Part shown: positions 1 through 64,000 of the stretch, one piece after another
Layout: each line of letters begins with the position of its first letter
How positions within the stretch are numbered: the stretch's first letter is position 1
Notes under the pieces: generated by a model
Told to the model about the DNA's origin: nothing
Database searches by the model: none
What the model saw: the letters and a program-made list of their open reading frames with translations, nothing else
Made by a program: the position numbers and the translations under genes
Assembly: GCA_945881775.1 (NCBI GenBank)
Contig: CAMCVE010000001.1
Location: forward strand, 189,836-253,835
Direction: 5' to 3'
DNA from: Bacteriovorax stolpii
GTDB lineage: Bacteria; Bdellovibrionota; UBA2428
Length of the DNA: 64,000 bases

Positions 1-950
1 TAAGAAGGGTCGTTTTTGGGGAAATCTCCAAACAGTGATTCTTCTCCCGTGTCTCCAGTAAGAAATTTGCCTTTGGCTTTAAGAAGATCCACCTGCTCGT
101 CGCGGCCCTTGGGGTCCATGAACTCACCGCCGACTCGTGTGCGAATAAAGCGAGTCCCCGAAGTGTCCTTGAATACTGACAGTTTACCCAGCTCGTTGTT
201 GACCTTCACGTAAAGTTCATCACGACCGTAGTCGTACGACCAAAACTGCGCTCGACCCCCGAGGTCTTTTTCGAGCTTCGCTCCTAGCTGGGTCCCGTAA
301 AACTCAGGATCGACGGGAGTGAGGTTGAGCTTGTCGATTTCTTTGGCTTTGCTGCGTTCGAAACTCGAACCACCGAAAACACCCGGAAGCTTGGGACGAT
401 CGACTTGTTGATCGTCCTTAACAATACGTTGCTCAGGCGCGAGAGTCTCAAGGCTTTTGAGAACGCTTTCGTTGGCCTGAATCGAGAGGATCACAAGAAT
501 CTTACGGTTCTGCTGCTGTTTTCCCTTTAGTGACTCAACTTTGAGCTCTTGGAGGGACCTGTTCTGCGTGTCAGATAGAGCCGTCTTATCCATGTCCGAC
601 TCGATTTTTTTGATCTGTTCGGCAAGTACGGATTCTTGCTGGCTAAAGTCTCGGTAATCCTGATTGAACTTGCGAAAACGCGCCTGAAGCACTTCCACCG
701 ACAAGCGCCTCAGGAGCTTAGGGTCGATCGGCGGAAACTTGTAAGTACCCCCACCCGCTTCCGACTGATACTGGGGATATTTCTTGTAATACTCGAGCAA
801 AGATTCGAAGGACTTGAAATCTGCCTCAGTGAGCGCCCTTGGTGATTGTGCGTAGACTGTGGGCACGGGGCCAAGCCCCACTTGCGTGAGGCCAAGGGCC
901 AAAGTCGCCAGAACCCTACGCATAATCGCTGAGTAAGACACCTCACTCAT
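1..950 (-). CDS. Secreted coiled-coil-like hypothetical protein, 3' end truncated by the window edge
   Basis: Manual reverse-strand translation is open from ATG at 950 (alternative ATG at 923) to base 1: MSEVSYSAIMRRVLATLALGLTQVGLGPVPTVYAQSPRALTEADFKSFESLLEYYKKYPQYQ... It has a signal-peptide-like N-terminus. It is absent from the ORF track because its stop lies outside the window. Confidence 0.75.
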   Translation of the reverse strand, partial: MSEVSYSAIMRRVLATLALGLTQVGLGPVPTVYAQSPRALTEADFKSFESLLEYYKKYPQYQSEAGGGTYKFPPIDPKLLRRLSVEVLQARFRKFNQDYRDFSQQESVLAEQIKKIESDMDKTALSDTQNRSLQELKVESLKGKQQQNRKILVILSIQANESVLKSLETLAPEQRIVKDDQQVDRPKLPGVFGGSSFERSKAKEIDKLNLTPVDPEFYGTQLGAKLEKDLGGRAQFWSYDYGRDELYVKVNNELGKLSVFKDTSGTRFIRTRVGGEFMDPKGRDEQVDLLKAKGKFLTGDTGEESLFGDFPKNDPS

Positions 951-995
951 TGTACGGGGGCCCGACCCCGAAAGAAAGTGCCGAAGCGACGACTT

Positions 996-3305
996 TCAAT
1001 GAGATCGGGGCGTCAAAGAACGGCTTTCAAAACGCTCGAGTTCACGCAGAAAGCGAATATATTCTCCGTGAGCCCAACCCAGCGGGGTTGCGGCCCCAGT
1101 GGGACGACCCTGACGCGGCCCAGAATCCCAAACCTGTTCAGGGAACATCCCCGATGGTGTTGCAAAACCCTCGTAGGCCCTAAGATGTGACAGCACTTGC
1201 GAGTCGTAAACTGAAGCGATCCCAGCTGGCGAAAGACGCCCGGCGCGTTCGCGGAGAGAGGACAGTTCATATTGACCCCTCTCTCCCGACAAAAGAGGCC
1301 AAATCATGCCACCGGTCTGCTGCCCCGAGGCCTCGTCCCAGTTGTATCGGTCTTCCGAATACCGTTTAAAGCCCACTCCAGCGGATGTTGAGGAGCGAAG
1401 CTCCGTATCGTAGACATCGACGGTGTTACGAACAAAAGAGCTCCAGGCACTGCGCACACCATGACGAACGAGTTCCAAAAAACCTCCGTCCAAAACCGAT
1501 TTTTCTAGAATATTCGGGCCTCCATTGGTGATCCATATTTTCGCGAAAGAGTTGGGATTCCAAGCGGCTCCTGGAGACTCAGTTCCGACAATGCGCAGAT
1601 AGTAGTTGCCGTGCCCACGCGTGCCGCTCGTGGTGAAGGTCCAGGCCTCAATTTGAGACTCCCATTCGGCTGCCCTGCGGGCAAAACGTTCTGCTCGCAA
1701 GGGGTCTTTGTTCTGAGCAAAGGCATCGGACGCCTCGCGAAGTGCACGAATCTGAACAGCGAGAGTCGACGGGGCCACGCCCATGTTTTCTTCCCAGCGC
1801 TCCTGGAAAGTCCACGGCCCATTGGCCTCCACAAAGTCAGCCGCCGTTGTCACCAAAGTGCGAATGTCTTCGAAAGAAACGGCTCCCTGGCGCCACAACT
1901 GCAGCGCTAGGATGATCGGGAAAGAGGTTTGATCGATCTGCAACATTTCCCAATAGGACTCTCCATGCAACCACGCATTCTGCATGAAAGAACCCGTCTT
2001 AGCGAAACGCCGCGAACCATATTCCCAGAACCCATCGCGATCCGTATATTGAATCTTTTGGAGATAGCGCAGACTCGCTTTTGCCGATTCGACATCGCCG
2101 ATCGCAAGAAATGATTGGGCCATCTGATACAGGTCACGCGGCCAAACAAGATGATAGCCACCGATTCCCTGCGCGGATTCCGACGCGGGCAGTTCAGCGG
2201 GAGTCATGGAGGTGTGGCGAGGAGCCGAACCTGAAGTTTCGTCAATCTTGTGCAAGCCCCATGGCACGCTGGGCGAGGCGATGAAGGCGCCAGGGAACGT
2301 CTTGTCTTCGAGGGACTTCAAAATGGCGATCGAACCCCAGAAAAGATCGCTTGTGTAGGCCTTTGACAGCTGCGGAGCTAAGAAGCGTTTTTCGTATTGG
2401 CGCCACTGTTCGCCAAACAGATCAAGCGCGGCGCCAGCGTCATCAAGACTGCTGCGCGCGAGCTCCTTTGCGGCGTTCACGTCGTTTCCAAAACCCAAAG
2501 CGAGATCGAAACGATGCTCACCCACGGTTTGCGGAATAAGAATTTCTCCCATCATGACGACATTGCCATCCGTTGCAGTGTCGTAACGACTGTCGAAACG
2601 ACCATCTCGCATGAGATCCTGATACGGATCGAGACTGCCCGAAAATCCGGCGCTCGTTTTGCGAAACCCTGAACTCGACACGAGCGCCAGAGCATCACGC
2701 GCCTGCCAGGCCATGAGAGACTGCTCATCGACACGTGCTGAATCTCCGTAGGGCGTGTTGGCCAGGGTCGGGTTGATCAACACGTAGAGATGCAAGCCTG
2801 GCTTGAGTGCGCGGAAACGGGTTTTAATGAGAAAAGTGTCTCGATTGGGGTCCGTGTAAAGAATTTTCTCGATTTCAAAATGACCGCCGCGATCACGGGT
2901 CAGGATGCGGTACGCAGGAACTCCTTTTTCGAGCCACGTCACCTGAGTCACGCTTTGTGTGCGCTCCTCGAAGAAAAATCCATTTTGGTTGCTAACGAGG
3001 AACTGCAAGTCACGGATCTGCTTCCGGTCTAAAGTGGGCCAAAAGATTTCGCTCGTCACCCCTTGAGCTGCCGTGAACCAAACGCGAGAAATGGGCGCTG
3101 TGGGAGAACGTGCGGAATATTCGCCGTTCTCGTCGTAGGCCTCGAAGGCCGTTCCAAAGGCTTCTTTGTTGCCCGATGCCCATATCGCGGGCCACGCCGT
3201 GCCACGAGGTGCTTCCACTGCACTTACGGGCTCCGAAAGAAGCACCAACGAAGCCAAAATCCATGCGCTCTGATTCAGTAAAAAACGTCCCATCACCCGT
3301 AACAT
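996..3305 (-). CDS. Glycoside hydrolase family 15 / glucoamylase-like exported protein
   Basis: 769 aa ORF with a signal-peptide-like N-terminus and GH15-type segments (FTAAQGVTSEIFWPTLDRKQIRDLQFLV, GGYHLVWPRDLYQMAQSFLAIGD, TPLGWAHGEYIRFLREL). Confidence 0.88.
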   Translation of the reverse strand: MLRVMGRFLLNQSAWILASLVLLSEPVSAVEAPRGTAWPAIWASGNKEAFGTAFEAYDENGEYSARSPTAPISRVWFTAAQGVTSEIFWPTLDRKQIRDLQFLVSNQNGFFFEERTQSVTQVTWLEKGVPAYRILTRDRGGHFEIEKILYTDPNRDTFLIKTRFRALKPGLHLYVLINPTLANTPYGDSARVDEQSLMAWQARDALALVSSSGFRKTSAGFSGSLDPYQDLMRDGRFDSRYDTATDGNVVMMGEILIPQTVGEHRFDLALGFGNDVNAAKELARSSLDDAGAALDLFGEQWRQYEKRFLAPQLSKAYTSDLFWGSIAILKSLEDKTFPGAFIASPSVPWGLHKIDETSGSAPRHTSMTPAELPASESAQGIGGYHLVWPRDLYQMAQSFLAIGDVESAKASLRYLQKIQYTDRDGFWEYGSRRFAKTGSFMQNAWLHGESYWEMLQIDQTSFPIILALQLWRQGAVSFEDIRTLVTTAADFVEANGPWTFQERWEENMGVAPSTLAVQIRALREASDAFAQNKDPLRAERFARRAAEWESQIEAWTFTTSGTRGHGNYYLRIVGTESPGAAWNPNSFAKIWITNGGPNILEKSVLDGGFLELVRHGVRSAWSSFVRNTVDVYDTELRSSTSAGVGFKRYSEDRYNWDEASGQQTGGMIWPLLSGERGQYELSSLRERAGRLSPAGIASVYDSQVLSHLRAYEGFATPSGMFPEQVWDSGPRQGRPTGAATPLGWAHGEYIRFLRELERFESRSLTPRSH

Positions 3306-3387
3306 CGGGTGACGTTAAAGCTTCTTTTTTTTCTCGAGTAAAGTTCATCGTCGTTATCATGACAAAAGAGGCTTAAGATACCGATAT

Positions 3388-4188
3388 ATGTCCTTAAAAT
3401 CTGCCCTCGCTTTGACCTCGCTCGGTCTGGCTCTCGGCTCCTGCGCCATGATTTCAGCTCCCTCAGCCCAGAACCGCAGCAAAGCTAAGAACTATTTCAA
3501 CGCCGGACTCGGCTTTTTTACGGATGGCAATTACCCGGAAAGTCTCCAGGCTTTTGAAGAAGCCGCCTTCCTTTCACCCAACGATCCCGACATCGAGATG
3601 CACCGCGCCTTGGCGCTGTTCAATGTCGGCCGCGAAGAGGCTTCCATCGAACTGATGCAAAAAACCTGTCGTCTGCGCGAAGAATTCCCGGAATGCCATA
3701 ACAACGTCGCCTACCTCACACTCAAAAGGGGGCGCTACGAAGAGTCACTGGCCGCAGCCGATAAAGCGCTAGCCTCGCCGACCTACTCTTCGCCCGATTT
3801 GGCTCGCATGAATCGTGGACTCGCCCTTCATGCCCTCGGGCGCTACCGCGATGCCGTCGACTCCTTCACCAAAGTCCAAGAACGAGCGTCCCTTCAGCTG
3901 CGGTGCCGCAATGAGCTCTATCTCAGTCGGAGCCACCTTGCCCTTGCGAACTTCGCTGAGGCTGTCCGCTACGCGCGCGTAGGCCGCGAGCTGTGTGAGA
4001 ACGAAGCCCGAGGCCACCTTTGGATGGGATACATCGAGTATCGCGTCGGAGAGATCGGACGCGCCCGAGACACCTACACTGAAATAATCCGGACCTTCCG
4101 CGACCCAGAAGTCCGCGACGAGGCGCGCGTCTCACTCAATCGACTGAATCGAGAAGAAGTCTTGTCGGAACCCAAACTCTTCTTATAG
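3388..4188 (+). CDS. TPR-repeat lipoprotein
   Basis: 266 aa with lipobox-like LALGSC and repeated TPR-like helices (AGLGFFTDGNYPESLQAFEEAAFLSPNDPD). Confidence 0.8.
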   Translation: MSLKSALALTSLGLALGSCAMISAPSAQNRSKAKNYFNAGLGFFTDGNYPESLQAFEEAAFLSPNDPDIEMHRALALFNVGREEASIELMQKTCRLREEFPECHNNVAYLTLKRGRYEESLAAADKALASPTYSSPDLARMNRGLALHALGRYRDAVDSFTKVQERASLQLRCRNELYLSRSHLALANFAEAVRYARVGRELCENEARGHLWMGYIEYRVGEIGRARDTYTEIIRTFRDPEVRDEARVSLNRLNREEVLSEPKLFL

Positions 4189-4203
4189 AGTGAGAACAAA
4201 TAT

Positions 4204-5181
4204 ATGAGCGATACCACCCCGACCACCGAGCCTTCCTTCGGATCCTGGATCAAACAGCAACGGCTGGATCGAAAGGTTTCCTTAGAAGAAATCGCCGCCG
4301 TCACCAAAGTTCACATCGCACAACTTCGGATGATCGAAGAGGATGAGTGGAAAGATCTGCCCGCCTCGGCCTTCGTGCGGGGTTTTCTGGTCTGTTACTC
4401 TCGCCACCTCAACCTCGAGGAAGAGGAAGTGCTTCGACGCTACAAAATCGCAATGGGGTCTCAGCTGCAAACCATCGAATCCGCTCTCCCCGAAGGTCAA
4501 CGCAGCATCCAAAGCGCAACCCGTCCCAAAGTGCGCGTGGCCAGCACTCCCAATTTCCAAAAATCACCAGGGGCTCGTGACATCGATGTGAAGGCGACCC
4601 CGACACTGACCCCCAAGAAGATAGCCTTCGCAGCTGCGGGACTGGGGATCATCATTGTCATCGTTCTCCTGATTTCTCTGGGCAAGAAGTCCGATCCCAA
4701 GCCCTCTGTCGTCACAGAAACTCCCGCGCCGGCACCTTCTGTAGAAGTCGCCGTTGCACCCGCACCTATAGAAGCTCCTCTGAGCAGTGCGACCGCTCCC
4801 GCTCCGCAGTTCAGCTTAGAGCTGATCGGAGTCGAAGAAAGCTGGGTCAACGTGAGGGTGGGTGATCAAAACGCGCAAGGATTCTCACTCAAGCCCGGCG
4901 AACGCAAAAACTTCGCCGTAACGCCGAGCGCTCAGATCGTCTTTAGCAATGCGGGTGCCGTTGAAATTCGCTGGGAAGGCAAGACCTATGCTTCGCCTGG
5001 TTTCCGTGGTGACGTCAAAACGCTGCAGCTTCCCTCCGGCCTTTCGACTCTCACAGAAAAGAAATTTATTCCAAAGAGGATTATTGCGCCTCGCACAGCA
5101 CCCGCTATCGAGACTCCATCGCCCGAGCAAGCGCCCGTGGCACCTGCTGCGCCAAGCCCTGAAACGCCTGGCGCCCGTTAA
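4204..5181 (+). CDS. RodZ-like HTH membrane protein (HTH_25 / DUF4115)
   Basis: N-terminal HTH (FGSWIKQQRLDRKVSLEEIAAVTKVHIAQLRMIEEDEWKDLPASAFVRGFLVCYSRHL), a transmembrane helix, a Pro-rich linker and a C-terminal RodZ-like beta domain. Confidence 0.85.
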   Translation: MSDTTPTTEPSFGSWIKQQRLDRKVSLEEIAAVTKVHIAQLRMIEEDEWKDLPASAFVRGFLVCYSRHLNLEEEEVLRRYKIAMGSQLQTIESALPEGQRSIQSATRPKVRVASTPNFQKSPGARDIDVKATPTLTPKKIAFAAAGLGIIIVIVLLISLGKKSDPKPSVVTETPAPAPSVEVAVAPAPIEAPLSSATAPAPQFSLELIGVEESWVNVRVGDQNAQGFSLKPGERKNFAVTPSAQIVFSNAGAVEIRWEGKTYASPGFRGDVKTLQLPSGLSTLTEKKFIPKRIIAPRTAPAIETPSPEQAPVAPAAPSPETPGAR

Positions 5182-6311
5182 CTTGCTTTTTTGATTCCTG
5201 AGGACGTGCCGGGTGCCGTCGGAGGCGCCCCCACCACGGTCGTAATGGCATCACTCGGCGCCCACTGCGCAAAGAGTTTTTTGTCGTTGGCGTATTCCCA
5301 GGCCTCTCGACCTATCACTTTTCCTGAACGCACCGCTTCGAGAAGTTCCGTGTCCATGACAATCATACCCTCGCGTTTTGAGGTCTGCATGATGGAAGGA
5401 ATTTGATGCAACTTGCCTTCACGAATCAGGTTGGCCGTCGCGGAATTGTTGATGAGAACATCCATCACAAGATGACGACCTTTGCCGTCAGCCGTCGGAA
5501 CGAGCTTCTGACTGATCACCATTTTGAGTGAGTCTGAGAGCATCGTCCGAATCTGGGTCTGCTGATCAGAAGGAAACGAGTCAATAATACGATCGATCGT
5601 TTTGGGAGCGGAGTTGGTGTGGAGTGTTGCAAAAACAAGATGCCCCGTCTCTGCGGCTGTGATCGCGAGAGAAATTGTTTCGGGATCTCGCATTTCGCCC
5701 ACCAAAATAATATCCGGGTCTTCCCGAAGCGCAGCCTTAAGAGCACTTGAAAAGTTCGTAAAATGCGAACCAAGCTGACGTTGGTTTACCATGCAACGTT
5801 GTGAGACGTGCTGGAACTCGATCGGATCCTCGAGCGTGAGGATATGAGACTGATGATGGCGATTGATGTAGTCGATGATGGCCGCGAGTGTTGTCGATTT
5901 GCCCGATCCCGTGGGTCCGGTCACAAGCACAAGTCCTTGCGGAAAGAAGCAGGCTTTGCGAACGACGTCGGGTAGCTTCATAGATTCAAGCTGGGGGGGC
6001 TTTTCTTGAAGGGCACGGAAAACCGCTGCAAGCCCGTGGCGCTGGAAGAAGATATTCACACGGAAGATGCTCAAGCCAGACACCTTGATCGCAAAATCGA
6101 CGTTCTTGTTGCGCTTGAGTTCTTCTTTTTGAAGAGCACTCGTGATTTCTGCCACCAAGCCCTCAAGGTCCTGAGGTGTGAGCGGCGGCACGTCGATACG
6201 GTTCAGCTCACCTCGAACGCGGATCATCGGCACAGAACCCGCAGCAATATGGAGGTCTGAGCCCCCCTGTTGCACCAAGGTTTGCAAGAATTTTACGACA
6301 CCCGTAGCCAT
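5178..6311 (-). CDS. pilT: Type IV pilus twitching motility ATPase PilT
   Basis: Walker A GPTGSGKST, LREDPDIILVGEMRDPETI and TGHLVFATLHTN motifs; full-length 377 aa. Confidence 0.95.
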   Translation of the reverse strand: MATGVVKFLQTLVQQGGSDLHIAAGSVPMIRVRGELNRIDVPPLTPQDLEGLVAEITSALQKEELKRNKNVDFAIKVSGLSIFRVNIFFQRHGLAAVFRALQEKPPQLESMKLPDVVRKACFFPQGLVLVTGPTGSGKSTTLAAIIDYINRHHQSHILTLEDPIEFQHVSQRCMVNQRQLGSHFTNFSSALKAALREDPDIILVGEMRDPETISLAITAAETGHLVFATLHTNSAPKTIDRIIDSFPSDQQTQIRTMLSDSLKMVISQKLVPTADGKGRHLVMDVLINNSATANLIREGKLHQIPSIMQTSKREGMIVMDTELLEAVRSGKVIGREAWEYANDKKLFAQWAPSDAITTVVGAPPTAPGTSSGIKKAS

Positions 6312-6424
6312 ACGAGACTTATCGGCCCTAGGTCCCCGAAACCTTAAACACAGGAAATTCTCAATTTTTTGACGAGTTTGACTCGCGGAGCCAAGGTCCA
6401 GCCATGCGAAAATAAAGATCTGCC

Positions 6425-7942
6425 ATGAACGCTCAGATTCTTATCAACCAAAGCCTGCGCGAGACCCGAGTTGCTCGTATCGAAAACAATGAGCTCGTTG
6501 AGTTCTTTGTCGAACGCAAAAAAGATCGCAGCTTCGTCGGCAATATCTACAAAGGTCGGGTAGCACGCGTGCTTCCCGGAATGCAGGCCGCCTTCGTCGA
6601 GATCACTCTCCCTAAAGCGGGCTTTCTTTACGCAGGCAACGTCTATGACCCCACTCGAGACAGCGTCGACCCCGAGGTTGCAAGCGAGGACCCCGAAGGC
6701 ACCGCTCCCGCGAGCGATGACTCCACAAAGAACATCTCCGAGCTCGTCCGCGAAGGTGAAAGCGTCCTCGTTCAGGTAATTAAGGAACCGCTCGGCTCGA
6801 AGGGTGCGCGGCTCACAGGCTATCTTTCGATTCCAGGCCGCTTCCTCGTTTATCTTCCCAACTCAAAACATCTCGGAGTTTCAAGACGCATCGAGGATCC
6901 CGCGGAACGTGAGCGGCTCAAAAAAATTGTCACCAAGAACCGCCCGACTCAAGGCGGTTTTATCGTGCGCACGGTCGCCGAAGGCGCGGGTGAAAAGCAC
7001 CTTAAAGACGACATGGATTATTTGGTGCGCTCCTGGGGATCCATCAAGAAGGCCGCAGAAAAACAAAAGGGCCCCGGACTGATCTATTCAGAACTTGATC
7101 TCGCAACGCGCATGATACGCGACAGGGTGTCCGAAGACGTCGAGAGGATTCTCGTCAACGATCTGGATCTTTTTAAGCGCGTCACCAAGTTCGTGCAGAA
7201 CTTCCTTCCACGTTTCAAAAAACGTATCGAGATCCATGACAAAAAAACCCCTCTCTTTGATCTCTTTGGCATCGAGACCGAGATCGCTCGATCGCTCGGA
7301 CGCAAGGTTTGGCTGAAGTCGGGCGGCTACATCGTGATCGACGAAACGGAAGCCCTCACAACGGTGGACGTCAACAGCGGAAGATTCGTAGGGACCCGCA
7401 ATTTCGAAGATACGATTCTCCAAACAAATATGGAGGCTGTTAAAGAAATCGCCTATCAGATCCGCCTGCGAAACCTTGGCGGCATTATCGTTCTCGACTT
7501 TATCGATATGGAAAAATCCCAGCACCGGGAACGCATTTACGAGACTCTCATGACCGAACTTCGCAAAGACCCCGTCAAAACGAACGTCTTGCCAATCAGC
7601 GAACTCGGCCTCATTGAAATGACCCGCAAGCGCACGCAGGAAAGCCTCCGCCAGAAGCTGATGAGTCCGTGCTCCTACTGCGATGGCCGCGGCTTCGTAA
7701 AATCAAAGGAGACTCTCGCGTCGCAAATCGTGCGGGACTGCCTGAAGGAAGCGGAGCTTTCGCGCGGACAACAACCTTCGCACCTGGCCATCTACTGCCA
7801 CCCCCAGATCGCGAGCTTTTTTGCAGAGGAAGATCGCGATGCCGTTGACTATCTCGAAAAGGAAACGGGGCTTCGCCTTGTGGTGAAGGCCGATCCCAAT
7901 TTACACCTCGAAGAGTACGAGATTTTCTCGAAGGAATCTTAA
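6425..7942 (+). CDS. rng: Ribonuclease E/G family protein
   Basis: 505 aa; VLPGMQAAFVEI S1 start, DVNSGRF, CSYCDGRGF Zn-link motif; typical RNase E/G layout. Confidence 0.92.
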   Translation: MNAQILINQSLRETRVARIENNELVEFFVERKKDRSFVGNIYKGRVARVLPGMQAAFVEITLPKAGFLYAGNVYDPTRDSVDPEVASEDPEGTAPASDDSTKNISELVREGESVLVQVIKEPLGSKGARLTGYLSIPGRFLVYLPNSKHLGVSRRIEDPAERERLKKIVTKNRPTQGGFIVRTVAEGAGEKHLKDDMDYLVRSWGSIKKAAEKQKGPGLIYSELDLATRMIRDRVSEDVERILVNDLDLFKRVTKFVQNFLPRFKKRIEIHDKKTPLFDLFGIETEIARSLGRKVWLKSGGYIVIDETEALTTVDVNSGRFVGTRNFEDTILQTNMEAVKEIAYQIRLRNLGGIIVLDFIDMEKSQHRERIYETLMTELRKDPVKTNVLPISELGLIEMTRKRTQESLRQKLMSPCSYCDGRGFVKSKETLASQIVRDCLKEAELSRGQQPSHLAIYCHPQIASFFAEEDRDAVDYLEKETGLRLVVKADPNLHLEEYEIFSKES

Positions 7943-8299
7943 GTGATGTTGAGACTCACGAAGCTTTTGTTTCTTGGAGCCTTTGGGATCAGCGTTTCAA
8001 GCGTGAGTGCTTCATCGCCAGAAAGCGAAAGCAGCACGGCTCTCTATGCGGGCCTGGGGCTTCTTGACCTCGAAAAGCTCGAGTACGACCGCCCCGACGA
8101 TCCTGCTCTGAAACTGGAACTGGCGCGGCAGTACTGGTGCCTCGGTGATCGGGGACTCGCAGTGGAACACTGGCGATGGCTTGATCAGAGCCCGGGACCC
8201 GAATCCCAAAAGGCCCTCTCCCTTCTCGCTCTCGTTAGAAAAGAGTCCACAAAGCTGACGAACGATCTTTGCGCGGCTTATCCTCAGAAGACCCTTTAA
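7943..8299 (+). CDS. Small exported hypothetical protein
   Basis: 118 aa ORF with a signal-peptide-like N-terminus, immediately downstream of rng; GTG (7943) or ATG (7946) start. Confidence 0.6.
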   Translation: MMLRLTKLLFLGAFGISVSSVSASSPESESSTALYAGLGLLDLEKLEYDRPDDPALKLELARQYWCLGDRGLAVEHWRWLDQSPGPESQKALSLLALVRKESTKLTNDLCAAYPQKTL

Positions 8300-8478
8300 G
8301 TCGTCAAGACAGCCCTCAAAAAAAGCTTTATTTGGGTGCCCTCAAAGGCTCAAAGCCCGCTTGCAGGCCCCCCCGGCAACGCAGTTCTATTTCGCTACAA
8401 TTTTTTAAAATGAAGCAAAAATAGCTAAAAACAAACAAAAATAGCCGTTTTTATAAAAAACACCAATCCTCACATGAT

Positions 8479-8557
8479 TGTGGATAACTCGAGCAAAACC
8501 CCTCAAATGCCATTTTTTTGGCTTAGGCGTTAGGACCTGTGGATAAGTTGTGGATAA
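8479..8557 (-). promoter_or_regulatory. Cluster of three perfect DnaA boxes (oriC-like or dnaA promoter)
   Basis: TGTGGATAA (reverse complement of TTATCCACA) at 8479-8487, 8538-8546 and 8549-8557. All have the same orientation, follow an A/T-rich stretch (about 8395-8460) and lie just upstream of a dnaA homologue. Confidence 0.8.
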
Positions 8558-8596
8558 CTGCCGGACGAAGCCCCGACTTCGACTTCCCGTTCCAAG

Positions 8597-10153
8597 TTGT
8601 CGCCCTTTCAGCACCCCCCCCGCTTTTGTATTAGTAACGAACTCCTGACCGGGGGGATCTCTTTGGAACTGAATCGCAACAACCTCGCGGAGCCTTCGGC
8701 TCCGTTTGAGGTCCAGCATGGAATTGAGAAAAGCGCGGCTTTTGCCGTGGGCTTTTCGCCACGCGAGCGACTCCTAAAACACCCCGAACTCAAAAAGGTC
8801 TACGACCGCTACCTGGCCCATGCCGAGTTTGATATTGGCGCCCGAGGTCAGCTTCGAGTGAAAGTCCCCACACAGTTTCATGCTCAACGCCTCGAGCAAG
8901 TGCGCAAATGGATCGAAGAATCCCTCAACCAGCGCCTCTCGGAAGTGATCGTTGAAACTCCCAAGCTTGCACGCAACGGAGCCGCTGAAAGCCCCCTCTT
9001 CGACTGGCGCACGCGCAACGGCGCCCAGGCTCCCGAATCGACGAGCGGCCAACAGATCCACATGCCACTTCCACCCGAACGCTCGACCATGGACAACATG
9101 GAAGTCGAGCGCCTTCGCCGTCACAAGGTCCCCACCCCGATCCTTTCGCCCAGCACCGAGGTCGTCTACAAGATGGTCCAAAACTGGACCGAGAACCTCA
9201 ACCGCGGCGCCCGTTCACAGTGTCTGTGGATTTTTGGACAACCCGGCTGCGGCAAAACCTATCTCACTAAGCAGCTGCACGAATGGGTGAACCTCAAAAA
9301 GCGAGTCGTGCATTTGGACGTCGCGGGATTCTTCCAAGAATGGCGCCACGCCCTCAACAACAACGACACAATGAGCTTCATACGCAAGTATCGTCGCGAA
9401 ACAGACGTTCTGATTCTCGAAAACCTCGAAGATCTTCAAGGCAAGTCCGCCACTCAACAAGAGGTGCTCCTGACGATCTCTGCGATGCTCGATCGTGGCG
9501 CGAGCGTGGTGGTTACCACCAGCCCTAACCCGGTCATGCTCAGGGACATTTTGCCCCCCGCACTCTTTAGCCGACTGTTTCAGGGTCTCAGTTTTGAAAT
9601 GCCAGGCCCAGATCGCCCTTTTAAGGAGCGTCTCTGGCGTTCCCTCATCGAACAAAACGGTTTGTCGGCATGGCCCCTAGACATCCGAGTGCTCGATCGC
9701 ATCTTTGGCCTCCCACTCGACACTCCTCGCAAGGTGCACACCTTCTTCATCAACATCATTGGCCGCCTCTCGCTCACCAAACAACTGAGCCTCGCCGACC
9801 TTCAAGAAATCGAATCTCAACACGGACCCCGCAAACGTGCCCTGGAAAAAGAGTGTCTCAATCCTTCGGATCTTATCGAGCGCGTGACCAAGCTCTGTGG
9901 CGTCAGCCTCAGTGCCCTGCAAGGATCTTCGAGGCGCCCAGAGATCACCATGGCTCGCCGTTTTGTTTGCCTTTCACTGAGCCGATTCCTCGGGCTCACC
10001 AACGCCGTCATCTCGCAGTATCTCGAAAAAGACCCTTCGACGATTTCGCACGCGCTGTCGACCATGGAGAGCGACCTCGCCTCCAAGCGACACGTCACCC
10101 AACAATGGAACTGGATTTGTGACGAACTTGGCTTTAGCAGCCAGCTTCGTTAA
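8597..10153 (+). CDS. dnaA: DnaA-family replication initiator / DnaA-like AAA+ protein (divergent)
   Basis: Walker A GQPGCGKTYLTK, Walker B-equivalent DVLILENLEDLQGK, arginine-finger region LFSRLFQGL, C-terminal HTH FLGLTNAVISQYLEKDPSTISHAL, and a domain-I-like N-terminus. The true start may be later (for example ATG 8718). Confidence 0.8.
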   Translation: MSPFQHPPRFCISNELLTGGISLELNRNNLAEPSAPFEVQHGIEKSAAFAVGFSPRERLLKHPELKKVYDRYLAHAEFDIGARGQLRVKVPTQFHAQRLEQVRKWIEESLNQRLSEVIVETPKLARNGAAESPLFDWRTRNGAQAPESTSGQQIHMPLPPERSTMDNMEVERLRRHKVPTPILSPSTEVVYKMVQNWTENLNRGARSQCLWIFGQPGCGKTYLTKQLHEWVNLKKRVVHLDVAGFFQEWRHALNNNDTMSFIRKYRRETDVLILENLEDLQGKSATQQEVLLTISAMLDRGASVVVTTSPNPVMLRDILPPALFSRLFQGLSFEMPGPDRPFKERLWRSLIEQNGLSAWPLDIRVLDRIFGLPLDTPRKVHTFFINIIGRLSLTKQLSLADLQEIESQHGPRKRALEKECLNPSDLIERVTKLCGVSLSALQGSSRRPEITMARRFVCLSLSRFLGLTNAVISQYLEKDPSTISHALSTMESDLASKRHVTQQWNWICDELGFSSQLR

Positions 10154-10162
10154 CAAGATGTG

Positions 10163-10221
10163 CCCTCAGGGTCCCTGCATGTTCTCCCCCCAAAGCAGGG
10201 ACCCCGAGGGGACTGATTTTT
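10163..10221 (+). terminator. Rho-independent terminator after dnaA
   Basis: 16-bp arms with one mismatch, CCCTCAGGGTCCCTGC / GCAGGGACCCCGAGGG, followed by GACTGATTTTT. Confidence 0.8.
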
Positions 10222-10314
10222 AAAGGCCCACTGTGGCGCCGCCCCGGGACGTCAATTCTTTAGCGAAGTTGCGCATTTTGAAGAGGGGCCTTAGACTCAG
10301 CTTTAAGGGCAAAA

Positions 10315-11634
10315 ATGAGTAAACACTTCGTCGTAGACACCAACGTCATACTTTTCGACCCCCAAGCGATCCTCAAGTTCGGCGCCGGCAACGAGGTCGT
10401 GATTCCGATCACGGTCATCGAAGAAGTCGACCGCTTCAAAAAAGACCAGAACGAGAATGGCCGCAACGCCCGCCAATTTTCTCGAATGATCGACAAACTT
10501 CGGCAGAAGGGACACCTCGGCGAAGGCGTCGATCTCGACAACGGAGGCCGACTGAGTGTCGGACTTTCAACCGAGAACACGATCAGCGCCGATCTTTTCG
10601 AAAACACGGCCGACCACCGCATCCTCTCGATCGCCTACTCATTGATGCGTCAGCATGGCCCCGAAGACATCAGTTTCATCACCAAAGATATCAACCTGCG
10701 TATTAAGGCCGACGCGCTCGGAATTCCCGCCGAGGACTATGAGACCTCCGACATCTCCGTCGAAGAGCTTTACTCAGGCTTCGGAGTTTTTGAAGTCCCT
10801 GCTGAGTCGATCACCACGTATTACTCCGAGAAACGTCTCGCGATCGACGACCCCAACATCTACCCCAACCAGTTCATTATTTTGCGTGACCAAACCAATC
10901 CCAGTCACTCCGCCATCGGCCGTTTTGACGTGCGCCAAGGCGCCGTGGTTCCGCTCATCCGCAGCGCCGAAGGCATGTGGGGCCTTCACCCCAAAAACGT
11001 CGAACAAAGTTTCGCACTCGATTTGCTCCTGAACGATGACGTCCAGCTCGTCTCCCTCGTTGGCAAAGCCGGTACTGGTAAAACTCTTCTCGCCCTCGCG
11101 GCGGGACTTCACAAAACTCTCGACGAAGGCAAGTATCAGCGTCTGCTCGTGTCACGCCCGATTTTCCCGATGGGCAAAGACATTGGATTCCTCCCGGGCG
11201 ACCTCGAACAAAAGCTCAATCCCTGGATGCAGCCCGTTTTTGACAACATCGAATTCCTGATGGGCGGCTCAGAGCGCGGCCATCGTCGGAGCGTTGCACG
11301 CAGCGTTCAAGAACTCATCAGCCAAGGCATGCTCAACATCGAACCTCTCACCTATATTCGGGGCCGCTCGATTCCGAACCAATACCTCATTGTCGACGAA
11401 GCTCAGAACCTCACGCCCCACGAGATCAAAACGATCCTCACTCGCGCAGGTGACAACACCAAGATCGTCCTGACGGGCGACTGTTACCAAATCGATAACC
11501 CTTATGTCGACGCAGCCTCAAACGGTCTCGCGCACGTTGTGGAGCGCATGAAGGGCGAAGACATCGCCGGCACGATCACCCTCGTGAAGGGCGAGCGCTC
11601 GCCCTTGGCGGAGCTGGCTTCGAACCTGCTATGA
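10315..11634 (+). CDS. PIN domain-containing PhoH family ATPase
   Basis: N-terminal PIN domain (HFVVDTNVILFDPQAI) plus PhoH ATPase (LVGKAGTGKTLLALAAGL, YLIVDEAQNLTPHEIKTILTRAG). Confidence 0.93.
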   Translation: MSKHFVVDTNVILFDPQAILKFGAGNEVVIPITVIEEVDRFKKDQNENGRNARQFSRMIDKLRQKGHLGEGVDLDNGGRLSVGLSTENTISADLFENTADHRILSIAYSLMRQHGPEDISFITKDINLRIKADALGIPAEDYETSDISVEELYSGFGVFEVPAESITTYYSEKRLAIDDPNIYPNQFIILRDQTNPSHSAIGRFDVRQGAVVPLIRSAEGMWGLHPKNVEQSFALDLLLNDDVQLVSLVGKAGTGKTLLALAAGLHKTLDEGKYQRLLVSRPIFPMGKDIGFLPGDLEQKLNPWMQPVFDNIEFLMGGSERGHRRSVARSVQELISQGMLNIEPLTYIRGRSIPNQYLIVDEAQNLTPHEIKTILTRAGDNTKIVLTGDCYQIDNPYVDAASNGLAHVVERMKGEDIAGTITLVKGERSPLAELASNLL

Positions 11635-12131
11635 TCGAGAACCGCCGCAATTATCGAATTCCGTTTCGGACCAAATTCGTTTTTGGAACTGAAGAAAAGG
11701 TTTATAGCGGCAACAGTATCAACATTTCCGCAGGAGGAATTTTTATATCCTGTCTCGACCTGCTGCCTAGGGAGACGAGTTGCAAGGTGCTCTTTCAACT
11801 TTCCCCCACGGAAGCCCCCATCAGCATCAACGCGCTCATCAAGCGAGTGAGCCAGTCCACCACCGATCCAGAACATATTCCTGGCCTAGGATTTCAGTTT
11901 GTGGGACTAGGACACGAAGAAGTGAAACTCCGTATCGAAGATTTCATGGAAGAAAACCGTAAGAACTTCGAAGTGGCGGCGACAATCCTCTCCAGCGGAG
12001 AGCCTGACCTAGGTTCGCTCACCGACTTCCTGACACGCATGCATCTTCCCGACTTCCAGGACCTCGGAGAACTGCGCATGTACGTGGAGCGCATCCTGCG
12101 GTCTATTGAACTCGTCGACGCTCAACACTGA
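11631..12131 (+). CDS. PilZ domain protein
   Basis: ENRRNYRIPFRTKFVF...INISAGGIFI matches the PilZ RxxxR...D/NxSxxG pattern; 4-bp overlap with the phoH-like gene. Confidence 0.8.
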   Translation: MIENRRNYRIPFRTKFVFGTEEKVYSGNSINISAGGIFISCLDLLPRETSCKVLFQLSPTEAPISINALIKRVSQSTTDPEHIPGLGFQFVGLGHEEVKLRIEDFMEENRKNFEVAATILSSGEPDLGSLTDFLTRMHLPDFQDLGELRMYVERILRSIELVDAQH

Positions 12132-12340
12132 GCCCCAAAAGACTTGTAAGATCGATTGAGAAGAAAAAATGTCTCGTGGCCTATGCGCTGAGGCCAATGG
12201 TGAAAACTTCATCCGAACTCAACACTCGATCTGGAGAAAATTTTCCAAGCTTTCATATGCTTAGCCCCGGATAGCGACCCTCGACGATGAAGCCTTGTGA
12301 GCTTGTCGCATCACGAGGCTTCCCTTAAAAATGGGACCCT

Positions 12341-13807
12341 ATGCCCCACAACGAAATCATTATCATCGACGACGATCCAAACATCACTTCCTTCGCTGAG
12401 CGAGTGCTCCAAAGCGACGACCTGGTTGTGCGAAGTTTCGCTTCGGCCAAGTCCTTCCTCGAGCACCTCGAAGCAGAGACACTTAAGCCGTCTTTGCTTT
12501 TGTGCGACATCAACTTACCTGACATCAATGGATTCGAACTTCTCCAGCATATCCACGCCTACAACCCCGGAATCCCGTTTGTAATGGTGACGTCGGAGAA
12601 CAACCCCGAATCGATCATTCGGGCGCTCCGGCTGGGCGCGACAGACTACATCGTCAAACCATTTAGCGCGCGCGACTTCCGCGAAAACGTCACACGCATC
12701 CTTAAGATTCAAGACCTGCGAGAACTCAGCGCGAGGCGGCCCGCTCGCATCGTCGCTGGTGTCGACGAAGATTTTTCTGGAATCATCGGCAGATCTCCCG
12801 CGATGCAGGCGCTCTACACCATGATTTCCAAAGTCGCCCCCTCCTCGGCGAGCATTCTCATCCATGGCGAAAGTGGTACTGGCAAAGAACTTGTCGCGCA
12901 CGCGATTCACGACTCTAGCCCTCGAGCCGACAAACCGTTCCGCGCGCTTAACTGTGCGGCGATTCCCGCAGAGCTTTTGGAATCAGAACTTTTTGGCCAC
13001 AAGAAGGGCTCCTTCACAGGTGCTGATGCTCGACACATTGGAATCTTTGAAGCTTCGACTGGAGGCACGATTTTTCTCGACGAAATCGGAGACATGCCGC
13101 TTCCCCTTCAAGCCAAGCTCCTGCGCGTGCTTCAGGAATCAAAAATTAGACCCGTCGGATCGAACGACGAAATCAACATCGACGTTAGGATCGTTGCCGC
13201 CACTCACCAAGATATACCGGCACTGGTGAAGCAAAAAAGATTTCGCGAAGACCTCTACTTTCGGCTGAACGTCGTGCCGCTCGAGATTCCGGCGCTTCGC
13301 AATCGCCCCGAAGACTTCCCCTTACTGGTCGGACACTTTCTCAAGAAGTTTTCAAGGGGCCACGGGCGTGACATCGAGACCATCAGCCCACGTGTTATTC
13401 AGGCTTTTTACGACTATTCGTGGCCCGGCAATGTGCGAGAACTCGAAAATGCTGTGGAGCGCGCTGTCCTGCTTTCAGAGAAGAAGCACCTTGATACGAG
13501 TGACTTTTCCTGGATCCTCGATGCGAGCGACCCAAGAGAGCTTTCCACGATTTCAGCACCTGCCCCCTACAGTGCTCCTCTGGCGATTCAACTCAGCGAT
13601 CTTGGAAGTGATGATCTGGCTGCTGGATATTTTAAAGTTCCGCTCACAATTTCCCTTCGCGAACTCGAGGAACAGTACATTCAAGCCTACTGCAGGTCAC
13701 ACCCCAAACTGAGCCGAGAGGAAGTTGCCAGCGGTCTCGGGATCAACCGCAAGACTCTGTACAGGAAGTTTCAAGAGCGACGCGAACTGAAGGAAGGAAC
13801 AGCTTAG
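12341..13807 (+). CDS. Sigma-54-dependent response regulator (NtrC family)
   Basis: Receiver ([28 protein letters not shown]), AAA+ ([21 protein letters not shown]-type [19 protein letters not shown]), C-terminal Fis-type HTH. Confidence 0.95.
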
Positions 13808-14092
13808 ATGAACACCCAAACTCAGGATAGCTTCTACGATCCCCTCCTGGAAGACCTCATTCCAGGATATATCGAAATTCAACGAAAGAATTTGATTGCG
13901 CTAAGTAAGGCCGTGCCTGCAAGGGACTTTGCAACAGTCCGCGAAATTGCGCATCGGATCCGGGGAAGCGCGGGTTGCTATGGATTTAAGGCTTACGGCG
14001 AATCTGCAGCCGCTCTCGAGATTGCCGCCAAGGAACTCCGTGCGACCCATTGTCACCATCTCTTAGACTTGATGCGGAAAGAGTTTCCGTAA
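13808..14092 (+). CDS. Stand-alone Hpt domain phosphotransfer protein
   Basis: 94 aa with Hpt-like REIAHRIRGSAGCYGF; ATG immediately follows the stop of the NtrC-type regulator. Confidence 0.75.
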   Translation: MNTQTQDSFYDPLLEDLIPGYIEIQRKNLIALSKAVPARDFATVREIAHRIRGSAGCYGFKAYGESAAALEIAAKELRATHCHHLLDLMRKEFP

Positions 14093-14106
14093 GCTAATCT
14101 GAGGTC

Positions 14107-14841
14107 ATGGAGAAAAAAGGTCTACGGATCGGAACGCTCAACATCCAAAAGCGCAATCGATTTCCCCCAAAAGCGTCTCGTATCGAAGACCACCTCATCG
14201 CAGAAAGCGGGGATCTCTTATTTCTCCAGGAGTGTCTACTAGAACACGATGGATCGATTATCGGACTCGAGCGTTTGCGAAAAGAGTATAACTTCGAAGC
14301 TTCCTCGGTGAGTCGGAAGTTTCGTAACGGTGTCTGGATGGGGAATGCGATTCTCTCAAAACTTCACTTAAACCACGTCAAGTCACTCGTGTTCAGCCAC
14401 GCCCGCGGAATGTCCCAGCGCAGCGCTCTCGTGGCGCGACTTCAGTGCGCAGAAAAATCCTATCTCTTTGTTTCGCTGCACCTGGGCCTCATGGAAACTG
14501 AACGCCGTGTTCAGCTGGATGAAATCCTTGCCTATTGCCATAGCAATGCAGCTGACTTCGATGGTCTCGTCATAGGTGGAGACTTCAATGATTGGTCAGG
14601 ACAATGTCATCGAACACTTTCAAAGTGGTCGCATGCTCACAAAAACTGGCCTGCGCTTTCGAGCTCTGAAAATATTTCTATGAGTGGACTGCCCGCAACT
14701 TACCCGGCCGCATTCCCGATACTCTCACTCGACCGCATCTATGCTTGGGGAGGCTGCCACGTAGAAAGTCTCAAATCTCTCCCACCTCCCATCGTCTCAG
14801 ATCATCGGGCTTTGGTGGCCGAGCTCAGTTTTAACTGCTAG
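14107..14841 (+). CDS. Endonuclease/exonuclease/phosphatase (EEP) family protein
   Basis: GTLNIQ start, FLQECL, GGDFNDW and VSDHRALVAEL motifs. Confidence 0.85.
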   Translation: MEKKGLRIGTLNIQKRNRFPPKASRIEDHLIAESGDLLFLQECLLEHDGSIIGLERLRKEYNFEASSVSRKFRNGVWMGNAILSKLHLNHVKSLVFSHARGMSQRSALVARLQCAEKSYLFVSLHLGLMETERRVQLDEILAYCHSNAADFDGLVIGGDFNDWSGQCHRTLSKWSHAHKNWPALSSSENISMSGLPATYPAAFPILSLDRIYAWGGCHVESLKSLPPPIVSDHRALVAELSFNC

Positions 14842-14854
14842 AATTCTTTTCAGA

Positions 14855-15196
14855 ATGAATTTGATTCTGCAGTGGCTCGTTGCCACCCTCACAGTGCTCC
14901 TTACGGCTTATTTTGTTCCCGGATTTAAGGTTTCGGGCCTGAGCGGAGCGCTTGTCGCCTCGGTGGTCATTGGCCTCGCCAATCTCTTGATTCGACCCTT
15001 TCTACTTTTCATCACACTGCCTATTAATATTCTCACCCTAGGTCTCTTCACCTGGGTTGTGAACGCTGCAACACTTCGGCTCGCTGCCTTCTTCTCGCCC
15101 GGGTTTTCGATCAACGGATGGATCCCGGCGCTTGTGGGGGCCTTCCTCGTTTCACTCTTTGGCACACTCCTCTACGCCGTCTTTGGTCGCAGCTAG
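14855..15196 (+). CDS. Phage_holin_4_2 / DUF360-like small membrane protein
   Basis: 113 aa with four hydrophobic helices: VVIGLANLLIRPFLLFITLPINILTLGLFTWVVNAATL. Confidence 0.8.
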   Translation: MNLILQWLVATLTVLLTAYFVPGFKVSGLSGALVASVVIGLANLLIRPFLLFITLPINILTLGLFTWVVNAATLRLAAFFSPGFSINGWIPALVGAFLVSLFGTLLYAVFGRS

Positions 15197-15335
15197 AACT
15201 CGGGTCAAGATCTCTAGGCTCGCTAAACAAAGGGGACATTCCACCTCGCGTTGGGACAAAGCACTCCTTCCTCGGGCTCCCTTTTTATGGCATCGCAATT
15301 GCTTCTCCCATGGGCATCAAAGGAGAACAGTCACG

Positions 15336-15779
15336 ATGATGAACATTCAAGAAACCAATAACAAGCTCAACGAACTCCTCCGGGGAGAACGTTCAGCCGT
15401 CGAAACGTATCAACAAGTTTTCGACAAGGTCGGCGATGATCCGCGGGCCGACGAACTCCGTGCCGTTGCTGCCGAACACCGTCACGCCGTCCAAATGCTC
15501 GCTGAGCGCGTTGTGGCTGGTGGAGGCGAACCCGCCAAAGACAGCGGTGCCTGGGGAACCTGGAACAAAACCATCATGGGCACGGCCAAAATCTTTGGTG
15601 ACAAAGCATCTCTAAGTGCTCTCCGCTCGAACGAAGAACGCGGCAAGAAAATCTACCAAGACATCCTCCAGGAGAAACAAATTGATCCTGTTTGTCGCGA
15701 CCTCATCCAGAATCACCTGATTCCCAATCAAATCTCTCACATTCACACACTTGATCGTCTGATCGAAACCCTGAACTAA
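15336..15779 (+). CDS. DUF2383 / PA2169-family four-helix-bundle protein
   Basis: NKLNELLRGERSAVETYQQVFDKVGDDPRADELRAVAAEHRHAVQML. An RBS (AGGAGAA) precedes ATG 15336; the ORF-track start at 15132 is too early. Confidence 0.85.
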   Translation: MMNIQETNNKLNELLRGERSAVETYQQVFDKVGDDPRADELRAVAAEHRHAVQMLAERVVAGGGEPAKDSGAWGTWNKTIMGTAKIFGDKASLSALRSNEERGKKIYQDILQEKQIDPVCRDLIQNHLIPNQISHIHTLDRLIETLN

Positions 15780-15806
15780 TTCGCATCACAAATAAAAGGA
15801 ACACTC

Positions 15807-15878
15807 ATGAAACTGAACAACCTCTTACACACCAGCAACACCGTCGCTGTGGGCCTCGGCTACACCGTCCTCTGGTAA
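15807..15878 (+). CDS. Putative 23-aa peptide MKLNNLLHTSNTVAVGLGYTVLW
   Basis: Short ORF preceded by AAAAGGAACACTC and followed by a strong terminator; below the ORF-track cutoff. Confidence 0.4.
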   Translation: MKLNNLLHTSNTVAVGLGYTVLW

Positions 15879-15903
15879 GTGAACCTCGACCTTGTAAACA
15901 ACA

Positions 15904-15939
15904 AAGGCCCCGTTCCTCCCATGGGAGGAACGGGGCCTT
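15904..15939. terminator. Bidirectional terminator hairpin
   Basis: Perfect 36-bp palindrome AAGGCCCCGTTCCTCCCA/TGGGAGGAACGGGGCCTT between convergent genes. Confidence 0.85.
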
Positions 15940-15961
15940 CTCTTTGGACGCTCAAACAAGC

Positions 15962-16174
15962 TTAAACGAGATCCATCATGTTCTTGCCTCTTAGGAGCAC
16001 CAAAGCGGCAACGCGACCTGGGTGGGTTGCCAAGAGGGCTCCCACCACGAATGCATAGCCGAGCGCCCGAAAGGGACGTGCCTGCACAGGACGCGACAAT
16101 TTCGCAGTGTAACTCTCGAGGTAGGTCTCAACGAGCTTCGCGAAAGTCGACTGATCAAACTGGGTGCTTGCCAT
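15962..16174 (-). CDS. Small membrane-associated hypothetical protein
   Basis: 70 aa ORF with one hydrophobic segment (ALGYAFVVGALLATHPGRVAALVLL), adjacent to a DUF883-like gene. Confidence 0.55.
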   Translation of the reverse strand: MASTQFDQSTFAKLVETYLESYTAKLSRPVQARPFRALGYAFVVGALLATHPGRVAALVLLRGKNMMDLV

Positions 16175-16186
16175 CGTCTTCTCCGC

Positions 16187-16495
16187 TTAGGCGTGTTTGC
16201 TTTTGCGAAGCGAGCGCGTCACAGCGACAGCGGCAACACCGGCTGCAAACGCGATTGCAAGAGAAGCCATGGGCCGCGCCCTTATCCTGCGACTGGCCAT
16301 AGCCACTGAATCGTCGTAAACATGAGAAAGGCTGCTCATCCCTTCCTGAACGAGAGTTTTGGCCCGCACCAGCTTTTCATCGATCTTCTCGCTTCTAATA
16401 AAGCCGTCAACCTTGTCTTTTGCATCGTGAATGATATTTCCCATTGAACTGTGTCCTTCATTTTTCATCTTCTTCTCCATCTTTCTTTCTGACAT
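16187..16495 (-). CDS. DUF883 / ElaB-YqjD-like protein
   Basis: 102 aa; amphipathic N-terminus and C-terminal RRIRARPMASLAIAFAAGVAAVAVTRSL. Confidence 0.75.
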   Translation of the reverse strand: MSERKMEKKMKNEGHSSMGNIIHDAKDKVDGFIRSEKIDEKLVRAKTLVQEGMSSLSHVYDDSVAMASRRIRARPMASLAIAFAAGVAAVAVTRSLRKSKHA

Positions 16496-16507
16496 TTAAG
16501 ATTGTTT

Positions 16508-17038
16508 CTAGTTGGCGCTATCGAGAGCTTGAGTGTGAAGAGCAGAGTTCACACTCGCGGCTGGAGTGAGAAAGCTTCTCAACATCCAAGCGGTCTTCTC
16601 GTTAAACTCAAGTTGTTTGGTCATGAGATCTGAGGTGGCGTCGTCACCGGCCTCGCTAGCAAGGTGAATAAGCTTGCGCCCCGCTCCTGAAATGGCCTCA
16701 TGGTCTCTTTGAAGATTCATGACCATCTCTTCTGCTTCCGGCGCCTTCTCCGAGCCTTCCTCTTGAACGTGACTGAGTTTTAAGAATTCTTGCATGGTTC
16801 CTGGTGCGCGGTAACCCAGACTTCTAATACGCTCGGCAATCTCATCGACAGCTTTTGCGAGCACCATGTACTGCTCTTCAAACAGTCCGTGCAAGGGTTG
16901 AAAAAGTGGACCCGTCACGTTCCAGTGGTAGTTGTGTGTTTTGACGTAGACCACGTACACACTCGCCAGCACGCGAGTAAGACCCTGCGCTACGCGTTTT
17001 CTGTCTGCGCTTTTGAGACCCATATCTTGAACTGACAT
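16508..17038 (-). CDS. dps: Dps / ferritin-like DNA-protecting protein
   Basis: YVVYVKTHNYHWNVTGPLFQPLHGLFEEQY...VDEIAERIRSLG Dps signature. Confidence 0.92.
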   Translation of the reverse strand: MSVQDMGLKSADRKRVAQGLTRVLASVYVVYVKTHNYHWNVTGPLFQPLHGLFEEQYMVLAKAVDEIAERIRSLGYRAPGTMQEFLKLSHVQEEGSEKAPEAEEMVMNLQRDHEAISGAGRKLIHLASEAGDDATSDLMTKQLEFNEKTAWMLRSFLTPAASVNSALHTQALDSAN

Positions 17039-17282
17039 GATTCACTCCTCTCATTCGAGCAGGCGCTCGCGATGTTGAGATTGAAAGTTGCAACGGACAT
17101 GCCAAATTTTTCTGCGCAAAGTGCGCGCTGGATGTTACGAAAGACCACTTTCGTCCGGCAAAGCGCCCCAAGCGAAATGGAGTTGGGGGCAATTTGGGAA
17201 CACTTCTCAAATGAGGCGGGCGCGCTGCGCATCTCTCTTGGTGGTATGGGCCTTGCTCTAGAACCCGTGTAGGAGAAAATTC

Positions 17283-17915
17283 ATGTTGAAAAAATCAGTC
17301 TCAAATCTCGTCGTGCTTGTCCCATTCGGGATTGGCACGACTCCACTCTTCGCAAATACCTCTTTGTCCCTGGCCGCGATTGGCAACGTGGCGGACGCGC
17401 GTGTCCCAGAACAAATCGAAGCGGAGTCCGGCGTGAGCATCGAAGCAGATCGGCGCTTAAGCTATGGCGTTGGGCTGCTCATTGGCAGCCAAGTAACTTC
17501 TGTCATCGGAATCGAAACGGGAGCCTTGCTCGTTAACAGAAGTTTTCAATATGGGAGCGACAACTTCAACTTCATACAAAGTCAGTACATTCTTCAAATT
17601 CCTCTTCTTGCGCGTCTTTCGCTTGGGCAAGTGTTTTCTTTAGGCGCTGGTCCCTTTCTCTCGTTACCTGTGGGCGGTGTCCGTAACAGCTACACGATCG
17701 GGAATTCTACCTCTGCACCCTTTGAGATCGACCGCAAAATCACAGAGCTTGGACTTCAGGCTGCAGCAACTTTTGCTCTCTCTGTCGCAGCTGAAACGCA
17801 TGCTTTTCTTGAGGGACGCTATGCCTATGGCATGACCGCGCTCAACTCAGACGACTCCAATTACGCCAATACAAACGACTTCTCGACGCTACTCGGCCTC
17901 CGTATGACTCTCTAA
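17283..17915 (+). CDS. Outer-membrane beta-barrel-like protein
   Basis: 210 aa with a signal-like N-terminus, alternating hydrophobic/glycine strands and a C-terminal LLGLRMTL. Confidence 0.65.
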
Positions 17916-17931
17916 AGAAAGGAGAAAACCA

Positions 17932-18108
17932 ATGCTTAGATATGCGATTTCGTTTCTTGTTATTGCACTGATCGCAGCGTTCTTTGGGTGGGGCGGTATC
18001 GCCTCGACCTCAGCTGGATTCGCGCAAATTCTGTTCTTCGTGTTCTTGGTTGCGTTCGCGATTTCTGCCATCGCCGGCGGCTTCCGCGGTCGTTCGCCAC
18101 GACTCTGA
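17932..18108 (+). CDS. DUF1328 (YtjA-like) small membrane protein
   Basis: 58 aa: [58 protein letters not shown]. Below the track cutoff; AAAGGAGAAAACC RBS. Confidence 0.9.
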
Positions 18109-18159
18109 CGAAGCACTTTCGATGGAAGCGCTTCTGATTCCAAATTGGGATCGGAAGCG

Positions 18160-19179
18160 TTACGCTTCTTTGAGAAGTTCTTTCGAAAGATCGAGAGACA
18201 TACCCGCCAGCACGGGGCCGATGAAAACTCCCGCAAGGCCCCAGAAAACCAAGCCCCCAAAAATTGAGATAAACGCCACCCAGGGATGCAAATCTGATCG
18301 GCTTTTGACGATAATCGGCCGCAGCACGTTGTCGATCAGACCCGCCGTTACCGCAAAGCATAGCAAAATCACGTACTGGGACGTCGTCGCTTCAGCCGAA
18401 TAGAGCAAGAGACCAATAAGTATACTGACGGGGAATGTCCCTACGTACGGTAAGAGCGACGAAAGCGCGCCGATAACCCCAAAGACAAATGCGCTCGGAG
18501 CTCCGGAAACTGCCGCTCCAACACCAATGGTTATACCTTGTGCCAAAGCCGTGAAACCCGCAGCCACAAAAGCTGAGTAAGAATATTCATAAAACGAATG
18601 CAGCAAAAGGCGCGAGAAGCGTTCGGGAATAATTTTTTGAGTGAGAATAAAATTCCGAACGCCATCTTCGTTCAGATAAATTCCGAGAAAGCTCAGAACA
18701 AAAATAAAGAGCCCAACTGTGAGAGCAGGCAGCTGACCGAAAATGGACTTCAATGGGTCCGTGATTTTCCCCAAAACCTCTTTGGAGAAATCATCTGAGA
18801 CCTGTGCAAAGGTGTTAACCCCAAAATTCTCGAGCACCGACTTCAGTCGCTCCACGAGCGCACTGTTTTTGATCTTTGCGATCACGCCGGAGACGTCTTT
18901 AAGCTCAAAATCGGCGCGAAGATGGCCCACGGCCGAACTGAGAGTTAACACCACAAACACGAGCACCAAGAGCAAGGTGAACACCAACAAAGACGGAACC
19001 ATCACGTGCGCCCAACTCCGTTTGATCTTTAGCTGATGCACTCCCAGATCCCTCACCTGCATCGAAACACAAGCCAAGGCCGCCCCCATGAAAACGGGAA
19101 TAAAAAATGGCGCCGTCAGCACAAGCATCGGCAAAATGGCCAGGACAAAGAACCACCGGTTGAGCGCTTTTGAAGCCAT
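18160..19179 (-). CDS. AI-2E family transporter (PerM-like)
   Basis: 339 aa multi-TM protein ending IDNVLRPIIVKSRSDLHPWVAFISIFGGLVFWGLAGVFIGPVL. Confidence 0.92.
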   Translation of the reverse strand: MASKALNRWFFVLAILPMLVLTAPFFIPVFMGAALACVSMQVRDLGVHQLKIKRSWAHVMVPSLLVFTLLLVLVFVVLTLSSAVGHLRADFELKDVSGVIAKIKNSALVERLKSVLENFGVNTFAQVSDDFSKEVLGKITDPLKSIFGQLPALTVGLFIFVLSFLGIYLNEDGVRNFILTQKIIPERFSRLLLHSFYEYSYSAFVAAGFTALAQGITIGVGAAVSGAPSAFVFGVIGALSSLLPYVGTFPVSILIGLLLYSAEATTSQYVILLCFAVTAGLIDNVLRPIIVKSRSDLHPWVAFISIFGGLVFWGLAGVFIGPVLAGMSLDLSKELLKEA

Positions 19180-19269
19180 ATATCAGCAACTTAGAACCGT
19201 CATCTTCACGACGCAAGTCCTAAGCTAGGGGTCTTAAGTTGAGAGCCTCTTTTAGCCGATAGACCCAAG

Positions 19270-20574
19270 GTGGGGCCCTTCACTAAAATTCAGGACAAGC
19301 TTCGGGGTATCCTGCTGACCCGTAGAGATTTCTCACACGATGAGAATTCGGCGCGCTGCGGTCGCTGTGCGCATTTGCTGCCCGACGAAACCCTCACCTT
19401 TTGTCCGCGTTGTGGAATTCCTTTTTCAAAAATCCCACCCACTAGCAGCTACTCCACCATGGCCGAACGAGCACACGTTCTGCTCCTCAGGCGCTACCGA
19501 GTCCGATTGGCTGTCACAACTAGCTTTGTGTTTTCAGCCTTCTGGCTTTTGCTAGCGAGCTTCAGCTCACTTCAAACCGAGAGTTTGTTATCGAAACTCA
19601 AACCCGTGCGTCCCCTAAATATCTATCTCATCGAAGATCCGGCCTATCCTCGCATCGATGTGCAAACCCAGATCGAAAGCATCGCTGTCGCATTACAAAG
19701 TTTTGAGCGCCACTTCGGTGTGCAGATCACGGATGTTGCGATTCACCGAAACGAGCTCCCACCGATTATCCATGAAAAATTTCCCGACCTCTGGACCAAT
19801 CCCCAACGCTCCTCGCTTTCGTACTGGGAGTCTCGAATATTTCCAAAACTCACACCCGCCTGGGAAGAAGTTGCGGGGGATCCCCTCCCTGTCCTCTTTA
19901 CGAACATTCCAATCGTGAACGATCTCGGCAGCGACACCGCTCTTGAGACAGCTCACCTCAACCCATGGGGGCTTGTTTCAGGCCTTGGACATCCGTCGCT
20001 CAGCATCATCTCGAGCTACCGAATGCTCCGCGAAGAAAATCTTCTCTTTGGAAAAGCTGCAGAAGCAAACTCCTCGGAGCGGCGTCGCCTGGAGGCCCGC
20101 TTTATGGGCGAATACGTGTTCGCACACGAACTGGGCCATGCGCTTCTAGGACTCCCCGACTTCGTGCAGCGTGCCCGCATGCCGGCTCTTGTGGCCCTTC
20201 GCGCTCCCGCATCTGCAGAAACTGAGGAAGCTGACTACGCTCACTGCCTCATGCACACCGACGAAGGGGGAGGCTATCAAGCTTGGAAGGCGATTCGCTC
20301 CAGTAGCGCGCGCTCTTCAGATAACATGAACCGGGTCTCTTGCCCGGACTATCTTCCGGTTCTCACAGCCTTCAAACTCAGACAGCAGGCGATTCAAGCG
20401 TTGCGTCAGGGTGAGCGCGCTCTCGCCAAAAACCTGTACTCTCAGGTTCTCGAAATCTATGACCCTCCGGCGAAGACGTGGCTTCGCAGTCAGTGGGAGC
20501 AGGAGAATCTTCTTTTCATGTCATTAATTAAACGTTGGTGGTCCGGATTCTTCATGCTTCAATCGAGCTCATGA
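19270..20574 (+). CDS. Zinc-ribbon membrane protein with a zincin-like [12 protein letters not shown] motif
   Basis: N-terminal [20 protein letters not shown] zinc ribbon, a TM helix, and [12 protein letters not shown] (codons from 20125) with a downstream CLMH. Confidence 0.75.
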
Positions 20575-21719
20575 TTGATTTGTCCCTGAGCGACGAACAA
20601 AAATCCCTTCAAGAACTTGCCCGTCTATTCGGCGAGAAAGAAATGGCTCCGCGAATTGAGCATCACGACCATACGGGAGAGTATCCCTGGGACGTGATCA
20701 AGAAAGCCCACGAAGTGGGCCTTATGAACACACACATTCCTCAAGAGTACGGCGGCCTCGGACTGAGCGTTCTTGACGGCTGTCTCATTGCCGAAGAGCT
20801 TTCTTCATTCTGCTCCGGCATGTACACAGCTCTCGAGGCCAACGGTCTCGCTCAAGCGCCTTTGCTTGTAGCCGCGAACGACGCTCAGAAAAAGCAATTC
20901 CTCACGCCCATGACCGAGGCTCCCATTATGGCGGCTTATGGCGTCACAGAACCCGGAGCTGGCTCAGACGTGCAAGGTATCAAAACCAAAGCCGTTAAAA
21001 AGGGCGACGAATACGTGATCAACGGCTCTAAGATGTGGATCACCAACGCGTCTGTCGCGGACTGGTTCTTTGTCCTAGCCTACACAGATCCCGACAAAGG
21101 TGTGGGCGGCATGACAGGATTCATCGTGCCCGCGAAAACCCCCGGTGTTCAGGTCGGAAAAAAGGAAAAGAACCTCGGCCAAAAGTGCTCCGACACTCGC
21201 GGTATCACTTTCACGGACGTGGTGATCCCCGCAAAGTACCGTCTCGGCGATGAAGGTTACGGATTTAAGATCGCAATGGGCGCCTTCGATCACACGCGCC
21301 CTCCTGTTGCTGCGGGAGCTGTTGGAGTGGCCAAGGCCGCTTACCAACATGCCGTGCGCTACGCTCAGGAACGCAAAACCTTCGGCACGCCGATCGCCAA
21401 GCACCAAGCTGTGAGTTTTATGATCGCTGAGATGGCGATGAACATCGAAGCAGCTCGCATGCTGGTCTGGAAAGCGGCCTATGAGATCGATCAAGGTCGC
21501 CGCAACACCTACTACGCCTCGGTGGCCAAAGCCTTTGCTGCCGACATGTGCAACAAAGTCTGCACAGACGCCGTGCAAGTCTTTGGAGGCTACGGTTATT
21601 CAACCGAATACCCCGTCGAAAAGCTTTACCGTGATTCCAAGATCTTCCAGATCTATGAAGGCACATCACAAATTCAGCGTCTGATTATTGCCAAAGAAAT
21701 TTTTGACCGTAAGAAATAG
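20571..21719 (+). CDS. Acyl-CoA dehydrogenase
   Basis: [69 protein letters not shown] 20571 overlaps the upstream stop by ATGA; the track start at 20535 is too early. Confidence 0.95.
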
Positions 21720-21729
21720 ACAACGACAC

Positions 21730-22611
21730 ATGAAGTCCTGCGCGCTCGCTTTCGCTACGATGTTTTCGATAGCTTCCGAGGCCTGCCTGCACATGTCGTC
21801 GCAGAACGATCCGCGACTCCTGAAACAGACCGAAACAGAAATCATCCTTTATCACGACGGCAAGAACGCTCATCGCGTGATCCACACGTCTTTCGAAGGA
21901 AAAGTGCCTTCCGAGATCACGTGGGTGCTTCCCTTCCCCTCGAAACCTGTGAGCTACACGGAAAGCTCGCCCGAGCTTTTTGTAGAGACTCATGCGCTTT
22001 TTAAGGACCTCTATGCGAGCGGCGGCGGCACAATGCAAAAAGGCGCGAACTCAATGCAGCGAGCGATGCCCTCAACAATTCGTGTTCACGAACAGAAAGT
22101 CGTGGGCAATTACGAAATCACGCCGCTTGAAATTCTTCGCAGTGACGACGGGCGAGACCTCAACGTTTGGCTCAAAAAGCACGGATTCAACACGATGCCC
22201 GATGCGCTTCAAAAACCTTATCTGCGTAAGGGAGCCTACTTTCTCGCAGTCCGAATCAAAACGGGCGGTGAAGCGAGCCGCATGAAGCCTCTCGACATCG
22301 CCTATCCTGCAAAGAACCTCGACTTTCCTGTTCGATTCACGCACGCTGGTCGCGAGTACGATCTTAGTCTCTACGTGGTGTCCGAGCTCAACGCCGAGAA
22401 GATGCAAGTACGCGCAGGACAACTCGTTAGAGAATCCTACGCCGAACGTTCATCGACCCTCGAGCTTCCGTCGACTCTCGAAACACAGAAATTTGGACTG
22501 GCAAAAATGTTAAAACCCCGGACGATCACTCAAGTGATCTTCCGGGGTCTGAATTCTGCTGCGAAGCCTCTTTCGAAGCTCGCGGCCGATCCTAGTTTTG
22601 AAGCCAAGTAG
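21730..22611 (+). CDS. DUF2330-like exported protein
   Basis: MKSCALAFATMFSIASEACLHMSSQNDPRLL... with ILYHDGKNAHRVIHTSFEG...TWVLPFPSKP; signal peptide from ATG 21730. Confidence 0.6.
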   Translation: MKSCALAFATMFSIASEACLHMSSQNDPRLLKQTETEIILYHDGKNAHRVIHTSFEGKVPSEITWVLPFPSKPVSYTESSPELFVETHALFKDLYASGGGTMQKGANSMQRAMPSTIRVHEQKVVGNYEITPLEILRSDDGRDLNVWLKKHGFNTMPDALQKPYLRKGAYFLAVRIKTGGEASRMKPLDIAYPAKNLDFPVRFTHAGREYDLSLYVVSELNAEKMQVRAGQLVRESYAERSSTLELPSTLETQKFGLAKMLKPRTITQVIFRGLNSAAKPLSKLAADPSFEAK

Positions 22612-22613
22612 AC

Positions 22614-22886
22614 TCAGTTGCTCGACTGAATTCGAATGTCGCTAAGAAAGCTTTTCAGAAACTGGGTCTGAGCTTTTTGATCTAAAACTTCGACCATCGC
22701 GCGGTGACGCAATTGATCCATCCACTCGTGACTTCTTCTAAGCGGGAAATCGTTCTCGTGTTCGAAGACAAGAGACTCTAAGAGCTCTTCATAAGGCTGT
22801 TCGCGGTAGAACTGCATCCAGCGCTCGAAAACGTCACGCTCCATGCGTTTCTGTTTTAGGGATTCAAAAGAATAGACTTCGGCCAT
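22614..22886 (-). CDS. Small hypothetical protein
   Basis: 90 aa charged ORF, no recognised family. Confidence 0.55.
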   Translation of the reverse strand: MAEVYSFESLKQKRMERDVFERWMQFYREQPYEELLESLVFEHENDFPLRRSHEWMDQLRHRAMVEVLDQKAQTQFLKSFLSDIRIQSSN

Positions 22887-23103
22887 CTTGTAGAGCTCCT
22901 TCGCGAACAGTCACACAAACTGCTCGAGACCTAAGGTGCAGAGCCCATGCCAGAGCTAAACCCTTGGATTCAAATTTTCTGACTAAAGTTTCTTCAGGTT
23001 TGGAACACTCTAGGCACAAAGGTGTCCATAATTTAGACAGAACAAACACAATTATTCCAATAACTTAATCACTGGCCCTGGACGCAGTCCTGAGTCTCGG
23101 CAA

Positions 23104-24108
23104 TTAAGTCGGCGGCACAGGATCTGGAATCGTCTCATTCGCATCGATCGCCTGAGCTATTGTAAGCTCGCGGCGAGCCACAAACGGCAAGACGCGAATG
23201 GGACACTCCGACATCGGACACTCTGAACAATAACGGCGACGGCACGGCTCGAAATGGGTGTGCCACTCGCCGTGTCTTTGCGTTTCTGCAAGTAAAGTGT
23301 CCGAGAAGCGATGGACGTGGCGATGCGCTTCACGCACATCGAAATACTCCGGCACAATCAAGTGAACATCGACGTGAACAAAAGCTCCCGCTCGCATCGC
23401 TCTCAAGCGGTGCAGGCCGCAGATCTCGCGAATCGGCCACCGATTGGCAACCTCAAGAATTTCTTTGAGAAGCTCGGGATCTTCTTCGTCGAGCAGGGCC
23501 CCCGAAGCCTCTTTAAGGATCTTGTAGCCCGTGCGCATGAGCACCAAAGAAACCAGGATTCCCATCAGGGGATCGAGCACCGACCAACCTGTGAGGCGAA
23601 CGAGAAGCAGTCCAAGAATAATTCCTACCGATGTCCAAAAATCCGAAATGATGTGATGGCCGTCGGCTTCAATGGCTTTTGAACGCGTGGACTTTCCGAC
23701 GCGAACCAGCACCAGGCCCAAAACTCCATTAAGGACTCCCGCAAGAGAGCTCACCGCGAGACCCAAATCCAATTCACGTAAGTGAGGGCCTCTGAGCAGC
23801 GCGAGTCCCGACTCCAAAAGAATGTAGACCGATGCGAGCGTGACCAAAGCTCCCTCGAAGGTGGCCGCGAAAAACTCGATCTTGCCGTGACCGTAGGGGT
23901 GATTGTCGTCAGGCGGACGTGCCGCGATCATGATCGCGCCAAATGCAAAACACGCCCCCAGCACATTCACAATGCTTTCGACGGCGTCGGAGCGAAGTGC
24001 CGTCGAATGCGTGAGGAAATACGCCCAAGCCTTAAGACCCAGCACCACCAGACTCACCGCGATCGAGAGGATCGCGTACTTGAATCGACGGTTTTGCTGA
24101 AGCGGCAT
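23104..24108 (-). CDS. Cation diffusion facilitator (CDF) family transporter
   Basis: STALRSDAVESIVNVLGACFAFGAIMIAARPPDDNHPYGHGKIEF, EADGHHIISDFWTSVG. Confidence 0.93.
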   Translation of the reverse strand: MPLQQNRRFKYAILSIAVSLVVLGLKAWAYFLTHSTALRSDAVESIVNVLGACFAFGAIMIAARPPDDNHPYGHGKIEFFAATFEGALVTLASVYILLESGLALLRGPHLRELDLGLAVSSLAGVLNGVLGLVLVRVGKSTRSKAIEADGHHIISDFWTSVGIILGLLLVRLTGWSVLDPLMGILVSLVLMRTGYKILKEASGALLDEEDPELLKEILEVANRWPIREICGLHRLRAMRAGAFVHVDVHLIVPEYFDVREAHRHVHRFSDTLLAETQRHGEWHTHFEPCRRRYCSECPMSECPIRVLPFVARRELTIAQAIDANETIPDPVPPT

Positions 24109-24128
24109 CGAGGACCTTCCCTCAGGCC

Positions 24129-26018
24129 TTACTTACCTTTGGGAGCTCCGTTTTTGGAAAGGTGCTTTTTGCGAGCGCGAACAGTCTTAGGAGTGATTTC
24201 CAGAAGCTCATCAGCCGCAATCCACTCGAGGCCCTTCTCGATCGTCACAAGACGTGGAGGAGAAAGGACGATCGCATCGTCTTTATTGACGGTGCGGAAG
24301 TTGGTGAGCTGTTTGGCCTTGGTGGGGTTAACCCACATGTCCTGTTCTTTAGCGTTCTCGCCGATCACCATACCTTCATAGACTTGGTGACCTCCACCAA
24401 GGAAAAGGATCCCACGTTCTTGAAGCGAAACGAGGCCGTAAGCATTCGACTCGCCGTCGCGGTCCGAAACAAGCGCGCCGTTCACACGACCGCCGATATC
24501 ACCTTGGAAGGTGTCCCAACCGTCGGAGAGGAAGTTGAAGAGGCCTTGGCCTTTGGTTTCGGTAAGGAAGCGGTTACGAACGCCCACAAGACCGCGCGAA
24601 GGGATGCGGATCTCAAGACGAACGCGACCGGTGCCTTTGTTGACGATGTTGTGGAGCATGCCTTTGCGGATCTGGAACATCTGCGTGATCGCGCCTTGAG
24701 CGAACTCGGGAACGTCGAGGACCGCCATTTCCATCGGCTCCATCTGAACGCCGTTTTCTTCCTTCATGAGAATCTGTGGCATCGCGAGCGCAAATTCAAA
24801 ACCTTCGCGGCGCATTTGTTCGGCAAGGATCGCCATTTGGAACTCGCCACGACCCTTGAGCATGAAGCGGTCGGGGTTATCGGTTTCTTGGAATTTGAGA
24901 GCGACGTTTGTGAGAACTTCGCGGAGCAGACGGTCGCGAAGTTTGCGCGATGTAACATGATCGCCTTCACGACCAGCGAAAGGCGAATCGTTCACGCGCC
25001 ACTCCATCTGCAATGTGGGCTCTTCGACGTGGATACGAGGAAGCGCGAGAAGGAGGGGGTCCCACTTGTCTTCGCGCGCGGTCGACTGATCTGGAATACC
25101 GACGATCGTGTCGCCGATCTTAATGTCCTGATCGCCGACTGCAACGACGGCGATGTCGCCCGCGATGACTTCTTGTGCAGGGACTTGTTTGAGGCCCATG
25201 TAGCTCGAGATGCCCGTGACTTTGATGGGTTTGAGGACGTTCTTGCCATCGACTTCTTGGACGATGCCGAGAGCTTGACCGGGCTTCAGGGAGCCTTGCT
25301 TCAGGCGACCGATGGCGAGACGACCGAGGTATTCGGAGTAGCTCAGGTTGGCAATCAGGAGCTGGGCCTTACCGTCTTTGTTCACTTGGGGATGGGGCAT
25401 CGTCTTGACGATCGCGTCGAAGAGGGGTTCGAGCGTCGCAGGCTTATGAGCCATCGCATCTGCGAGGTTCGTGTAAGCACGGCCTTCGCGGGCGACGGCG
25501 TAGATGACCGGGAAATCGCATTGTTCGTCGTTGGCCTCGAGATCGATGAAGAGATCGAAAACTTCGTTTAAAACTTCTTCAGGGCGCGCGTCCTGACGAT
25601 CGACTTTGTTGATAACGACGATGATCTTGAGGTTTTGCTCGAGTGCTTTACGCAAAACGAAACGAGTTTGGGGAAGCGGACCTTCCGCAGCATCCACCAG
25701 AACGCAAGCGCCGTCGACCATGGAGAGAATACGTTCCACTTCGCCGCCGAAGTCCGCGTGTCCGGGGGTGTCGACGATGTTGATCTTTTTGTCTTTGTAA
25801 AGAATTGCGGTGTTCTTTGCGGTGATCGTGATGCCGCGTTCGCGCTCTAAGTCGCCAGAGTCCATCATGCGGTCCGAGGTAGCTTCGTTCTCTCGGAAGG
25901 TTCCAGATTGTTTCAAAAGGCCGTCTACGAGAGTGGTTTTACCGTGGTCGACGTGAGCGATGATGGCGATGTTGCGGATATTTTCGAGTACTAGCGACAT
26001 GGGGGCGGATACTGCCAT
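24129..26018 (-). CDS. typA: Translational GTPase TypA/BipA
   Basis: [63 protein letters not shown]; likely start ATG at 26000. Confidence 0.97.
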
Positions 26019-26098
26019 TTTAAATGCGAGTCAGCTAGGCGATTCTGTGAGCAGGGGCATTTTTTTCCGAGTCCGCGCAGGTCCTCGAGCTCATCGAA

Positions 26099-26131
26099 AA
26101 ACCCTTGTAACGCATCGCATTACAAGGGTTT
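26099..26131 (-). terminator. Terminator of the PilZ gene at 26164-26604
   Basis: Perfect 12-bp stem AAACCCTTGTAA / TTACAAGGGTTT with a 9-nt loop; on the minus strand it is followed by TTCGATG after a T run. Confidence 0.8.
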
Positions 26132-26163
26132 ATTCAACTCTTCCCGAGGGAGCACGGAGAGTC

Positions 26164-26604
26164 TTAGAGATACCAGATCTGAGCTTCACCTTTGTCCTCT
26201 TTGGCACTCGCCGAGTAGAGCTCGATAAACTCCACCATCTTTTCAATCGCAGGATAAGTGCTCAAGGTCTGATCAAAGGAACATCCATGCTGATAGTAAC
26301 TCAGGCCGTTCTCTAGAGTCGTCTGCACGCGTTTCACCTTGAGGCGCATCGGGAGATAGGAATTCTGCGAGAAGTAGAAGCGGAAATCAATCTCTTCGCC
26401 CTCGTTGAAGCACCCTTCGGATTCAGGCCAACGGAAGCTGCAGCCGGAACGCGAGATATCGACGATGTCGACGGACTTGAGTCCCAGCTTTTCGATGAAG
26501 GTGTAACAACCGAGAATCCGTTTGAAGAGCACGCGTTCGTAGTCGCGGCGGACCTGCTCTTGTTTCTCTTTGCGTCTTTCACCGAATTGCACGACTTTCG
26601 ACAT
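26164..26604 (-). CDS. PilZ domain protein
   Basis: RRKEKQEQVRRDYERVLFKRILGC...VDIVDISRSGCSFRWPE fits the PilZ pattern. Confidence 0.7.
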   Translation of the reverse strand: MSKVVQFGERRKEKQEQVRRDYERVLFKRILGCYTFIEKLGLKSVDIVDISRSGCSFRWPESEGCFNEGEEIDFRFYFSQNSYLPMRLKVKRVQTTLENGLSYYQHGCSFDQTLSTYPAIEKMVEFIELYSASAKEDKGEAQIWYL

Positions 26605-26676
26605 ACGTATGAGTTCCTCCGACCCATTACGTCTCGACCGTTTTTCATAGAAACTTTACCTAAACCACTCAGGAAA

Positions 26677-27516
26677 TTAGGGGGTGTCAGAGAACTGACG
26701 CTTGAGCATGAGAGGCGTGCGCGAGACCCAGAGTTCTCCGGGCACTTGAGCGTTTGCACCCATCACAACACCCAGCTGAGGCTCGAGCGGCGCGTAAATC
26801 AAAACCGCGCCCCCCACCGGCACTTTGAAATCCGCAACCTCAATGCTGCTTTCCGGGGGAATGACCACACTCCACGAGGGGGCATAATCACCGCCTTCGT
26901 CCTGGAGCGCGAAGCTCACCTGAATGGCCATGCCGAGAGCATTGCTAATCTCGAGTGACTCCGAACCCCGGGCCCTAAACGCCTGCGGCGAGAACCCGCA
27001 AGCCTCAATTCGGAGCTGGAAGGAACCCGAAACAGCCTTCAGATCGTCGGTCTTGACCTGAAAACGGTCCAAACCACAGGGCATTTCAATCTCGCTCAAA
27101 CGAGGAGGAGGCAAATCTTGAGGGCGCGACAAAGAAGAAGGAGCGAGCCCCGACATCATCAGCCATTCGCGCACATTTCCCGAGAGGCGACCGGACCAAT
27201 CTTGGCGAGTGGGCGCCATGACAAGAGCTCTCACGACAAACATCGCCACCAAACCAAAAGCAACCCAGCGCCTTGTGGGCAACAAATCTTCCACTCGAAT
27301 CAAAGCGATCGCAAAGCCCGCAAGCAAGAGCGGCACCACAACCGCAAACCACGTAGCCTCACTGCCCCAGGCCCATAGCGAATCGATGAGAGCACTCACA
27401 AATAGCGAGCCCGCAAGAGCGCTCCCGGTCAGACTCAAGCAGCGATTGAAACGCAACCAAATCAGAAGCACAAGAGCGACGACGAACGTGGACGTCCCCA
27501 CCCCCAGAGTGATCAT
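26677..27516 (-). CDS. Multi-pass membrane hypothetical protein
   Basis: 279 aa; several N-terminal TM segments and a C-terminal soluble beta domain; overlaps the next ORF by 4 bp. Confidence 0.65.
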   Translation of the reverse strand: MITLGVGTSTFVVALVLLIWLRFNRCLSLTGSALAGSLFVSALIDSLWAWGSEATWFAVVVPLLLAGFAIALIRVEDLLPTRRWVAFGLVAMFVVRALVMAPTRQDWSGRLSGNVREWLMMSGLAPSSLSRPQDLPPPRLSEIEMPCGLDRFQVKTDDLKAVSGSFQLRIEACGFSPQAFRARGSESLEISNALGMAIQVSFALQDEGGDYAPSWSVVIPPESSIEVADFKVPVGGAVLIYAPLEPQLGVVMGANAQVPGELWVSRTPLMLKRQFSDTP

Positions 27517-28565
27517 GTTTTTCCCGGGCTGAGGAGCTTAGCGACCGAATCCAGCGCGCCCAGCGTGTCGAGGGACGAACTGGACTGCGTTTCGTCGCCG
27601 ACAAAAACCAGTGAAGCGTCTTCCGGATCATTCCCGAAGAGCCACGGAGTGCCCAAACGATGTCCAAGTACTCGGTCACTGATCACCCAGCGCTCCGGGA
27701 GAGAGTCGGGGAGCTCACCTTTAACGAGCGCTTTCACCGCTCGACGAAGCGCCTTTTGAAGACTCGCAACAGTTTTGGGGTCGCTGAGCACATCTTGATG
27801 AGCGTGCGTCAGTGTCTTCAAGAGCAAATGATCGCCGTCTTCGTGCAGAACGCCGATCATGAGATGCAACTTGGATTCAAAACGGACGGGCAACGCAAAA
27901 ACTCCGTCGCTGCGAAAGCCTTCTTCCCAAACTGTGTCTCGAGGGATTTCGATGTCGAGTCCCACCCCTCCTCGAAAATCAGCCGCGACACTGCTGTAGT
28001 CCCCATTGGCCACCAGGAAAGCTTGCGCCTCATGTTTACCAAAAGCATTCTGAAATGACTTCAGACCCGCCGCCCATACCACCCGCGAAGCTCGGTAAAC
28101 CGTCTCCGGGGTCACAAGCTCCCAACGTCCGTCGGGGAGTTTCTCAAGGCGGTTCACAGGGCTTTGCAACCTCAGAAACGTCTCGTCGCTCGGCTCAGGT
28201 AGCGTCACCTCAAGCAAAAGCGTCTTCAGTCCATGAGAGAGAAGTTGCCATTGAGGAAGCTCGCCCACCCAATCCTTGTCGTCCCATGCCACATCGTGCA
28301 TGGAAATCCACTGACGATCCCAGCGAACCACAGGTGGTGCCAGCAAAGTTCCAGTGAGGACCGGAAAAGGACTCGCAAGATCGGAATCAATCAAATGCAA
28401 GGCGCTCTTGGAGCGCCCCCCGAGCGAGGGACCCGACTCAAGGAGGCCCAGTGACGCGGAACTTTCGAGCGAGGCGCGAAGGACCTGCAAGGCATAAATG
28501 CCTGCCGGGCCACCGCCCACAACCAAGCATTCCACATCTCGCTGGCTAACTTTTTTTGAACTCAT
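27513..28565 (-). CDS. FAD-dependent oxidoreductase-like protein
   Basis: ECLVVGGGPAGIYALQVLRASL dinucleotide-binding motif and C-terminal LVFVGDETQSSSSLDTLGALDSV. Confidence 0.8.
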   Translation of the reverse strand: MSSKKVSQRDVECLVVGGGPAGIYALQVLRASLESSASLGLLESGPSLGGRSKSALHLIDSDLASPFPVLTGTLLAPPVVRWDRQWISMHDVAWDDKDWVGELPQWQLLSHGLKTLLLEVTLPEPSDETFLRLQSPVNRLEKLPDGRWELVTPETVYRASRVVWAAGLKSFQNAFGKHEAQAFLVANGDYSSVAADFRGGVGLDIEIPRDTVWEEGFRSDGVFALPVRFESKLHLMIGVLHEDGDHLLLKTLTHAHQDVLSDPKTVASLQKALRRAVKALVKGELPDSLPERWVISDRVLGHRLGTPWLFGNDPEDASLVFVGDETQSSSSLDTLGALDSVAKLLSPGKT

Positions 28566-29989
28566 CGTTTCTCCAGCAGACGTGTCTTGAGCCTGTCCTC
28601 ATCAAGGGTGGCTTCGGTCTGCGTTTGGCTCGCCTGAGCCAGGAACTCAGACTTGAGGAAATCACGATCTTTCTGCAAAGAATTCCAGATCTCTGTGTAA
28701 CGACGCCCCGCTCTTTTTTCAAAACCTGCGCGGCCGTTCTGGCTGTAAAAATCCATGAGCCCCTGAACCTTCACAAGTTCTTTGGCGAGCGAATCCAGAC
28801 GAGTGCGGAGCTCGGGGTAGAACGTGAGCGCTGACTGATCCGACAGCTGTCCAAAGGTCCGAGAGAACGCCACGGTCCAGGCCTGCATAGCCTTTGTCCA
28901 GGCCGCACGGCGAGCTCCACCGCGAATCGCAAAGCGCACCACGTCTCGACGCAAACTTTCGTAGAGTGCGTCGAAGTCGCGGAAGAGACCTTCGAGAACT
29001 TTGAGCTCTTCTGCAGAGGCCATCGCACGCTGATTCTGCAAGCCTTTCATTTGGACATCGAGGTCAGGTCCGGTAGGGAAGTTGCCGACTTCAAATGAAA
29101 CGGTGCCCATATACTTGCCCATAGACTGGGCCATGACCTTATAGCTTCCCGGAGGAAGCGGAGCTCCCTCGATATTGAGAGGACCGATCACAAAGTAACC
29201 ATCGACCAAAGAGGCATCGAACCACCAGAGTCGCGGACGCTCCATGAGGCTGCGTGCCAAGTCTGGGTAAACAACCAATTGAATGCGATCCGTCTTAATG
29301 AGACTCGAAACAGCACCCGTGATGATCGGACGATCTGGAGAGAGCAGAACCGAAGAGAGTCGGAAGGGGGGACCTTGTCGATCTTGCGACAGACGCAGCG
29401 AAGAGAGCTCCGCCCAAATCACATCGAGATCACTGGGTTTGGCTATATTCGTTGTGGAGCCTGCGGCGTCTCCGTTAGGAGAGTCTGTCGGAGCCGTTGT
29501 TGATTCAGGTGATCCCTCATTCTTGAGTTGTGGAATCATTTTGGAATAATCGAGCAACAATCCAACCAGAAGCAGCATCACAAAACCGATGAGCATCCAG
29601 CGAAGCATCATCGGCTTGCGCGAGGCCTTGTTTTTTTGGACGTCCGAATCGAGTTTTTGTTCGAGCGACGAGAGGGTGTCTGCTGGAATCGAGGAGAGGG
29701 TCTCCTTGCCCACCTTCTCGACCTTCAGGCTATCCCGCGAAGTCTCCACAACTCTCAGAGGTTCGGCATCGGGACTGCGTGTTTCAACAACACCTTGGCT
29801 CTGGGAAATTTGAGTCAGGAACTCGACCTCGTCAAGAGCGGTCCAGTCAGACATCCCCTCAGTGAACACGAATGCCGTGTTGTCGAGCTCGCCATCGGCG
29901 ACCTTATTTTGGAGGACCGTCTCAGTGAGAGGCCCCATTTCTTGTTCCTTAAAGTAAACGTACCACTCGCGGCTCGGATCCGGTGTCAT
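28562..29989 (-). CDS. GYF_2 (DUF4339) domain membrane protein
   Basis: N-terminal WYVYFKEQEMGPLTETVLQNKVADGELDNTAFVFTEGMSDWTALDEV, a central TM helix and a large periplasmic C-terminus. Confidence 0.8.
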   Translation of the reverse strand: MTPDPSREWYVYFKEQEMGPLTETVLQNKVADGELDNTAFVFTEGMSDWTALDEVEFLTQISQSQGVVETRSPDAEPLRVVETSRDSLKVEKVGKETLSSIPADTLSSLEQKLDSDVQKNKASRKPMMLRWMLIGFVMLLLVGLLLDYSKMIPQLKNEGSPESTTAPTDSPNGDAAGSTTNIAKPSDLDVIWAELSSLRLSQDRQGPPFRLSSVLLSPDRPIITGAVSSLIKTDRIQLVVYPDLARSLMERPRLWWFDASLVDGYFVIGPLNIEGAPLPPGSYKVMAQSMGKYMGTVSFEVGNFPTGPDLDVQMKGLQNQRAMASAEELKVLEGLFRDFDALYESLRRDVVRFAIRGGARRAAWTKAMQAWTVAFSRTFGQLSDQSALTFYPELRTRLDSLAKELVKVQGLMDFYSQNGRAGFEKRAGRRYTEIWNSLQKDRDFLKSEFLAQASQTQTEATLDEDRLKTRLLEKR

Positions 29990-30032
29990 ATGGGGTCAAT
30001 ATAGTCTGCGAGAATCCGCATTGCCAATAAGC

Positions 30033-31577
30033 TCAGGCGGCAATTTTGGAAAGACCTGGAACCGCTTCGACGGCTATGGCTCGTGGAAGCCGTTCCCAAA
30101 TTTTTTCACGTACGAAAACTCGGTAGAGCCTGGCCTCAAGCTGACCTCGCTCAACCATGGAATTCAGGATCCAAAGTGTCTTCTCGAGTGGGAGCGCTGC
30201 CTTGTAGGCGCGGTCACTGGCCGACAAAGCATCAAAAATATCGCAAATGGTCATGATGCGTGCGCACAAGGGAATCGAATCGCCCTTCAGACGTCGGGGA
30301 TACCCCGATCCATCCAACAATTCGTGGTGACAGTACGCGATTTCGGGGATCCGTCGGAATTTAGGACCCCAAGGGATCCGTCTCAAAAAGTCGTAAGACT
30401 GAGTCACGTGAGACTCAATTTCTTTGCGTTCCTCAGGGGTCAGGCAGCCTTTGGCGATTTGGAGAGAGACGACGTCAGCAGGCTCAAGCAAGACTCGCAC
30501 CTCGCCGCGCGAGCCCTCAAACTCCAAACGTGAGAGTTCTTCGAGGCGAAGTCCGGCAGCCTCTGCCAAAACCGTGGGTCGACTGAGCTCGAGGATTTCG
30601 CTCCACACTTTTGTAAGAGTCTCCTGAGTCGAACGCCCGGCTTCGCCTCGGCGCTCCGCTGCCAGGAGACCGTCCTGGATTCGCGCTTCGATTCGAAGAC
30701 GCTGAACCTCAGTGAGCTTCTGCTCTTTTTGCAAGGTGCTTTCTCGCACACCGATTTTTCCAAAATCATGCACGTATCCCGCCCAAAGCAGCTCCTTGAG
30801 ATCATCGTCTGAGAAGCAGATATCCAAGAGGTCTTCGTCGCTGGCCTCGGAGGCTGCGCGCGCCAGTTCAACTGTCAAATGAGCCACGCGAACAGAGTGT
30901 CCCCGCGTCCCCGGATCTCGCGAATCGATCGCCACCACCGAAGCCTTCACGAAACTTTCAAAGAGAGTCTCAATTTCCCTGTAGAGTCCCTGATTCTCGA
31001 GACTCGCCGCTGCAACCGCCGCAAAGCTTTCCAGCAACTCGACGTCCTGCTTATCAAACTGAGGCATCTTCGCTAGAGCGGCTTCAGAATGAGAGGGCCA
31101 GTGCTGGGAGGATCGATTCTTCTTGTTGAGAAGCTGCAGAACACCGAGCACCGCGCCACGAGAATTCTTGATAGGCACCGCAAGCACAGAGCGTGTGCGG
31201 TAACCGAGCTTGGCGTCAAAACTGGAATCGAAGACAACTCCCTTTAGGGAAGTCGGGATACGGTAAACATCACGAATCCTGAGACTCTTGCCCCCAAGGT
31301 AGACGTGCGTGGCCACGCCGGGTCGCGTGAGTGGAATTTTTGCACGCTGGAACTCGAAATCCACCGAATCATTGAGCGCTACCTCGAACGACAGTTGCCC
31401 TTCGTCCTTATGCAGATACAGCGAGCCCGCGTCGCAGTTGAGCAAATCCATAGAACTGCGAACGATCGAATGAAGCAGATCAAGGGGGTTTTTGAGGCCG
31501 ATGAGCTGCACAGAAATTCTCTGCAACGCCCGAAGGCGCGCAGTGGCAGTGTCTCGACGGCACGGTGATTGACCCAC
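30033..31577 (-). CDS. GAF-HD-GYP domain signalling protein
   Basis: GAF-like N-terminus, HSVRVAHLTVELA, YVHDFGKIGV, HHELLDGSGYPRRLKGDSIPLCARIMTICDIFDALSASDRAYK. Confidence 0.88.
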   Translation of the reverse strand: MGQSPCRRDTATARLRALQRISVQLIGLKNPLDLLHSIVRSSMDLLNCDAGSLYLHKDEGQLSFEVALNDSVDFEFQRAKIPLTRPGVATHVYLGGKSLRIRDVYRIPTSLKGVVFDSSFDAKLGYRTRSVLAVPIKNSRGAVLGVLQLLNKKNRSSQHWPSHSEAALAKMPQFDKQDVELLESFAAVAAASLENQGLYREIETLFESFVKASVVAIDSRDPGTRGHSVRVAHLTVELARAASEASDEDLLDICFSDDDLKELLWAGYVHDFGKIGVRESTLQKEQKLTEVQRLRIEARIQDGLLAAERRGEAGRSTQETLTKVWSEILELSRPTVLAEAAGLRLEELSRLEFEGSRGEVRVLLEPADVVSLQIAKGCLTPEERKEIESHVTQSYDFLRRIPWGPKFRRIPEIAYCHHELLDGSGYPRRLKGDSIPLCARIMTICDIFDALSASDRAYKAALPLEKTLWILNSMVERGQLEARLYRVFVREKIWERLPRAIAVEAVPGLSKIAA

Positions 31578-31615
31578 GCCTAATTTTCGGACTTTCGACT
31601 CGAAAACTTAACGAT

Positions 31616-33979
31616 TTAACGCCGCGTGGCGGGACCTGATTCGATGCGACTCTCGAAAATCCGAACCTTGCGCTTGTAGTTACGCAGCACGCAAGCACGA
31701 CGCGCGTGCGGCATGTCGAAGGAATTCGGAATAAAGCGCAGAGCCGCTGGGGCTCCCGCGAGACCCTCGTAGCCTGAAATCAGTCGTGCGCCTTCGCACA
31801 AAGACTTTCTTTCACGAAGCGCGCGGGGGACGTCATCGACGTCGAGGAGCCTGAAACAGAGCTGCGCGTGCTGCTGACCATAGGGCGAATCCCAATACTC
31901 AGTCCCCGAGCGTGCATCGCGACGAGCATTCATGTTCAGATAATCGACCACATTGCGCATGGCGGGTGCAAAGAGTGCCGTAAAATTGCGAAGCGTTGTC
32001 TGAGTTACGCTTTTGGCGTGACCCAGACGAAGCTTGAGCTCTGGGAGCGAGGGTGCCGCCGTCTGCCCACGCAGCTGATCGAGGATGTCGTTGGTCGCCA
32101 GGAAACGAGCGACATCATTGGTCTCGCCCGTTCGATTGGGATCATTTGAATTCTCCACCACGAGATCAAGGAGTGCGTCCTCTGCCGCAGTTTCGAGGCG
32201 TTTTTCAAAGAAGTCAAAGCCTTCGGCAAGCTTCAAATCGCGGGTAACCAAATCAATCGCCGTGGAAGCCGCGAGCTTGGCCGTGGAGCGATCGTCGGAC
32301 AAGAAAACACGCTTCATCGAAACGTCGATCCCCTCGAGAAGCGCTTGTGTGTCTTCAAGTAGGAAGTCGCGCCCGCCACGTGATGCAATACGAGTCTGCA
32401 CGAAGTTGATGATGTTACGAAGTGCCCCCTCCGGCGTCAGTGCCGTGAGCCTGCGGTCGCGAGTCCGGTATCCGGTCGCGACAAGAAGCGGATCTACGTT
32501 CACCAGTTCGCTGCGCTCTTTTAGGACAATGTCTCGAGCCAGAGCGACCAGTGATAGCAAACGACTCTTTACAACCTCGAGACTCACCGGAGCCCCTATC
32601 GTCGGCCAGAGAGAGGGTTTCTTTGTGGGATTAAGGTTGTCGAACTGGACGGAGTAAGAACCTCCAGGAATATTGTCGAAGGTCGGAATGTCTTCTTCGA
32701 AATGTCCGGCAAGGTAGAAGGGCATGTACCGGCTTGAAATGACCTTGGAGATTGGAGAATCACTGATACCAGGACCTCTTTCGCTGATACCAAGGCCTTT
32801 TTCAACGATCCTGCGGATCACCGATTTTTCGATCGCCCACTGTTCAAGCACACGACTGGTTTCGTCGCTGCCCGAACCGGCGCCCTCGAAGAGACGCTCA
32901 TTCTGCGCAATCAGTGCTAGAGAGTAGGACTCGAAATTGCGCACAAACTCGACACGCGCAAGCACCTCTTCACGTCGCGCGTTCGATGCCGTGTTCGTTG
33001 GAATCGCACCCGCCTGAACCGAGTCAAGAAAGCGTTGGAGAACGGGAATATCCCGTTGATAAATTTGGATTGCTTTCCAAAGGTCGCCACCGGGATTGGG
33101 ACGATCAATGAGGAATTTTTGGGTGAGCGTAGCGAGTCGTACGCCGTCGTCTGCGGCACACCACTGCTCCGACATCGACTCAAGTCCGCACTGCATCGCC
33201 ACTTCGAGCTTGGTAATGTCGAAAGACGCAATTTGTTTGTCGAGTTTCCGAACACGGACATACTCGATCACAGAAGAGATGAGCTCCGACCCTGCCTGCG
33301 CAACGAAAGCATAGCTCGTAGGCAAGAAAGCCGACGCGGCAGCAGCAGCAACACTCGCGACTGCAGGAAGAATGTCGCTGTTTTTCTCGAGACACGCTCC
33401 CGATTGCCCCGCCTGCTTCATGATCGTGTCTGCGGAAATAACGAAGTTGTGCAGAGCCCTGCCGAACTGCAATTTGTCGTTGTAGTCGTCGCTCGACTCC
33501 ATTTGCCCCTGGAGTTCGGACATCTGGAGTTGGAGCGAACGAAGTTCACCCTGGATCACTGTGACCAGATCAAGTTCGCCGCGGTCCTGACTGGCCGTTA
33601 GCTGCAAGAGAAGCTCCTCGCGCTTGCGCTGATAACCCAGAGCGAGATCGTTCTTGGAATTGTCTTGGTTCTGGTAGCGGGTCAGTTGCTCGGACATGAG
33701 ATTCAGGCGTCCAAGCGTCCCGCTGAGCGAGGCGCAGGCGGGATCTTGCTTGGCCTTTTGAAGAACAGAGATCAGCGCATCCGCATCGGCAATCGCGCGC
33801 GCTGTCCAGGAATCGTAGGACGAAGGGCAACTGGATTTGAAATAATTCAGAAGAGATTCGGTGGCTTCCGGAGTAGGGCGCCCTGCGGCCGGAGGTGGCT
33901 TAGAGCCGCGCGCCAACGCGTTTGAGACCGAAAGAACCGAAAGGAAAAGACCCAGGTAGAGCTTGAGAAAGAATCGCAT
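31616..33979 (-). CDS. Large exported hypothetical protein
   Basis: 787 aa with signal peptide MRFFLKLYLGLFLSVLSVSNALA; no family recognised. Confidence 0.7.
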   Translation of the reverse strand: MRFFLKLYLGLFLSVLSVSNALARGSKPPPAAGRPTPEATESLLNYFKSSCPSSYDSWTARAIADADALISVLQKAKQDPACASLSGTLGRLNLMSEQLTRYQNQDNSKNDLALGYQRKREELLLQLTASQDRGELDLVTVIQGELRSLQLQMSELQGQMESSDDYNDKLQFGRALHNFVISADTIMKQAGQSGACLEKNSDILPAVASVAAAAASAFLPTSYAFVAQAGSELISSVIEYVRVRKLDKQIASFDITKLEVAMQCGLESMSEQWCAADDGVRLATLTQKFLIDRPNPGGDLWKAIQIYQRDIPVLQRFLDSVQAGAIPTNTASNARREEVLARVEFVRNFESYSLALIAQNERLFEGAGSGSDETSRVLEQWAIEKSVIRRIVEKGLGISERGPGISDSPISKVISSRYMPFYLAGHFEEDIPTFDNIPGGSYSVQFDNLNPTKKPSLWPTIGAPVSLEVVKSRLLSLVALARDIVLKERSELVNVDPLLVATGYRTRDRRLTALTPEGALRNIINFVQTRIASRGGRDFLLEDTQALLEGIDVSMKRVFLSDDRSTAKLAASTAIDLVTRDLKLAEGFDFFEKRLETAAEDALLDLVVENSNDPNRTGETNDVARFLATNDILDQLRGQTAAPSLPELKLRLGHAKSVTQTTLRNFTALFAPAMRNVVDYLNMNARRDARSGTEYWDSPYGQQHAQLCFRLLDVDDVPRALRERKSLCEGARLISGYEGLAGAPAALRFIPNSFDMPHARRACVLRNYKRKVRIFESRIESGPATRR

Positions 33980-34039
33980 GGCCCCTCCGAGGAAAAGGCA
34001 TAGATGAAGTTTTCTTAATGCGTCAAGAAAACACTCGAC

Positions 34040-35515
34040 TCATTCGCCGATCCAGAACTCGTTCTTGCCGTTGGCCCCGCCCTTGACCGGAAAACCACTG
34101 CGCTCCACCCAAGGAATCGCTTTCTGCTCTTCACCGCGCAGGCAGTAGAGATGCGTGAATTCGGACTTGCGAACATAGTCGCTCTTCAGCAGCAGCGAGT
34201 GGGTTTCCATGGGCACAATCTTGCGACGGTCCTCGAGATAGATTGGATAAGCGCCGCGGGCGTCTTTGGTGAGGAACGAAACGCAATCACGCCACCAGAG
34301 CTTCGGAATCTCTCCCTGCCCCTTGGGTTCGGCGATGCTTTTGTTTTTGAGCGACGGATACCAGGCTGTGGTCCCGAGCGAGCGCTCAAAGGGTTTGATG
34401 AATTTTTGGAAGGCTTTGCGCTCATCTTGGCGAGCGGTGTAGAGGTGCTTCAGAGGAATGCGGTCACGAATGAAAGAAGCCCACTTCGAAGAGCGGTCCT
34501 CTAAGATTCTTCCGAGGAGCCACTCATCAGACCACGTGACATAGTCCTCGAGGTCGGGATTGATCTGAAAATCTTGCGACTCTGCGAGCGCATTCTCAAG
34601 GATGATATCGAAACTCACAACGGTCTTATGAGAGTAGACCTGCAAGAACATATGAAAGCGTGAAATTAAAAAATCTTCGAACGCATGCAGGGCCTTTCGG
34701 CGCACACACACACAAAGCTGCGAAGGCTTTTCGGGGTGCGGACGCCACACGACGTTGTCGAGGAGCATTTCGCGGTCGTACTGTCCGTAGGGAACGCCCG
34801 TGTAGTGCGAATCGCGGTGCAAATAGTCCATCCGGTCCGCGTCGATCTCACCAGAGACGAGCGCCTTTAAGACAGGCTGCGCCGTCCAGCGACCCGATGG
34901 ACCGACTTTGCACATCTCCTTGAACTCTTCGGTGGGCTCGATCCAGTCGGCAAGCAGCGCTGCAATATCTTGTGCGGGGAGACCGCCGAGATAACCATCA
35001 TCATTTGCCATCTTTGCGATGATCGCGAGCGTAAAATCTTCGTGATAGGTGCGCTCATTCAGCCACTTCTCGCGGTCTTTAATGCCGCGTTCTTTGACCC
35101 AGTGATTGGGAAGATCGCTGTGTTCGAGAAGATCTTTACGAAGCGGATGAATGGGTTTTCCGGCAGAGGTGACGCCTTCGAGACTGTGCGAGAAAGGCCC
35201 GTGGCCCACGTCGTGCAAAAGAGCGGTGAGGCGCACGAGTCGCTTAAAGTAATCGATTTGATCCGGGGTGATCGACTTAGGTCCGAAGGTGCTTCTAAAA
35301 TCTTCGACGATTGGCTCGAAGGCTTTCGAAGACATGTGCATCACACCAATCGAGTGGCTGAATCGGTCGTGAGTAGCGCCCGGAAAAACAAGATGCAAGA
35401 AGGCGGTCTGCTTGATGCGCCTGAGGCGCTGGAACAACGGATGATCGATCACCTGTCTCTCATCCCAAGAGACCGGGATCGTGTGATGAATTGGATCTCT
35501 GAGAAGGTGAATCAC
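34040..35515 (-). CDS. HD superfamily phosphohydrolase (COG1078-like)
   Basis: RDPIHHTIPVSWDERQVIDHPLFQRLRRIKQTAFLHLVFPGATHDRFSHSIGVMH, LLHDVGHGPFSHSLE, DADRMDYLHRDS. Confidence 0.92.
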   Translation of the reverse strand: MIHLLRDPIHHTIPVSWDERQVIDHPLFQRLRRIKQTAFLHLVFPGATHDRFSHSIGVMHMSSKAFEPIVEDFRSTFGPKSITPDQIDYFKRLVRLTALLHDVGHGPFSHSLEGVTSAGKPIHPLRKDLLEHSDLPNHWVKERGIKDREKWLNERTYHEDFTLAIIAKMANDDGYLGGLPAQDIAALLADWIEPTEEFKEMCKVGPSGRWTAQPVLKALVSGEIDADRMDYLHRDSHYTGVPYGQYDREMLLDNVVWRPHPEKPSQLCVCVRRKALHAFEDFLISRFHMFLQVYSHKTVVSFDIILENALAESQDFQINPDLEDYVTWSDEWLLGRILEDRSSKWASFIRDRIPLKHLYTARQDERKAFQKFIKPFERSLGTTAWYPSLKNKSIAEPKGQGEIPKLWWRDCVSFLTKDARGAYPIYLEDRRKIVPMETHSLLLKSDYVRKSEFTHLYCLRGEEQKAIPWVERSGFPVKGGANGKNEFWIGE

Positions 35516-35599
35516 TTGATCCTATTTCAGCAAAATTACTCAATAATTTCATGTATTTTCTGTCAAATTTTCGTCCAAGCTTCTGTTTTTCATAAAACA

Positions 35600-35631
35600 T
35601 TGACCTTAACGTTAGGGTTATTGTATACAAT
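35600..35631 (+). promoter_or_regulatory. MerR-type promoter of the merR-isc operon
   Basis: TTGACC (35600-35605), 20-bp spacer, TACAAT (35626-35631), with dyad ACCtTAACGTTAgGGT (35603-35618). The alternative -10 TATACA gives an 18-bp spacer. Confidence 0.6.
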
Positions 35632-35637
35632 AGTCCT

Positions 35638-36135
35638 ATGACCATGAGTATTGGACAGCTCGCCAAACAGGCAAGCGTCTCTAACAGAACAGTTCGTTAT
35701 TACGAAGAGTTAGGTCTCATCGTACCCAAAAATCGGGGCTCCAATCGCTATCGCTACTACGACGACACTCATCTCTCGCGCCTGAATCTCATCAAGATGC
35801 TTCAGGAGTCGGGATTTGCCCTCAAGGAGATCGTGGCAGCGCTGAACCCCATGCTCGACCCTCAAGGCAAGGTCACTTACTCGGGCCAAGAGATGGCTCG
35901 AAGCATCCACCAGTCTTTACAGGAACATCGCGAACGCTTGATTCAGAAACAAAGAGAGTTGATAAAGTCTGTCGCCGCGATCGACAGCACCCTTGAAGAA
36001 CTGCGCGAATGCTTCGCTTGTACCCGCGGACACGATCTGACCCAATGCGCTGGATGCACAACGGGACCCAGCGGAGTAGTCAGCCTCGGTCGGCACCTTG
36101 AAACTCGAACGGCTCACGGAGAACAAAGACAATGA
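35638..36135 (+). CDS. MerR family regulator with C-terminal CX2CX8CX2C motif, heading the isc operon
   Basis: [61 protein letters not shown] is a MerR HTH; C-terminal [16 protein letters not shown]; its stop overlaps the iscS start (ATGA). Confidence 0.9.
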
Positions 36136-37355
36136 CACTCAAGCTTCCCATCTATCTCGACAACAACGCCACGACCGCGGTTGACCCTCGCGTGCTCGAG
36201 AAGATGATTCCTTTTTTTACCGAACATTTTGGAAATGCCGCGAGCCGCAACCACCCTTTTGGTTGGAGCGCCGAAGAGGCCGTTGAAAAAGCGCGTGGAC
36301 AGATCGCAGCCGCAATCGGTGCCGTGTCCAAAGAAATTGTCATCACCAGTGGCGCGACCGAGTCCAACAACCTCGCCGTGCTTGGCGTAGCGGAGATGTA
36401 CAAAGAAAAGGGCAATCACATCATCACGTGTGTGACCGAACACAAAGCTGTCCTGGATCCTTGCAAGCACCTCGAAGAAACGGGCCACTACAACGTCACC
36501 TGGCTCGAAGTCGATGCCGAGGGGATGATCTCTCTCGAAGCTCTCGAAAAAGCAATCACCGATAAGACGATTCTCATTTCGATCATGCACGGCAACAACG
36601 AGATTGGCACCCTTCAGCCCATCGAGAAAATCGGTCAAATCGCCAAAAAGCACGGAGTGATTTTTCACACCGATGCCACTCAGACCGTGGGACGCGTGGC
36701 GATCGATGTCGAGAAAATGGGCATTGATCTGCTCTCGATGTCTGCTCACAAAATCTACGGACCCAAGGGCATTGGAGCCCTCTATGTCCGCCGTAAAAGC
36801 CCTCGCGTAAAACTCTCCCCCATCCAATTCGGTGGCGGCCACGAACGCGGCATGCGCTCGGGCACCCTCAACGTTCCGGGCATTGTCGGCTTCGGCGAGG
36901 CTTGCGAAATCGCAGCGCGCGACATGGCCACCGAGATCCCTCGTCAGCTGGCTCTGCGCGATCGCCTTTATAAGAAGCTCGCGGCTCACCTCGAAGACAT
37001 CTACCTCAATGGCCATCCCACCGAGCGCCTGCCCGGCAACCTCAACGTGAGTTTTGCCTACGTCGAGGGCGAGTCGCTGCTTATGGGAATCAAAGACATC
37101 GCCGTGAGCTCAGGTTCGGCGTGCACGAGCGCCAGCCTCGAGCCAAGCTACGTTCTTAAAGCACTCGGCGCGAGCGACGAAATCGCCCACTCGTCGATTC
37201 GTTTCGGCATCGGCCGCTTCACGACCGAAGAAGAAGTGGATTTCACAGCCGAGCGCGTGATCAAAGAAGTCAACCGCCTTCGTGAACTGTCTCCTCTCTA
37301 CGAGATGGTCAAAGAGGGCATCGACTTGAAAACCGTCCAATGGACCGGACACTAA
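36132..37355 (+). CDS. iscS: Cysteine desulfurase IscS
   Basis: [65 protein letters not shown]. Confidence 0.96.
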
Positions 37356-37369
37356 GAAGGAATTGACGT

Positions 37370-37759
37370 ATGGCCTACAGCAAAAAAGTTATCGACCACT
37401 ACGAAAACCCCCGCAACGTGGGCTCGCTCGACAAGGGCGACACGCACGTTGGAACCGGTATCGTCGGCGCTCCCGAGTGCGGCGACGTGATGAAACTGCA
37501 GATCAAGGTGAACGACAAAGGTCTCATTGAAGACGCGAAGTTCAAAACCTTCGGTTGTGGTTCTGCGATTGCTTCATCGTCGCTTGCGACCGAGTGGCTC
37601 AAAGGCAAAACGGTCAACGAAGCTCTTGCCATCAAGAACACGCAGATCGTGGAAGAGCTTGCGCTCCCTCCTGTGAAGATTCACTGTTCTGTCCTCGCTG
37701 AAGACGCCATCAAGGCGGCCATCAAGGACTACCAGAACAAACAGGACAACAAGGCTTAA
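37370..37759 (+). CDS. iscU: Fe-S cluster scaffold IscU
   Basis: YSKKVIDHYENPRNVGSLDKGD, GAPECGDVMKLQIKV, KFKTFGCGSAIASSSLATEWLKGK, PPVKIHCSVLAEDAIKAAI. Confidence 0.97.
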   Translation: MAYSKKVIDHYENPRNVGSLDKGDTHVGTGIVGAPECGDVMKLQIKVNDKGLIEDAKFKTFGCGSAIASSSLATEWLKGKTVNEALAIKNTQIVEELALPPVKIHCSVLAEDAIKAAIKDYQNKQDNKA

Positions 37760-37760
37760 G

Positions 37761-38135
37761 GTGAGCGACATGACGAGCACGCCTTCAAGCCCCGTCTCAG
37801 CTCCAGAGTTTCCAATCTCGGTTTCTGAGAAAGCCGCCGCACAGGTGAAGTCTATTCAGGAACGTGAAGGCAAAACGGATTCTTATCTGCGTCTCTCGGT
37901 CGTGGGCGGCGGATGCTCGGGGCTATCGTATAAGCTGAGTTTCGAAGACGCGCCCAAGGAGAAAGACCGTCAACTTGAGATTTTTGGAATCAAGATCCTC
38001 GCAGACTCCAAGAGCCTGCTTTTTCTAAAAGGGACCGTGCTCGAATTCACGGATGGTCTCGAAGGCCAAGGCTTTGTCTTCAACAATCCTAATGCCAAAC
38101 AGTCTTGCGGTTGCGGTTCGAGTTTCTCGGCCTAG
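37761..38135 (+). CDS. iscA: HesB/IscA family A-type carrier
   Basis: LRLSVVGGGCSGLSYKLSFED and C-terminal NPNAKQSCGCGSSFSA; GTG start. Confidence 0.92.
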   Translation: MSDMTSTPSSPVSAPEFPISVSEKAAAQVKSIQEREGKTDSYLRLSVVGGGCSGLSYKLSFEDAPKEKDRQLEIFGIKILADSKSLLFLKGTVLEFTDGLEGQGFVFNNPNAKQSCGCGSSFSA

Positions 38136-38143
38136 AGTCCGCG

Positions 38144-38755
38144 ATGTCCCTCTTGAGTTTTAAGATTCCTCAGGCTTACCTCGATTTGGGGATGCCTTTT
38201 TTTTTGGCTCTCAGCCCAGAGAGCGAAGAAGCCCTCAAACGACACTTGGTGCGTGAAACACGTCGATTGCATCCAGATCTGCTTGCGCTCGACGCTAGCG
38301 ACGAGGCACGCGAAGAGCACGAATCCCGCTTGGCCGCCCTCAATGCGGCGTATCTGAAGCTTCGTGACGAGGATTCGCGCCTCGATCTGGTTCTCGAGCA
38401 GATTGTCGCAGACAATCCTGAGCTAGGCAGTGGCGAGAAGCCTCAGATTCCAGCTGCGTTGGCTCTGGAGTATTTCGAACTTCAGGAGTCTTTAGAAGAG
38501 AACCCCGGTGATGCTGCGACGCTCGCCGCACTCGAGAGTTTTCACAGCTCGCTACGTATTGAAACTGAAAAGCTTAGACGCGAAGTTTCTGAACTCTCGC
38601 AAGCGGCAGCTTGTAAGTCCCCCGAGGGGATGGAGCCTGCGCACACGTCTTTGCCATTAGCCTACGTCGTGAAGCTCAGAGATTTGCGCGACCGGCAGCG
38701 CTACCTGGTGCGCTTGAGAAGCGACCTCGAGTCGAAGTTCCAAGTCTCACGCTAA
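38144..38755 (+). CDS. hscB: HscB-like J-domain co-chaperone
   Basis: RHLVRETRRLHPDLLALDASDEAREEHESRLAALNAAYLKLRDEDSRLDLVLE, including the HPD motif; genome position between iscA and hscA. Confidence 0.85.
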   Translation: MSLLSFKIPQAYLDLGMPFFLALSPESEEALKRHLVRETRRLHPDLLALDASDEAREEHESRLAALNAAYLKLRDEDSRLDLVLEQIVADNPELGSGEKPQIPAALALEYFELQESLEENPGDAATLAALESFHSSLRIETEKLRREVSELSQAAACKSPEGMEPAHTSLPLAYVVKLRDLRDRQRYLVRLRSDLESKFQVSR

Positions 38756-38801
38756 CGGTGCTTGCCAAGGACGTTGCGAGCTTTTAGGACTGCCATCAAG
38801 C

Positions 38802-40679
38802 ATGGCCATCCAGATCGAACTCGGCGGCACCTCCCCTCAAAAGAAGGCGCAAACACCAGCGCCTCAGGGATCCGTTCTGGGTATCGACCTGGGCACCACC
38901 AACAGTCTCGTGTCTGTAGTTCGCGATGGCAAAGCCTCAGTTCTTTTTCCATCGCACGAGCGCCCCCTCCTCCCTTCCGTTGTCTCGATGAGCTCCCGAG
39001 GAGAGATTCAAAATGTCGGAGACGCAGCCGTGCTCGAGCGCGCCTCGCGCCCCGAGCATGTGCTCTTTTCGGTGAAGCGCCTCATGGGTCGCTCTCTGAA
39101 AGATCTGCAAGCAGAGATCCACGAGATTCCCTACGCGCTTGAAGACGACGAGCTTGGCGCGCAAGTGCGCATCCGCGTCGGAGAAACACGAATCTCGCCC
39201 GTTGAAGTATCCGCGGAAATTTTAAAGACCCTCAAGACTCGCGCGGAGAAAGTGCTGGGCGAGCCGAGCAATCGCGCGGTGATCACCGTGCCGGCCTACT
39301 TCGACGATGCCCAGCGCAGCGCCACCAAAGCCGCAGGCCGCCTCGCGGGGCTCCAAGTGCTTCGCGTGATCAACGAACCCACGGCCGCAGCACTTGCCTA
39401 CGGGTGGTCGAACGAGCGCCCCGGCACCGTCGCAATTTTCGATCTCGGCGGCGGGACCTTCGACATCTCGGTCTTGCGCATCGAAGAAAACACCTATCAG
39501 GTGCTCTCGACAGCGGGTGACACTCATCTCGGGGGCGACGACCTCGATCGTCATCTGGCGGGGTGGATTCTCTCTAAGGTCCCCGAGACACATCCGCTTA
39601 GAAAACTCGGCAGCTCGCAGCTTCAGGCCCATCTGCTCGTCGTTGCAGAGAAAGCCAAAAAAGAACTCTCTGCTTTGGACCACGCAGTCGTGCACCTCGA
39701 AGGTTTCGAAGTGCGCGTCACTCGTGCTGAAGCCGAGAGCCTTTGGCGTCCCACGCTCGAGCGCGCTTTAGAGTGTTGTCGGTCGGCGATCCGCGACGCG
39801 CGGCTCGAAGTGTCGCAAGTGAACGATGTCCTTCTTGTCGGCGGTTCGACGCGTGTTCCACTCGTCAAAAAACTTGTCGCGGAGTTCTTTGGGCGCACTC
39901 CCAACGACACTCTCAATCCCGACGAAGTTGTGAGTCTCGGAGCCGCTCTCCAAGGTGAGATTCTCTCCGGTCGCGGAGAAGATCGCCTGCTGATGGACGT
40001 GGTCCCCTTAAGCCTCGGCCTTGAGACCATGGGCGGCGCTGTCACCAAACTTATTCACCGCAACTCCGGCCTTCCGACCGAGGCGCGCGAAGTTTTCACG
40101 AACCATTCGCCTGAGCAAAACGCCTTTGACTTGCACATTGTCCAGGGCGAGCGCGAGCTGGCCAAAGACGGTCGCTCGCTGGCGCGCTTTCGTTTGCGCG
40201 GACTCGCAGCCGCTCCAGCGGGCTTTCACCGCATCGAAGTGCTCTTCCGCATCGACTCGAATGGTATTCTCAATGTGCGCGCCAAGGACCTGCGCTCTGG
40301 CATCCAACAAGAGATTGAAGTGCGCCCGAGTTTTGGAATCACCGACGAAGAGCTCATGAGCATGCTCGAAGTGGCGTTTGAGAAAGCCGAGGAAGACATG
40401 GCCCAACGCCAGCTCGTGGACCTTAAGGTAGAAGCCTCCACAGTGATCCGGGCCGCCGAGAACGTCTTCAAAATAAGTGGCCACAAGGTCGAGGCCACCA
40501 CGGCTGCCGAGTTTAAAGCCCGCCTCGTGGACCTCAAAAACGCCTCCCACGCGAACTCCTGGAAACAGCTCCGAGACGCCCTGGACGCCCTTGAGGAGTG
40601 TGGCCACGAGCTGGCTGAGCTGCAGGTGAACGAAGCCATCTCCCAGGCCCTCAAAGACAAGGATCCGGCCAAAGTCTAA
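38802..40679 (+). CDS. hscA: Hsp70-family Fe-S chaperone HscA
   Basis: GIDLGTTNSLVSVVRDG, NEPTAAALAYGW, FDLGGGTFDISVLRIEE, VLLVGGSTRVPLVK. Confidence 0.93.
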   Translation: MAIQIELGGTSPQKKAQTPAPQGSVLGIDLGTTNSLVSVVRDGKASVLFPSHERPLLPSVVSMSSRGEIQNVGDAAVLERASRPEHVLFSVKRLMGRSLKDLQAEIHEIPYALEDDELGAQVRIRVGETRISPVEVSAEILKTLKTRAEKVLGEPSNRAVITVPAYFDDAQRSATKAAGRLAGLQVLRVINEPTAAALAYGWSNERPGTVAIFDLGGGTFDISVLRIEENTYQVLSTAGDTHLGGDDLDRHLAGWILSKVPETHPLRKLGSSQLQAHLLVVAEKAKKELSALDHAVVHLEGFEVRVTRAEAESLWRPTLERALECCRSAIRDARLEVSQVNDVLLVGGSTRVPLVKKLVAEFFGRTPNDTLNPDEVVSLGAALQGEILSGRGEDRLLMDVVPLSLGLETMGGAVTKLIHRNSGLPTEAREVFTNHSPEQNAFDLHIVQGERELAKDGRSLARFRLRGLAAAPAGFHRIEVLFRIDSNGILNVRAKDLRSGIQQEIEVRPSFGITDEELMSMLEVAFEKAEEDMAQRQLVDLKVEASTVIRAAENVFKISGHKVEATTAAEFKARLVDLKNASHANSWKQLRDALDALEECGHELAELQVNEAISQALKDKDPAKV

Positions 40680-40725
40680 CCCAAACTTCACGAGTCTCAG
40701 ACCCAAGAAATGTCATACTTGTTCG

Positions 40726-41247
40726 GTGGAATGTAAGCTGACAAAGAGATGGGCCTCGGCCCTCTTCTCGACATTCATTTTCCTCCTCACAGCCTGCGGT
40801 CAGCAGCCTGAAGCCGCTGTGAGCGATCCCGTGACCGAAGCTCTCGGTCGCGAAGCCCAAACCCTTTCCATGGACTGGCTCGAGCAAGCCATGATCGAAG
40901 CCGACTCCGAAGAGCTCCGCGAAGCCATCGGCGACGTGCACAATCTTCTCGAAGAGCGCAACATCTCGGCACCCCCTGCCTCGCTTGTAGCCACTTGCGA
41001 CTCCAACGAAGGCCGCTTCACAGCAGCCTTCGTCACGGACAAGTTCGCCAACTCCAACATCTACGTCTGTGCGCAAAGCAAACGTCTTGGAAAGATCTTC
41101 CTCGCACAAGTGCTCATCCACGAAGCCTTGCACCTGCGCGGCGAGCGCGACGAGTGCGAAGTCACCCGCATGGAAATTGCGATTATGACGAGCGCGCTAC
41201 GCATCCCCTACAAAAACGCCTACGTCGCTCAGTGCGGTCTCGACTGA
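40726..41247 (+). CDS. Lipoprotein with HEALH zincin-like motif
   Basis: Lipobox LLTAC; VLIHEALHLRGERDECEVTRMEI; 173 aa. Confidence 0.65.
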   Translation: MECKLTKRWASALFSTFIFLLTACGQQPEAAVSDPVTEALGREAQTLSMDWLEQAMIEADSEELREAIGDVHNLLEERNISAPPASLVATCDSNEGRFTAAFVTDKFANSNIYVCAQSKRLGKIFLAQVLIHEALHLRGERDECEVTRMEIAIMTSALRIPYKNAYVAQCGLD

Positions 41248-41311
41248 GATCAACGCAGCGCATTATCAAAAGCTGTTTCACGCCTGGGAAAGCTCATGCT
41301 AAAGTTTTGTT

Positions 41312-41956
41312 ATGTCTCAAGTTTCGACACCTGCAATTCCCGGCGTCCGCAGTCTCACAAACAGCTCGGGCGACAACGTCCTTCTCAATCAGTTCGACAA
41401 CGTTGTGAACTGGGGTCGCAAGAATTCCCTCTGGCCGATGACTTTTGGTCTCGCATGTTGCGCAATTGAGATGATGGCTACGGGCGCTTCGCACTATGAC
41501 TTGGAGCGCTTTGGTTGCGGTGTTTTCCGCGCTACGCCCCGCCAAGCAGACTTCATGATCGTCGCCGGAACCGTCACACTCAAAATGGCTTCTCGCGTGA
41601 AACTTCTTTACGATCAAATGCCCGACCCAAAATGGGTTATTGCGATGGGTTCTTGCGCCACCAAAGGCGGCCCCTACTGGAAAGAAGGCTACAGCGTCTT
41701 GAAGGGCGTTGACCGTGTGGTGCCGGTGGATGTTTACGTTCCCGGTTGTCCACCTCGCCCCGAATCGCTCATGGATGGACTGATCAAACTTCAACAACGC
41801 GTGGCTGTGGCGCGTCCCACACGCAGTGACCACAATGGACCTTTCGGAAAACGCGGACGCCAGCCTGGCGAGCCCAACGAAAAGCGCCACGTCGACGAGC
41901 ATGGCATGGGCAAGTCTTCGAGCGAAGAATCCTCTGATACGACTGCAATCGGTTGA
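41312..41956 (+). CDS. nuoB: NADH-quinone oxidoreductase subunit B (NuoB), stand-alone
   Basis: [53 protein letters not shown]. Confidence 0.92.
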
Positions 41957-41962
41957 TTTGAG

Positions 41963-42484
41963 ATGTCTCGACGTCGAAGCCTCCAGTCGCGCCAGTGGGT
42001 GCCCCACTCTCTTGATCAGGTATGGAATCTCTTCTCTGATCCTAGCAATCTCGAAAAGCTCACACCTCCCGCCTACGGCGCTGGAGTGATGCTTCAAGGC
42101 GACACTTTTTGCGAAGGCTGCACTGTCGTGATCTCCATGAAGCCCTACGGGATTCCAGCACCACTCAAATGGATCAGTAAAATTGAAGGCCTCCTAAGCA
42201 CGGGCGATCGTCGAGAGTTTTACGACATCCAGGTTAGCGGACCCTTTGCCTACTGGAAACATCACCACCTTTTCGAAGTGGGCGACACCCGTTTTGAGGG
42301 CAAGCGAAGCGGCCACGAGCTGAAAATCGAATCTGGGGGCACCTGGATCATCGATGATGTCGAATACGAGATGCCTTACGGAATCTTTGGGGCGATCGCC
42401 GAAAAGCTCTTCGCGAGGCAGCAGCTCGAGAGCATGTTCGCCTACCGCAAAGCCAAGACTCTGGAGCTCCTAGGCCCCGCCTAA
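41963..42484 (+). CDS. SRPBCC (START-like) family protein
   Basis: QWVPHSLDQVWNLFSDPSNLEKLTPP...FAYWKHHHLFE pattern. Confidence 0.75.
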   Translation: MSRRRSLQSRQWVPHSLDQVWNLFSDPSNLEKLTPPAYGAGVMLQGDTFCEGCTVVISMKPYGIPAPLKWISKIEGLLSTGDRREFYDIQVSGPFAYWKHHHLFEVGDTRFEGKRSGHELKIESGGTWIIDDVEYEMPYGIFGAIAEKLFARQQLESMFAYRKAKTLELLGPA

Positions 42485-42502
42485 GCGACTGCTTTCTTTT
42501 TT

Positions 42503-42521
42503 GATAACGATTATCAATATC
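42503..42521 (+). promoter_or_regulatory. Fur box upstream of feoA-feoB
   Basis: GATAACGATTATCAATATC matches 16/19 of GATAATGATAATCATTATC. Confidence 0.8.
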
Positions 42522-42557
42522 ATTGACCCCAAGTCACCGAGTCGCTAGCTTGGTCCC

Positions 42558-42800
42558 ATGGCGGCACCCAATCTTTGGAACCTTCGCGAGAACCAAAAGG
42601 CCCTTGTGAAAGACTTTTGCCCAAGCCTACTCACACAGCACCGCAATCGTTTTATTGAACTCGGATTTCGCCAGGGCGAAAGTGTTAAGTGCATCAAGAC
42701 ACCTCCTTTCGGTGCGCCCCACGTTTTTGAAGTTTCCAATACGGTGTTTTCGATTTCCCGAGAAGACGCCAGCAAAATTTTTCTACTGATCGAACAATGA
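42558..42800 (+). CDS. feoA: FeoA-like ferrous iron transport protein
   Basis: 80 aa with FeoA-like HRNRFIELGFRQGESVKCIKTPPFGAPHVFEVSNTVFSISREDASKIFL; overlaps the feoB start. Confidence 0.8.
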   Translation: MAAPNLWNLRENQKALVKDFCPSLLTQHRNRFIELGFRQGESVKCIKTPPFGAPHVFEVSNTVFSISREDASKIFLLIEQ

Positions 42801-44638
42801 GCGCGGTCGACACACCCACACTTCTCCTCTTAGGAAATCCGAACAGCGGCAAGACGCTACTTTTCAACCGCCTGACAGGCCTTCGCCAAAAGGTGGCTAA
42901 TTTTCCAGGCGTCACAGTTGAGCTTGCCACGGGCTCGAGCTCCGAGCTGGGCCTGGACCTGGTCGACTTTCCTGGTATCTATTCACTCAATCCCCTGACT
43001 CGCGACGAAGAGGTCGCCGTTCAGAGCCTGCAGAAGCACCTACAGTCTTCGAAAGTCCGTGGCGTGGTTTGTGTCTTGGACGTCACTCGCCTCGAGCGCA
43101 GTCTCTTTCTCGCGCTGCAACTTCGGCAGGAATGCACTCGCACCAATCGCCCCATCCTCTTTGTACTGAATATGATGGACCAGATCATCGCGCACAAAGT
43201 GCAGGTGAATACAAAAATACTTCAAGCGGGTCTCGGGGCTCCCGTGGTCGAGGTTTCCGCCAAGACCCGAAAGGGATTCCAAGACCTCAACGAGTCCCTT
43301 ACGAAGCTCGCAAGTCACGACAGCCAAGCAGCTCCGGCTCTTTCGGGAGACACGAACCACCTCAAAGCCCTCGCCAAAGATCTCGCCAATAAGGCTGGCC
43401 TCAAAGGTGATCTCTTGCTGAGGTCCCAGTACCGCATCGATCGCGTCGCGCTGTCGAGCTTCTGGGGACTCGTGATTTTCTGCTTCACGATGATTTTTCT
43501 TTTCCAGGCCATCTTCAGCTGGTCCGCTCCTCTGATGGACGGAGTGGAATCGATCGTGATGTCGCTTGCCGAATTGGTTGTCCCTCTTTTTGGAAAAGGC
43601 GTTACGGCAGATTTCGTGAGAGATGCGATCTTCGGGGGTTTTGGATCCTTCCTTGTCTTTGCTCCGCAGATTTTTGTCCTCACTCTTATTATCGGATTCC
43701 TCGAGGACAGTGGTTATCTGGCTCGGGCGGCACTCATCTGTCATCGTCCCTTAAGTTTTTTTGGACTCTCGGGTAAGAGCTTTGTGCCTCTTCTCACAGG
43801 TCATGCCTGCGCCATTCCCGCCATTTTTTCTTCCCGTAACATCGAGTCACCAAAGAAGCGCCTTCTCACGATGATCACAGTCCCCCTAATGTCGTGCTCT
43901 GCACGCCTGCCGGTTTACGGACTTCTTATTGCAGCACTCATTCCCGCTCACACCTATTTGGGTGGACTCGTAGGACTCCAAGGTCTGAGCTTTTTCGCGC
44001 TTTATCTTTTTGGCATCGTCACCGCCCTCGTAGTCTCGGGAGTCCTTAAGGGCACCTTGCTGAAGAAGACTTCCGACGCACCCTTCATCTTAGAGTTACC
44101 TCCCTACCGTCTCCCTAACCTGCTTGCTATCTTGCGGAAATCTTGGGATCGTTCACTCACCTTTGTGACCCAGGCGGGCCCCACGATCTTCGTGGTGGCT
44201 GTGGTGATCTGGGCCCTCGGATATTTCCCCAACAACGGAGAGCTCGACCAGTCCTATCTCGCCTCTATTGGACAATGGATCGAACCTGTTTTCAAACCCC
44301 TGGGACTCGACTGGAAGTTCGGCGTTGCGATCCTTATGTCGTTCTTGGCCCGCGAAGTTTTTGTGGGAACCCTGGGTACGATGCTCGGCATTGCAGGAGC
44401 TGACGAAGATTTTCACGGACTCGCCGAGCAACTTCATGCGTCGGGACTGACACTTGCCAGTGGCCTGGCCCTTCTCGTGTTCTACGCAATCGCCATGCAA
44501 TGTGTGGCGACACTTGCTGTACTCCGCAAAGAACTTGGGTCGTGGAAAATTCCTTCGCTTTTGTTTGTGAGCTACAGTCTGCTCGCCTACCTGGCAGCGT
44601 TTAGCGTTTACACAATCGTCAATTGGCTTGCGCTCTGA
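42797..44638 (+). CDS. feoB: Ferrous iron transporter FeoB
   Basis: LLGNPNSGKTLLFNRLTGLRQKVANFPGVTVE, DFPGIYSLNPLTRDEEVA, LEDSGYLARAALICHRPLSFFGLSGKSFVPLLTGHACAIPAI. Confidence 0.96.
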   Translation: MSAVDTPTLLLLGNPNSGKTLLFNRLTGLRQKVANFPGVTVELATGSSSELGLDLVDFPGIYSLNPLTRDEEVAVQSLQKHLQSSKVRGVVCVLDVTRLERSLFLALQLRQECTRTNRPILFVLNMMDQIIAHKVQVNTKILQAGLGAPVVEVSAKTRKGFQDLNESLTKLASHDSQAAPALSGDTNHLKALAKDLANKAGLKGDLLLRSQYRIDRVALSSFWGLVIFCFTMIFLFQAIFSWSAPLMDGVESIVMSLAELVVPLFGKGVTADFVRDAIFGGFGSFLVFAPQIFVLTLIIGFLEDSGYLARAALICHRPLSFFGLSGKSFVPLLTGHACAIPAIFSSRNIESPKKRLLTMITVPLMSCSARLPVYGLLIAALIPAHTYLGGLVGLQGLSFFALYLFGIVTALVVSGVLKGTLLKKTSDAPFILELPPYRLPNLLAILRKSWDRSLTFVTQAGPTIFVVAVVIWALGYFPNNGELDQSYLASIGQWIEPVFKPLGLDWKFGVAILMSFLAREVFVGTLGTMLGIAGADEDFHGLAEQLHASGLTLASGLALLVFYAIAMQCVATLAVLRKELGSWKIPSLLFVSYSLLAYLAAFSVYTIVNWLAL

Positions 44639-44730
44639 GACTTAGCTCTTGGAGGAAGGCTTGTTCGGGTCGAGCCCAAATTTCATCAAAGATCCCTCAC
44701 CCGATTCGAATTTCAGAATAACATGAATGG

Positions 44731-45546
44731 ATGATCCTTCGATTCTTGCTCGGCGCGGTCGTAATTTTTTTAATTCTTGTGGTGCTCGTTGTTCTTGGCC
44801 AACGTCGGCTTCTTTATCCGCTCCGATACGTCAACCGATTTGAGCCCAGCGACACGGCAACACGAAAAATTCTGTTCCGAGCGACCGAAGGTCTTCGGAT
44901 TGAAGCGTGGCTGCTGCTTCCAGAAAAGATGTCACTTCGAGGACTCATCGTGCACGCGCACGGCAACGGCGAGATTTTGGATCAAATCGAAACGGGGTTT
45001 TTGCACTACGGCGCAGAGCATGGCTACGCGGTTCTCATGCCTGAGTATCGGGGCTACTCTCGCTCCCAGGGAAGCCCTTCAAAAGAACTGATTCTCGAGG
45101 ACTTTGAATATTTTATCGGCGAAGTCTTGAGGATCTATCCCGAGCTCCGCGGCAAGATGGTTTTTCACGGAAGGTCTCTCGGAGGCGGGGTCGTCTCAGA
45201 GCTGGCCAAAAGAGTGCCGCCGCAGGGACTCATTCTCGAATCCACTTTCACATCAGTTGCCGACGTCGCTAGTGAACGATTCTTCATCCCTAAAGCTTGG
45301 ATCTGGGACAACTACTCGCCCTCGATTTTGCTCCGTGAATTCAAACAACCGGTGCTCGTAATTCATGGTCGACAAGACGATGTGATCGCTTTCTCACACG
45401 CTGAGCGCAATTTTCGGACAGCCAAAGACGCCGAACTGCTCGCCTTCGACGGCAAGCACAGCGACACAATAAGCCTCAATCTTAGTGAGAGTCGTTCTGG
45501 AATCTCACGCTTCCTCAAAAAGGTTGAGAGTAAATCTGATCGATAG
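44731..45546 (+). CDS. Alpha/beta hydrolase
   Basis: GLIVHAHGNGEILDQ, VLMPEYRGYSRSQGSPS, FHGRSLGGGVVSELA, PVLVIHGRQDDVI. Confidence 0.92.
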   Translation: MILRFLLGAVVIFLILVVLVVLGQRRLLYPLRYVNRFEPSDTATRKILFRATEGLRIEAWLLLPEKMSLRGLIVHAHGNGEILDQIETGFLHYGAEHGYAVLMPEYRGYSRSQGSPSKELILEDFEYFIGEVLRIYPELRGKMVFHGRSLGGGVVSELAKRVPPQGLILESTFTSVADVASERFFIPKAWIWDNYSPSILLREFKQPVLVIHGRQDDVIAFSHAERNFRTAKDAELLAFDGKHSDTISLNLSESRSGISRFLKKVESKSDR

Positions 45547-45726
45547 GGAGATGATCCGAAACCCAGACCTTCTCGAGCTTCTTGTCGCGCATGACTCTCG
45601 GCGAAGAGGGTCTACACAGCACGCGCGAGCCATTTGTACGGGTCGGTCGGAGCAAAACTCAGCTCTTTACAAGTTGGTGGAGATTCTAAACCGCGGAGGC
45701 AGCAAATTTTCGAGAGTGCCCAGCCA
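45515..45726 (-). pseudogene. Possible decayed 3' end of an EEP-type hydrolase gene
   Basis: Minus-strand reading gives coding-like segments in two frames: SGWALSKICCLRGLESPPTCKELSFAPTDPYKWLARAV* and VLLRPTRTNGSRVLCRPSSPRVMRDKKLEKVWVSDHLPIDQIYSQPF*. VSDHLPI is typical of EEP C-termini. Confidence 0.3.
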
Positions 45727-46404
45727 CTAAACGTCAGAAATCAAAGACTCGCCCCACAGGAGCAGGGGCGACGCCCGTTTCACAAAATCCCGAACTTTCG
45801 ACTCGAGCTTTGGACCCGTGAGCTCGGCGTCCGTGAGAGGCACCCAGACGCCGAAACTGCGACGCTTGAGCGCGGCGTGCAGGCGAGTGTCTTTGATCTC
45901 CTGAAAACCTCTGGGCAAGCGCTTGAGGTCGTCGTCACTTGAAAATTCGAGCCCGCGAGATTTGAGGCGCTCCTCGACGTTTGCCAGGTAGCGATCGGGA
46001 TGCTCCACGATCCAATTGCGAAAATTTGCGAGTATCTTAGGGTCGAGTTGCCAATAGCCGAGCCACATTCCGCTCGCAGAAGGCTCGACGTGCATATAGA
46101 AAACTCCGGGATCTTTTTTTCCTCCAGAACGCGTCATCACAAAAGCTCCGTGGGTCTTGTAGGGAAGCTTGTTGTGGCTAAAGCGCACGTCGCGGTGAAT
46201 ACGGAAGAGGCTGCTTTTTTGGGAGCCTTTGAGATCGAGGGCGCCAAACTCTGGGTTCTTCTTAAGAGCTTCGATCAACAAGCCCGAGGCCTCTTGAAAG
46301 ACTCGCTGATAGAGGGCTTTGTTTTTTTCGTACCATTCTTTTTTCTGATTGCGCTTGATGCCTCTAAAAAATTTCAGAGTTTCGTCTGTGTAAAATTTTG
46401 CCAT
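45727..46404 (-). CDS. DUF2461 domain protein
   Basis: FFRGIKRNQKKEWYEKNKALYQ, SLFRIHRDVRFSHNKLPYKTHGAFVM. Confidence 0.88.
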   Translation of the reverse strand: MAKFYTDETLKFFRGIKRNQKKEWYEKNKALYQRVFQEASGLLIEALKKNPEFGALDLKGSQKSSLFRIHRDVRFSHNKLPYKTHGAFVMTRSGGKKDPGVFYMHVEPSASGMWLGYWQLDPKILANFRNWIVEHPDRYLANVEERLKSRGLEFSSDDDLKRLPRGFQEIKDTRLHAALKRRSFGVWVPLTDAELTGPKLESKVRDFVKRASPLLLWGESLISDV

Positions 46405-47337
46405 TTAGGAATCCGCAATCAGCTGCAGAGCTCTGAGACTCTTGATGAGGTTGTTTTTTTCGAGGCCCACCCCAACCACGTTAAAGAGCGAGATCTGTGC
46501 CCCAAGACCCAAGCAACGCGCGCGAGGCTTCGTGCGCCATTCGTAAATCGCGTGGGGCGCAAGTGAAAGCCCCAGCACTTCCGTGCGACCATCCGTATCG
46601 GGTCCCACGGCGCGAATCACTTCGGCGCCCCAGATCGTGCCAAAATCGCCTTGAATCATTTGCCTAAAGAGCAACTCGATTTTGGGAAGGTCCAGAGGAC
46701 CAATGGGCATTTCAAACTCGTCGTACTCTTCTTGAAACTCGGTGAGACTCTTTAGGCCTCGGTGTTGCAGCCCCTCGACCGAAGCTCGCACGAGGGCACG
46801 CGGCCAAAGGTCGTCCTCGAAAACCTCGACGAGTTTGCCGAAATCGATCAGACCTCTCTCAACCCAAAGAGGTAGCTCGTCGCGACCCTCTTGGCTGCGA
46901 GCAAGGATCACGGCCGATTGGCTGGAGCGCGCGAACTCTTCGTAGAGTTCGCGGTAATAGGTGTTGAGATAGTGGGCTTCCTCGGACACAAGGCCCGCAA
47001 AACTCGAATGCCAATCCGAATGGGCATGGAGCCACTCGTCGAGCTCAAAATCTTGGTGCAGAAGAGCGACTGGGAGCTCCACATAAATGTGGCGGTGAAG
47101 CTCAGCATCCAGCGGGCGCGCCATTTCGGCCTCGAGATTCTTCAGGAGGCTCGCCAGACTGGCATCAGGATCGTTAAAGAGCAGGCTCACGTCTGAGTCA
47201 GGCTTCGTGAGTTCGGCCGAGCGCAGCATCCAACGTCGCTGCCCAGACAGGGGGGCCCCCCATACAAAACACAACTCTCTACCGAACTTTGAGGTCTCCA
47301 AGGCTTTACCGTCCACGCCTGAAAGGCTATACAACAA
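46405..47337 (-). CDS. Hypothetical protein
   Basis: 310 aa ORF directly adjoining the DUF2461 gene; no family recognised. Confidence 0.6.
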   Translation of the reverse strand: MLYSLSGVDGKALETSKFGRELCFVWGAPLSGQRRWMLRSAELTKPDSDVSLLFNDPDASLASLLKNLEAEMARPLDAELHRHIYVELPVALLHQDFELDEWLHAHSDWHSSFAGLVSEEAHYLNTYYRELYEEFARSSQSAVILARSQEGRDELPLWVERGLIDFGKLVEVFEDDLWPRALVRASVEGLQHRGLKSLTEFQEEYDEFEMPIGPLDLPKIELLFRQMIQGDFGTIWGAEVIRAVGPDTDGRTEVLGLSLAPHAIYEWRTKPRARCLGLGAQISLFNVVGVGLEKNNLIKSLRALQLIADS

Positions 47338-47370
47338 TGAGCTTTGACCGACAACGTCGGTCGACCGTCC

Positions 47371-47460
47371 GGAGAGATGGCCGAGTGGCTTAAGGCACGC
47401 CCTTGCTAAGGGCGCGTAGGAGAAATCTTACCGAGAGTTCGAATCTCTCTCTCTCCGCCA
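47371..47460 (+). tRNA. tRNA-Ser(GCT)
   Basis: GGAGAGATGGCCGAGTGGCTTAAGGC...CCTTGCTAAGG anticodon arm, long variable arm, GAGTTCGAATCTC T-arm and acceptor ending CTCTCCGCCA. Confidence 0.96.
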
Positions 47461-47605
47461 TCTTTGAATGGACCTGGATAAGAGGCTCGTCACCGGGACG
47501 GGCACGACGAATAACGAGCTTGTCCATATTTCGGATCTTAGTTGCTCAGTTCCACAGTGTCTCGCCCTCCCGAACTGTAAATCTACGAATCTACTCGTGC
47601 CCGCC

Positions 47606-47621
47606 ATATAGCATTGCTATA
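47606..47621. repeat. Short palindromic repeat, copy 1
   Basis: ATATAGCATTGCTATA, identical to 48565-48580; core TATAGCA-T-TGCTATA. Confidence 0.75.
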
Positions 47622-47799
47622 CAAATCGACTTCTTGTTTCTCGCATTTCAACGCCCTGAGTAAGGTGACCAGGGTCGATGGGTTAAGCTCCCAATGGTCT
47701 TGTCTTTTCCCAAAGCACCGTGATTCCTCCCCGTGGAGTGTTAAGTTTCAATGAAAGAAGGAAACTGATTGTTTAATTCTTAACATTTATCCGCAACAT

Positions 47800-48390
47800 G
47801 TGAATCCACAGGCAAGGCATACTCATAGAAGTAGAGCTAGTTTTAACAATGCAGGGGCCGGCGCTATGCGACTGATGGCCGACTGGCAGTGCAACCAAGA
47901 AAAGACAGACCAACGACAGTACAAGGCCTTAGTTGCCACCGGAAGATTTACAGATACAGGCTCTCGCCCTCGAGGGGCGCTCACCGATTCGCTCGTCAAT
48001 CCTTCTCAGGAAAGTCGGATTGAGCATTTGCCAGGCAAAATTTTCACCAAGGTTGCTTCGGAATATAAGGTGGTTGCCGAAAGCTATGCAGCCTTGTTTC
48101 AAGCCAATGCGACTCCACTCAAAACCGCGATCAAGTATGATGCCTCGGGAAATCTTCACGGTAGCGAAGTGACCGCAGGGCTGCGCGTTTGGACGGGACT
48201 AGGCGGAGGGGGCGATGTTGGTAGTCACTGTAATAATTGGTCCAGCAATTCTGCATCTGATTCTGCGAATTGGGGCCGGCCCGAGGGGACCAATGGCTAC
48301 TGGCACACCAATGTCCTAGGTTATGGTTTGGATCTGGGTCAGCTGACGTGCAACTCAAGCGCTCGGCTGTACTGCATTTCTATCGATTGA
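47800..48390 (+). CDS. DUF1554-like (Cys/Trp-rich surface) protein, possibly 5'-truncated
   Basis: GAGAMRLMADWQCNQEKTDQRQYKALV...WTGLGGGGDVGSHCNNWSSNSASDSANWGRPEGTNGYW...LTCNSSARLYCISID. No signal peptide at the GTG start. Confidence 0.55.
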   Translation: MNPQARHTHRSRASFNNAGAGAMRLMADWQCNQEKTDQRQYKALVATGRFTDTGSRPRGALTDSLVNPSQESRIEHLPGKIFTKVASEYKVVAESYAALFQANATPLKTAIKYDASGNLHGSEVTAGLRVWTGLGGGGDVGSHCNNWSSNSASDSANWGRPEGTNGYWHTNVLGYGLDLGQLTCNSSARLYCISID

Positions 48391-48557
48391 CCACTCGAGA
48401 GCTGTCGCCGGTGACACCGTCGTCTTGAGTGCGCCCGAGATCAAAAGTGGATGTTTGCGCGGATGCCCATCGAAGAGTCAGTGCCCCCCCCATCATGATT
48501 CTTCGTCGTTCCTATGTTCTTTGAGCGTGGTTTGGGCGGAGGACCTTTTGGTTAACT

Positions 48558-48588
48558 GCTTGCTATATAGCATTGCTATATAGCAAGC
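48558..48588. repeat. Perfect 15-bp inverted repeat with 1-nt centre, copy 2
   Basis: GCTTGCTATATAGCA-T-TGCTATATAGCAAGC. Confidence 0.85.
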
Positions 48589-48627
48589 CGAAGCACTGAA
48601 GGAAAATCTTGGGGGAAGATCCAGCTT

Positions 48628-49111
48628 ATGAAAACCTATCTCCACTTCTTGTGCCTTGGTTTTCTTGTAGGTTGTACGGTCCGCTATGAGAAGGCGCCGT
48701 CCACTCCACCTCGCGCGCGCCCCACTCCAGCACCCGCTCAGCAAACAGAAATGCTGTGAAAAGTCTGAGAACGTTGACCGACACCGCATCAGCTGCTCGA
48801 TTGACCCCAAAAATCCGTTCCCGAGCATCTCTTTTGAGAGCTTTCTGATCTCTTGCGTGAGCACCGACTGGCAACGCTCCCGGCAGATGTTTCTAGAGAT
48901 CAACAACTGCGTGCCGCGTGGGAAAGCCTATGAAGCTTTTGTGATCGAGAATGAAGCCGACCGACTTTCAGATGAACGCAAATACGATGAGTCACGCTTG
49001 AAGGCGATGGAGGGCTGCGACAAAAAAGAGGGAGAGGTGAAAAGATTTTTTCATCTGAAAATATTCGTCTTTGGCGATGCCTCGAGTCAAGGCAATGATG
49101 CGCTATATTGA
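48628..49111 (+). pseudogene. Probable frameshifted lipoprotein gene
   Basis: Frame 1 from 48628: MKTYLHFLCLGFLVGCTVRYEKAPSTPPRARPTPAPAQQTEML*. Coding-like sequence continues in another frame (CCEKSENVDRHRISCSIDPKNPFPSISFESFL...) to 49111. Confidence 0.4.
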
Positions 49112-49115
49112 AACA

Positions 49116-49451
49116 ATGATAAATTCCTCGCTCCACGCGTCCAGGATCCCCACCTTGCTGCTTTATTTGGCATCGGCTTTTTGTTTCGTAACTCTAGCCA
49201 ACCCAGCTCTTTCCGAAGAGCTCGCTTGCGCCAAGCAAGGGGAGACGGCCGGTGGATCGTGCGTGGGCTGCAAGAGCTGCTGCGCGGGGCTCATCGTCGC
49301 CGACACCTGGCTCCACAAAAACTATAGGACTTTGGGCTGTGATGCTCCTAGTCCTCCCGGAGGCTCAGGAGTCTGCGTAAAATGCGGCGACGGAAAATGT
49401 GATGCTGCGAACTCCGAGAACCGCTGCAACTGCCCTAAGGATTGTTCTTAA
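49116..49451 (+). CDS. Small Cys-rich exported protein
   Basis: MINSSLHASRIPTLLLYLASAFCFVTLANPALSEELACAKQ... with CGDGKCDAANSENRCNCPKDCS C-terminus. Confidence 0.7.
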   Translation: MINSSLHASRIPTLLLYLASAFCFVTLANPALSEELACAKQGETAGGSCVGCKSCCAGLIVADTWLHKNYRTLGCDAPSPPGGSGVCVKCGDGKCDAANSENRCNCPKDCS

Positions 49452-50376
49452 CGAGTTCAGCGAGCAATGACCGCATAAACACGGACGAATCTTTTTTGCC
49501 TTTGCGGCTCGTGCCCAGAAGACGCAGGTGATCGGCTTCGAGAATTCCGAGATCTTGCCCAAAGCCGGGCACGCGCTGTTGCATCGTGAGTAAAATTCCA
49601 TCGTTGTCGAAAGCATTGAAGTAGTGACCCAAGTAGAGAGCGCTTGGCTTGAGTGACATCGGTGCCTTAGCGAGGCTCACGCGCGATCTCACGAAATAGA
49701 CTCGCTCTTGAAACTGAGCCTTCGCCTCGGCACCCAAGGCTCGTTGAAGTCCTGTGCGAAGTGTGCGCGCGTCGTTTGAGCGTAACCCGTTGAGACTGGG
49801 AGCAAACAAATCCACGAAGTCGCACACGCTGGTGACGACTTTAGAATTAACCGCCCGGCGGCAACCGCGGTCCACGAGATCTGCCGTCCAGTCAGCCACA
49901 GGGCTTCCTGAAAAAGCGCCTTGCACGAGCACAACGCGCGCGAGATTTTGCTCACCGAGGAGATCAGGGTTTTTTAGAAGCGCGAGGAAAACTTCAGCAG
50001 CCCCGCGGCTGTGAGCGAGCAAAATCCTCGGGCGCCTTCCTGGCCGCAACTGCCACGCTAAGGCCTTGGCATTGTCTTCGAGATCATGGAAGCTCGAAGG
50101 ACGAATGATCTGGATCTGAGTCCCAGGAAGCTGTGCTTTGAGAAAAACTTCGACTTCGGCGTAAAGACTCTGCGTAAGATCGCCAAGAATCCCGTCGACG
50201 AGGACAAAATCAAATCCCTCGAGCGCCTTGCGCTCGACAGGGCGTAAATCGCGAAGGTTCTGGCCTCTGATCTCAGTGAGGCTCATCTCAGCCTCGTAGC
50301 GAGTGGGCAGCGTGGCCTGGGCCGCAGAAGCAAAAAAGGCGATTCCAAGTCCCAGAAGAGCAAAGCGTTTGAGCAT
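49435..50376 (-). CDS. Exported alpha/beta-hydrolase-like hypothetical protein
   Basis: 313 aa with signal peptide, ILLAHSRGAAEVFLAL nucleophile-elbow-like motif. Confidence 0.65.
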   Translation of the reverse strand: MLKRFALLGLGIAFFASAAQATLPTRYEAEMSLTEIRGQNLRDLRPVERKALEGFDFVLVDGILGDLTQSLYAEVEVFLKAQLPGTQIQIIRPSSFHDLEDNAKALAWQLRPGRRPRILLAHSRGAAEVFLALLKNPDLLGEQNLARVVLVQGAFSGSPVADWTADLVDRGCRRAVNSKVVTSVCDFVDLFAPSLNGLRSNDARTLRTGLQRALGAEAKAQFQERVYFVRSRVSLAKAPMSLKPSALYLGHYFNAFDNDGILLTMQQRVPGFGQDLGILEADHLRLLGTSRKGKKDSSVFMRSLLAELVKNNP

Positions 50377-50547
50377 GGGCGCACAAAAGCAAAATGGACT
50401 CGGTGCGTCAATGGCGATTTTAGACCCTTAGCGAAGTCCTCGTCCTTTTCGACTCCGTACTTCACAATTTTGTCGTTGAGATCGCCGTAGCGAGTGACAG
50501 CTCTCGGAACAAAATTTGCTCCCCTCATTTGTGGGGAGGGGCCACAC

Positions 50548-51024
50548 ATGCGTTCTGCACCCTATGCGCATTCGTCCCGGATCGGTCTTTTGATCTTTGT
50601 CAGTGCTTGTACGAGCTTCATTGACCCGCACGAATCTCATTTTAGTCAGAAGGACTTGGATGAGATTGCGAGTGAGGATCGCTAACCGCTCGTCCGCTCA
50701 GCCACACGCATCCCAGCCTATCTGGAGCCCGATCCTCAGCCCTACCCACTTCGAAGCGAATCAAGCCCCACGACGCGAGGCGAGCTTGTGTTCAATGACG
50801 GCGTTCCGTCGCTCTATCCGAGCATCTTTCAAACAAAACTGATCCAAACAATGCCGCTGCTTCCCTCACGTCTGCCTTCGCGCGTGAAGCAACTCAAAGC
50901 GATCAACAAAACTGTTCGCTACGTGAAAACAGAGAAAGGTTATGTCGTCAGAGACAATGGGCGACTCACGGTGATCGATCTCAAAACTCAAATGGCTTAT
51001 CCGACACAGGAGACGGCGATTTGA
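50548..51024 (+). pseudogene. Lipoprotein gene interrupted by an in-frame TAA
   Basis: MRSAPYAHSSRIGLLIFVSACTSFIDPHESHFSQKDLDEIASEDR*PLVRSATRIPAYLEPDPQPYPLRSESSPTTRGELVFNDGVPSLYPSIFQTKLIQTMPLLPSRLPSRVKQLKAINKTVRYVKTEKGYVVRDNGRLTVIDLKTQMAYPTQETAI*. The single TAA is at 50683-50685. Confidence 0.5.
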
Positions 51025-51109
51025 AGATCTTCAACCCGAGTCTGGCTCACGCCTACCTGCTTATGAAACGTCCGATTTTGTGGGTCAAACAACAGAACAT
51101 CGCTAGAGA

Positions 51110-51928
51110 CTAAGGCTGCACAACACGCGCACCGGTTTCACGGCGCGCTTCTTCGATCGTGCTCTCGGTATCGAGAAGCGAAGAGAGATACCTGTTCTCG
51201 TGAGGGAAGTCCGCATCGAGGACTCGGTTGATGTTCTCAGGATTTTGAAGTCGAGAGAAGATCATGTTCTGAATGTCGCTTCGAGGTACGCACTTTTCGC
51301 CCATGCCGCTTGGACGTGAGTCCTCATAACCGTGAGAACTCCAAAAACAAACCCGCTGCACGCGTGAGCCTGTGGCTCCTTCGGGCAAGACTTTTGTGAA
51401 GACCACGGAGTGGCCGCGCTCAAATTTTCCGACGCCGCGACCCCAGATCCAAAAGATCTTTAGGAAGTCGCCCGCTTTGGCTTCACGGAAGGCATCGTCT
51501 GAGAAATTCTCGCCAAGGTCGAGGTCATGAAAAAGACCAGCAGTGCCGGGGCCGTTCGCGTTCCAGCGACCCCAAACTCCAAAACCATCGGGCAGAAGCG
51601 AGCCATCGGGCTCGGTTGGGAGCAAGCGGGGTGCGGTGGCGGCTTCAATAAGAGATTTCGTCTGACGGTGAATTTTCTCGAGGACTTCGAGAAACGGAAT
51701 GTAGGTGGCACTCGAGCAAAAGCTCGGACCTTTGAGCAGATGGTCGATGCGGAGGGTGTCGTCAAAAACTTGGACACGTCGCTTAAGTCCATCAAAAGCG
51801 TCGCGCCCTGTGGAGTAACCGCCTCCGTCGGGCATTTCACGCACCGTTTCGAGCACGAGTGCGTTGTACGGCTCAGCCGCAAGAAGGGGGAGACTCAGGA
51901 CACTCATTAATAAGACAAATGACTTCAT
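51110..51928 (-). CDS. Exported protein with papain-like (NlpC/P60/CHAP-type) Cys-His arrangement
   Basis: Signal peptide from ATG 51928 (MKSFVLLMSVLSLPLLAAEPY); GPSFCSSATYIPFLE and ERGHSVVFTKV. The ORF-track start at 52183 is too early. Confidence 0.55.
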   Translation of the reverse strand: MKSFVLLMSVLSLPLLAAEPYNALVLETVREMPDGGGYSTGRDAFDGLKRRVQVFDDTLRIDHLLKGPSFCSSATYIPFLEVLEKIHRQTKSLIEAATAPRLLPTEPDGSLLPDGFGVWGRWNANGPGTAGLFHDLDLGENFSDDAFREAKAGDFLKIFWIWGRGVGKFERGHSVVFTKVLPEGATGSRVQRVCFWSSHGYEDSRPSGMGEKCVPRSDIQNMIFSRLQNPENINRVLDADFPHENRYLSSLLDTESTIEEARRETGARVVQP

Positions 51929-52030
51929 AAGTGACTTATCGGTGAACACTTGAGACTTCTCGACTCCGCACATCACACACCGCGTCGCGAGCCGCTCACA
52001 AGATTCTAAGAGAGCACCGATAAACCCTAC

Positions 52031-53200
52031 ATGAAGAAGCTCGTTGTTCTTGGTCTCGGAATTCAAATTGCGGCCTGCGCCAGTCTCAACGCCGCCACCC
52101 ATATTGCTAGCGTGCGCGCCTCGAGTGTCGTCGGACTTCTTGCTGAGTACCGTAGGGCGGCCGTTTGGTTCCGCGATGACCACGCCGAGGGCCAGTACAC
52201 GCGCGTGAAAAATTTTAGCTGCGGTACGGGCCTGGCGAGTGTCGAGCGCAGTTACAACTCTTCGCTAACGGCACTCTTTGCGGCGACTCACGCGAAGTTT
52301 AGATTAATGCCACTCGCCGAACGCGAGCGACTGCGCAGCTTCCTGCCAACAACGTGGAAGGACTTGGAGAAAGCTGCGGCTGACCCTGACCTCGCGGGCG
52401 ACAACGGCGCCTTCCTTCTTTCCGTGGCCATCCGCGAGACGGGTGCCAATCCCTTTCTCGAAGAAGGCACGCAGTCGCGCTACTACCTGAAGCCTGGTAC
52501 GGGACTCTTGCAAATGACCGCGATCCACAAAGAGCTCGACGGCAAGCCCGTGCTTTGGGCCTTCGACGACTACATCTCTTACAAAGAAATCTACGCTTCG
52601 CTGAAACCCAAGGACTCGCGCCTGCCTGCTACTGTTTCCTACGCCTCTGCTGCACAACTCAGAACAGCCGAAGGATTTGTTTCGAGCGCGTTCAATCCTT
52701 ACGCCTCTCTGTGGTACGGCAATGAGAAGATCGAGGGCCAGACTGCAGACCAACTGCGGGCGCCGCGTTTCCGCAATGCGGGTTTTGAGTTCGATCAAAC
52801 GGCACGCCTTGGAGGTGAGAACAGGGCCGCCATCCTTGGAACGGTCTACAATGCCGGTTGTCATCGCATGCGTTGCGCTGTGCTCAGGGCCAAGGTCTGG
52901 AACGAAGATGCCCGCACCGAGCGCATGGACGCTCACGACTGGACAACGCTCAGAAGCTTTATCTATCTCGACTCAAAGAAAGCACGCGAAGCCGGAGTGC
53001 CTTCAGATCTTGTCTCGAAACTCAAGAACGTTTGCGCAGGCCAGACGGATGCCTGCTCAGAAGTGCCTGGAGAGACTTGCAGTTGCCTGGACACAGAAGA
53101 TGCTCGTGGACGCACCTCGAGTCTCGACGGATACGCGTGGCGCGGAGCGATTGCGATGAGCTACGGCGATCATATCGAAAAGATCGCGGCGTGTTTCTAG
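52031..53200 (+). CDS. Exported lysozyme-like / lytic-transglycosylase-like protein
   Basis: Signal/lipobox-like MKKLVVLGLGIQIAACAS; LSVAIRETGANPF...GTGLLQMT...VYNAGCHR resembles SLT E/GLxQ/YNAG motifs. Confidence 0.55.
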   Translation: MKKLVVLGLGIQIAACASLNAATHIASVRASSVVGLLAEYRRAAVWFRDDHAEGQYTRVKNFSCGTGLASVERSYNSSLTALFAATHAKFRLMPLAERERLRSFLPTTWKDLEKAAADPDLAGDNGAFLLSVAIRETGANPFLEEGTQSRYYLKPGTGLLQMTAIHKELDGKPVLWAFDDYISYKEIYASLKPKDSRLPATVSYASAAQLRTAEGFVSSAFNPYASLWYGNEKIEGQTADQLRAPRFRNAGFEFDQTARLGGENRAAILGTVYNAGCHRMRCAVLRAKVWNEDARTERMDAHDWTTLRSFIYLDSKKAREAGVPSDLVSKLKNVCAGQTDACSEVPGETCSCLDTEDARGRTSSLDGYAWRGAIAMSYGDHIEKIAACF

Positions 53201-54477
53201 ACGTCTGAGGGCGGCGCTTCGAATATGTCTTTCTTGTCGAGCGGCAGATACTTCAGCACGATCATGCCGGGAATACTCAGCACAATTGTCGACGCAAAAA
53301 ACGCGGGGTAACCCAGCGCCACTTGGATATGCCCGCTCACGGCACCTGCAAGCATCGCCCCCAGAGCCATGAGTCCTGTTGAAATTGCGAAGTGCGCTGT
53401 GCGCATCTTCGAGTCCTGACTCACAAACATGAGATAAACCATGTACGCCGCAAAACCGAATCCGTATCCAAACTGGTCGATACCCACGACACCGTAGAGG
53501 GCAAACTTCGGAGGATGAGTGAGACTTGCCCAGAGGTAGAGAAAATTGGGAATGTTCATCGAGAGAACCATTGGCCAGAGACAGCGCTTGAGGCCCCATT
53601 TTGAAAGCGTCAATCCTCCGACGATGCCGCCAAGTGTGAGAGCCGCGATGCCCACTCCGCCACCGATGAATCCGATGTCCGTTGTGGCCAGGCCCATGCC
53701 CCCTTTATCGATGGGATCGAGCAAAAAGAGCGAACTCATTTTTCCGACCATCGATTCTCCGAAACGGTAGAAGAGAATGAAAGAGAGAATGGCCGCGATG
53801 TGCTTCTGAGTGAAATACTCTTTAAATATCTCGTAGCCAAAACCCGCGCTCATCCGGGGGATATCAGACTTTGGTTTTGGTGCGACGAACTTCATCACCA
53901 ACACGCCCACGGCAAAGACGATCATCGCGACCCAAAATACCTTCGACCAAATGTCGGAAATACTTTCGCCGTTGTTCTCGAAACGACCGGCGAGATAGAC
54001 GAGAAAACCCGTCCCAAAGATCGTCGCGATTCGGTAAAACGTCGAGCGAATACCGACAAAGAACGACTGCTCCTTCTCGTCTAAAGCCAGCATATAAAAT
54101 CCGTCGGCCGCTATGTCATGGGTCGCAGAGAAGATCGCCATCACCCCTAAGAGCGCTAGAAGCATTGTCCAGCCCGCACCTTGAGAGACCATGAGACCCA
54201 AGCCACCCATAACCGCCAGCATGAGAATCTGAGTGGCAAGAATCCAGTTTCGCTTGGTTCCGAGACGATCAATAAAGGGGCCCCAGAACATTTTGAACAT
54301 CCACGGCCACGTGATGAGACTCGTCCAGAGCGCGAGTTGGTCGTTGGGCACGTCCATTTTTTTGAACATGACTGTCGAAACCTGCGTCACGAGAACATAA
54401 GGAACGCCCTCCATGAAGAAGAGAGTAGGCACAAGCGCCCAGGCACGGGATGAAATGTCCGACGACGATTTTTTCAA
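53197..54477 (-). CDS. MFS transporter, AmpG/PAT-like
   Basis: FFMEGVPYVLVTQVSTVMFKKMDVPNDQLALWTSLITWPWMFKMFWGPFIDRLGTKRNWILATQ, about 12 TM helices. Confidence 0.85.
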   Translation of the reverse strand: MKKSSSDISSRAWALVPTLFFMEGVPYVLVTQVSTVMFKKMDVPNDQLALWTSLITWPWMFKMFWGPFIDRLGTKRNWILATQILMLAVMGGLGLMVSQGAGWTMLLALLGVMAIFSATHDIAADGFYMLALDEKEQSFFVGIRSTFYRIATIFGTGFLVYLAGRFENNGESISDIWSKVFWVAMIVFAVGVLVMKFVAPKPKSDIPRMSAGFGYEIFKEYFTQKHIAAILSFILFYRFGESMVGKMSSLFLLDPIDKGGMGLATTDIGFIGGGVGIAALTLGGIVGGLTLSKWGLKRCLWPMVLSMNIPNFLYLWASLTHPPKFALYGVVGIDQFGYGFGFAAYMVYLMFVSQDSKMRTAHFAISTGLMALGAMLAGAVSGHIQVALGYPAFFASTIVLSIPGMIVLKYLPLDKKDIFEAPPSDV

Positions 54478-54516
54478 CTGAGTTCCAGTTTAGTGGGCTT
54501 GAGATAAACTACAAGC

Positions 54517-55380
54517 ATGCCCGCCTTTTATAGTCCCTTAGGACTGGACCCCGCAGCCGCCAAAAAGCGCACACGTACTCTAGCGATCGGGGCCCACCCC
54601 GACGACATCGAATTCATGTGTCTCGATCCGATCATCCGCCACCGCAACGCCGGAAGTTTTGGCGGACTGATTGTGACATCGGGATCAGGATCGCTCCGTG
54701 CTCCTCAGCACGCTAGGCTCAGCCCAACTGAGTACGCTGAACTAAGGTGGGAAGAACAAAAAATGGCCGCAAAAATTGGTGGCTACGCGTTTGTCGATTC
54801 TCTAAACGTCGAAAGCGCCGAGATAAAATCTGATGCAGGACTTGCGGCACTCACCCAGAAACTAAAAGAGTTTCTCATCGATTTTGAAATCGACGAACTC
54901 TACATGCACCAACCCTTTGATCGTCATGCGTCGCATGTGCGGGTCGCGTTTGCGGTGCTCACGGCTTTGCGCTCGCTGCCTGTAGAGCGTCGCCCGAAAC
55001 AGGTGCTCGGTTGCGAAGTGTGGCGCAATCTCGACTGGGCCCCAAAGAGTTCAAAAGTCCTCAGGCCTCTCAGTGCTGCAGGTCTCGATCTACAAGTTCG
55101 TCTCGCAGAAGTTTTTAAGAGTCAGGCCGACCCCAAGGAGGCCAAAGATTATGTCTCGGCGCTAGTCGGCCGGAAGACCGCAAATGCCGTGTTTCAGGAA
55201 GGTCTCGTGGGTGACTCGGGTGTTGCCCAAGAGGTCTATATCGATCTGAAGCCCTGGGTCGAGTCGAAGCTCAGCTGGTCAGAACTCGGACGCGAATACT
55301 TAAGAAAATTCCAGCAAGAGGCCACCTCGGCGTGGCCCCAAGACCCTAAAGGAGAAACAGATGGAAGTCGCAATTTTTAA
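54517..55380 (+). CDS. PIG-L family deacetylase
   Basis: TLAIGAHPDDIEFMCLDPI and MHQPFDRHASHVRVAFAVLTAL. Confidence 0.88.
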   Translation: MPAFYSPLGLDPAAAKKRTRTLAIGAHPDDIEFMCLDPIIRHRNAGSFGGLIVTSGSGSLRAPQHARLSPTEYAELRWEEQKMAAKIGGYAFVDSLNVESAEIKSDAGLAALTQKLKEFLIDFEIDELYMHQPFDRHASHVRVAFAVLTALRSLPVERRPKQVLGCEVWRNLDWAPKSSKVLRPLSAAGLDLQVRLAEVFKSQADPKEAKDYVSALVGRKTANAVFQEGLVGDSGVAQEVYIDLKPWVESKLSWSELGREYLRKFQQEATSAWPQDPKGETDGSRNF

Positions 55381-56161
55381 AACGGCAGACGAGGCATCGC
55401 GAGCCGCAGCCTGCCTGATCGGTCGAAGCCTCAAAGAGAAATCCTCAGGCACAGTGCTCGGTCTTGCAACGGGGCAAACCCCGCTTGGCACCTACGAAGA
55501 GCTCGTAAAGATGCACAAGGCCGCAAAAATAAGCTTTCGCAACGTCACAGCCTTCAATCTCGACGAATACGTGGGCCTCGAAGCGAGTGATCCGCGCTCC
55601 TACAGAGCTTACATGCGCGAGCATCTCTTTTCGAAAGTAGATATCGAGAGCGCGCGCTGTTTTATACCGGATGGATCGACGCGCGATCCCCGCGCCGAAT
55701 GCACGACTTACGAAGAGAAAATTCGCAAAGCGGGTGGCATCGACCTGCAGCTTCTTGGTCTCGGGCAAGACGGACATATTGGATTCAATGAGCCAAGTTC
55801 TTCGCTCTCCTCGCGCACGCGCCTAAAGACTCTGACCCACGTCACGAGAGCGGCCAATGCTGCAAACTTCGGCGGCAGCGAAAAGGTTCCTCAGCATGTG
55901 CTTACGATGGGACTGGGCACGATCATGGAAGCGCGCCACTGCGTGCTCCTAGCACTCGGCGCAAACAAAGCGGACGCGGTCCAAAAAATGGTTGAAGGGC
56001 CGTTGAGCGCGATGCTTCCGGCCTCCATCCTTCAAATGCATCCGCGTTGCACGGTGATTCTCGATGAAGCGGCCGCAAGCGGGCTCGCAAGGCAGAACTA
56101 CTACCGCGAAGTTTTTGCGGGCAAACCCGCCTGGCAGAGATGGGACTTGCCGCTCGACTGA
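55361..56161 (+). CDS. nagB: Glucosamine-6-phosphate deaminase
   Basis: LGLATGQTPLGTYEELV, FNLDEYVGLEASDPRSYRAYMREHLF, LLGLGQDGHIGFNEPSSSLSSRTRL. Confidence 0.95.
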   Translation: MEVAIFKTADEASRAAACLIGRSLKEKSSGTVLGLATGQTPLGTYEELVKMHKAAKISFRNVTAFNLDEYVGLEASDPRSYRAYMREHLFSKVDIESARCFIPDGSTRDPRAECTTYEEKIRKAGGIDLQLLGLGQDGHIGFNEPSSSLSSRTRLKTLTHVTRAANAANFGGSEKVPQHVLTMGLGTIMEARHCVLLALGANKADAVQKMVEGPLSAMLPASILQMHPRCTVILDEAAASGLARQNYYREVFAGKPAWQRWDLPLD

Positions 56162-57930
56162 AGAGCCATGCGAAGGTGCCAGTTGGACTCTAAGAGAGCT
56201 GTGTAGGCCGTCTTAACGTCGTCGCCCGTGAGACCCATATAAATTTTTAGAGCGCGGACTTTCAGTTTGTCGTTTGAGGGGTGCAAGTCCACCATGTCGT
56301 TGCCCACGACTTTGCCGAGCTGAACCATGGCGAGCGTTGAAATGATATTGAGAACCATCTTCGTAGCGGTGCCGGACTTGAGGCGCGTTGAGCCTGTTAG
56401 CACTTCGGGACCCGTGGCGAGGTGAATTTCCACGTCGGCCCTCGAGGACTGAGTCTGCGCGAGTTTTGCGTTGCAGGTGAGTAAAACTGTGGCAGCCCCC
56501 ACACTCTTGGCATACTCGAGAGCTCCGAGCACATAAGGCGTGCGGCCCGAGGCCGCAATTCCGACCACGCAGTCGCGTTCTCCGATCTTCAAATCTTTCA
56601 GCGTGCGCTTAGCGGCAGGTGCGTCGTCTTCAGCACCTTCAACCGCTTCTTGAAGAGCGAGCGCACCACCCGCAATGAGTCCCACAACTTGCCCCGGGGT
56701 TGAGCGGAAAGTGGGCGGACATTCGCTTGCATCGAGAACTCCGAGGCGACCGCTTGTGCCTGCTCCGGCATAGATGAGTCGCCCGCCACTCTTAAGAGAG
56801 GCGGCCGCGAGTTCAACAGCTCGCGTGATTCGCGGTGAGGCCTGGTGAAGTGCGGGAAGAATGGCGGCGTCCTCCGTGAGGAAGAGTTCTACGGCTTGAG
56901 CGATCGGCAATACAGAGAGTTGCCGCGTGCGCGGGTTGTTCTCTTCAGTGGAGATCTCGTCGATCTTCACGTTCTTAAGGAGCATGGCCAGGTCGCTCGA
57001 AGCGGAATGACGGATGAGTCGTTTCTTTGCAGAACGCTTGGCCTTCAAGAGACATTCGCGTCCCCAGCGCGCAGCACCGAGCGAGGCCTCATCCGCAATA
57101 AGCTCTGGGCGAGCCCAGCTGAGGTCCTTGCGGAGTTCCCGCGCAAAGAGATCACGGTAGATTTTTTGTTTCTCAAAGACGCCGCCGGTGAGAAGGATCG
57201 GAAGTCGCCGTCCACCGAGTCGACCGGCGATGGCCGCAACGTTTGAAGCTAGAGCTCGAGCCGCGATTTTGAGAATTTTCTTAGATTCGAGGTCACCTTT
57301 AAGGGCTTCACGAAAGACGTTCTCTGAGAGCTCTGCGATGCGCGGCTTTTCGGTGCGAGAAATGAATGCTGCAAGATCTTCTAAAGCCTTAGACCCCGTT
57401 GCGCGCAGAATCCGTCGACCCAAAGCGCCGTGTTTGCCCTGGCGATCGTAATGGGCCGTGATGTTTCTGAGCGCCATGTGCGCAATGTGATATCCACTGC
57501 CCGCATCGCCAAGCACGTGTCCCCACCCGCCGCCTCGAAGTTCTTTTGAAGCGCGTCGAGCAAACACGCTGGCCCCCGTCCCTGAGATGACGACAATGCC
57601 CTCACCCGTCGGCGCGCCCGCATAGAGGCCAGAGCGCAGGTCGTGACTCACAAAGAGGGGGACATGGGGCCAGATAAGGCGGGCAACAGCCTCGACTTTG
57701 CGCTCGGCCTTTTCATTGGCCACACCCGCCAGGCACAGGGCCACGGCCTGAAGCTCTTTGGCGTGAGGCGCGAGATCTTCCCAAAGTGTTTTTAGGACGA
57801 CGTACAATTCGTCTTCTGTTTGAAGGATCGCATTTGAGGGAGCCCCGCGTGAACGTCCGATCACTTTGTCAGCGGCGCCGAGCAGCAGAGCTTTGGTGGC
57901 GGTTGCGCCTCCATCAATTCCGAGAATCAT
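56101..57930 (-). CDS. murQ: Fusion of BadF/NagK-type sugar kinase (N-term) and N-acetylmuramic acid 6-phosphate etherase MurQ (C-term)
   Basis: N-term ILGIDGGATATKALLLG...GIVVISGTGASVFARR...WGHVLGDAGSGYHIAHMAL; C-term IDEISTEENNPRTRQLSVLPIAQAVELF...RLIYAGAGTSGRLGVLDASECPPTF...CVVGIAASGRTPYVLGAL. Confidence 0.93.
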   Translation of the reverse strand: MILGIDGGATATKALLLGAADKVIGRSRGAPSNAILQTEDELYVVLKTLWEDLAPHAKELQAVALCLAGVANEKAERKVEAVARLIWPHVPLFVSHDLRSGLYAGAPTGEGIVVISGTGASVFARRASKELRGGGWGHVLGDAGSGYHIAHMALRNITAHYDRQGKHGALGRRILRATGSKALEDLAAFISRTEKPRIAELSENVFREALKGDLESKKILKIAARALASNVAAIAGRLGGRRLPILLTGGVFEKQKIYRDLFARELRKDLSWARPELIADEASLGAARWGRECLLKAKRSAKKRLIRHSASSDLAMLLKNVKIDEISTEENNPRTRQLSVLPIAQAVELFLTEDAAILPALHQASPRITRAVELAAASLKSGGRLIYAGAGTSGRLGVLDASECPPTFRSTPGQVVGLIAGGALALQEAVEGAEDDAPAAKRTLKDLKIGERDCVVGIAASGRTPYVLGALEYAKSVGAATVLLTCNAKLAQTQSSRADVEIHLATGPEVLTGSTRLKSGTATKMVLNIISTLAMVQLGKVVGNDMVDLHPSNDKLKVRALKIYMGLTGDDVKTAYTALLESNWHLRMALQSSGKSHLCQAGLPAKTSR

Positions 57931-57954
57931 GCCTTCATGCTACATTGAGCTTCT

Positions 57955-59046
57955 ATGGAAGCAAATCAAACGCTCATCGTAGGAGTCTCCGGTCCAGAGC
58001 TCGGCGTCGAAGAAGCTCGCATGCTCAAGCATCTTCAGCCCGGCGGCTTTATTCTCTTTGGTCGCAATATCAAAAGTCCCAAGCAGCTTCGCAAACTTTG
58101 CGATGACCTGCGCGATTTAAGCCGCCAGGCCCCCTTTCTAACGATCGACCAAGAAGGCGGTCGCGTGGCGCGCCTCAGAGAAATTGGATCAGAACCCGCG
58201 AGCGCCAAGGAATTGACGGATCTTGGTTCCGTCTCGCAGATCGAACGCCATGGTCGCATCACGGGAGAGCTGCTTTCACTTTTTGGATTCAATCTCGATC
58301 TGTGTCCCGTCCTCGATATCTCTTTTGAAGGCGACACAGACAACAGTCTCAAAAATCGCTGCTGGGGCTACGACCCCAAAGAAACCGTGCTCAACGCCGG
58401 CGCCTTCAACCGCTCGCTTCGCAAAGAGGGCGTGATGAGCTGCGGAAAACACTTCCCCGGATATTCGCGCGCGCGCATCGACCCCCACCACGATCTGCCT
58501 GAGATCGCTCGCTCCGAAAAAGATTTAGAAAGTTGGGAATGGATCCCCTTCCGCTCGCTTCTGAACGATCTCGATACGATCATGATGGGCCATGCGTTCT
58601 ACAAGCAAATCGATAGTTCGGGTCTGCCTTCGTCTCTCTCTCCCTACTTCATCCAAGAAGTACTCAGAGACCGCTGGGGTTATGAGGGCGGCATTATGAC
58701 AGACGATCTCGACATGGGCGCCATCATCAATCATCACCCACTGCCCGAAGCCACTCGTCTTGCGATCGATGCCGGAAATGATTTTATTTTGCTCTGTCAT
58801 CGCAGCCAGTTGGCCGTCGAGGCCATGCAGGGCGTTATGAAAGCTTCTCCCACTAAGCTCAATGCGGCGCTTGAGCGCATTCATAAACTCAAAGAAAAAA
58901 TCCGCGCGGTCCCACAGTTTTCTCTTTCGCGCTTTGATGCGCTCAACCAAGAGACCGAAGCCCTTCGCGCCGAACTCATCGGCATTGAGCGCGCGCGCGT
59001 GAAGTCGGTTGAAGACGCCAAGCGCAGCCCCGTGGAAGAGTACTAA
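57955..59046 (+). CDS. nagZ: Beta-N-acetylhexosaminidase (GH3, NagZ)
   Basis: GFILFGRNIKSPKQLRKLCDDLR, FLTIDQEGGRVARL, SCGKHFPGYSRARIDPHHDLP, GIMTDDLDMGAI. Confidence 0.95.
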   Translation: MEANQTLIVGVSGPELGVEEARMLKHLQPGGFILFGRNIKSPKQLRKLCDDLRDLSRQAPFLTIDQEGGRVARLREIGSEPASAKELTDLGSVSQIERHGRITGELLSLFGFNLDLCPVLDISFEGDTDNSLKNRCWGYDPKETVLNAGAFNRSLRKEGVMSCGKHFPGYSRARIDPHHDLPEIARSEKDLESWEWIPFRSLLNDLDTIMMGHAFYKQIDSSGLPSSLSPYFIQEVLRDRWGYEGGIMTDDLDMGAIINHHPLPEATRLAIDAGNDFILLCHRSQLAVEAMQGVMKASPTKLNAALERIHKLKEKIRAVPQFSLSRFDALNQETEALRAELIGIERARVKSVEDAKRSPVEEY

Positions 59047-59050
59047 GCCC

Positions 59051-60427
59051 ATGAGAGAGCTCTTTCGAGGTGTCCTTCCTGACACGCATATTCTCACGGA
59101 CCAAGCGTCGCGCGACACCTACGGACAAGACTGGTCCAAAGTCTTTAGGCCTGAGGCTTCACTTGTGCTGCTACCTCGCTCGAGCCATGAAGTGGCCGCG
59201 TGTCTTAAGATTTGCAGCGAGAATAGAATCGCCGTCGTCCCTTCAGGCGGACGCACGGGACTCTCTGCGGGGGCCGTAGCGCTGAGAGGCGAAGTTGTCC
59301 TCAGTCTTGAAAAGCTCAACTTTATCTCCGAACCCGATCTGATGACCCAAACCCTTCGCGTCGGCGCAGGTGCCATCACCCAAGCTGTGCACGAGCGCTG
59401 CAAAACCTTGGGACTCACCTGGCCCGTGGATTTCGCCTCGAAGGGCTCAAGCCAAATCGGTGGAAACCTCTCCACCAATGCGGGCGGCATCAACGTCATT
59501 CGCTACGGCAACACCCGAAACTGGGTGCTGAGCCTCAAGCTCGCACTGATGTCGGGAGAACTCCTCGAACTCAGTGGCGATCTTGAGAAAAACAACACGG
59601 GCTACGACCTTAAGAACCTCGTGATCGGCTCTGAAGGAACACTCGGCATCATCACAGAAGCGACGTTAAAACTCACACCAACTCTTGAGAACACAAATCT
59701 CTGCCTCTTTGCACTCTCATCCCTGAAAGAAGTGAGCGAGCTTCTCACACGCTGTCGCAAGCAGCGACTTGACCTGGTGGCGTTTGAATACCTGAGTCGC
59801 GCTTCTTTTGAATGCTCAGTTAACTTTGCGGGTCTTGCGAGCCCTCTTCCCAAAGCGGAACTCGAAGGCGTCGAAGCCTTTGCCTGGGTTGAAACCGTGG
59901 GCGAGGCACCCGAGAGCTGGTTTGCATCCCTGTTTGAAGACGAGCTCGTTAAATCCGGTGTGCAAAGCACTTCTGAAACGCAGCGACGCGAACTCTGGAG
60001 TCTTCGCGAAGGCATCGCTGAGGCCGTCATGAGCGGCGGGCAAGTGCATCAGCACGACGTGTCGGTGCCCGTGCGCCGCCTCCCCGAATTTAGCAGTGTG
60101 ATCGAAGCCTTTTACCGCGAGAAGTACCCGAGCTTTGAGGTCTTCATCTTCGGGCACATCGGCGACGGAAATCTGCACATCTTCATTCGCAAACCCAGCG
60201 ACATGGAGCCCTCACGCTTCGTGCAGGAAGTGTCGCGCTCGGATCTCGAACTCTTTGCCTTGGTGCAGAAGTTCAAAGGTTCCGTCTCAGCCGAACACGG
60301 CATCGGACTCCTCAAGAAGAAGGCGCTCCCCTTTTCTCGCTCGGAGACCGAACGTCGCATCTTCGGCGTCATCAAACGAGCATTCGATCCCATGGGGCTT
60401 TTAAACCCAGGCAAAATCGTCGATTAG
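59051..60427 (+). CDS. FAD-binding oxidase/dehydrogenase (GlcD / D-2-hydroxyacid type)
   Basis: VVPSGGRTGLSAGAVALRGEVVLSLEKLNFI, FASKGSSQIGGNLSTNAGG, GHIGDGNLHIF, EHGIGLLKKKAL. Confidence 0.93.
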   Translation: MRELFRGVLPDTHILTDQASRDTYGQDWSKVFRPEASLVLLPRSSHEVAACLKICSENRIAVVPSGGRTGLSAGAVALRGEVVLSLEKLNFISEPDLMTQTLRVGAGAITQAVHERCKTLGLTWPVDFASKGSSQIGGNLSTNAGGINVIRYGNTRNWVLSLKLALMSGELLELSGDLEKNNTGYDLKNLVIGSEGTLGIITEATLKLTPTLENTNLCLFALSSLKEVSELLTRCRKQRLDLVAFEYLSRASFECSVNFAGLASPLPKAELEGVEAFAWVETVGEAPESWFASLFEDELVKSGVQSTSETQRRELWSLREGIAEAVMSGGQVHQHDVSVPVRRLPEFSSVIEAFYREKYPSFEVFIFGHIGDGNLHIFIRKPSDMEPSRFVQEVSRSDLELFALVQKFKGSVSAEHGIGLLKKKALPFSRSETERRIFGVIKRAFDPMGLLNPGKIVD

Positions 60428-60480
60428 GCTGGACTGAGATTTCAGCGAGGCGTAGCCTCGCTTAGAGGAAATTCCATCTT

Positions 60481-61587
60481 ATGTCTCTCCTCCATTTACT
60501 TCTGGACCACCGTGCAGAAATTTTAGCTCAAAGTGAGAAGCGCGTCGTTGCGCTGGCGGCTCTCAGGCCCACATCGCAGCAACTCGAGCTCGGCCTGCCC
60601 ATTTTTTTTGATCAACTCACGCTCATCCTAACCAAGAGGCAAATGGAGGTCAGCACTCCAGACGAGAACAAGATCACTCTCTCTGCTGGAGAACATGGCA
60701 AAGAGCTGCTGCGACTTGGATACACTCTCAGTCACGTGGTGCACGCCTACGGAGCCATGTGCCAGGCCATCACAGAAGTCGCGAGCCAGCGCAAAGCTCC
60801 CGTGAGTGCCTCCGAGTTTCATGTACTCAACCGCTGCCTCGACATCGCGATCGCAGGAGGCGTAACGGAGTTTGAACTCATTCGGAACGAGGACACCAAA
60901 AAACTCGAAGTGATGCATCTTGGCGCGGTCGCCCACGAACTGCGCAATGCTCTCAATCGCGCCTCAATCGCACTAGAAATGCTCTCTAAAGGCGTGGTCG
61001 GTCTCGGTGGCAGCACAAGCCGGATTCTCAAATACAGCTTGGCTGAAATGGAAATGCTCATCGACCGGTCGCTCTCTGAAGTGCGCCTTCGCGCGGATAG
61101 TCCACTCAATATGGAAATCTTTGGGATCGCGGACCTTGTGAGCCAGCTCGTGGTCACCGCAGAATTCGAAGCCGGAAAAAAACGACTTACCCTCAGCACA
61201 GACTTAGATCCCTCACTCCTAGTGAGTGCCGACAAACACCTGCTTCTGGCGGCAATCGGAAATCTCGTCCAGAACGCACTCAAGTTCACCAAGCCCGGCG
61301 GCCATGTTTCGATCAAGAGCTACGCCGCAAACGGGCTCGCGATCATCTCTGTGCAGGACCAGTGTGGCGGCATTGCTCCCGCCAAGATCAACAATCTCTT
61401 TCGACCTTTCGTAAAGGATGGAGTCGACAAGTCGGGCCTAGGGCTTGGGCTCATTATTTCGCGCGAAGCGATCGAAAAGTTCGGGGGCACTCTGGACGTA
61501 CACAACAGCGCAGATGGCTGCGTCTTCGAAGTGAAACTTCCCTTGCAGTCGAGCACGAGACCCGCGGGAATTCCTCCCGTTGTCTAG
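60481..61587 (+). CDS. Sensor histidine kinase
   Basis: H-box VAHELRNALNRASIALEML; HATPase motifs GNLVQNALKFTKPGG, DQCGGI, KSGLGLGLIISREAIEKFGG; RsbRD_N-like N-terminus. Confidence 0.92.
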   Translation: MSLLHLLLDHRAEILAQSEKRVVALAALRPTSQQLELGLPIFFDQLTLILTKRQMEVSTPDENKITLSAGEHGKELLRLGYTLSHVVHAYGAMCQAITEVASQRKAPVSASEFHVLNRCLDIAIAGGVTEFELIRNEDTKKLEVMHLGAVAHELRNALNRASIALEMLSKGVVGLGGSTSRILKYSLAEMEMLIDRSLSEVRLRADSPLNMEIFGIADLVSQLVVTAEFEAGKKRLTLSTDLDPSLLVSADKHLLLAAIGNLVQNALKFTKPGGHVSIKSYAANGLAIISVQDQCGGIAPAKINNLFRPFVKDGVDKSGLGLGLIISREAIEKFGGTLDVHNSADGCVFEVKLPLQSSTRPAGIPPVV

Positions 61588-61968
61588 CTAAGGGGAGTGA
61601 CTCTCTCCGAGCAGCGCTAAGAGTGCATCGAGCTTATAAGGTTTGCGAAGATAGCTATGGGCCCCAAGCGTCTCGGCCTTTGCGGCAAGACCCGCTTGCG
61701 CCGAACAGAGGATGACCTTGATGCTTGCCGTCTTGAAATTGCTCTTCAGGAGATGCACAAACTCCGCCCCACCCATTCCCGACATGTTCAAGTCACTAAC
61801 AATGAAGTCTGGAAACGGGGCCTGCTCTTCGAGAAACTTCAGAGCCTCGATACCATCGTTGGCAAAGACAACCTCAAAGCCCTTTGTCGACAAGAACCCA
61901 CCCAGCATTTGCGACACCACAACATCGTCATCGACGATTAGGACTTTGGGAGGGGTGAGGAACGACAT
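61588..61968 (-). CDS. Single-domain response regulator
   Basis: VLIVDDDVVVSQMLGGFL, DFIVSDLNMSGMGGAEFV, LCSAQAG, YLRKPYKLDAL. Confidence 0.95.
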   Translation of the reverse strand: MSFLTPPKVLIVDDDVVVSQMLGGFLSTKGFEVVFANDGIEALKFLEEQAPFPDFIVSDLNMSGMGGAEFVHLLKSNFKTASIKVILCSAQAGLAAKAETLGAHSYLRKPYKLDALLALLGESHSP

Positions 61969-61973
61969 CCCAA

Positions 61974-62267
61974 TCAGCTTTCGACGTTATCGAGGATTCG
62001 ACCCATGAGTGCGGCGTTACTTTGAATCACATGCAACAACCGAATCGCCGATGCGGATGTCGAGGAAGATTGCTCTAACTCGAGGGACAACAACTCAAGC
62101 CCCATCACCACCGCACCTAGGGGATTTCGCAGATCGTGCTCGAGATTGTCTCGAGCCATGGATTCAAAAAGTTGCAGGTGCTGCGACACAAATCTTTCGA
62201 GCTCCACACTGATGCGGACCCTCTGAAGATCTTCTAAGTTGCTCGCATGTGACGGATGCTGTGACAT
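61974..62267 (-). CDS. Stand-alone HisKA (DHp)-like protein without HATPase
   Basis: 97 aa: MARDNLEHDLRNPLGAVVMGLELLSLELE... HDLRNP H-box; no N/G boxes. Confidence 0.75.
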   Translation of the reverse strand: MSQHPSHASNLEDLQRVRISVELERFVSQHLQLFESMARDNLEHDLRNPLGAVVMGLELLSLELEQSSSTSASAIRLLHVIQSNAALMGRILDNVES

Positions 62268-62340
62268 TCCTCACATTCTAGGGACTTGGGTCTAGCCACA
62301 CAAGAAGTATCTCTCCATCTGAGCGGAGAGGGCTCAAGTA

Positions 62341-63600
62341 CTAGCTTTTCTTTGGCTTCTTATCGAGAGCAGCTTGAAGCTTGGCTCCAAGGTCGCCGAG
62401 ACCGCCACCGGAAGATCGCGCTGCTTGCGAAGCTTGGTACTCGCGAATGTCTTGACTCTCAGACTCACTCGCGGCGGCATCGACTGCGCCCTTGATGGAG
62501 AGTGAGATGCGTTTGGCTTGTGGGTTGATCTCTTTGATGAGAACAGTGACCTGCTCGCCCGCTTTTACGACTTCGTCGGCGCTGTTCACTCGCTTGGTGC
62601 TGCTCATCTCGGAGAGGGGCACAAGACCCTCAACTCCGGGTTGCAACTCCACAAAAGCCCCAAAGGGCATCAGACGCGTGACTTTGCCACTCACAACGCG
62701 ACCCGCTTTGATTTGAGCGGGGAGGTTTTGCCACGGATCGCCAGAGGCTTGCTTGAGGGTGAGAGAAATCTTGAGACGACGCTCTTCTTGCTCCAAGCGG
62801 ATAATCGTGGCGCTAACGACTTGACCGGGCTTGACGATGTCGGCGGGATTAGAGACGCGGGTCCACGCAAGTTCTGAGACGTGCGCAAGGCCCTCGACTC
62901 CGGGAGCGATCTCGATGAAGGCTCCAAAGGCTTCGACGCGCTTCACGGTACCGGTCACGACATCGCCGACTTTGCGCTGGTCTTTGAAGTGGGCCATCTG
63001 CGCGCCTTGACCTTCTTCGAGGATCTTGCGGCGGCTGATGACAATATTGCGACCACCTTCGGTGATCTGAGTGATCTTGAATTGGAATTTCTGGCCGATG
63101 TAGTCTTCAGGCTTTTCGATGCGCTTGGTGTCCATCTGGCTCATCGGACAGAAAGTGGCCTTACCAAGGATGCTAACCTGGAAGCCGCCCTTGTTGACGG
63201 ACTCGACGCGACCTTCGAGCGGAAGTCCGCTTGTGAGAGCTTCTTGAATGCCTTCGGCGAGTGCTTGGCCAGAGGGGCTTGTGGAAAGGAAAACCTGCGC
63301 GCCCTTGATGTAGGTGACAAAGAGTTCAACGAGATCGCCGGATTTGACCTTCGACTTACCGTCCGCATCGAGGAGTTCAGAGGCCTGAACAAATCCGTCA
63401 AAACGCGTTCCCGTAGAAACAATCACCTGTTCTTTGCCGACTGAGATAACTTCGGCCTTGATCTTGTCGCCGGTGGAAAGCTTGCGGTCGCTTTTGCCGA
63501 AAGATTCGTTGAGCATCTGCTCGAAGTCTGTGGACTCGGTGGGATTTTCGTCGTTACGGAGTTGGCGTTTGAAAGTCATAATTCGGGCTTCTTGTAGCAA
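62341..63600 (-). CDS. S1 RNA-binding domain protein (RpsA-like)
   Basis: Multiple S1 domains (GTVKRVEAFGAFIEIAPGVEGLAHVSELAW, GKVTRLMPFGAFVELQPGVEGLVPLSEMS); likely start ATG at 63579. Confidence 0.9.
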   Translation of the reverse strand: MLQEARIMTFKRQLRNDENPTESTDFEQMLNESFGKSDRKLSTGDKIKAEVISVGKEQVIVSTGTRFDGFVQASELLDADGKSKVKSGDLVELFVTYIKGAQVFLSTSPSGQALAEGIQEALTSGLPLEGRVESVNKGGFQVSILGKATFCPMSQMDTKRIEKPEDYIGQKFQFKITQITEGGRNIVISRRKILEEGQGAQMAHFKDQRKVGDVVTGTVKRVEAFGAFIEIAPGVEGLAHVSELAWTRVSNPADIVKPGQVVSATIIRLEQEERRLKISLTLKQASGDPWQNLPAQIKAGRVVSGKVTRLMPFGAFVELQPGVEGLVPLSEMSSTKRVNSADEVVKAGEQVTVLIKEINPQAKRISLSIKGAVDAAASESESQDIREYQASQAARSSGGGLGDLGAKLQAALDKKPKKS

Positions 63601-63674
63601 AGCAAATGGGGTGTGACTAGGAAATTAGGCCTCTTTGAATGTCAAAATCAGCTCCGATCCCCTATGCTGGCCGC

Positions 63675-64000
63675 ATGAAATATCTGCGCAGTCTCTACGT
63701 GCAAGTTCTTATTGGCATCGCTCTCGGAGTTGGGGTCGGACTTTCCGAGCCAGCCTGGGGCGTCGAGCTGAAAGTCCTTGGAGACGGCTTTATCAACCTT
63801 TTAAAAATGCTGATCGGACCGATCATTTTTAGCACCGTGGTGCTTGGGATTTCGAACACCGGCGACATCAAGAAGGTCGGCCGCATCGGGGGCAAGGCCC
63901 TGCTCTATTTTGAGAGTGTCTCAAACCTGGCGCTGGTTCTTGGACTTGTGGCCGTTAACGTCTTTAAGCCTGGGAAGGGATTTAACGTGGACCCGGCAAC
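63675..64000 (+). CDS. Dicarboxylate/amino acid:cation symporter (DAACS), truncated by window edge
   Basis: Manual translation [80 protein letters not shown]. Not in the ORF track because no stop lies in the window. Confidence 0.9.

Follow-up and report, generated by a model that had tools for sequence, protein, structure and literature searches.

The prevailing view is that most bacteria rely on a single DnaA to initiate replication, and in Escherichia coli domain I of this protein contacts the helicase and regulators. Canonical DnaA, as found in E. coli, Bacillus subtilis, and Bdellovibrio bacteriovorus, has a domain III with a Walker A motif, an arginine finger, and a sensor-II arginine, and a C-terminal helix-turn-helix. 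Paralogues are also on record. Chlamydiales carry two dnaA copies, and in Waddlia the skew minimum coincides with neither (PMC2878342); dnaA is also duplicated in Acidaminococcus (PMC4403523). Two further systems bear on the locus described here: Hda, which has the DnaA-type AAA+ fold without domain IV, and the datA/DARS sites of E. coli, which are box clusters away from oriC associated with DNA bending. Below, we compare these systems with a divergent DnaA encoded in a 64,000-nucleotide stretch of DNA (the window). We refer to the window protein as DnaA2 and to the canonical DnaA of the same genome as DnaA1.

A conserved, divergent DnaA

The window belongs to a 2.3-Mb genome (G000), one of four examined from its class (the others are G001, G002, and G003). 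The open reading frame (ORF) proposed in the first-pass annotation is real, and the Walker A motif GQPGCGKT, the Walker B-equivalent VLILENLEDLQGK, and the domain IV signature EKDPSTISHAL all lie where that annotation had placed them (Table 1). The later TTG fits better as the start codon than the one first reported. It is preceded by a run of G residues, as is the matching TTG in G002, and the residues upstream of it are not conserved among the orthologues.

Table 1. Features of the dnaA2 locus, in window coordinates
Feature	Position	Strand	Remarks
RNase E/G gene	6425..7942	+	Conserved upstream neighbor
Three tandem A-tract units of ~10 bp, AAAAATAGCT / AAAAACAAAC / AAAAATAGCC	8417..8446	+	Phased at 10 bp; also conserved before dnaA2 in relatives
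DnaA box TTATCCACA	8479..8487	-	
DnaA box TTATCCACA	8538..8546	-	
DnaA box TTATCCACA	8549..8557	-	
dnaA2 ORF as first reported	8597-10153	+	Start TTG 8597
dnaA2 coding sequence, most likely start	8663..10153	+	Start TTG 8663; 496 aa; start region conserved in G001 and G002
KH-like domain at the N terminus, similar to DnaA domain I (residues 33-98)	8759..8956	+	DnaA_N match below cut-off; Foldseek match to 4tps
AAA+ domain III	9140..9832	+	Bac_DnaA; best PDB matches 8btg, 1l8q, 2z4r
Walker A GQPGCGKT	9236..9259	+	Intact
Walker B VLILEN	9407..9424	+	First D replaced by E in 4/4 orthologues, second by N in 3/4
Arginine finger R304	9572..9574	+	Equivalent of E. coli R285; kept
Sensor-II arginine R356	9728..9730	+	Equivalent of E. 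coli R334; kept
Altered DnaA signature EKDPSTISH	10025..10051	+	H434 to P, T435 to S; domain IV helix-turn-helix
PIN-PhoH gene	10315..11634	+	Conserved downstream neighbor

Each of the four genomes of the class encodes a window-type DnaA2 protein (42 to 45% identity), always in the gene order RodZ-like, PilT, RNase G, dnaA2, PhoH, and PilZ. Intact orthologues with the same neighbors in four genera rule out a pseudogene or an assembly artefact. Between RNase G and dnaA2 (window 7943-8299) lies a 118-aa ORF that has a relative in G002 (51.8 bits); no relative was found in G001 or G003, and the ORF matched no Pfam family.

By profile matches and predicted fold, DnaA2 is a DnaA-type AAA+ plus helix-turn-helix protein. 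It matches Pfam Bac_DnaA with 58.6 bits (cut-off, 23) and Bac_DnaA_C with 27.9 bits (cut-off, 31.5), and the G003 orthologue exceeds the latter cut-off (37.7 bits). In an AlphaFold2 model built from four sequences (mean pLDDT, 69.5), helices at residues 401 to 489 form domain IV. The best Foldseek matches of this model in the PDB are the DnaA structures given in Table 1, and Hda structures are also among the matches.

The residues reported at first pass held up when set against those of 21 canonical DnaAs from the same phylum. The Walker A motif, the arginine finger, and the sensor-II arginine are indeed intact, with R304 and R356 invariant across the four window-type proteins; the sensor-II column was taken from a HMMER alignment instead of MAFFT, whose placement was two residues off for the window clade. 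The change of the Walker B pair is likewise systematic, with D,D in 21/21 canonical proteins versus E (4/4) followed by N (three) or D (one) in the window-type proteins. At the H434 position, all 21 canonical proteins have H, and the window-type proteins have P (three) or A (one); the T435 position is S in 4/4 and the R399 position is R in three and K in one. As the same columns read D,D and H in every canonical protein, these differences do not stem from misplaced motifs, an error that the first-pass annotation had allowed for. Two losses had been overlooked. The sensor-I Asp269, present in 21/21 canonical DnaAs, is absent from all four window-type proteins, and so is the box-VII Arg281, which is likewise R in all 21.

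In E. coli, the substitutions R399A and T435M impair box binding, and functional contacts between DnaA molecules require R281 (PMC5742627). The recognition-helix residues of DnaA2 are altered nearly identically in all four members. Changed DNA recognition and a role as a regulator, both of which the first-pass annotation had suggested, are plausible from these residues, and DnaA2 probably fails to read TTATCCACA in the way that DnaA1 does.

The pattern of kept and lost residues also bears on the idea that DnaA2 is a negative regulator, poisoning DnaA1 oligomers or taking them apart, much as Hda or a dominant-negative DnaA would. A subunit that has lost sensor I and box VII and kept its arginine finger would fit one that completes the ATPase site of its neighbor, and the Hda structures among the fold matches point the same way. 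However, DnaA2 has the domain IV that Hda lacks, and the coupling of its gene to DnaA boxes (see below) fits activation too. We regard this reading as improbable.

A canonical DnaA at the chromosomal origin

A whole-genome search for another dnaA found canonical dnaA1 within an rpmH-dnaA-dnaN cluster in both G000 and G001, in agreement with the earlier suggestion that the window gene is a second paralogue. In G000, dnaA1 is split between contigs C6 and C16, which share an exact overlap of 149 bp, with rpmH upstream and dnaN downstream; in the protein, Walker B reads MDD and the signature includes HHTT. This split gene rules out DnaA2 as the sole DnaA of the genome. We did not find dnaA1 in two less complete assemblies of the class.

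To locate the origin, we computed GC skew on stretches of the genomes. In G000, the cumulative skew falls steadily across the 256-kb dnaA2 contig and turns within ∼15 kb of the C6/C16 junction. The minimum lies within the dnaA1-dnaN region in G001 (at 74,294) and at the start of dnaN in G028, and none of these three genomes shows a skew switch at dnaA2. The window locus is thereby ruled out as the chromosomal oriC, and dnaA2 is far from it. Between dnaA1 and dnaN, both G000 and G001 have perfect boxes and AT-rich stretches such as those described for oriC of B. bacteriovorus (PMC5124646). The rpmH-dnaA-dnaN setting, the skew minimum, and the adjoining box-rich intergenic region together mark DnaA1 as the likely chromosomal, oriC-linked initiator. 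The alternative offered at first pass, that the window gene encodes a lineage-specific initiator in place of the usual DnaA, is not supported, as it is dnaA1-dnaN, rather than this gene, that sits at the skew minimum. The present pair resembles the paired DnaAs of Chlamydiales, as these have been described, in that there are two dnaA genes per genome, but here one of them sits at the skew minimum. In f3, another family of the phylum, the dnaA1-dnaN regions (L040 ~9390-9410; L038) have CTACTACTA stretches near tandem boxes, like the DnaA-trio arrangement of B. subtilis.

Relatives of DnaA2

A single-protein scan of named genomes gave no relative, and an alignment scan gave only the three other class members. 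A second DnaA is, in addition, present in families f3 and f16 of the phylum, where 12 genomes match its profile with 709 to 843 bits; all other matches listed are at or below 311 bits. In a phylogenetic tree, a branch with a support of 96/94 sets the window clade and the f3/f16 second DnaAs apart from all 21 canonical DnaAs. The branch of the window clade is very long (>2.4 substitutions per site), so long-branch attraction to the f3 clade is possible. Shared residue states and a shared upstream element lend the grouping independent support. Both clades have lost the sensor-I Asp and R281 (no R in 10/10 f3/f16-clade proteins) and kept R285, both have an altered T435 (S in 4 window-type and A in 10 f3/f16 proteins), and both have phased A-tracts with boxes before the gene. 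Unlike DnaA2, the f3/f16 second DnaAs have the Walker B DD, H434, a clear domain I (49 to 60 bits), and another gene neighborhood. A further divergent DnaA-like ORF of 500 aa occurs at G032:C3:45341 (L046:7165-8667); its matches are only weak, to DnaA1 (69 bits) and to DnaA2 (44 bits) alike.

Phased A-tracts and DnaA boxes upstream of dnaA2

The first-pass annotation had noted that the boxes upstream of dnaA2 match the standard consensus; three of them do so perfectly. The other six box matches in the window have one mismatch each, and the 256 kb of contig C1 hold no further perfect box. Perfect boxes number 19 in the whole genome, compared to 8 for a reversed control pattern. That an altered reader should stand behind standard boxes had seemed paradoxical, but the paradox dissolves because the boxes match what DnaA1, which keeps H434, T435, and H439, should read. 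Elsewhere in G000, a perfect intergenic box (G000:C7:92517; L154:1518) stands before a gene that, read by eye, resembles the large subunit of an ATP-cone ribonucleotide reductase. Two others (G000:C12:18615 and 18626; L151:6616, 6627), between an HDOD-like-looking gene and a gene for a secreted protein, are 11 bp apart, the spacing of the 8538/8549 pair.

Just 5′ of the boxes lies the array of A-tracts. Across 13 dnaA2 loci from the two clades (one locus, G059, is without a clear array), autocorrelation gave a period of 10 bp (z = 8.9 at 10 bp, with negative values at 5 and 15 bp). The order in these loci is A-tracts and then boxes, some of them mismatched, and in f3 the boxes often form a dyad, TTATCCACA-NNN-TGTGGATAA, with a 3-bp spacer. 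The 10-bp phasing would imply intrinsically bent DNA. A DnaA-trio was considered and rejected, since the period is 10 bp and not a 3-bp pattern. A promoter scan upstream of dnaA2 found no sigma-70-like promoter, and Tandem Repeats Finder and Rfam returned nothing at the element. The gene neighborhoods differ between the two clades, which suggests that the element travels with dnaA2.

The composition of this region raises the question of whether it is itself a second, perhaps conditional, origin served by DnaA2, with an A-rich unwinding element and boxes. The adjacency of the array and the box cluster at 13 loci in two clades is what such an origin might look like. Nevertheless, we consider it highly unlikely: the skew has its minimum at or near dnaA1-dnaN in G000, G001, and G028, with no switch at dnaA2; boxes and an AT-rich stretch are also present at dnaA1-dnaN (G000 and G001); and the array lacks the 3-bp phasing of a DnaA-trio.

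The least probable of the readings that we weighed holds that the region is mainly a titration or reactivation site for DnaA1, akin to datA/DARS, with dnaA2 only a neighbor. The mid-replichore position of the cluster and the f3 dyad would suit such a site, and bent DNA aids these sites in E. coli, where DARS2 is bent by IHF or Fis (PMC5742627). Here, bending would come from A-tracts instead, and the putative element stands before a dnaA paralogue. That it does so directly, despite different surroundings in the two clades, argues for control of dnaA2.

The array could also be a target of DnaA2 itself. In that case DnaA2, though derived from a DnaA, would regulate transcription at target sites of its own, possibly the 10-mers of the A-tract array before its gene, and would have no replication role. 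This would account for the near-identical alteration of the recognition helix in all four members, for the conservation of the array before dnaA2, and for the distance of the gene from oriC. Yet DnaA2 has retained an AAA+ domain with both the Walker A motif and the arginine finger, as well as the domain-I-like fold, and the f3 DnaA2 has the same array although its recognition helix is nearly canonical. We therefore think a purely transcriptional role unlikely.

Domain I and the two DnaAs

The DnaA1 proteins of G000 and G001 are only ∼365 to 370 aa long and start ∼25 to 45 residues before domain III. DnaA_N did not match either of them, and rpmH is too close upstream in both genomes to leave room for a hidden domain I. 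The absence of domain I from DnaA1, as seen in these two genomes, is therefore well supported by sequence. The sole DnaA_N match in the window's genome, at window 8792-8947, falls inside the DnaA2 N terminus, below the cut-off (E value, 0.06; 14.4 bits). A separate model of this N-terminal domain (pLDDT, 76.7) has the topology helix-strand-strand-helix-strand. Its most probable Foldseek match is DnaA domain I (4tps; probability, 0.98), at E values of ∼0.1, above 0.05, and ribosomal S3 KH domains match too. As sequence proof, hhalign failed: the comparison with the f3 domain I was weak (probability, 4.7%). We conclude that DnaA2 likely carries a domain I. That this domain is only remotely recognizable sets DnaA2 apart from canonical DnaA, as does the lack of linkage to dnaN and oriC.

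A sharing of labor between the two DnaAs would not be general, as both DnaAs of f3 keep domain I; the DnaA1 of f3/f16 differs in this from that of the window class. DciA is present in the genome, so helicase loading may not need a DnaA domain I.

Proposed role and significance

The reading that we prefer, and that in our judgment has about an even chance of being right, is that DnaA2, an old, fast-evolving paralogue, works together with DnaA1 as an accessory initiator or regulator and that its gene is controlled by DnaA1 via the upstream boxes. DnaA1 would bind these boxes and set the expression of dnaA2. DnaA2 would bind nucleotide through its retained Walker A motif, with abnormal cycling owing to the changes in Walker B, sensor I, and box VII, and would join or modulate DnaA1 assemblies via the retained arginine finger. 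It may also supply the domain-I surface missing from DnaA1, in which case helicase recruitment or the timing of initiation would depend on both proteins. A stronger version is less probable: that of a split initiator in which DnaA1 provides ATP switching and box reading without domain I, and DnaA2, whose AAA+/helix-turn-helix body is degenerate, provides the domain-I fold. Initiation would then need hetero-assembly, with DnaA2 made under DnaA1 control at the phased A-tract/DnaA-box element.

In the open-licence literature, we found neither the pairing of a main DnaA that lacks domain I with a divergent one that retains it nor a phased A-tract/DnaA-box element described. DnaA paralogues as such are already known from Chlamydiales; the partition between the DnaAs and the control region look new. 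A lineage that has long kept a systematically altered second DnaA beside a main DnaA without domain I offers a natural experiment on the separable parts of DnaA. The origin recognition complex (ORC) of eukaryotes is heteromeric, and this lineage makes it testable whether bacterial initiators can turn heteromeric as well.
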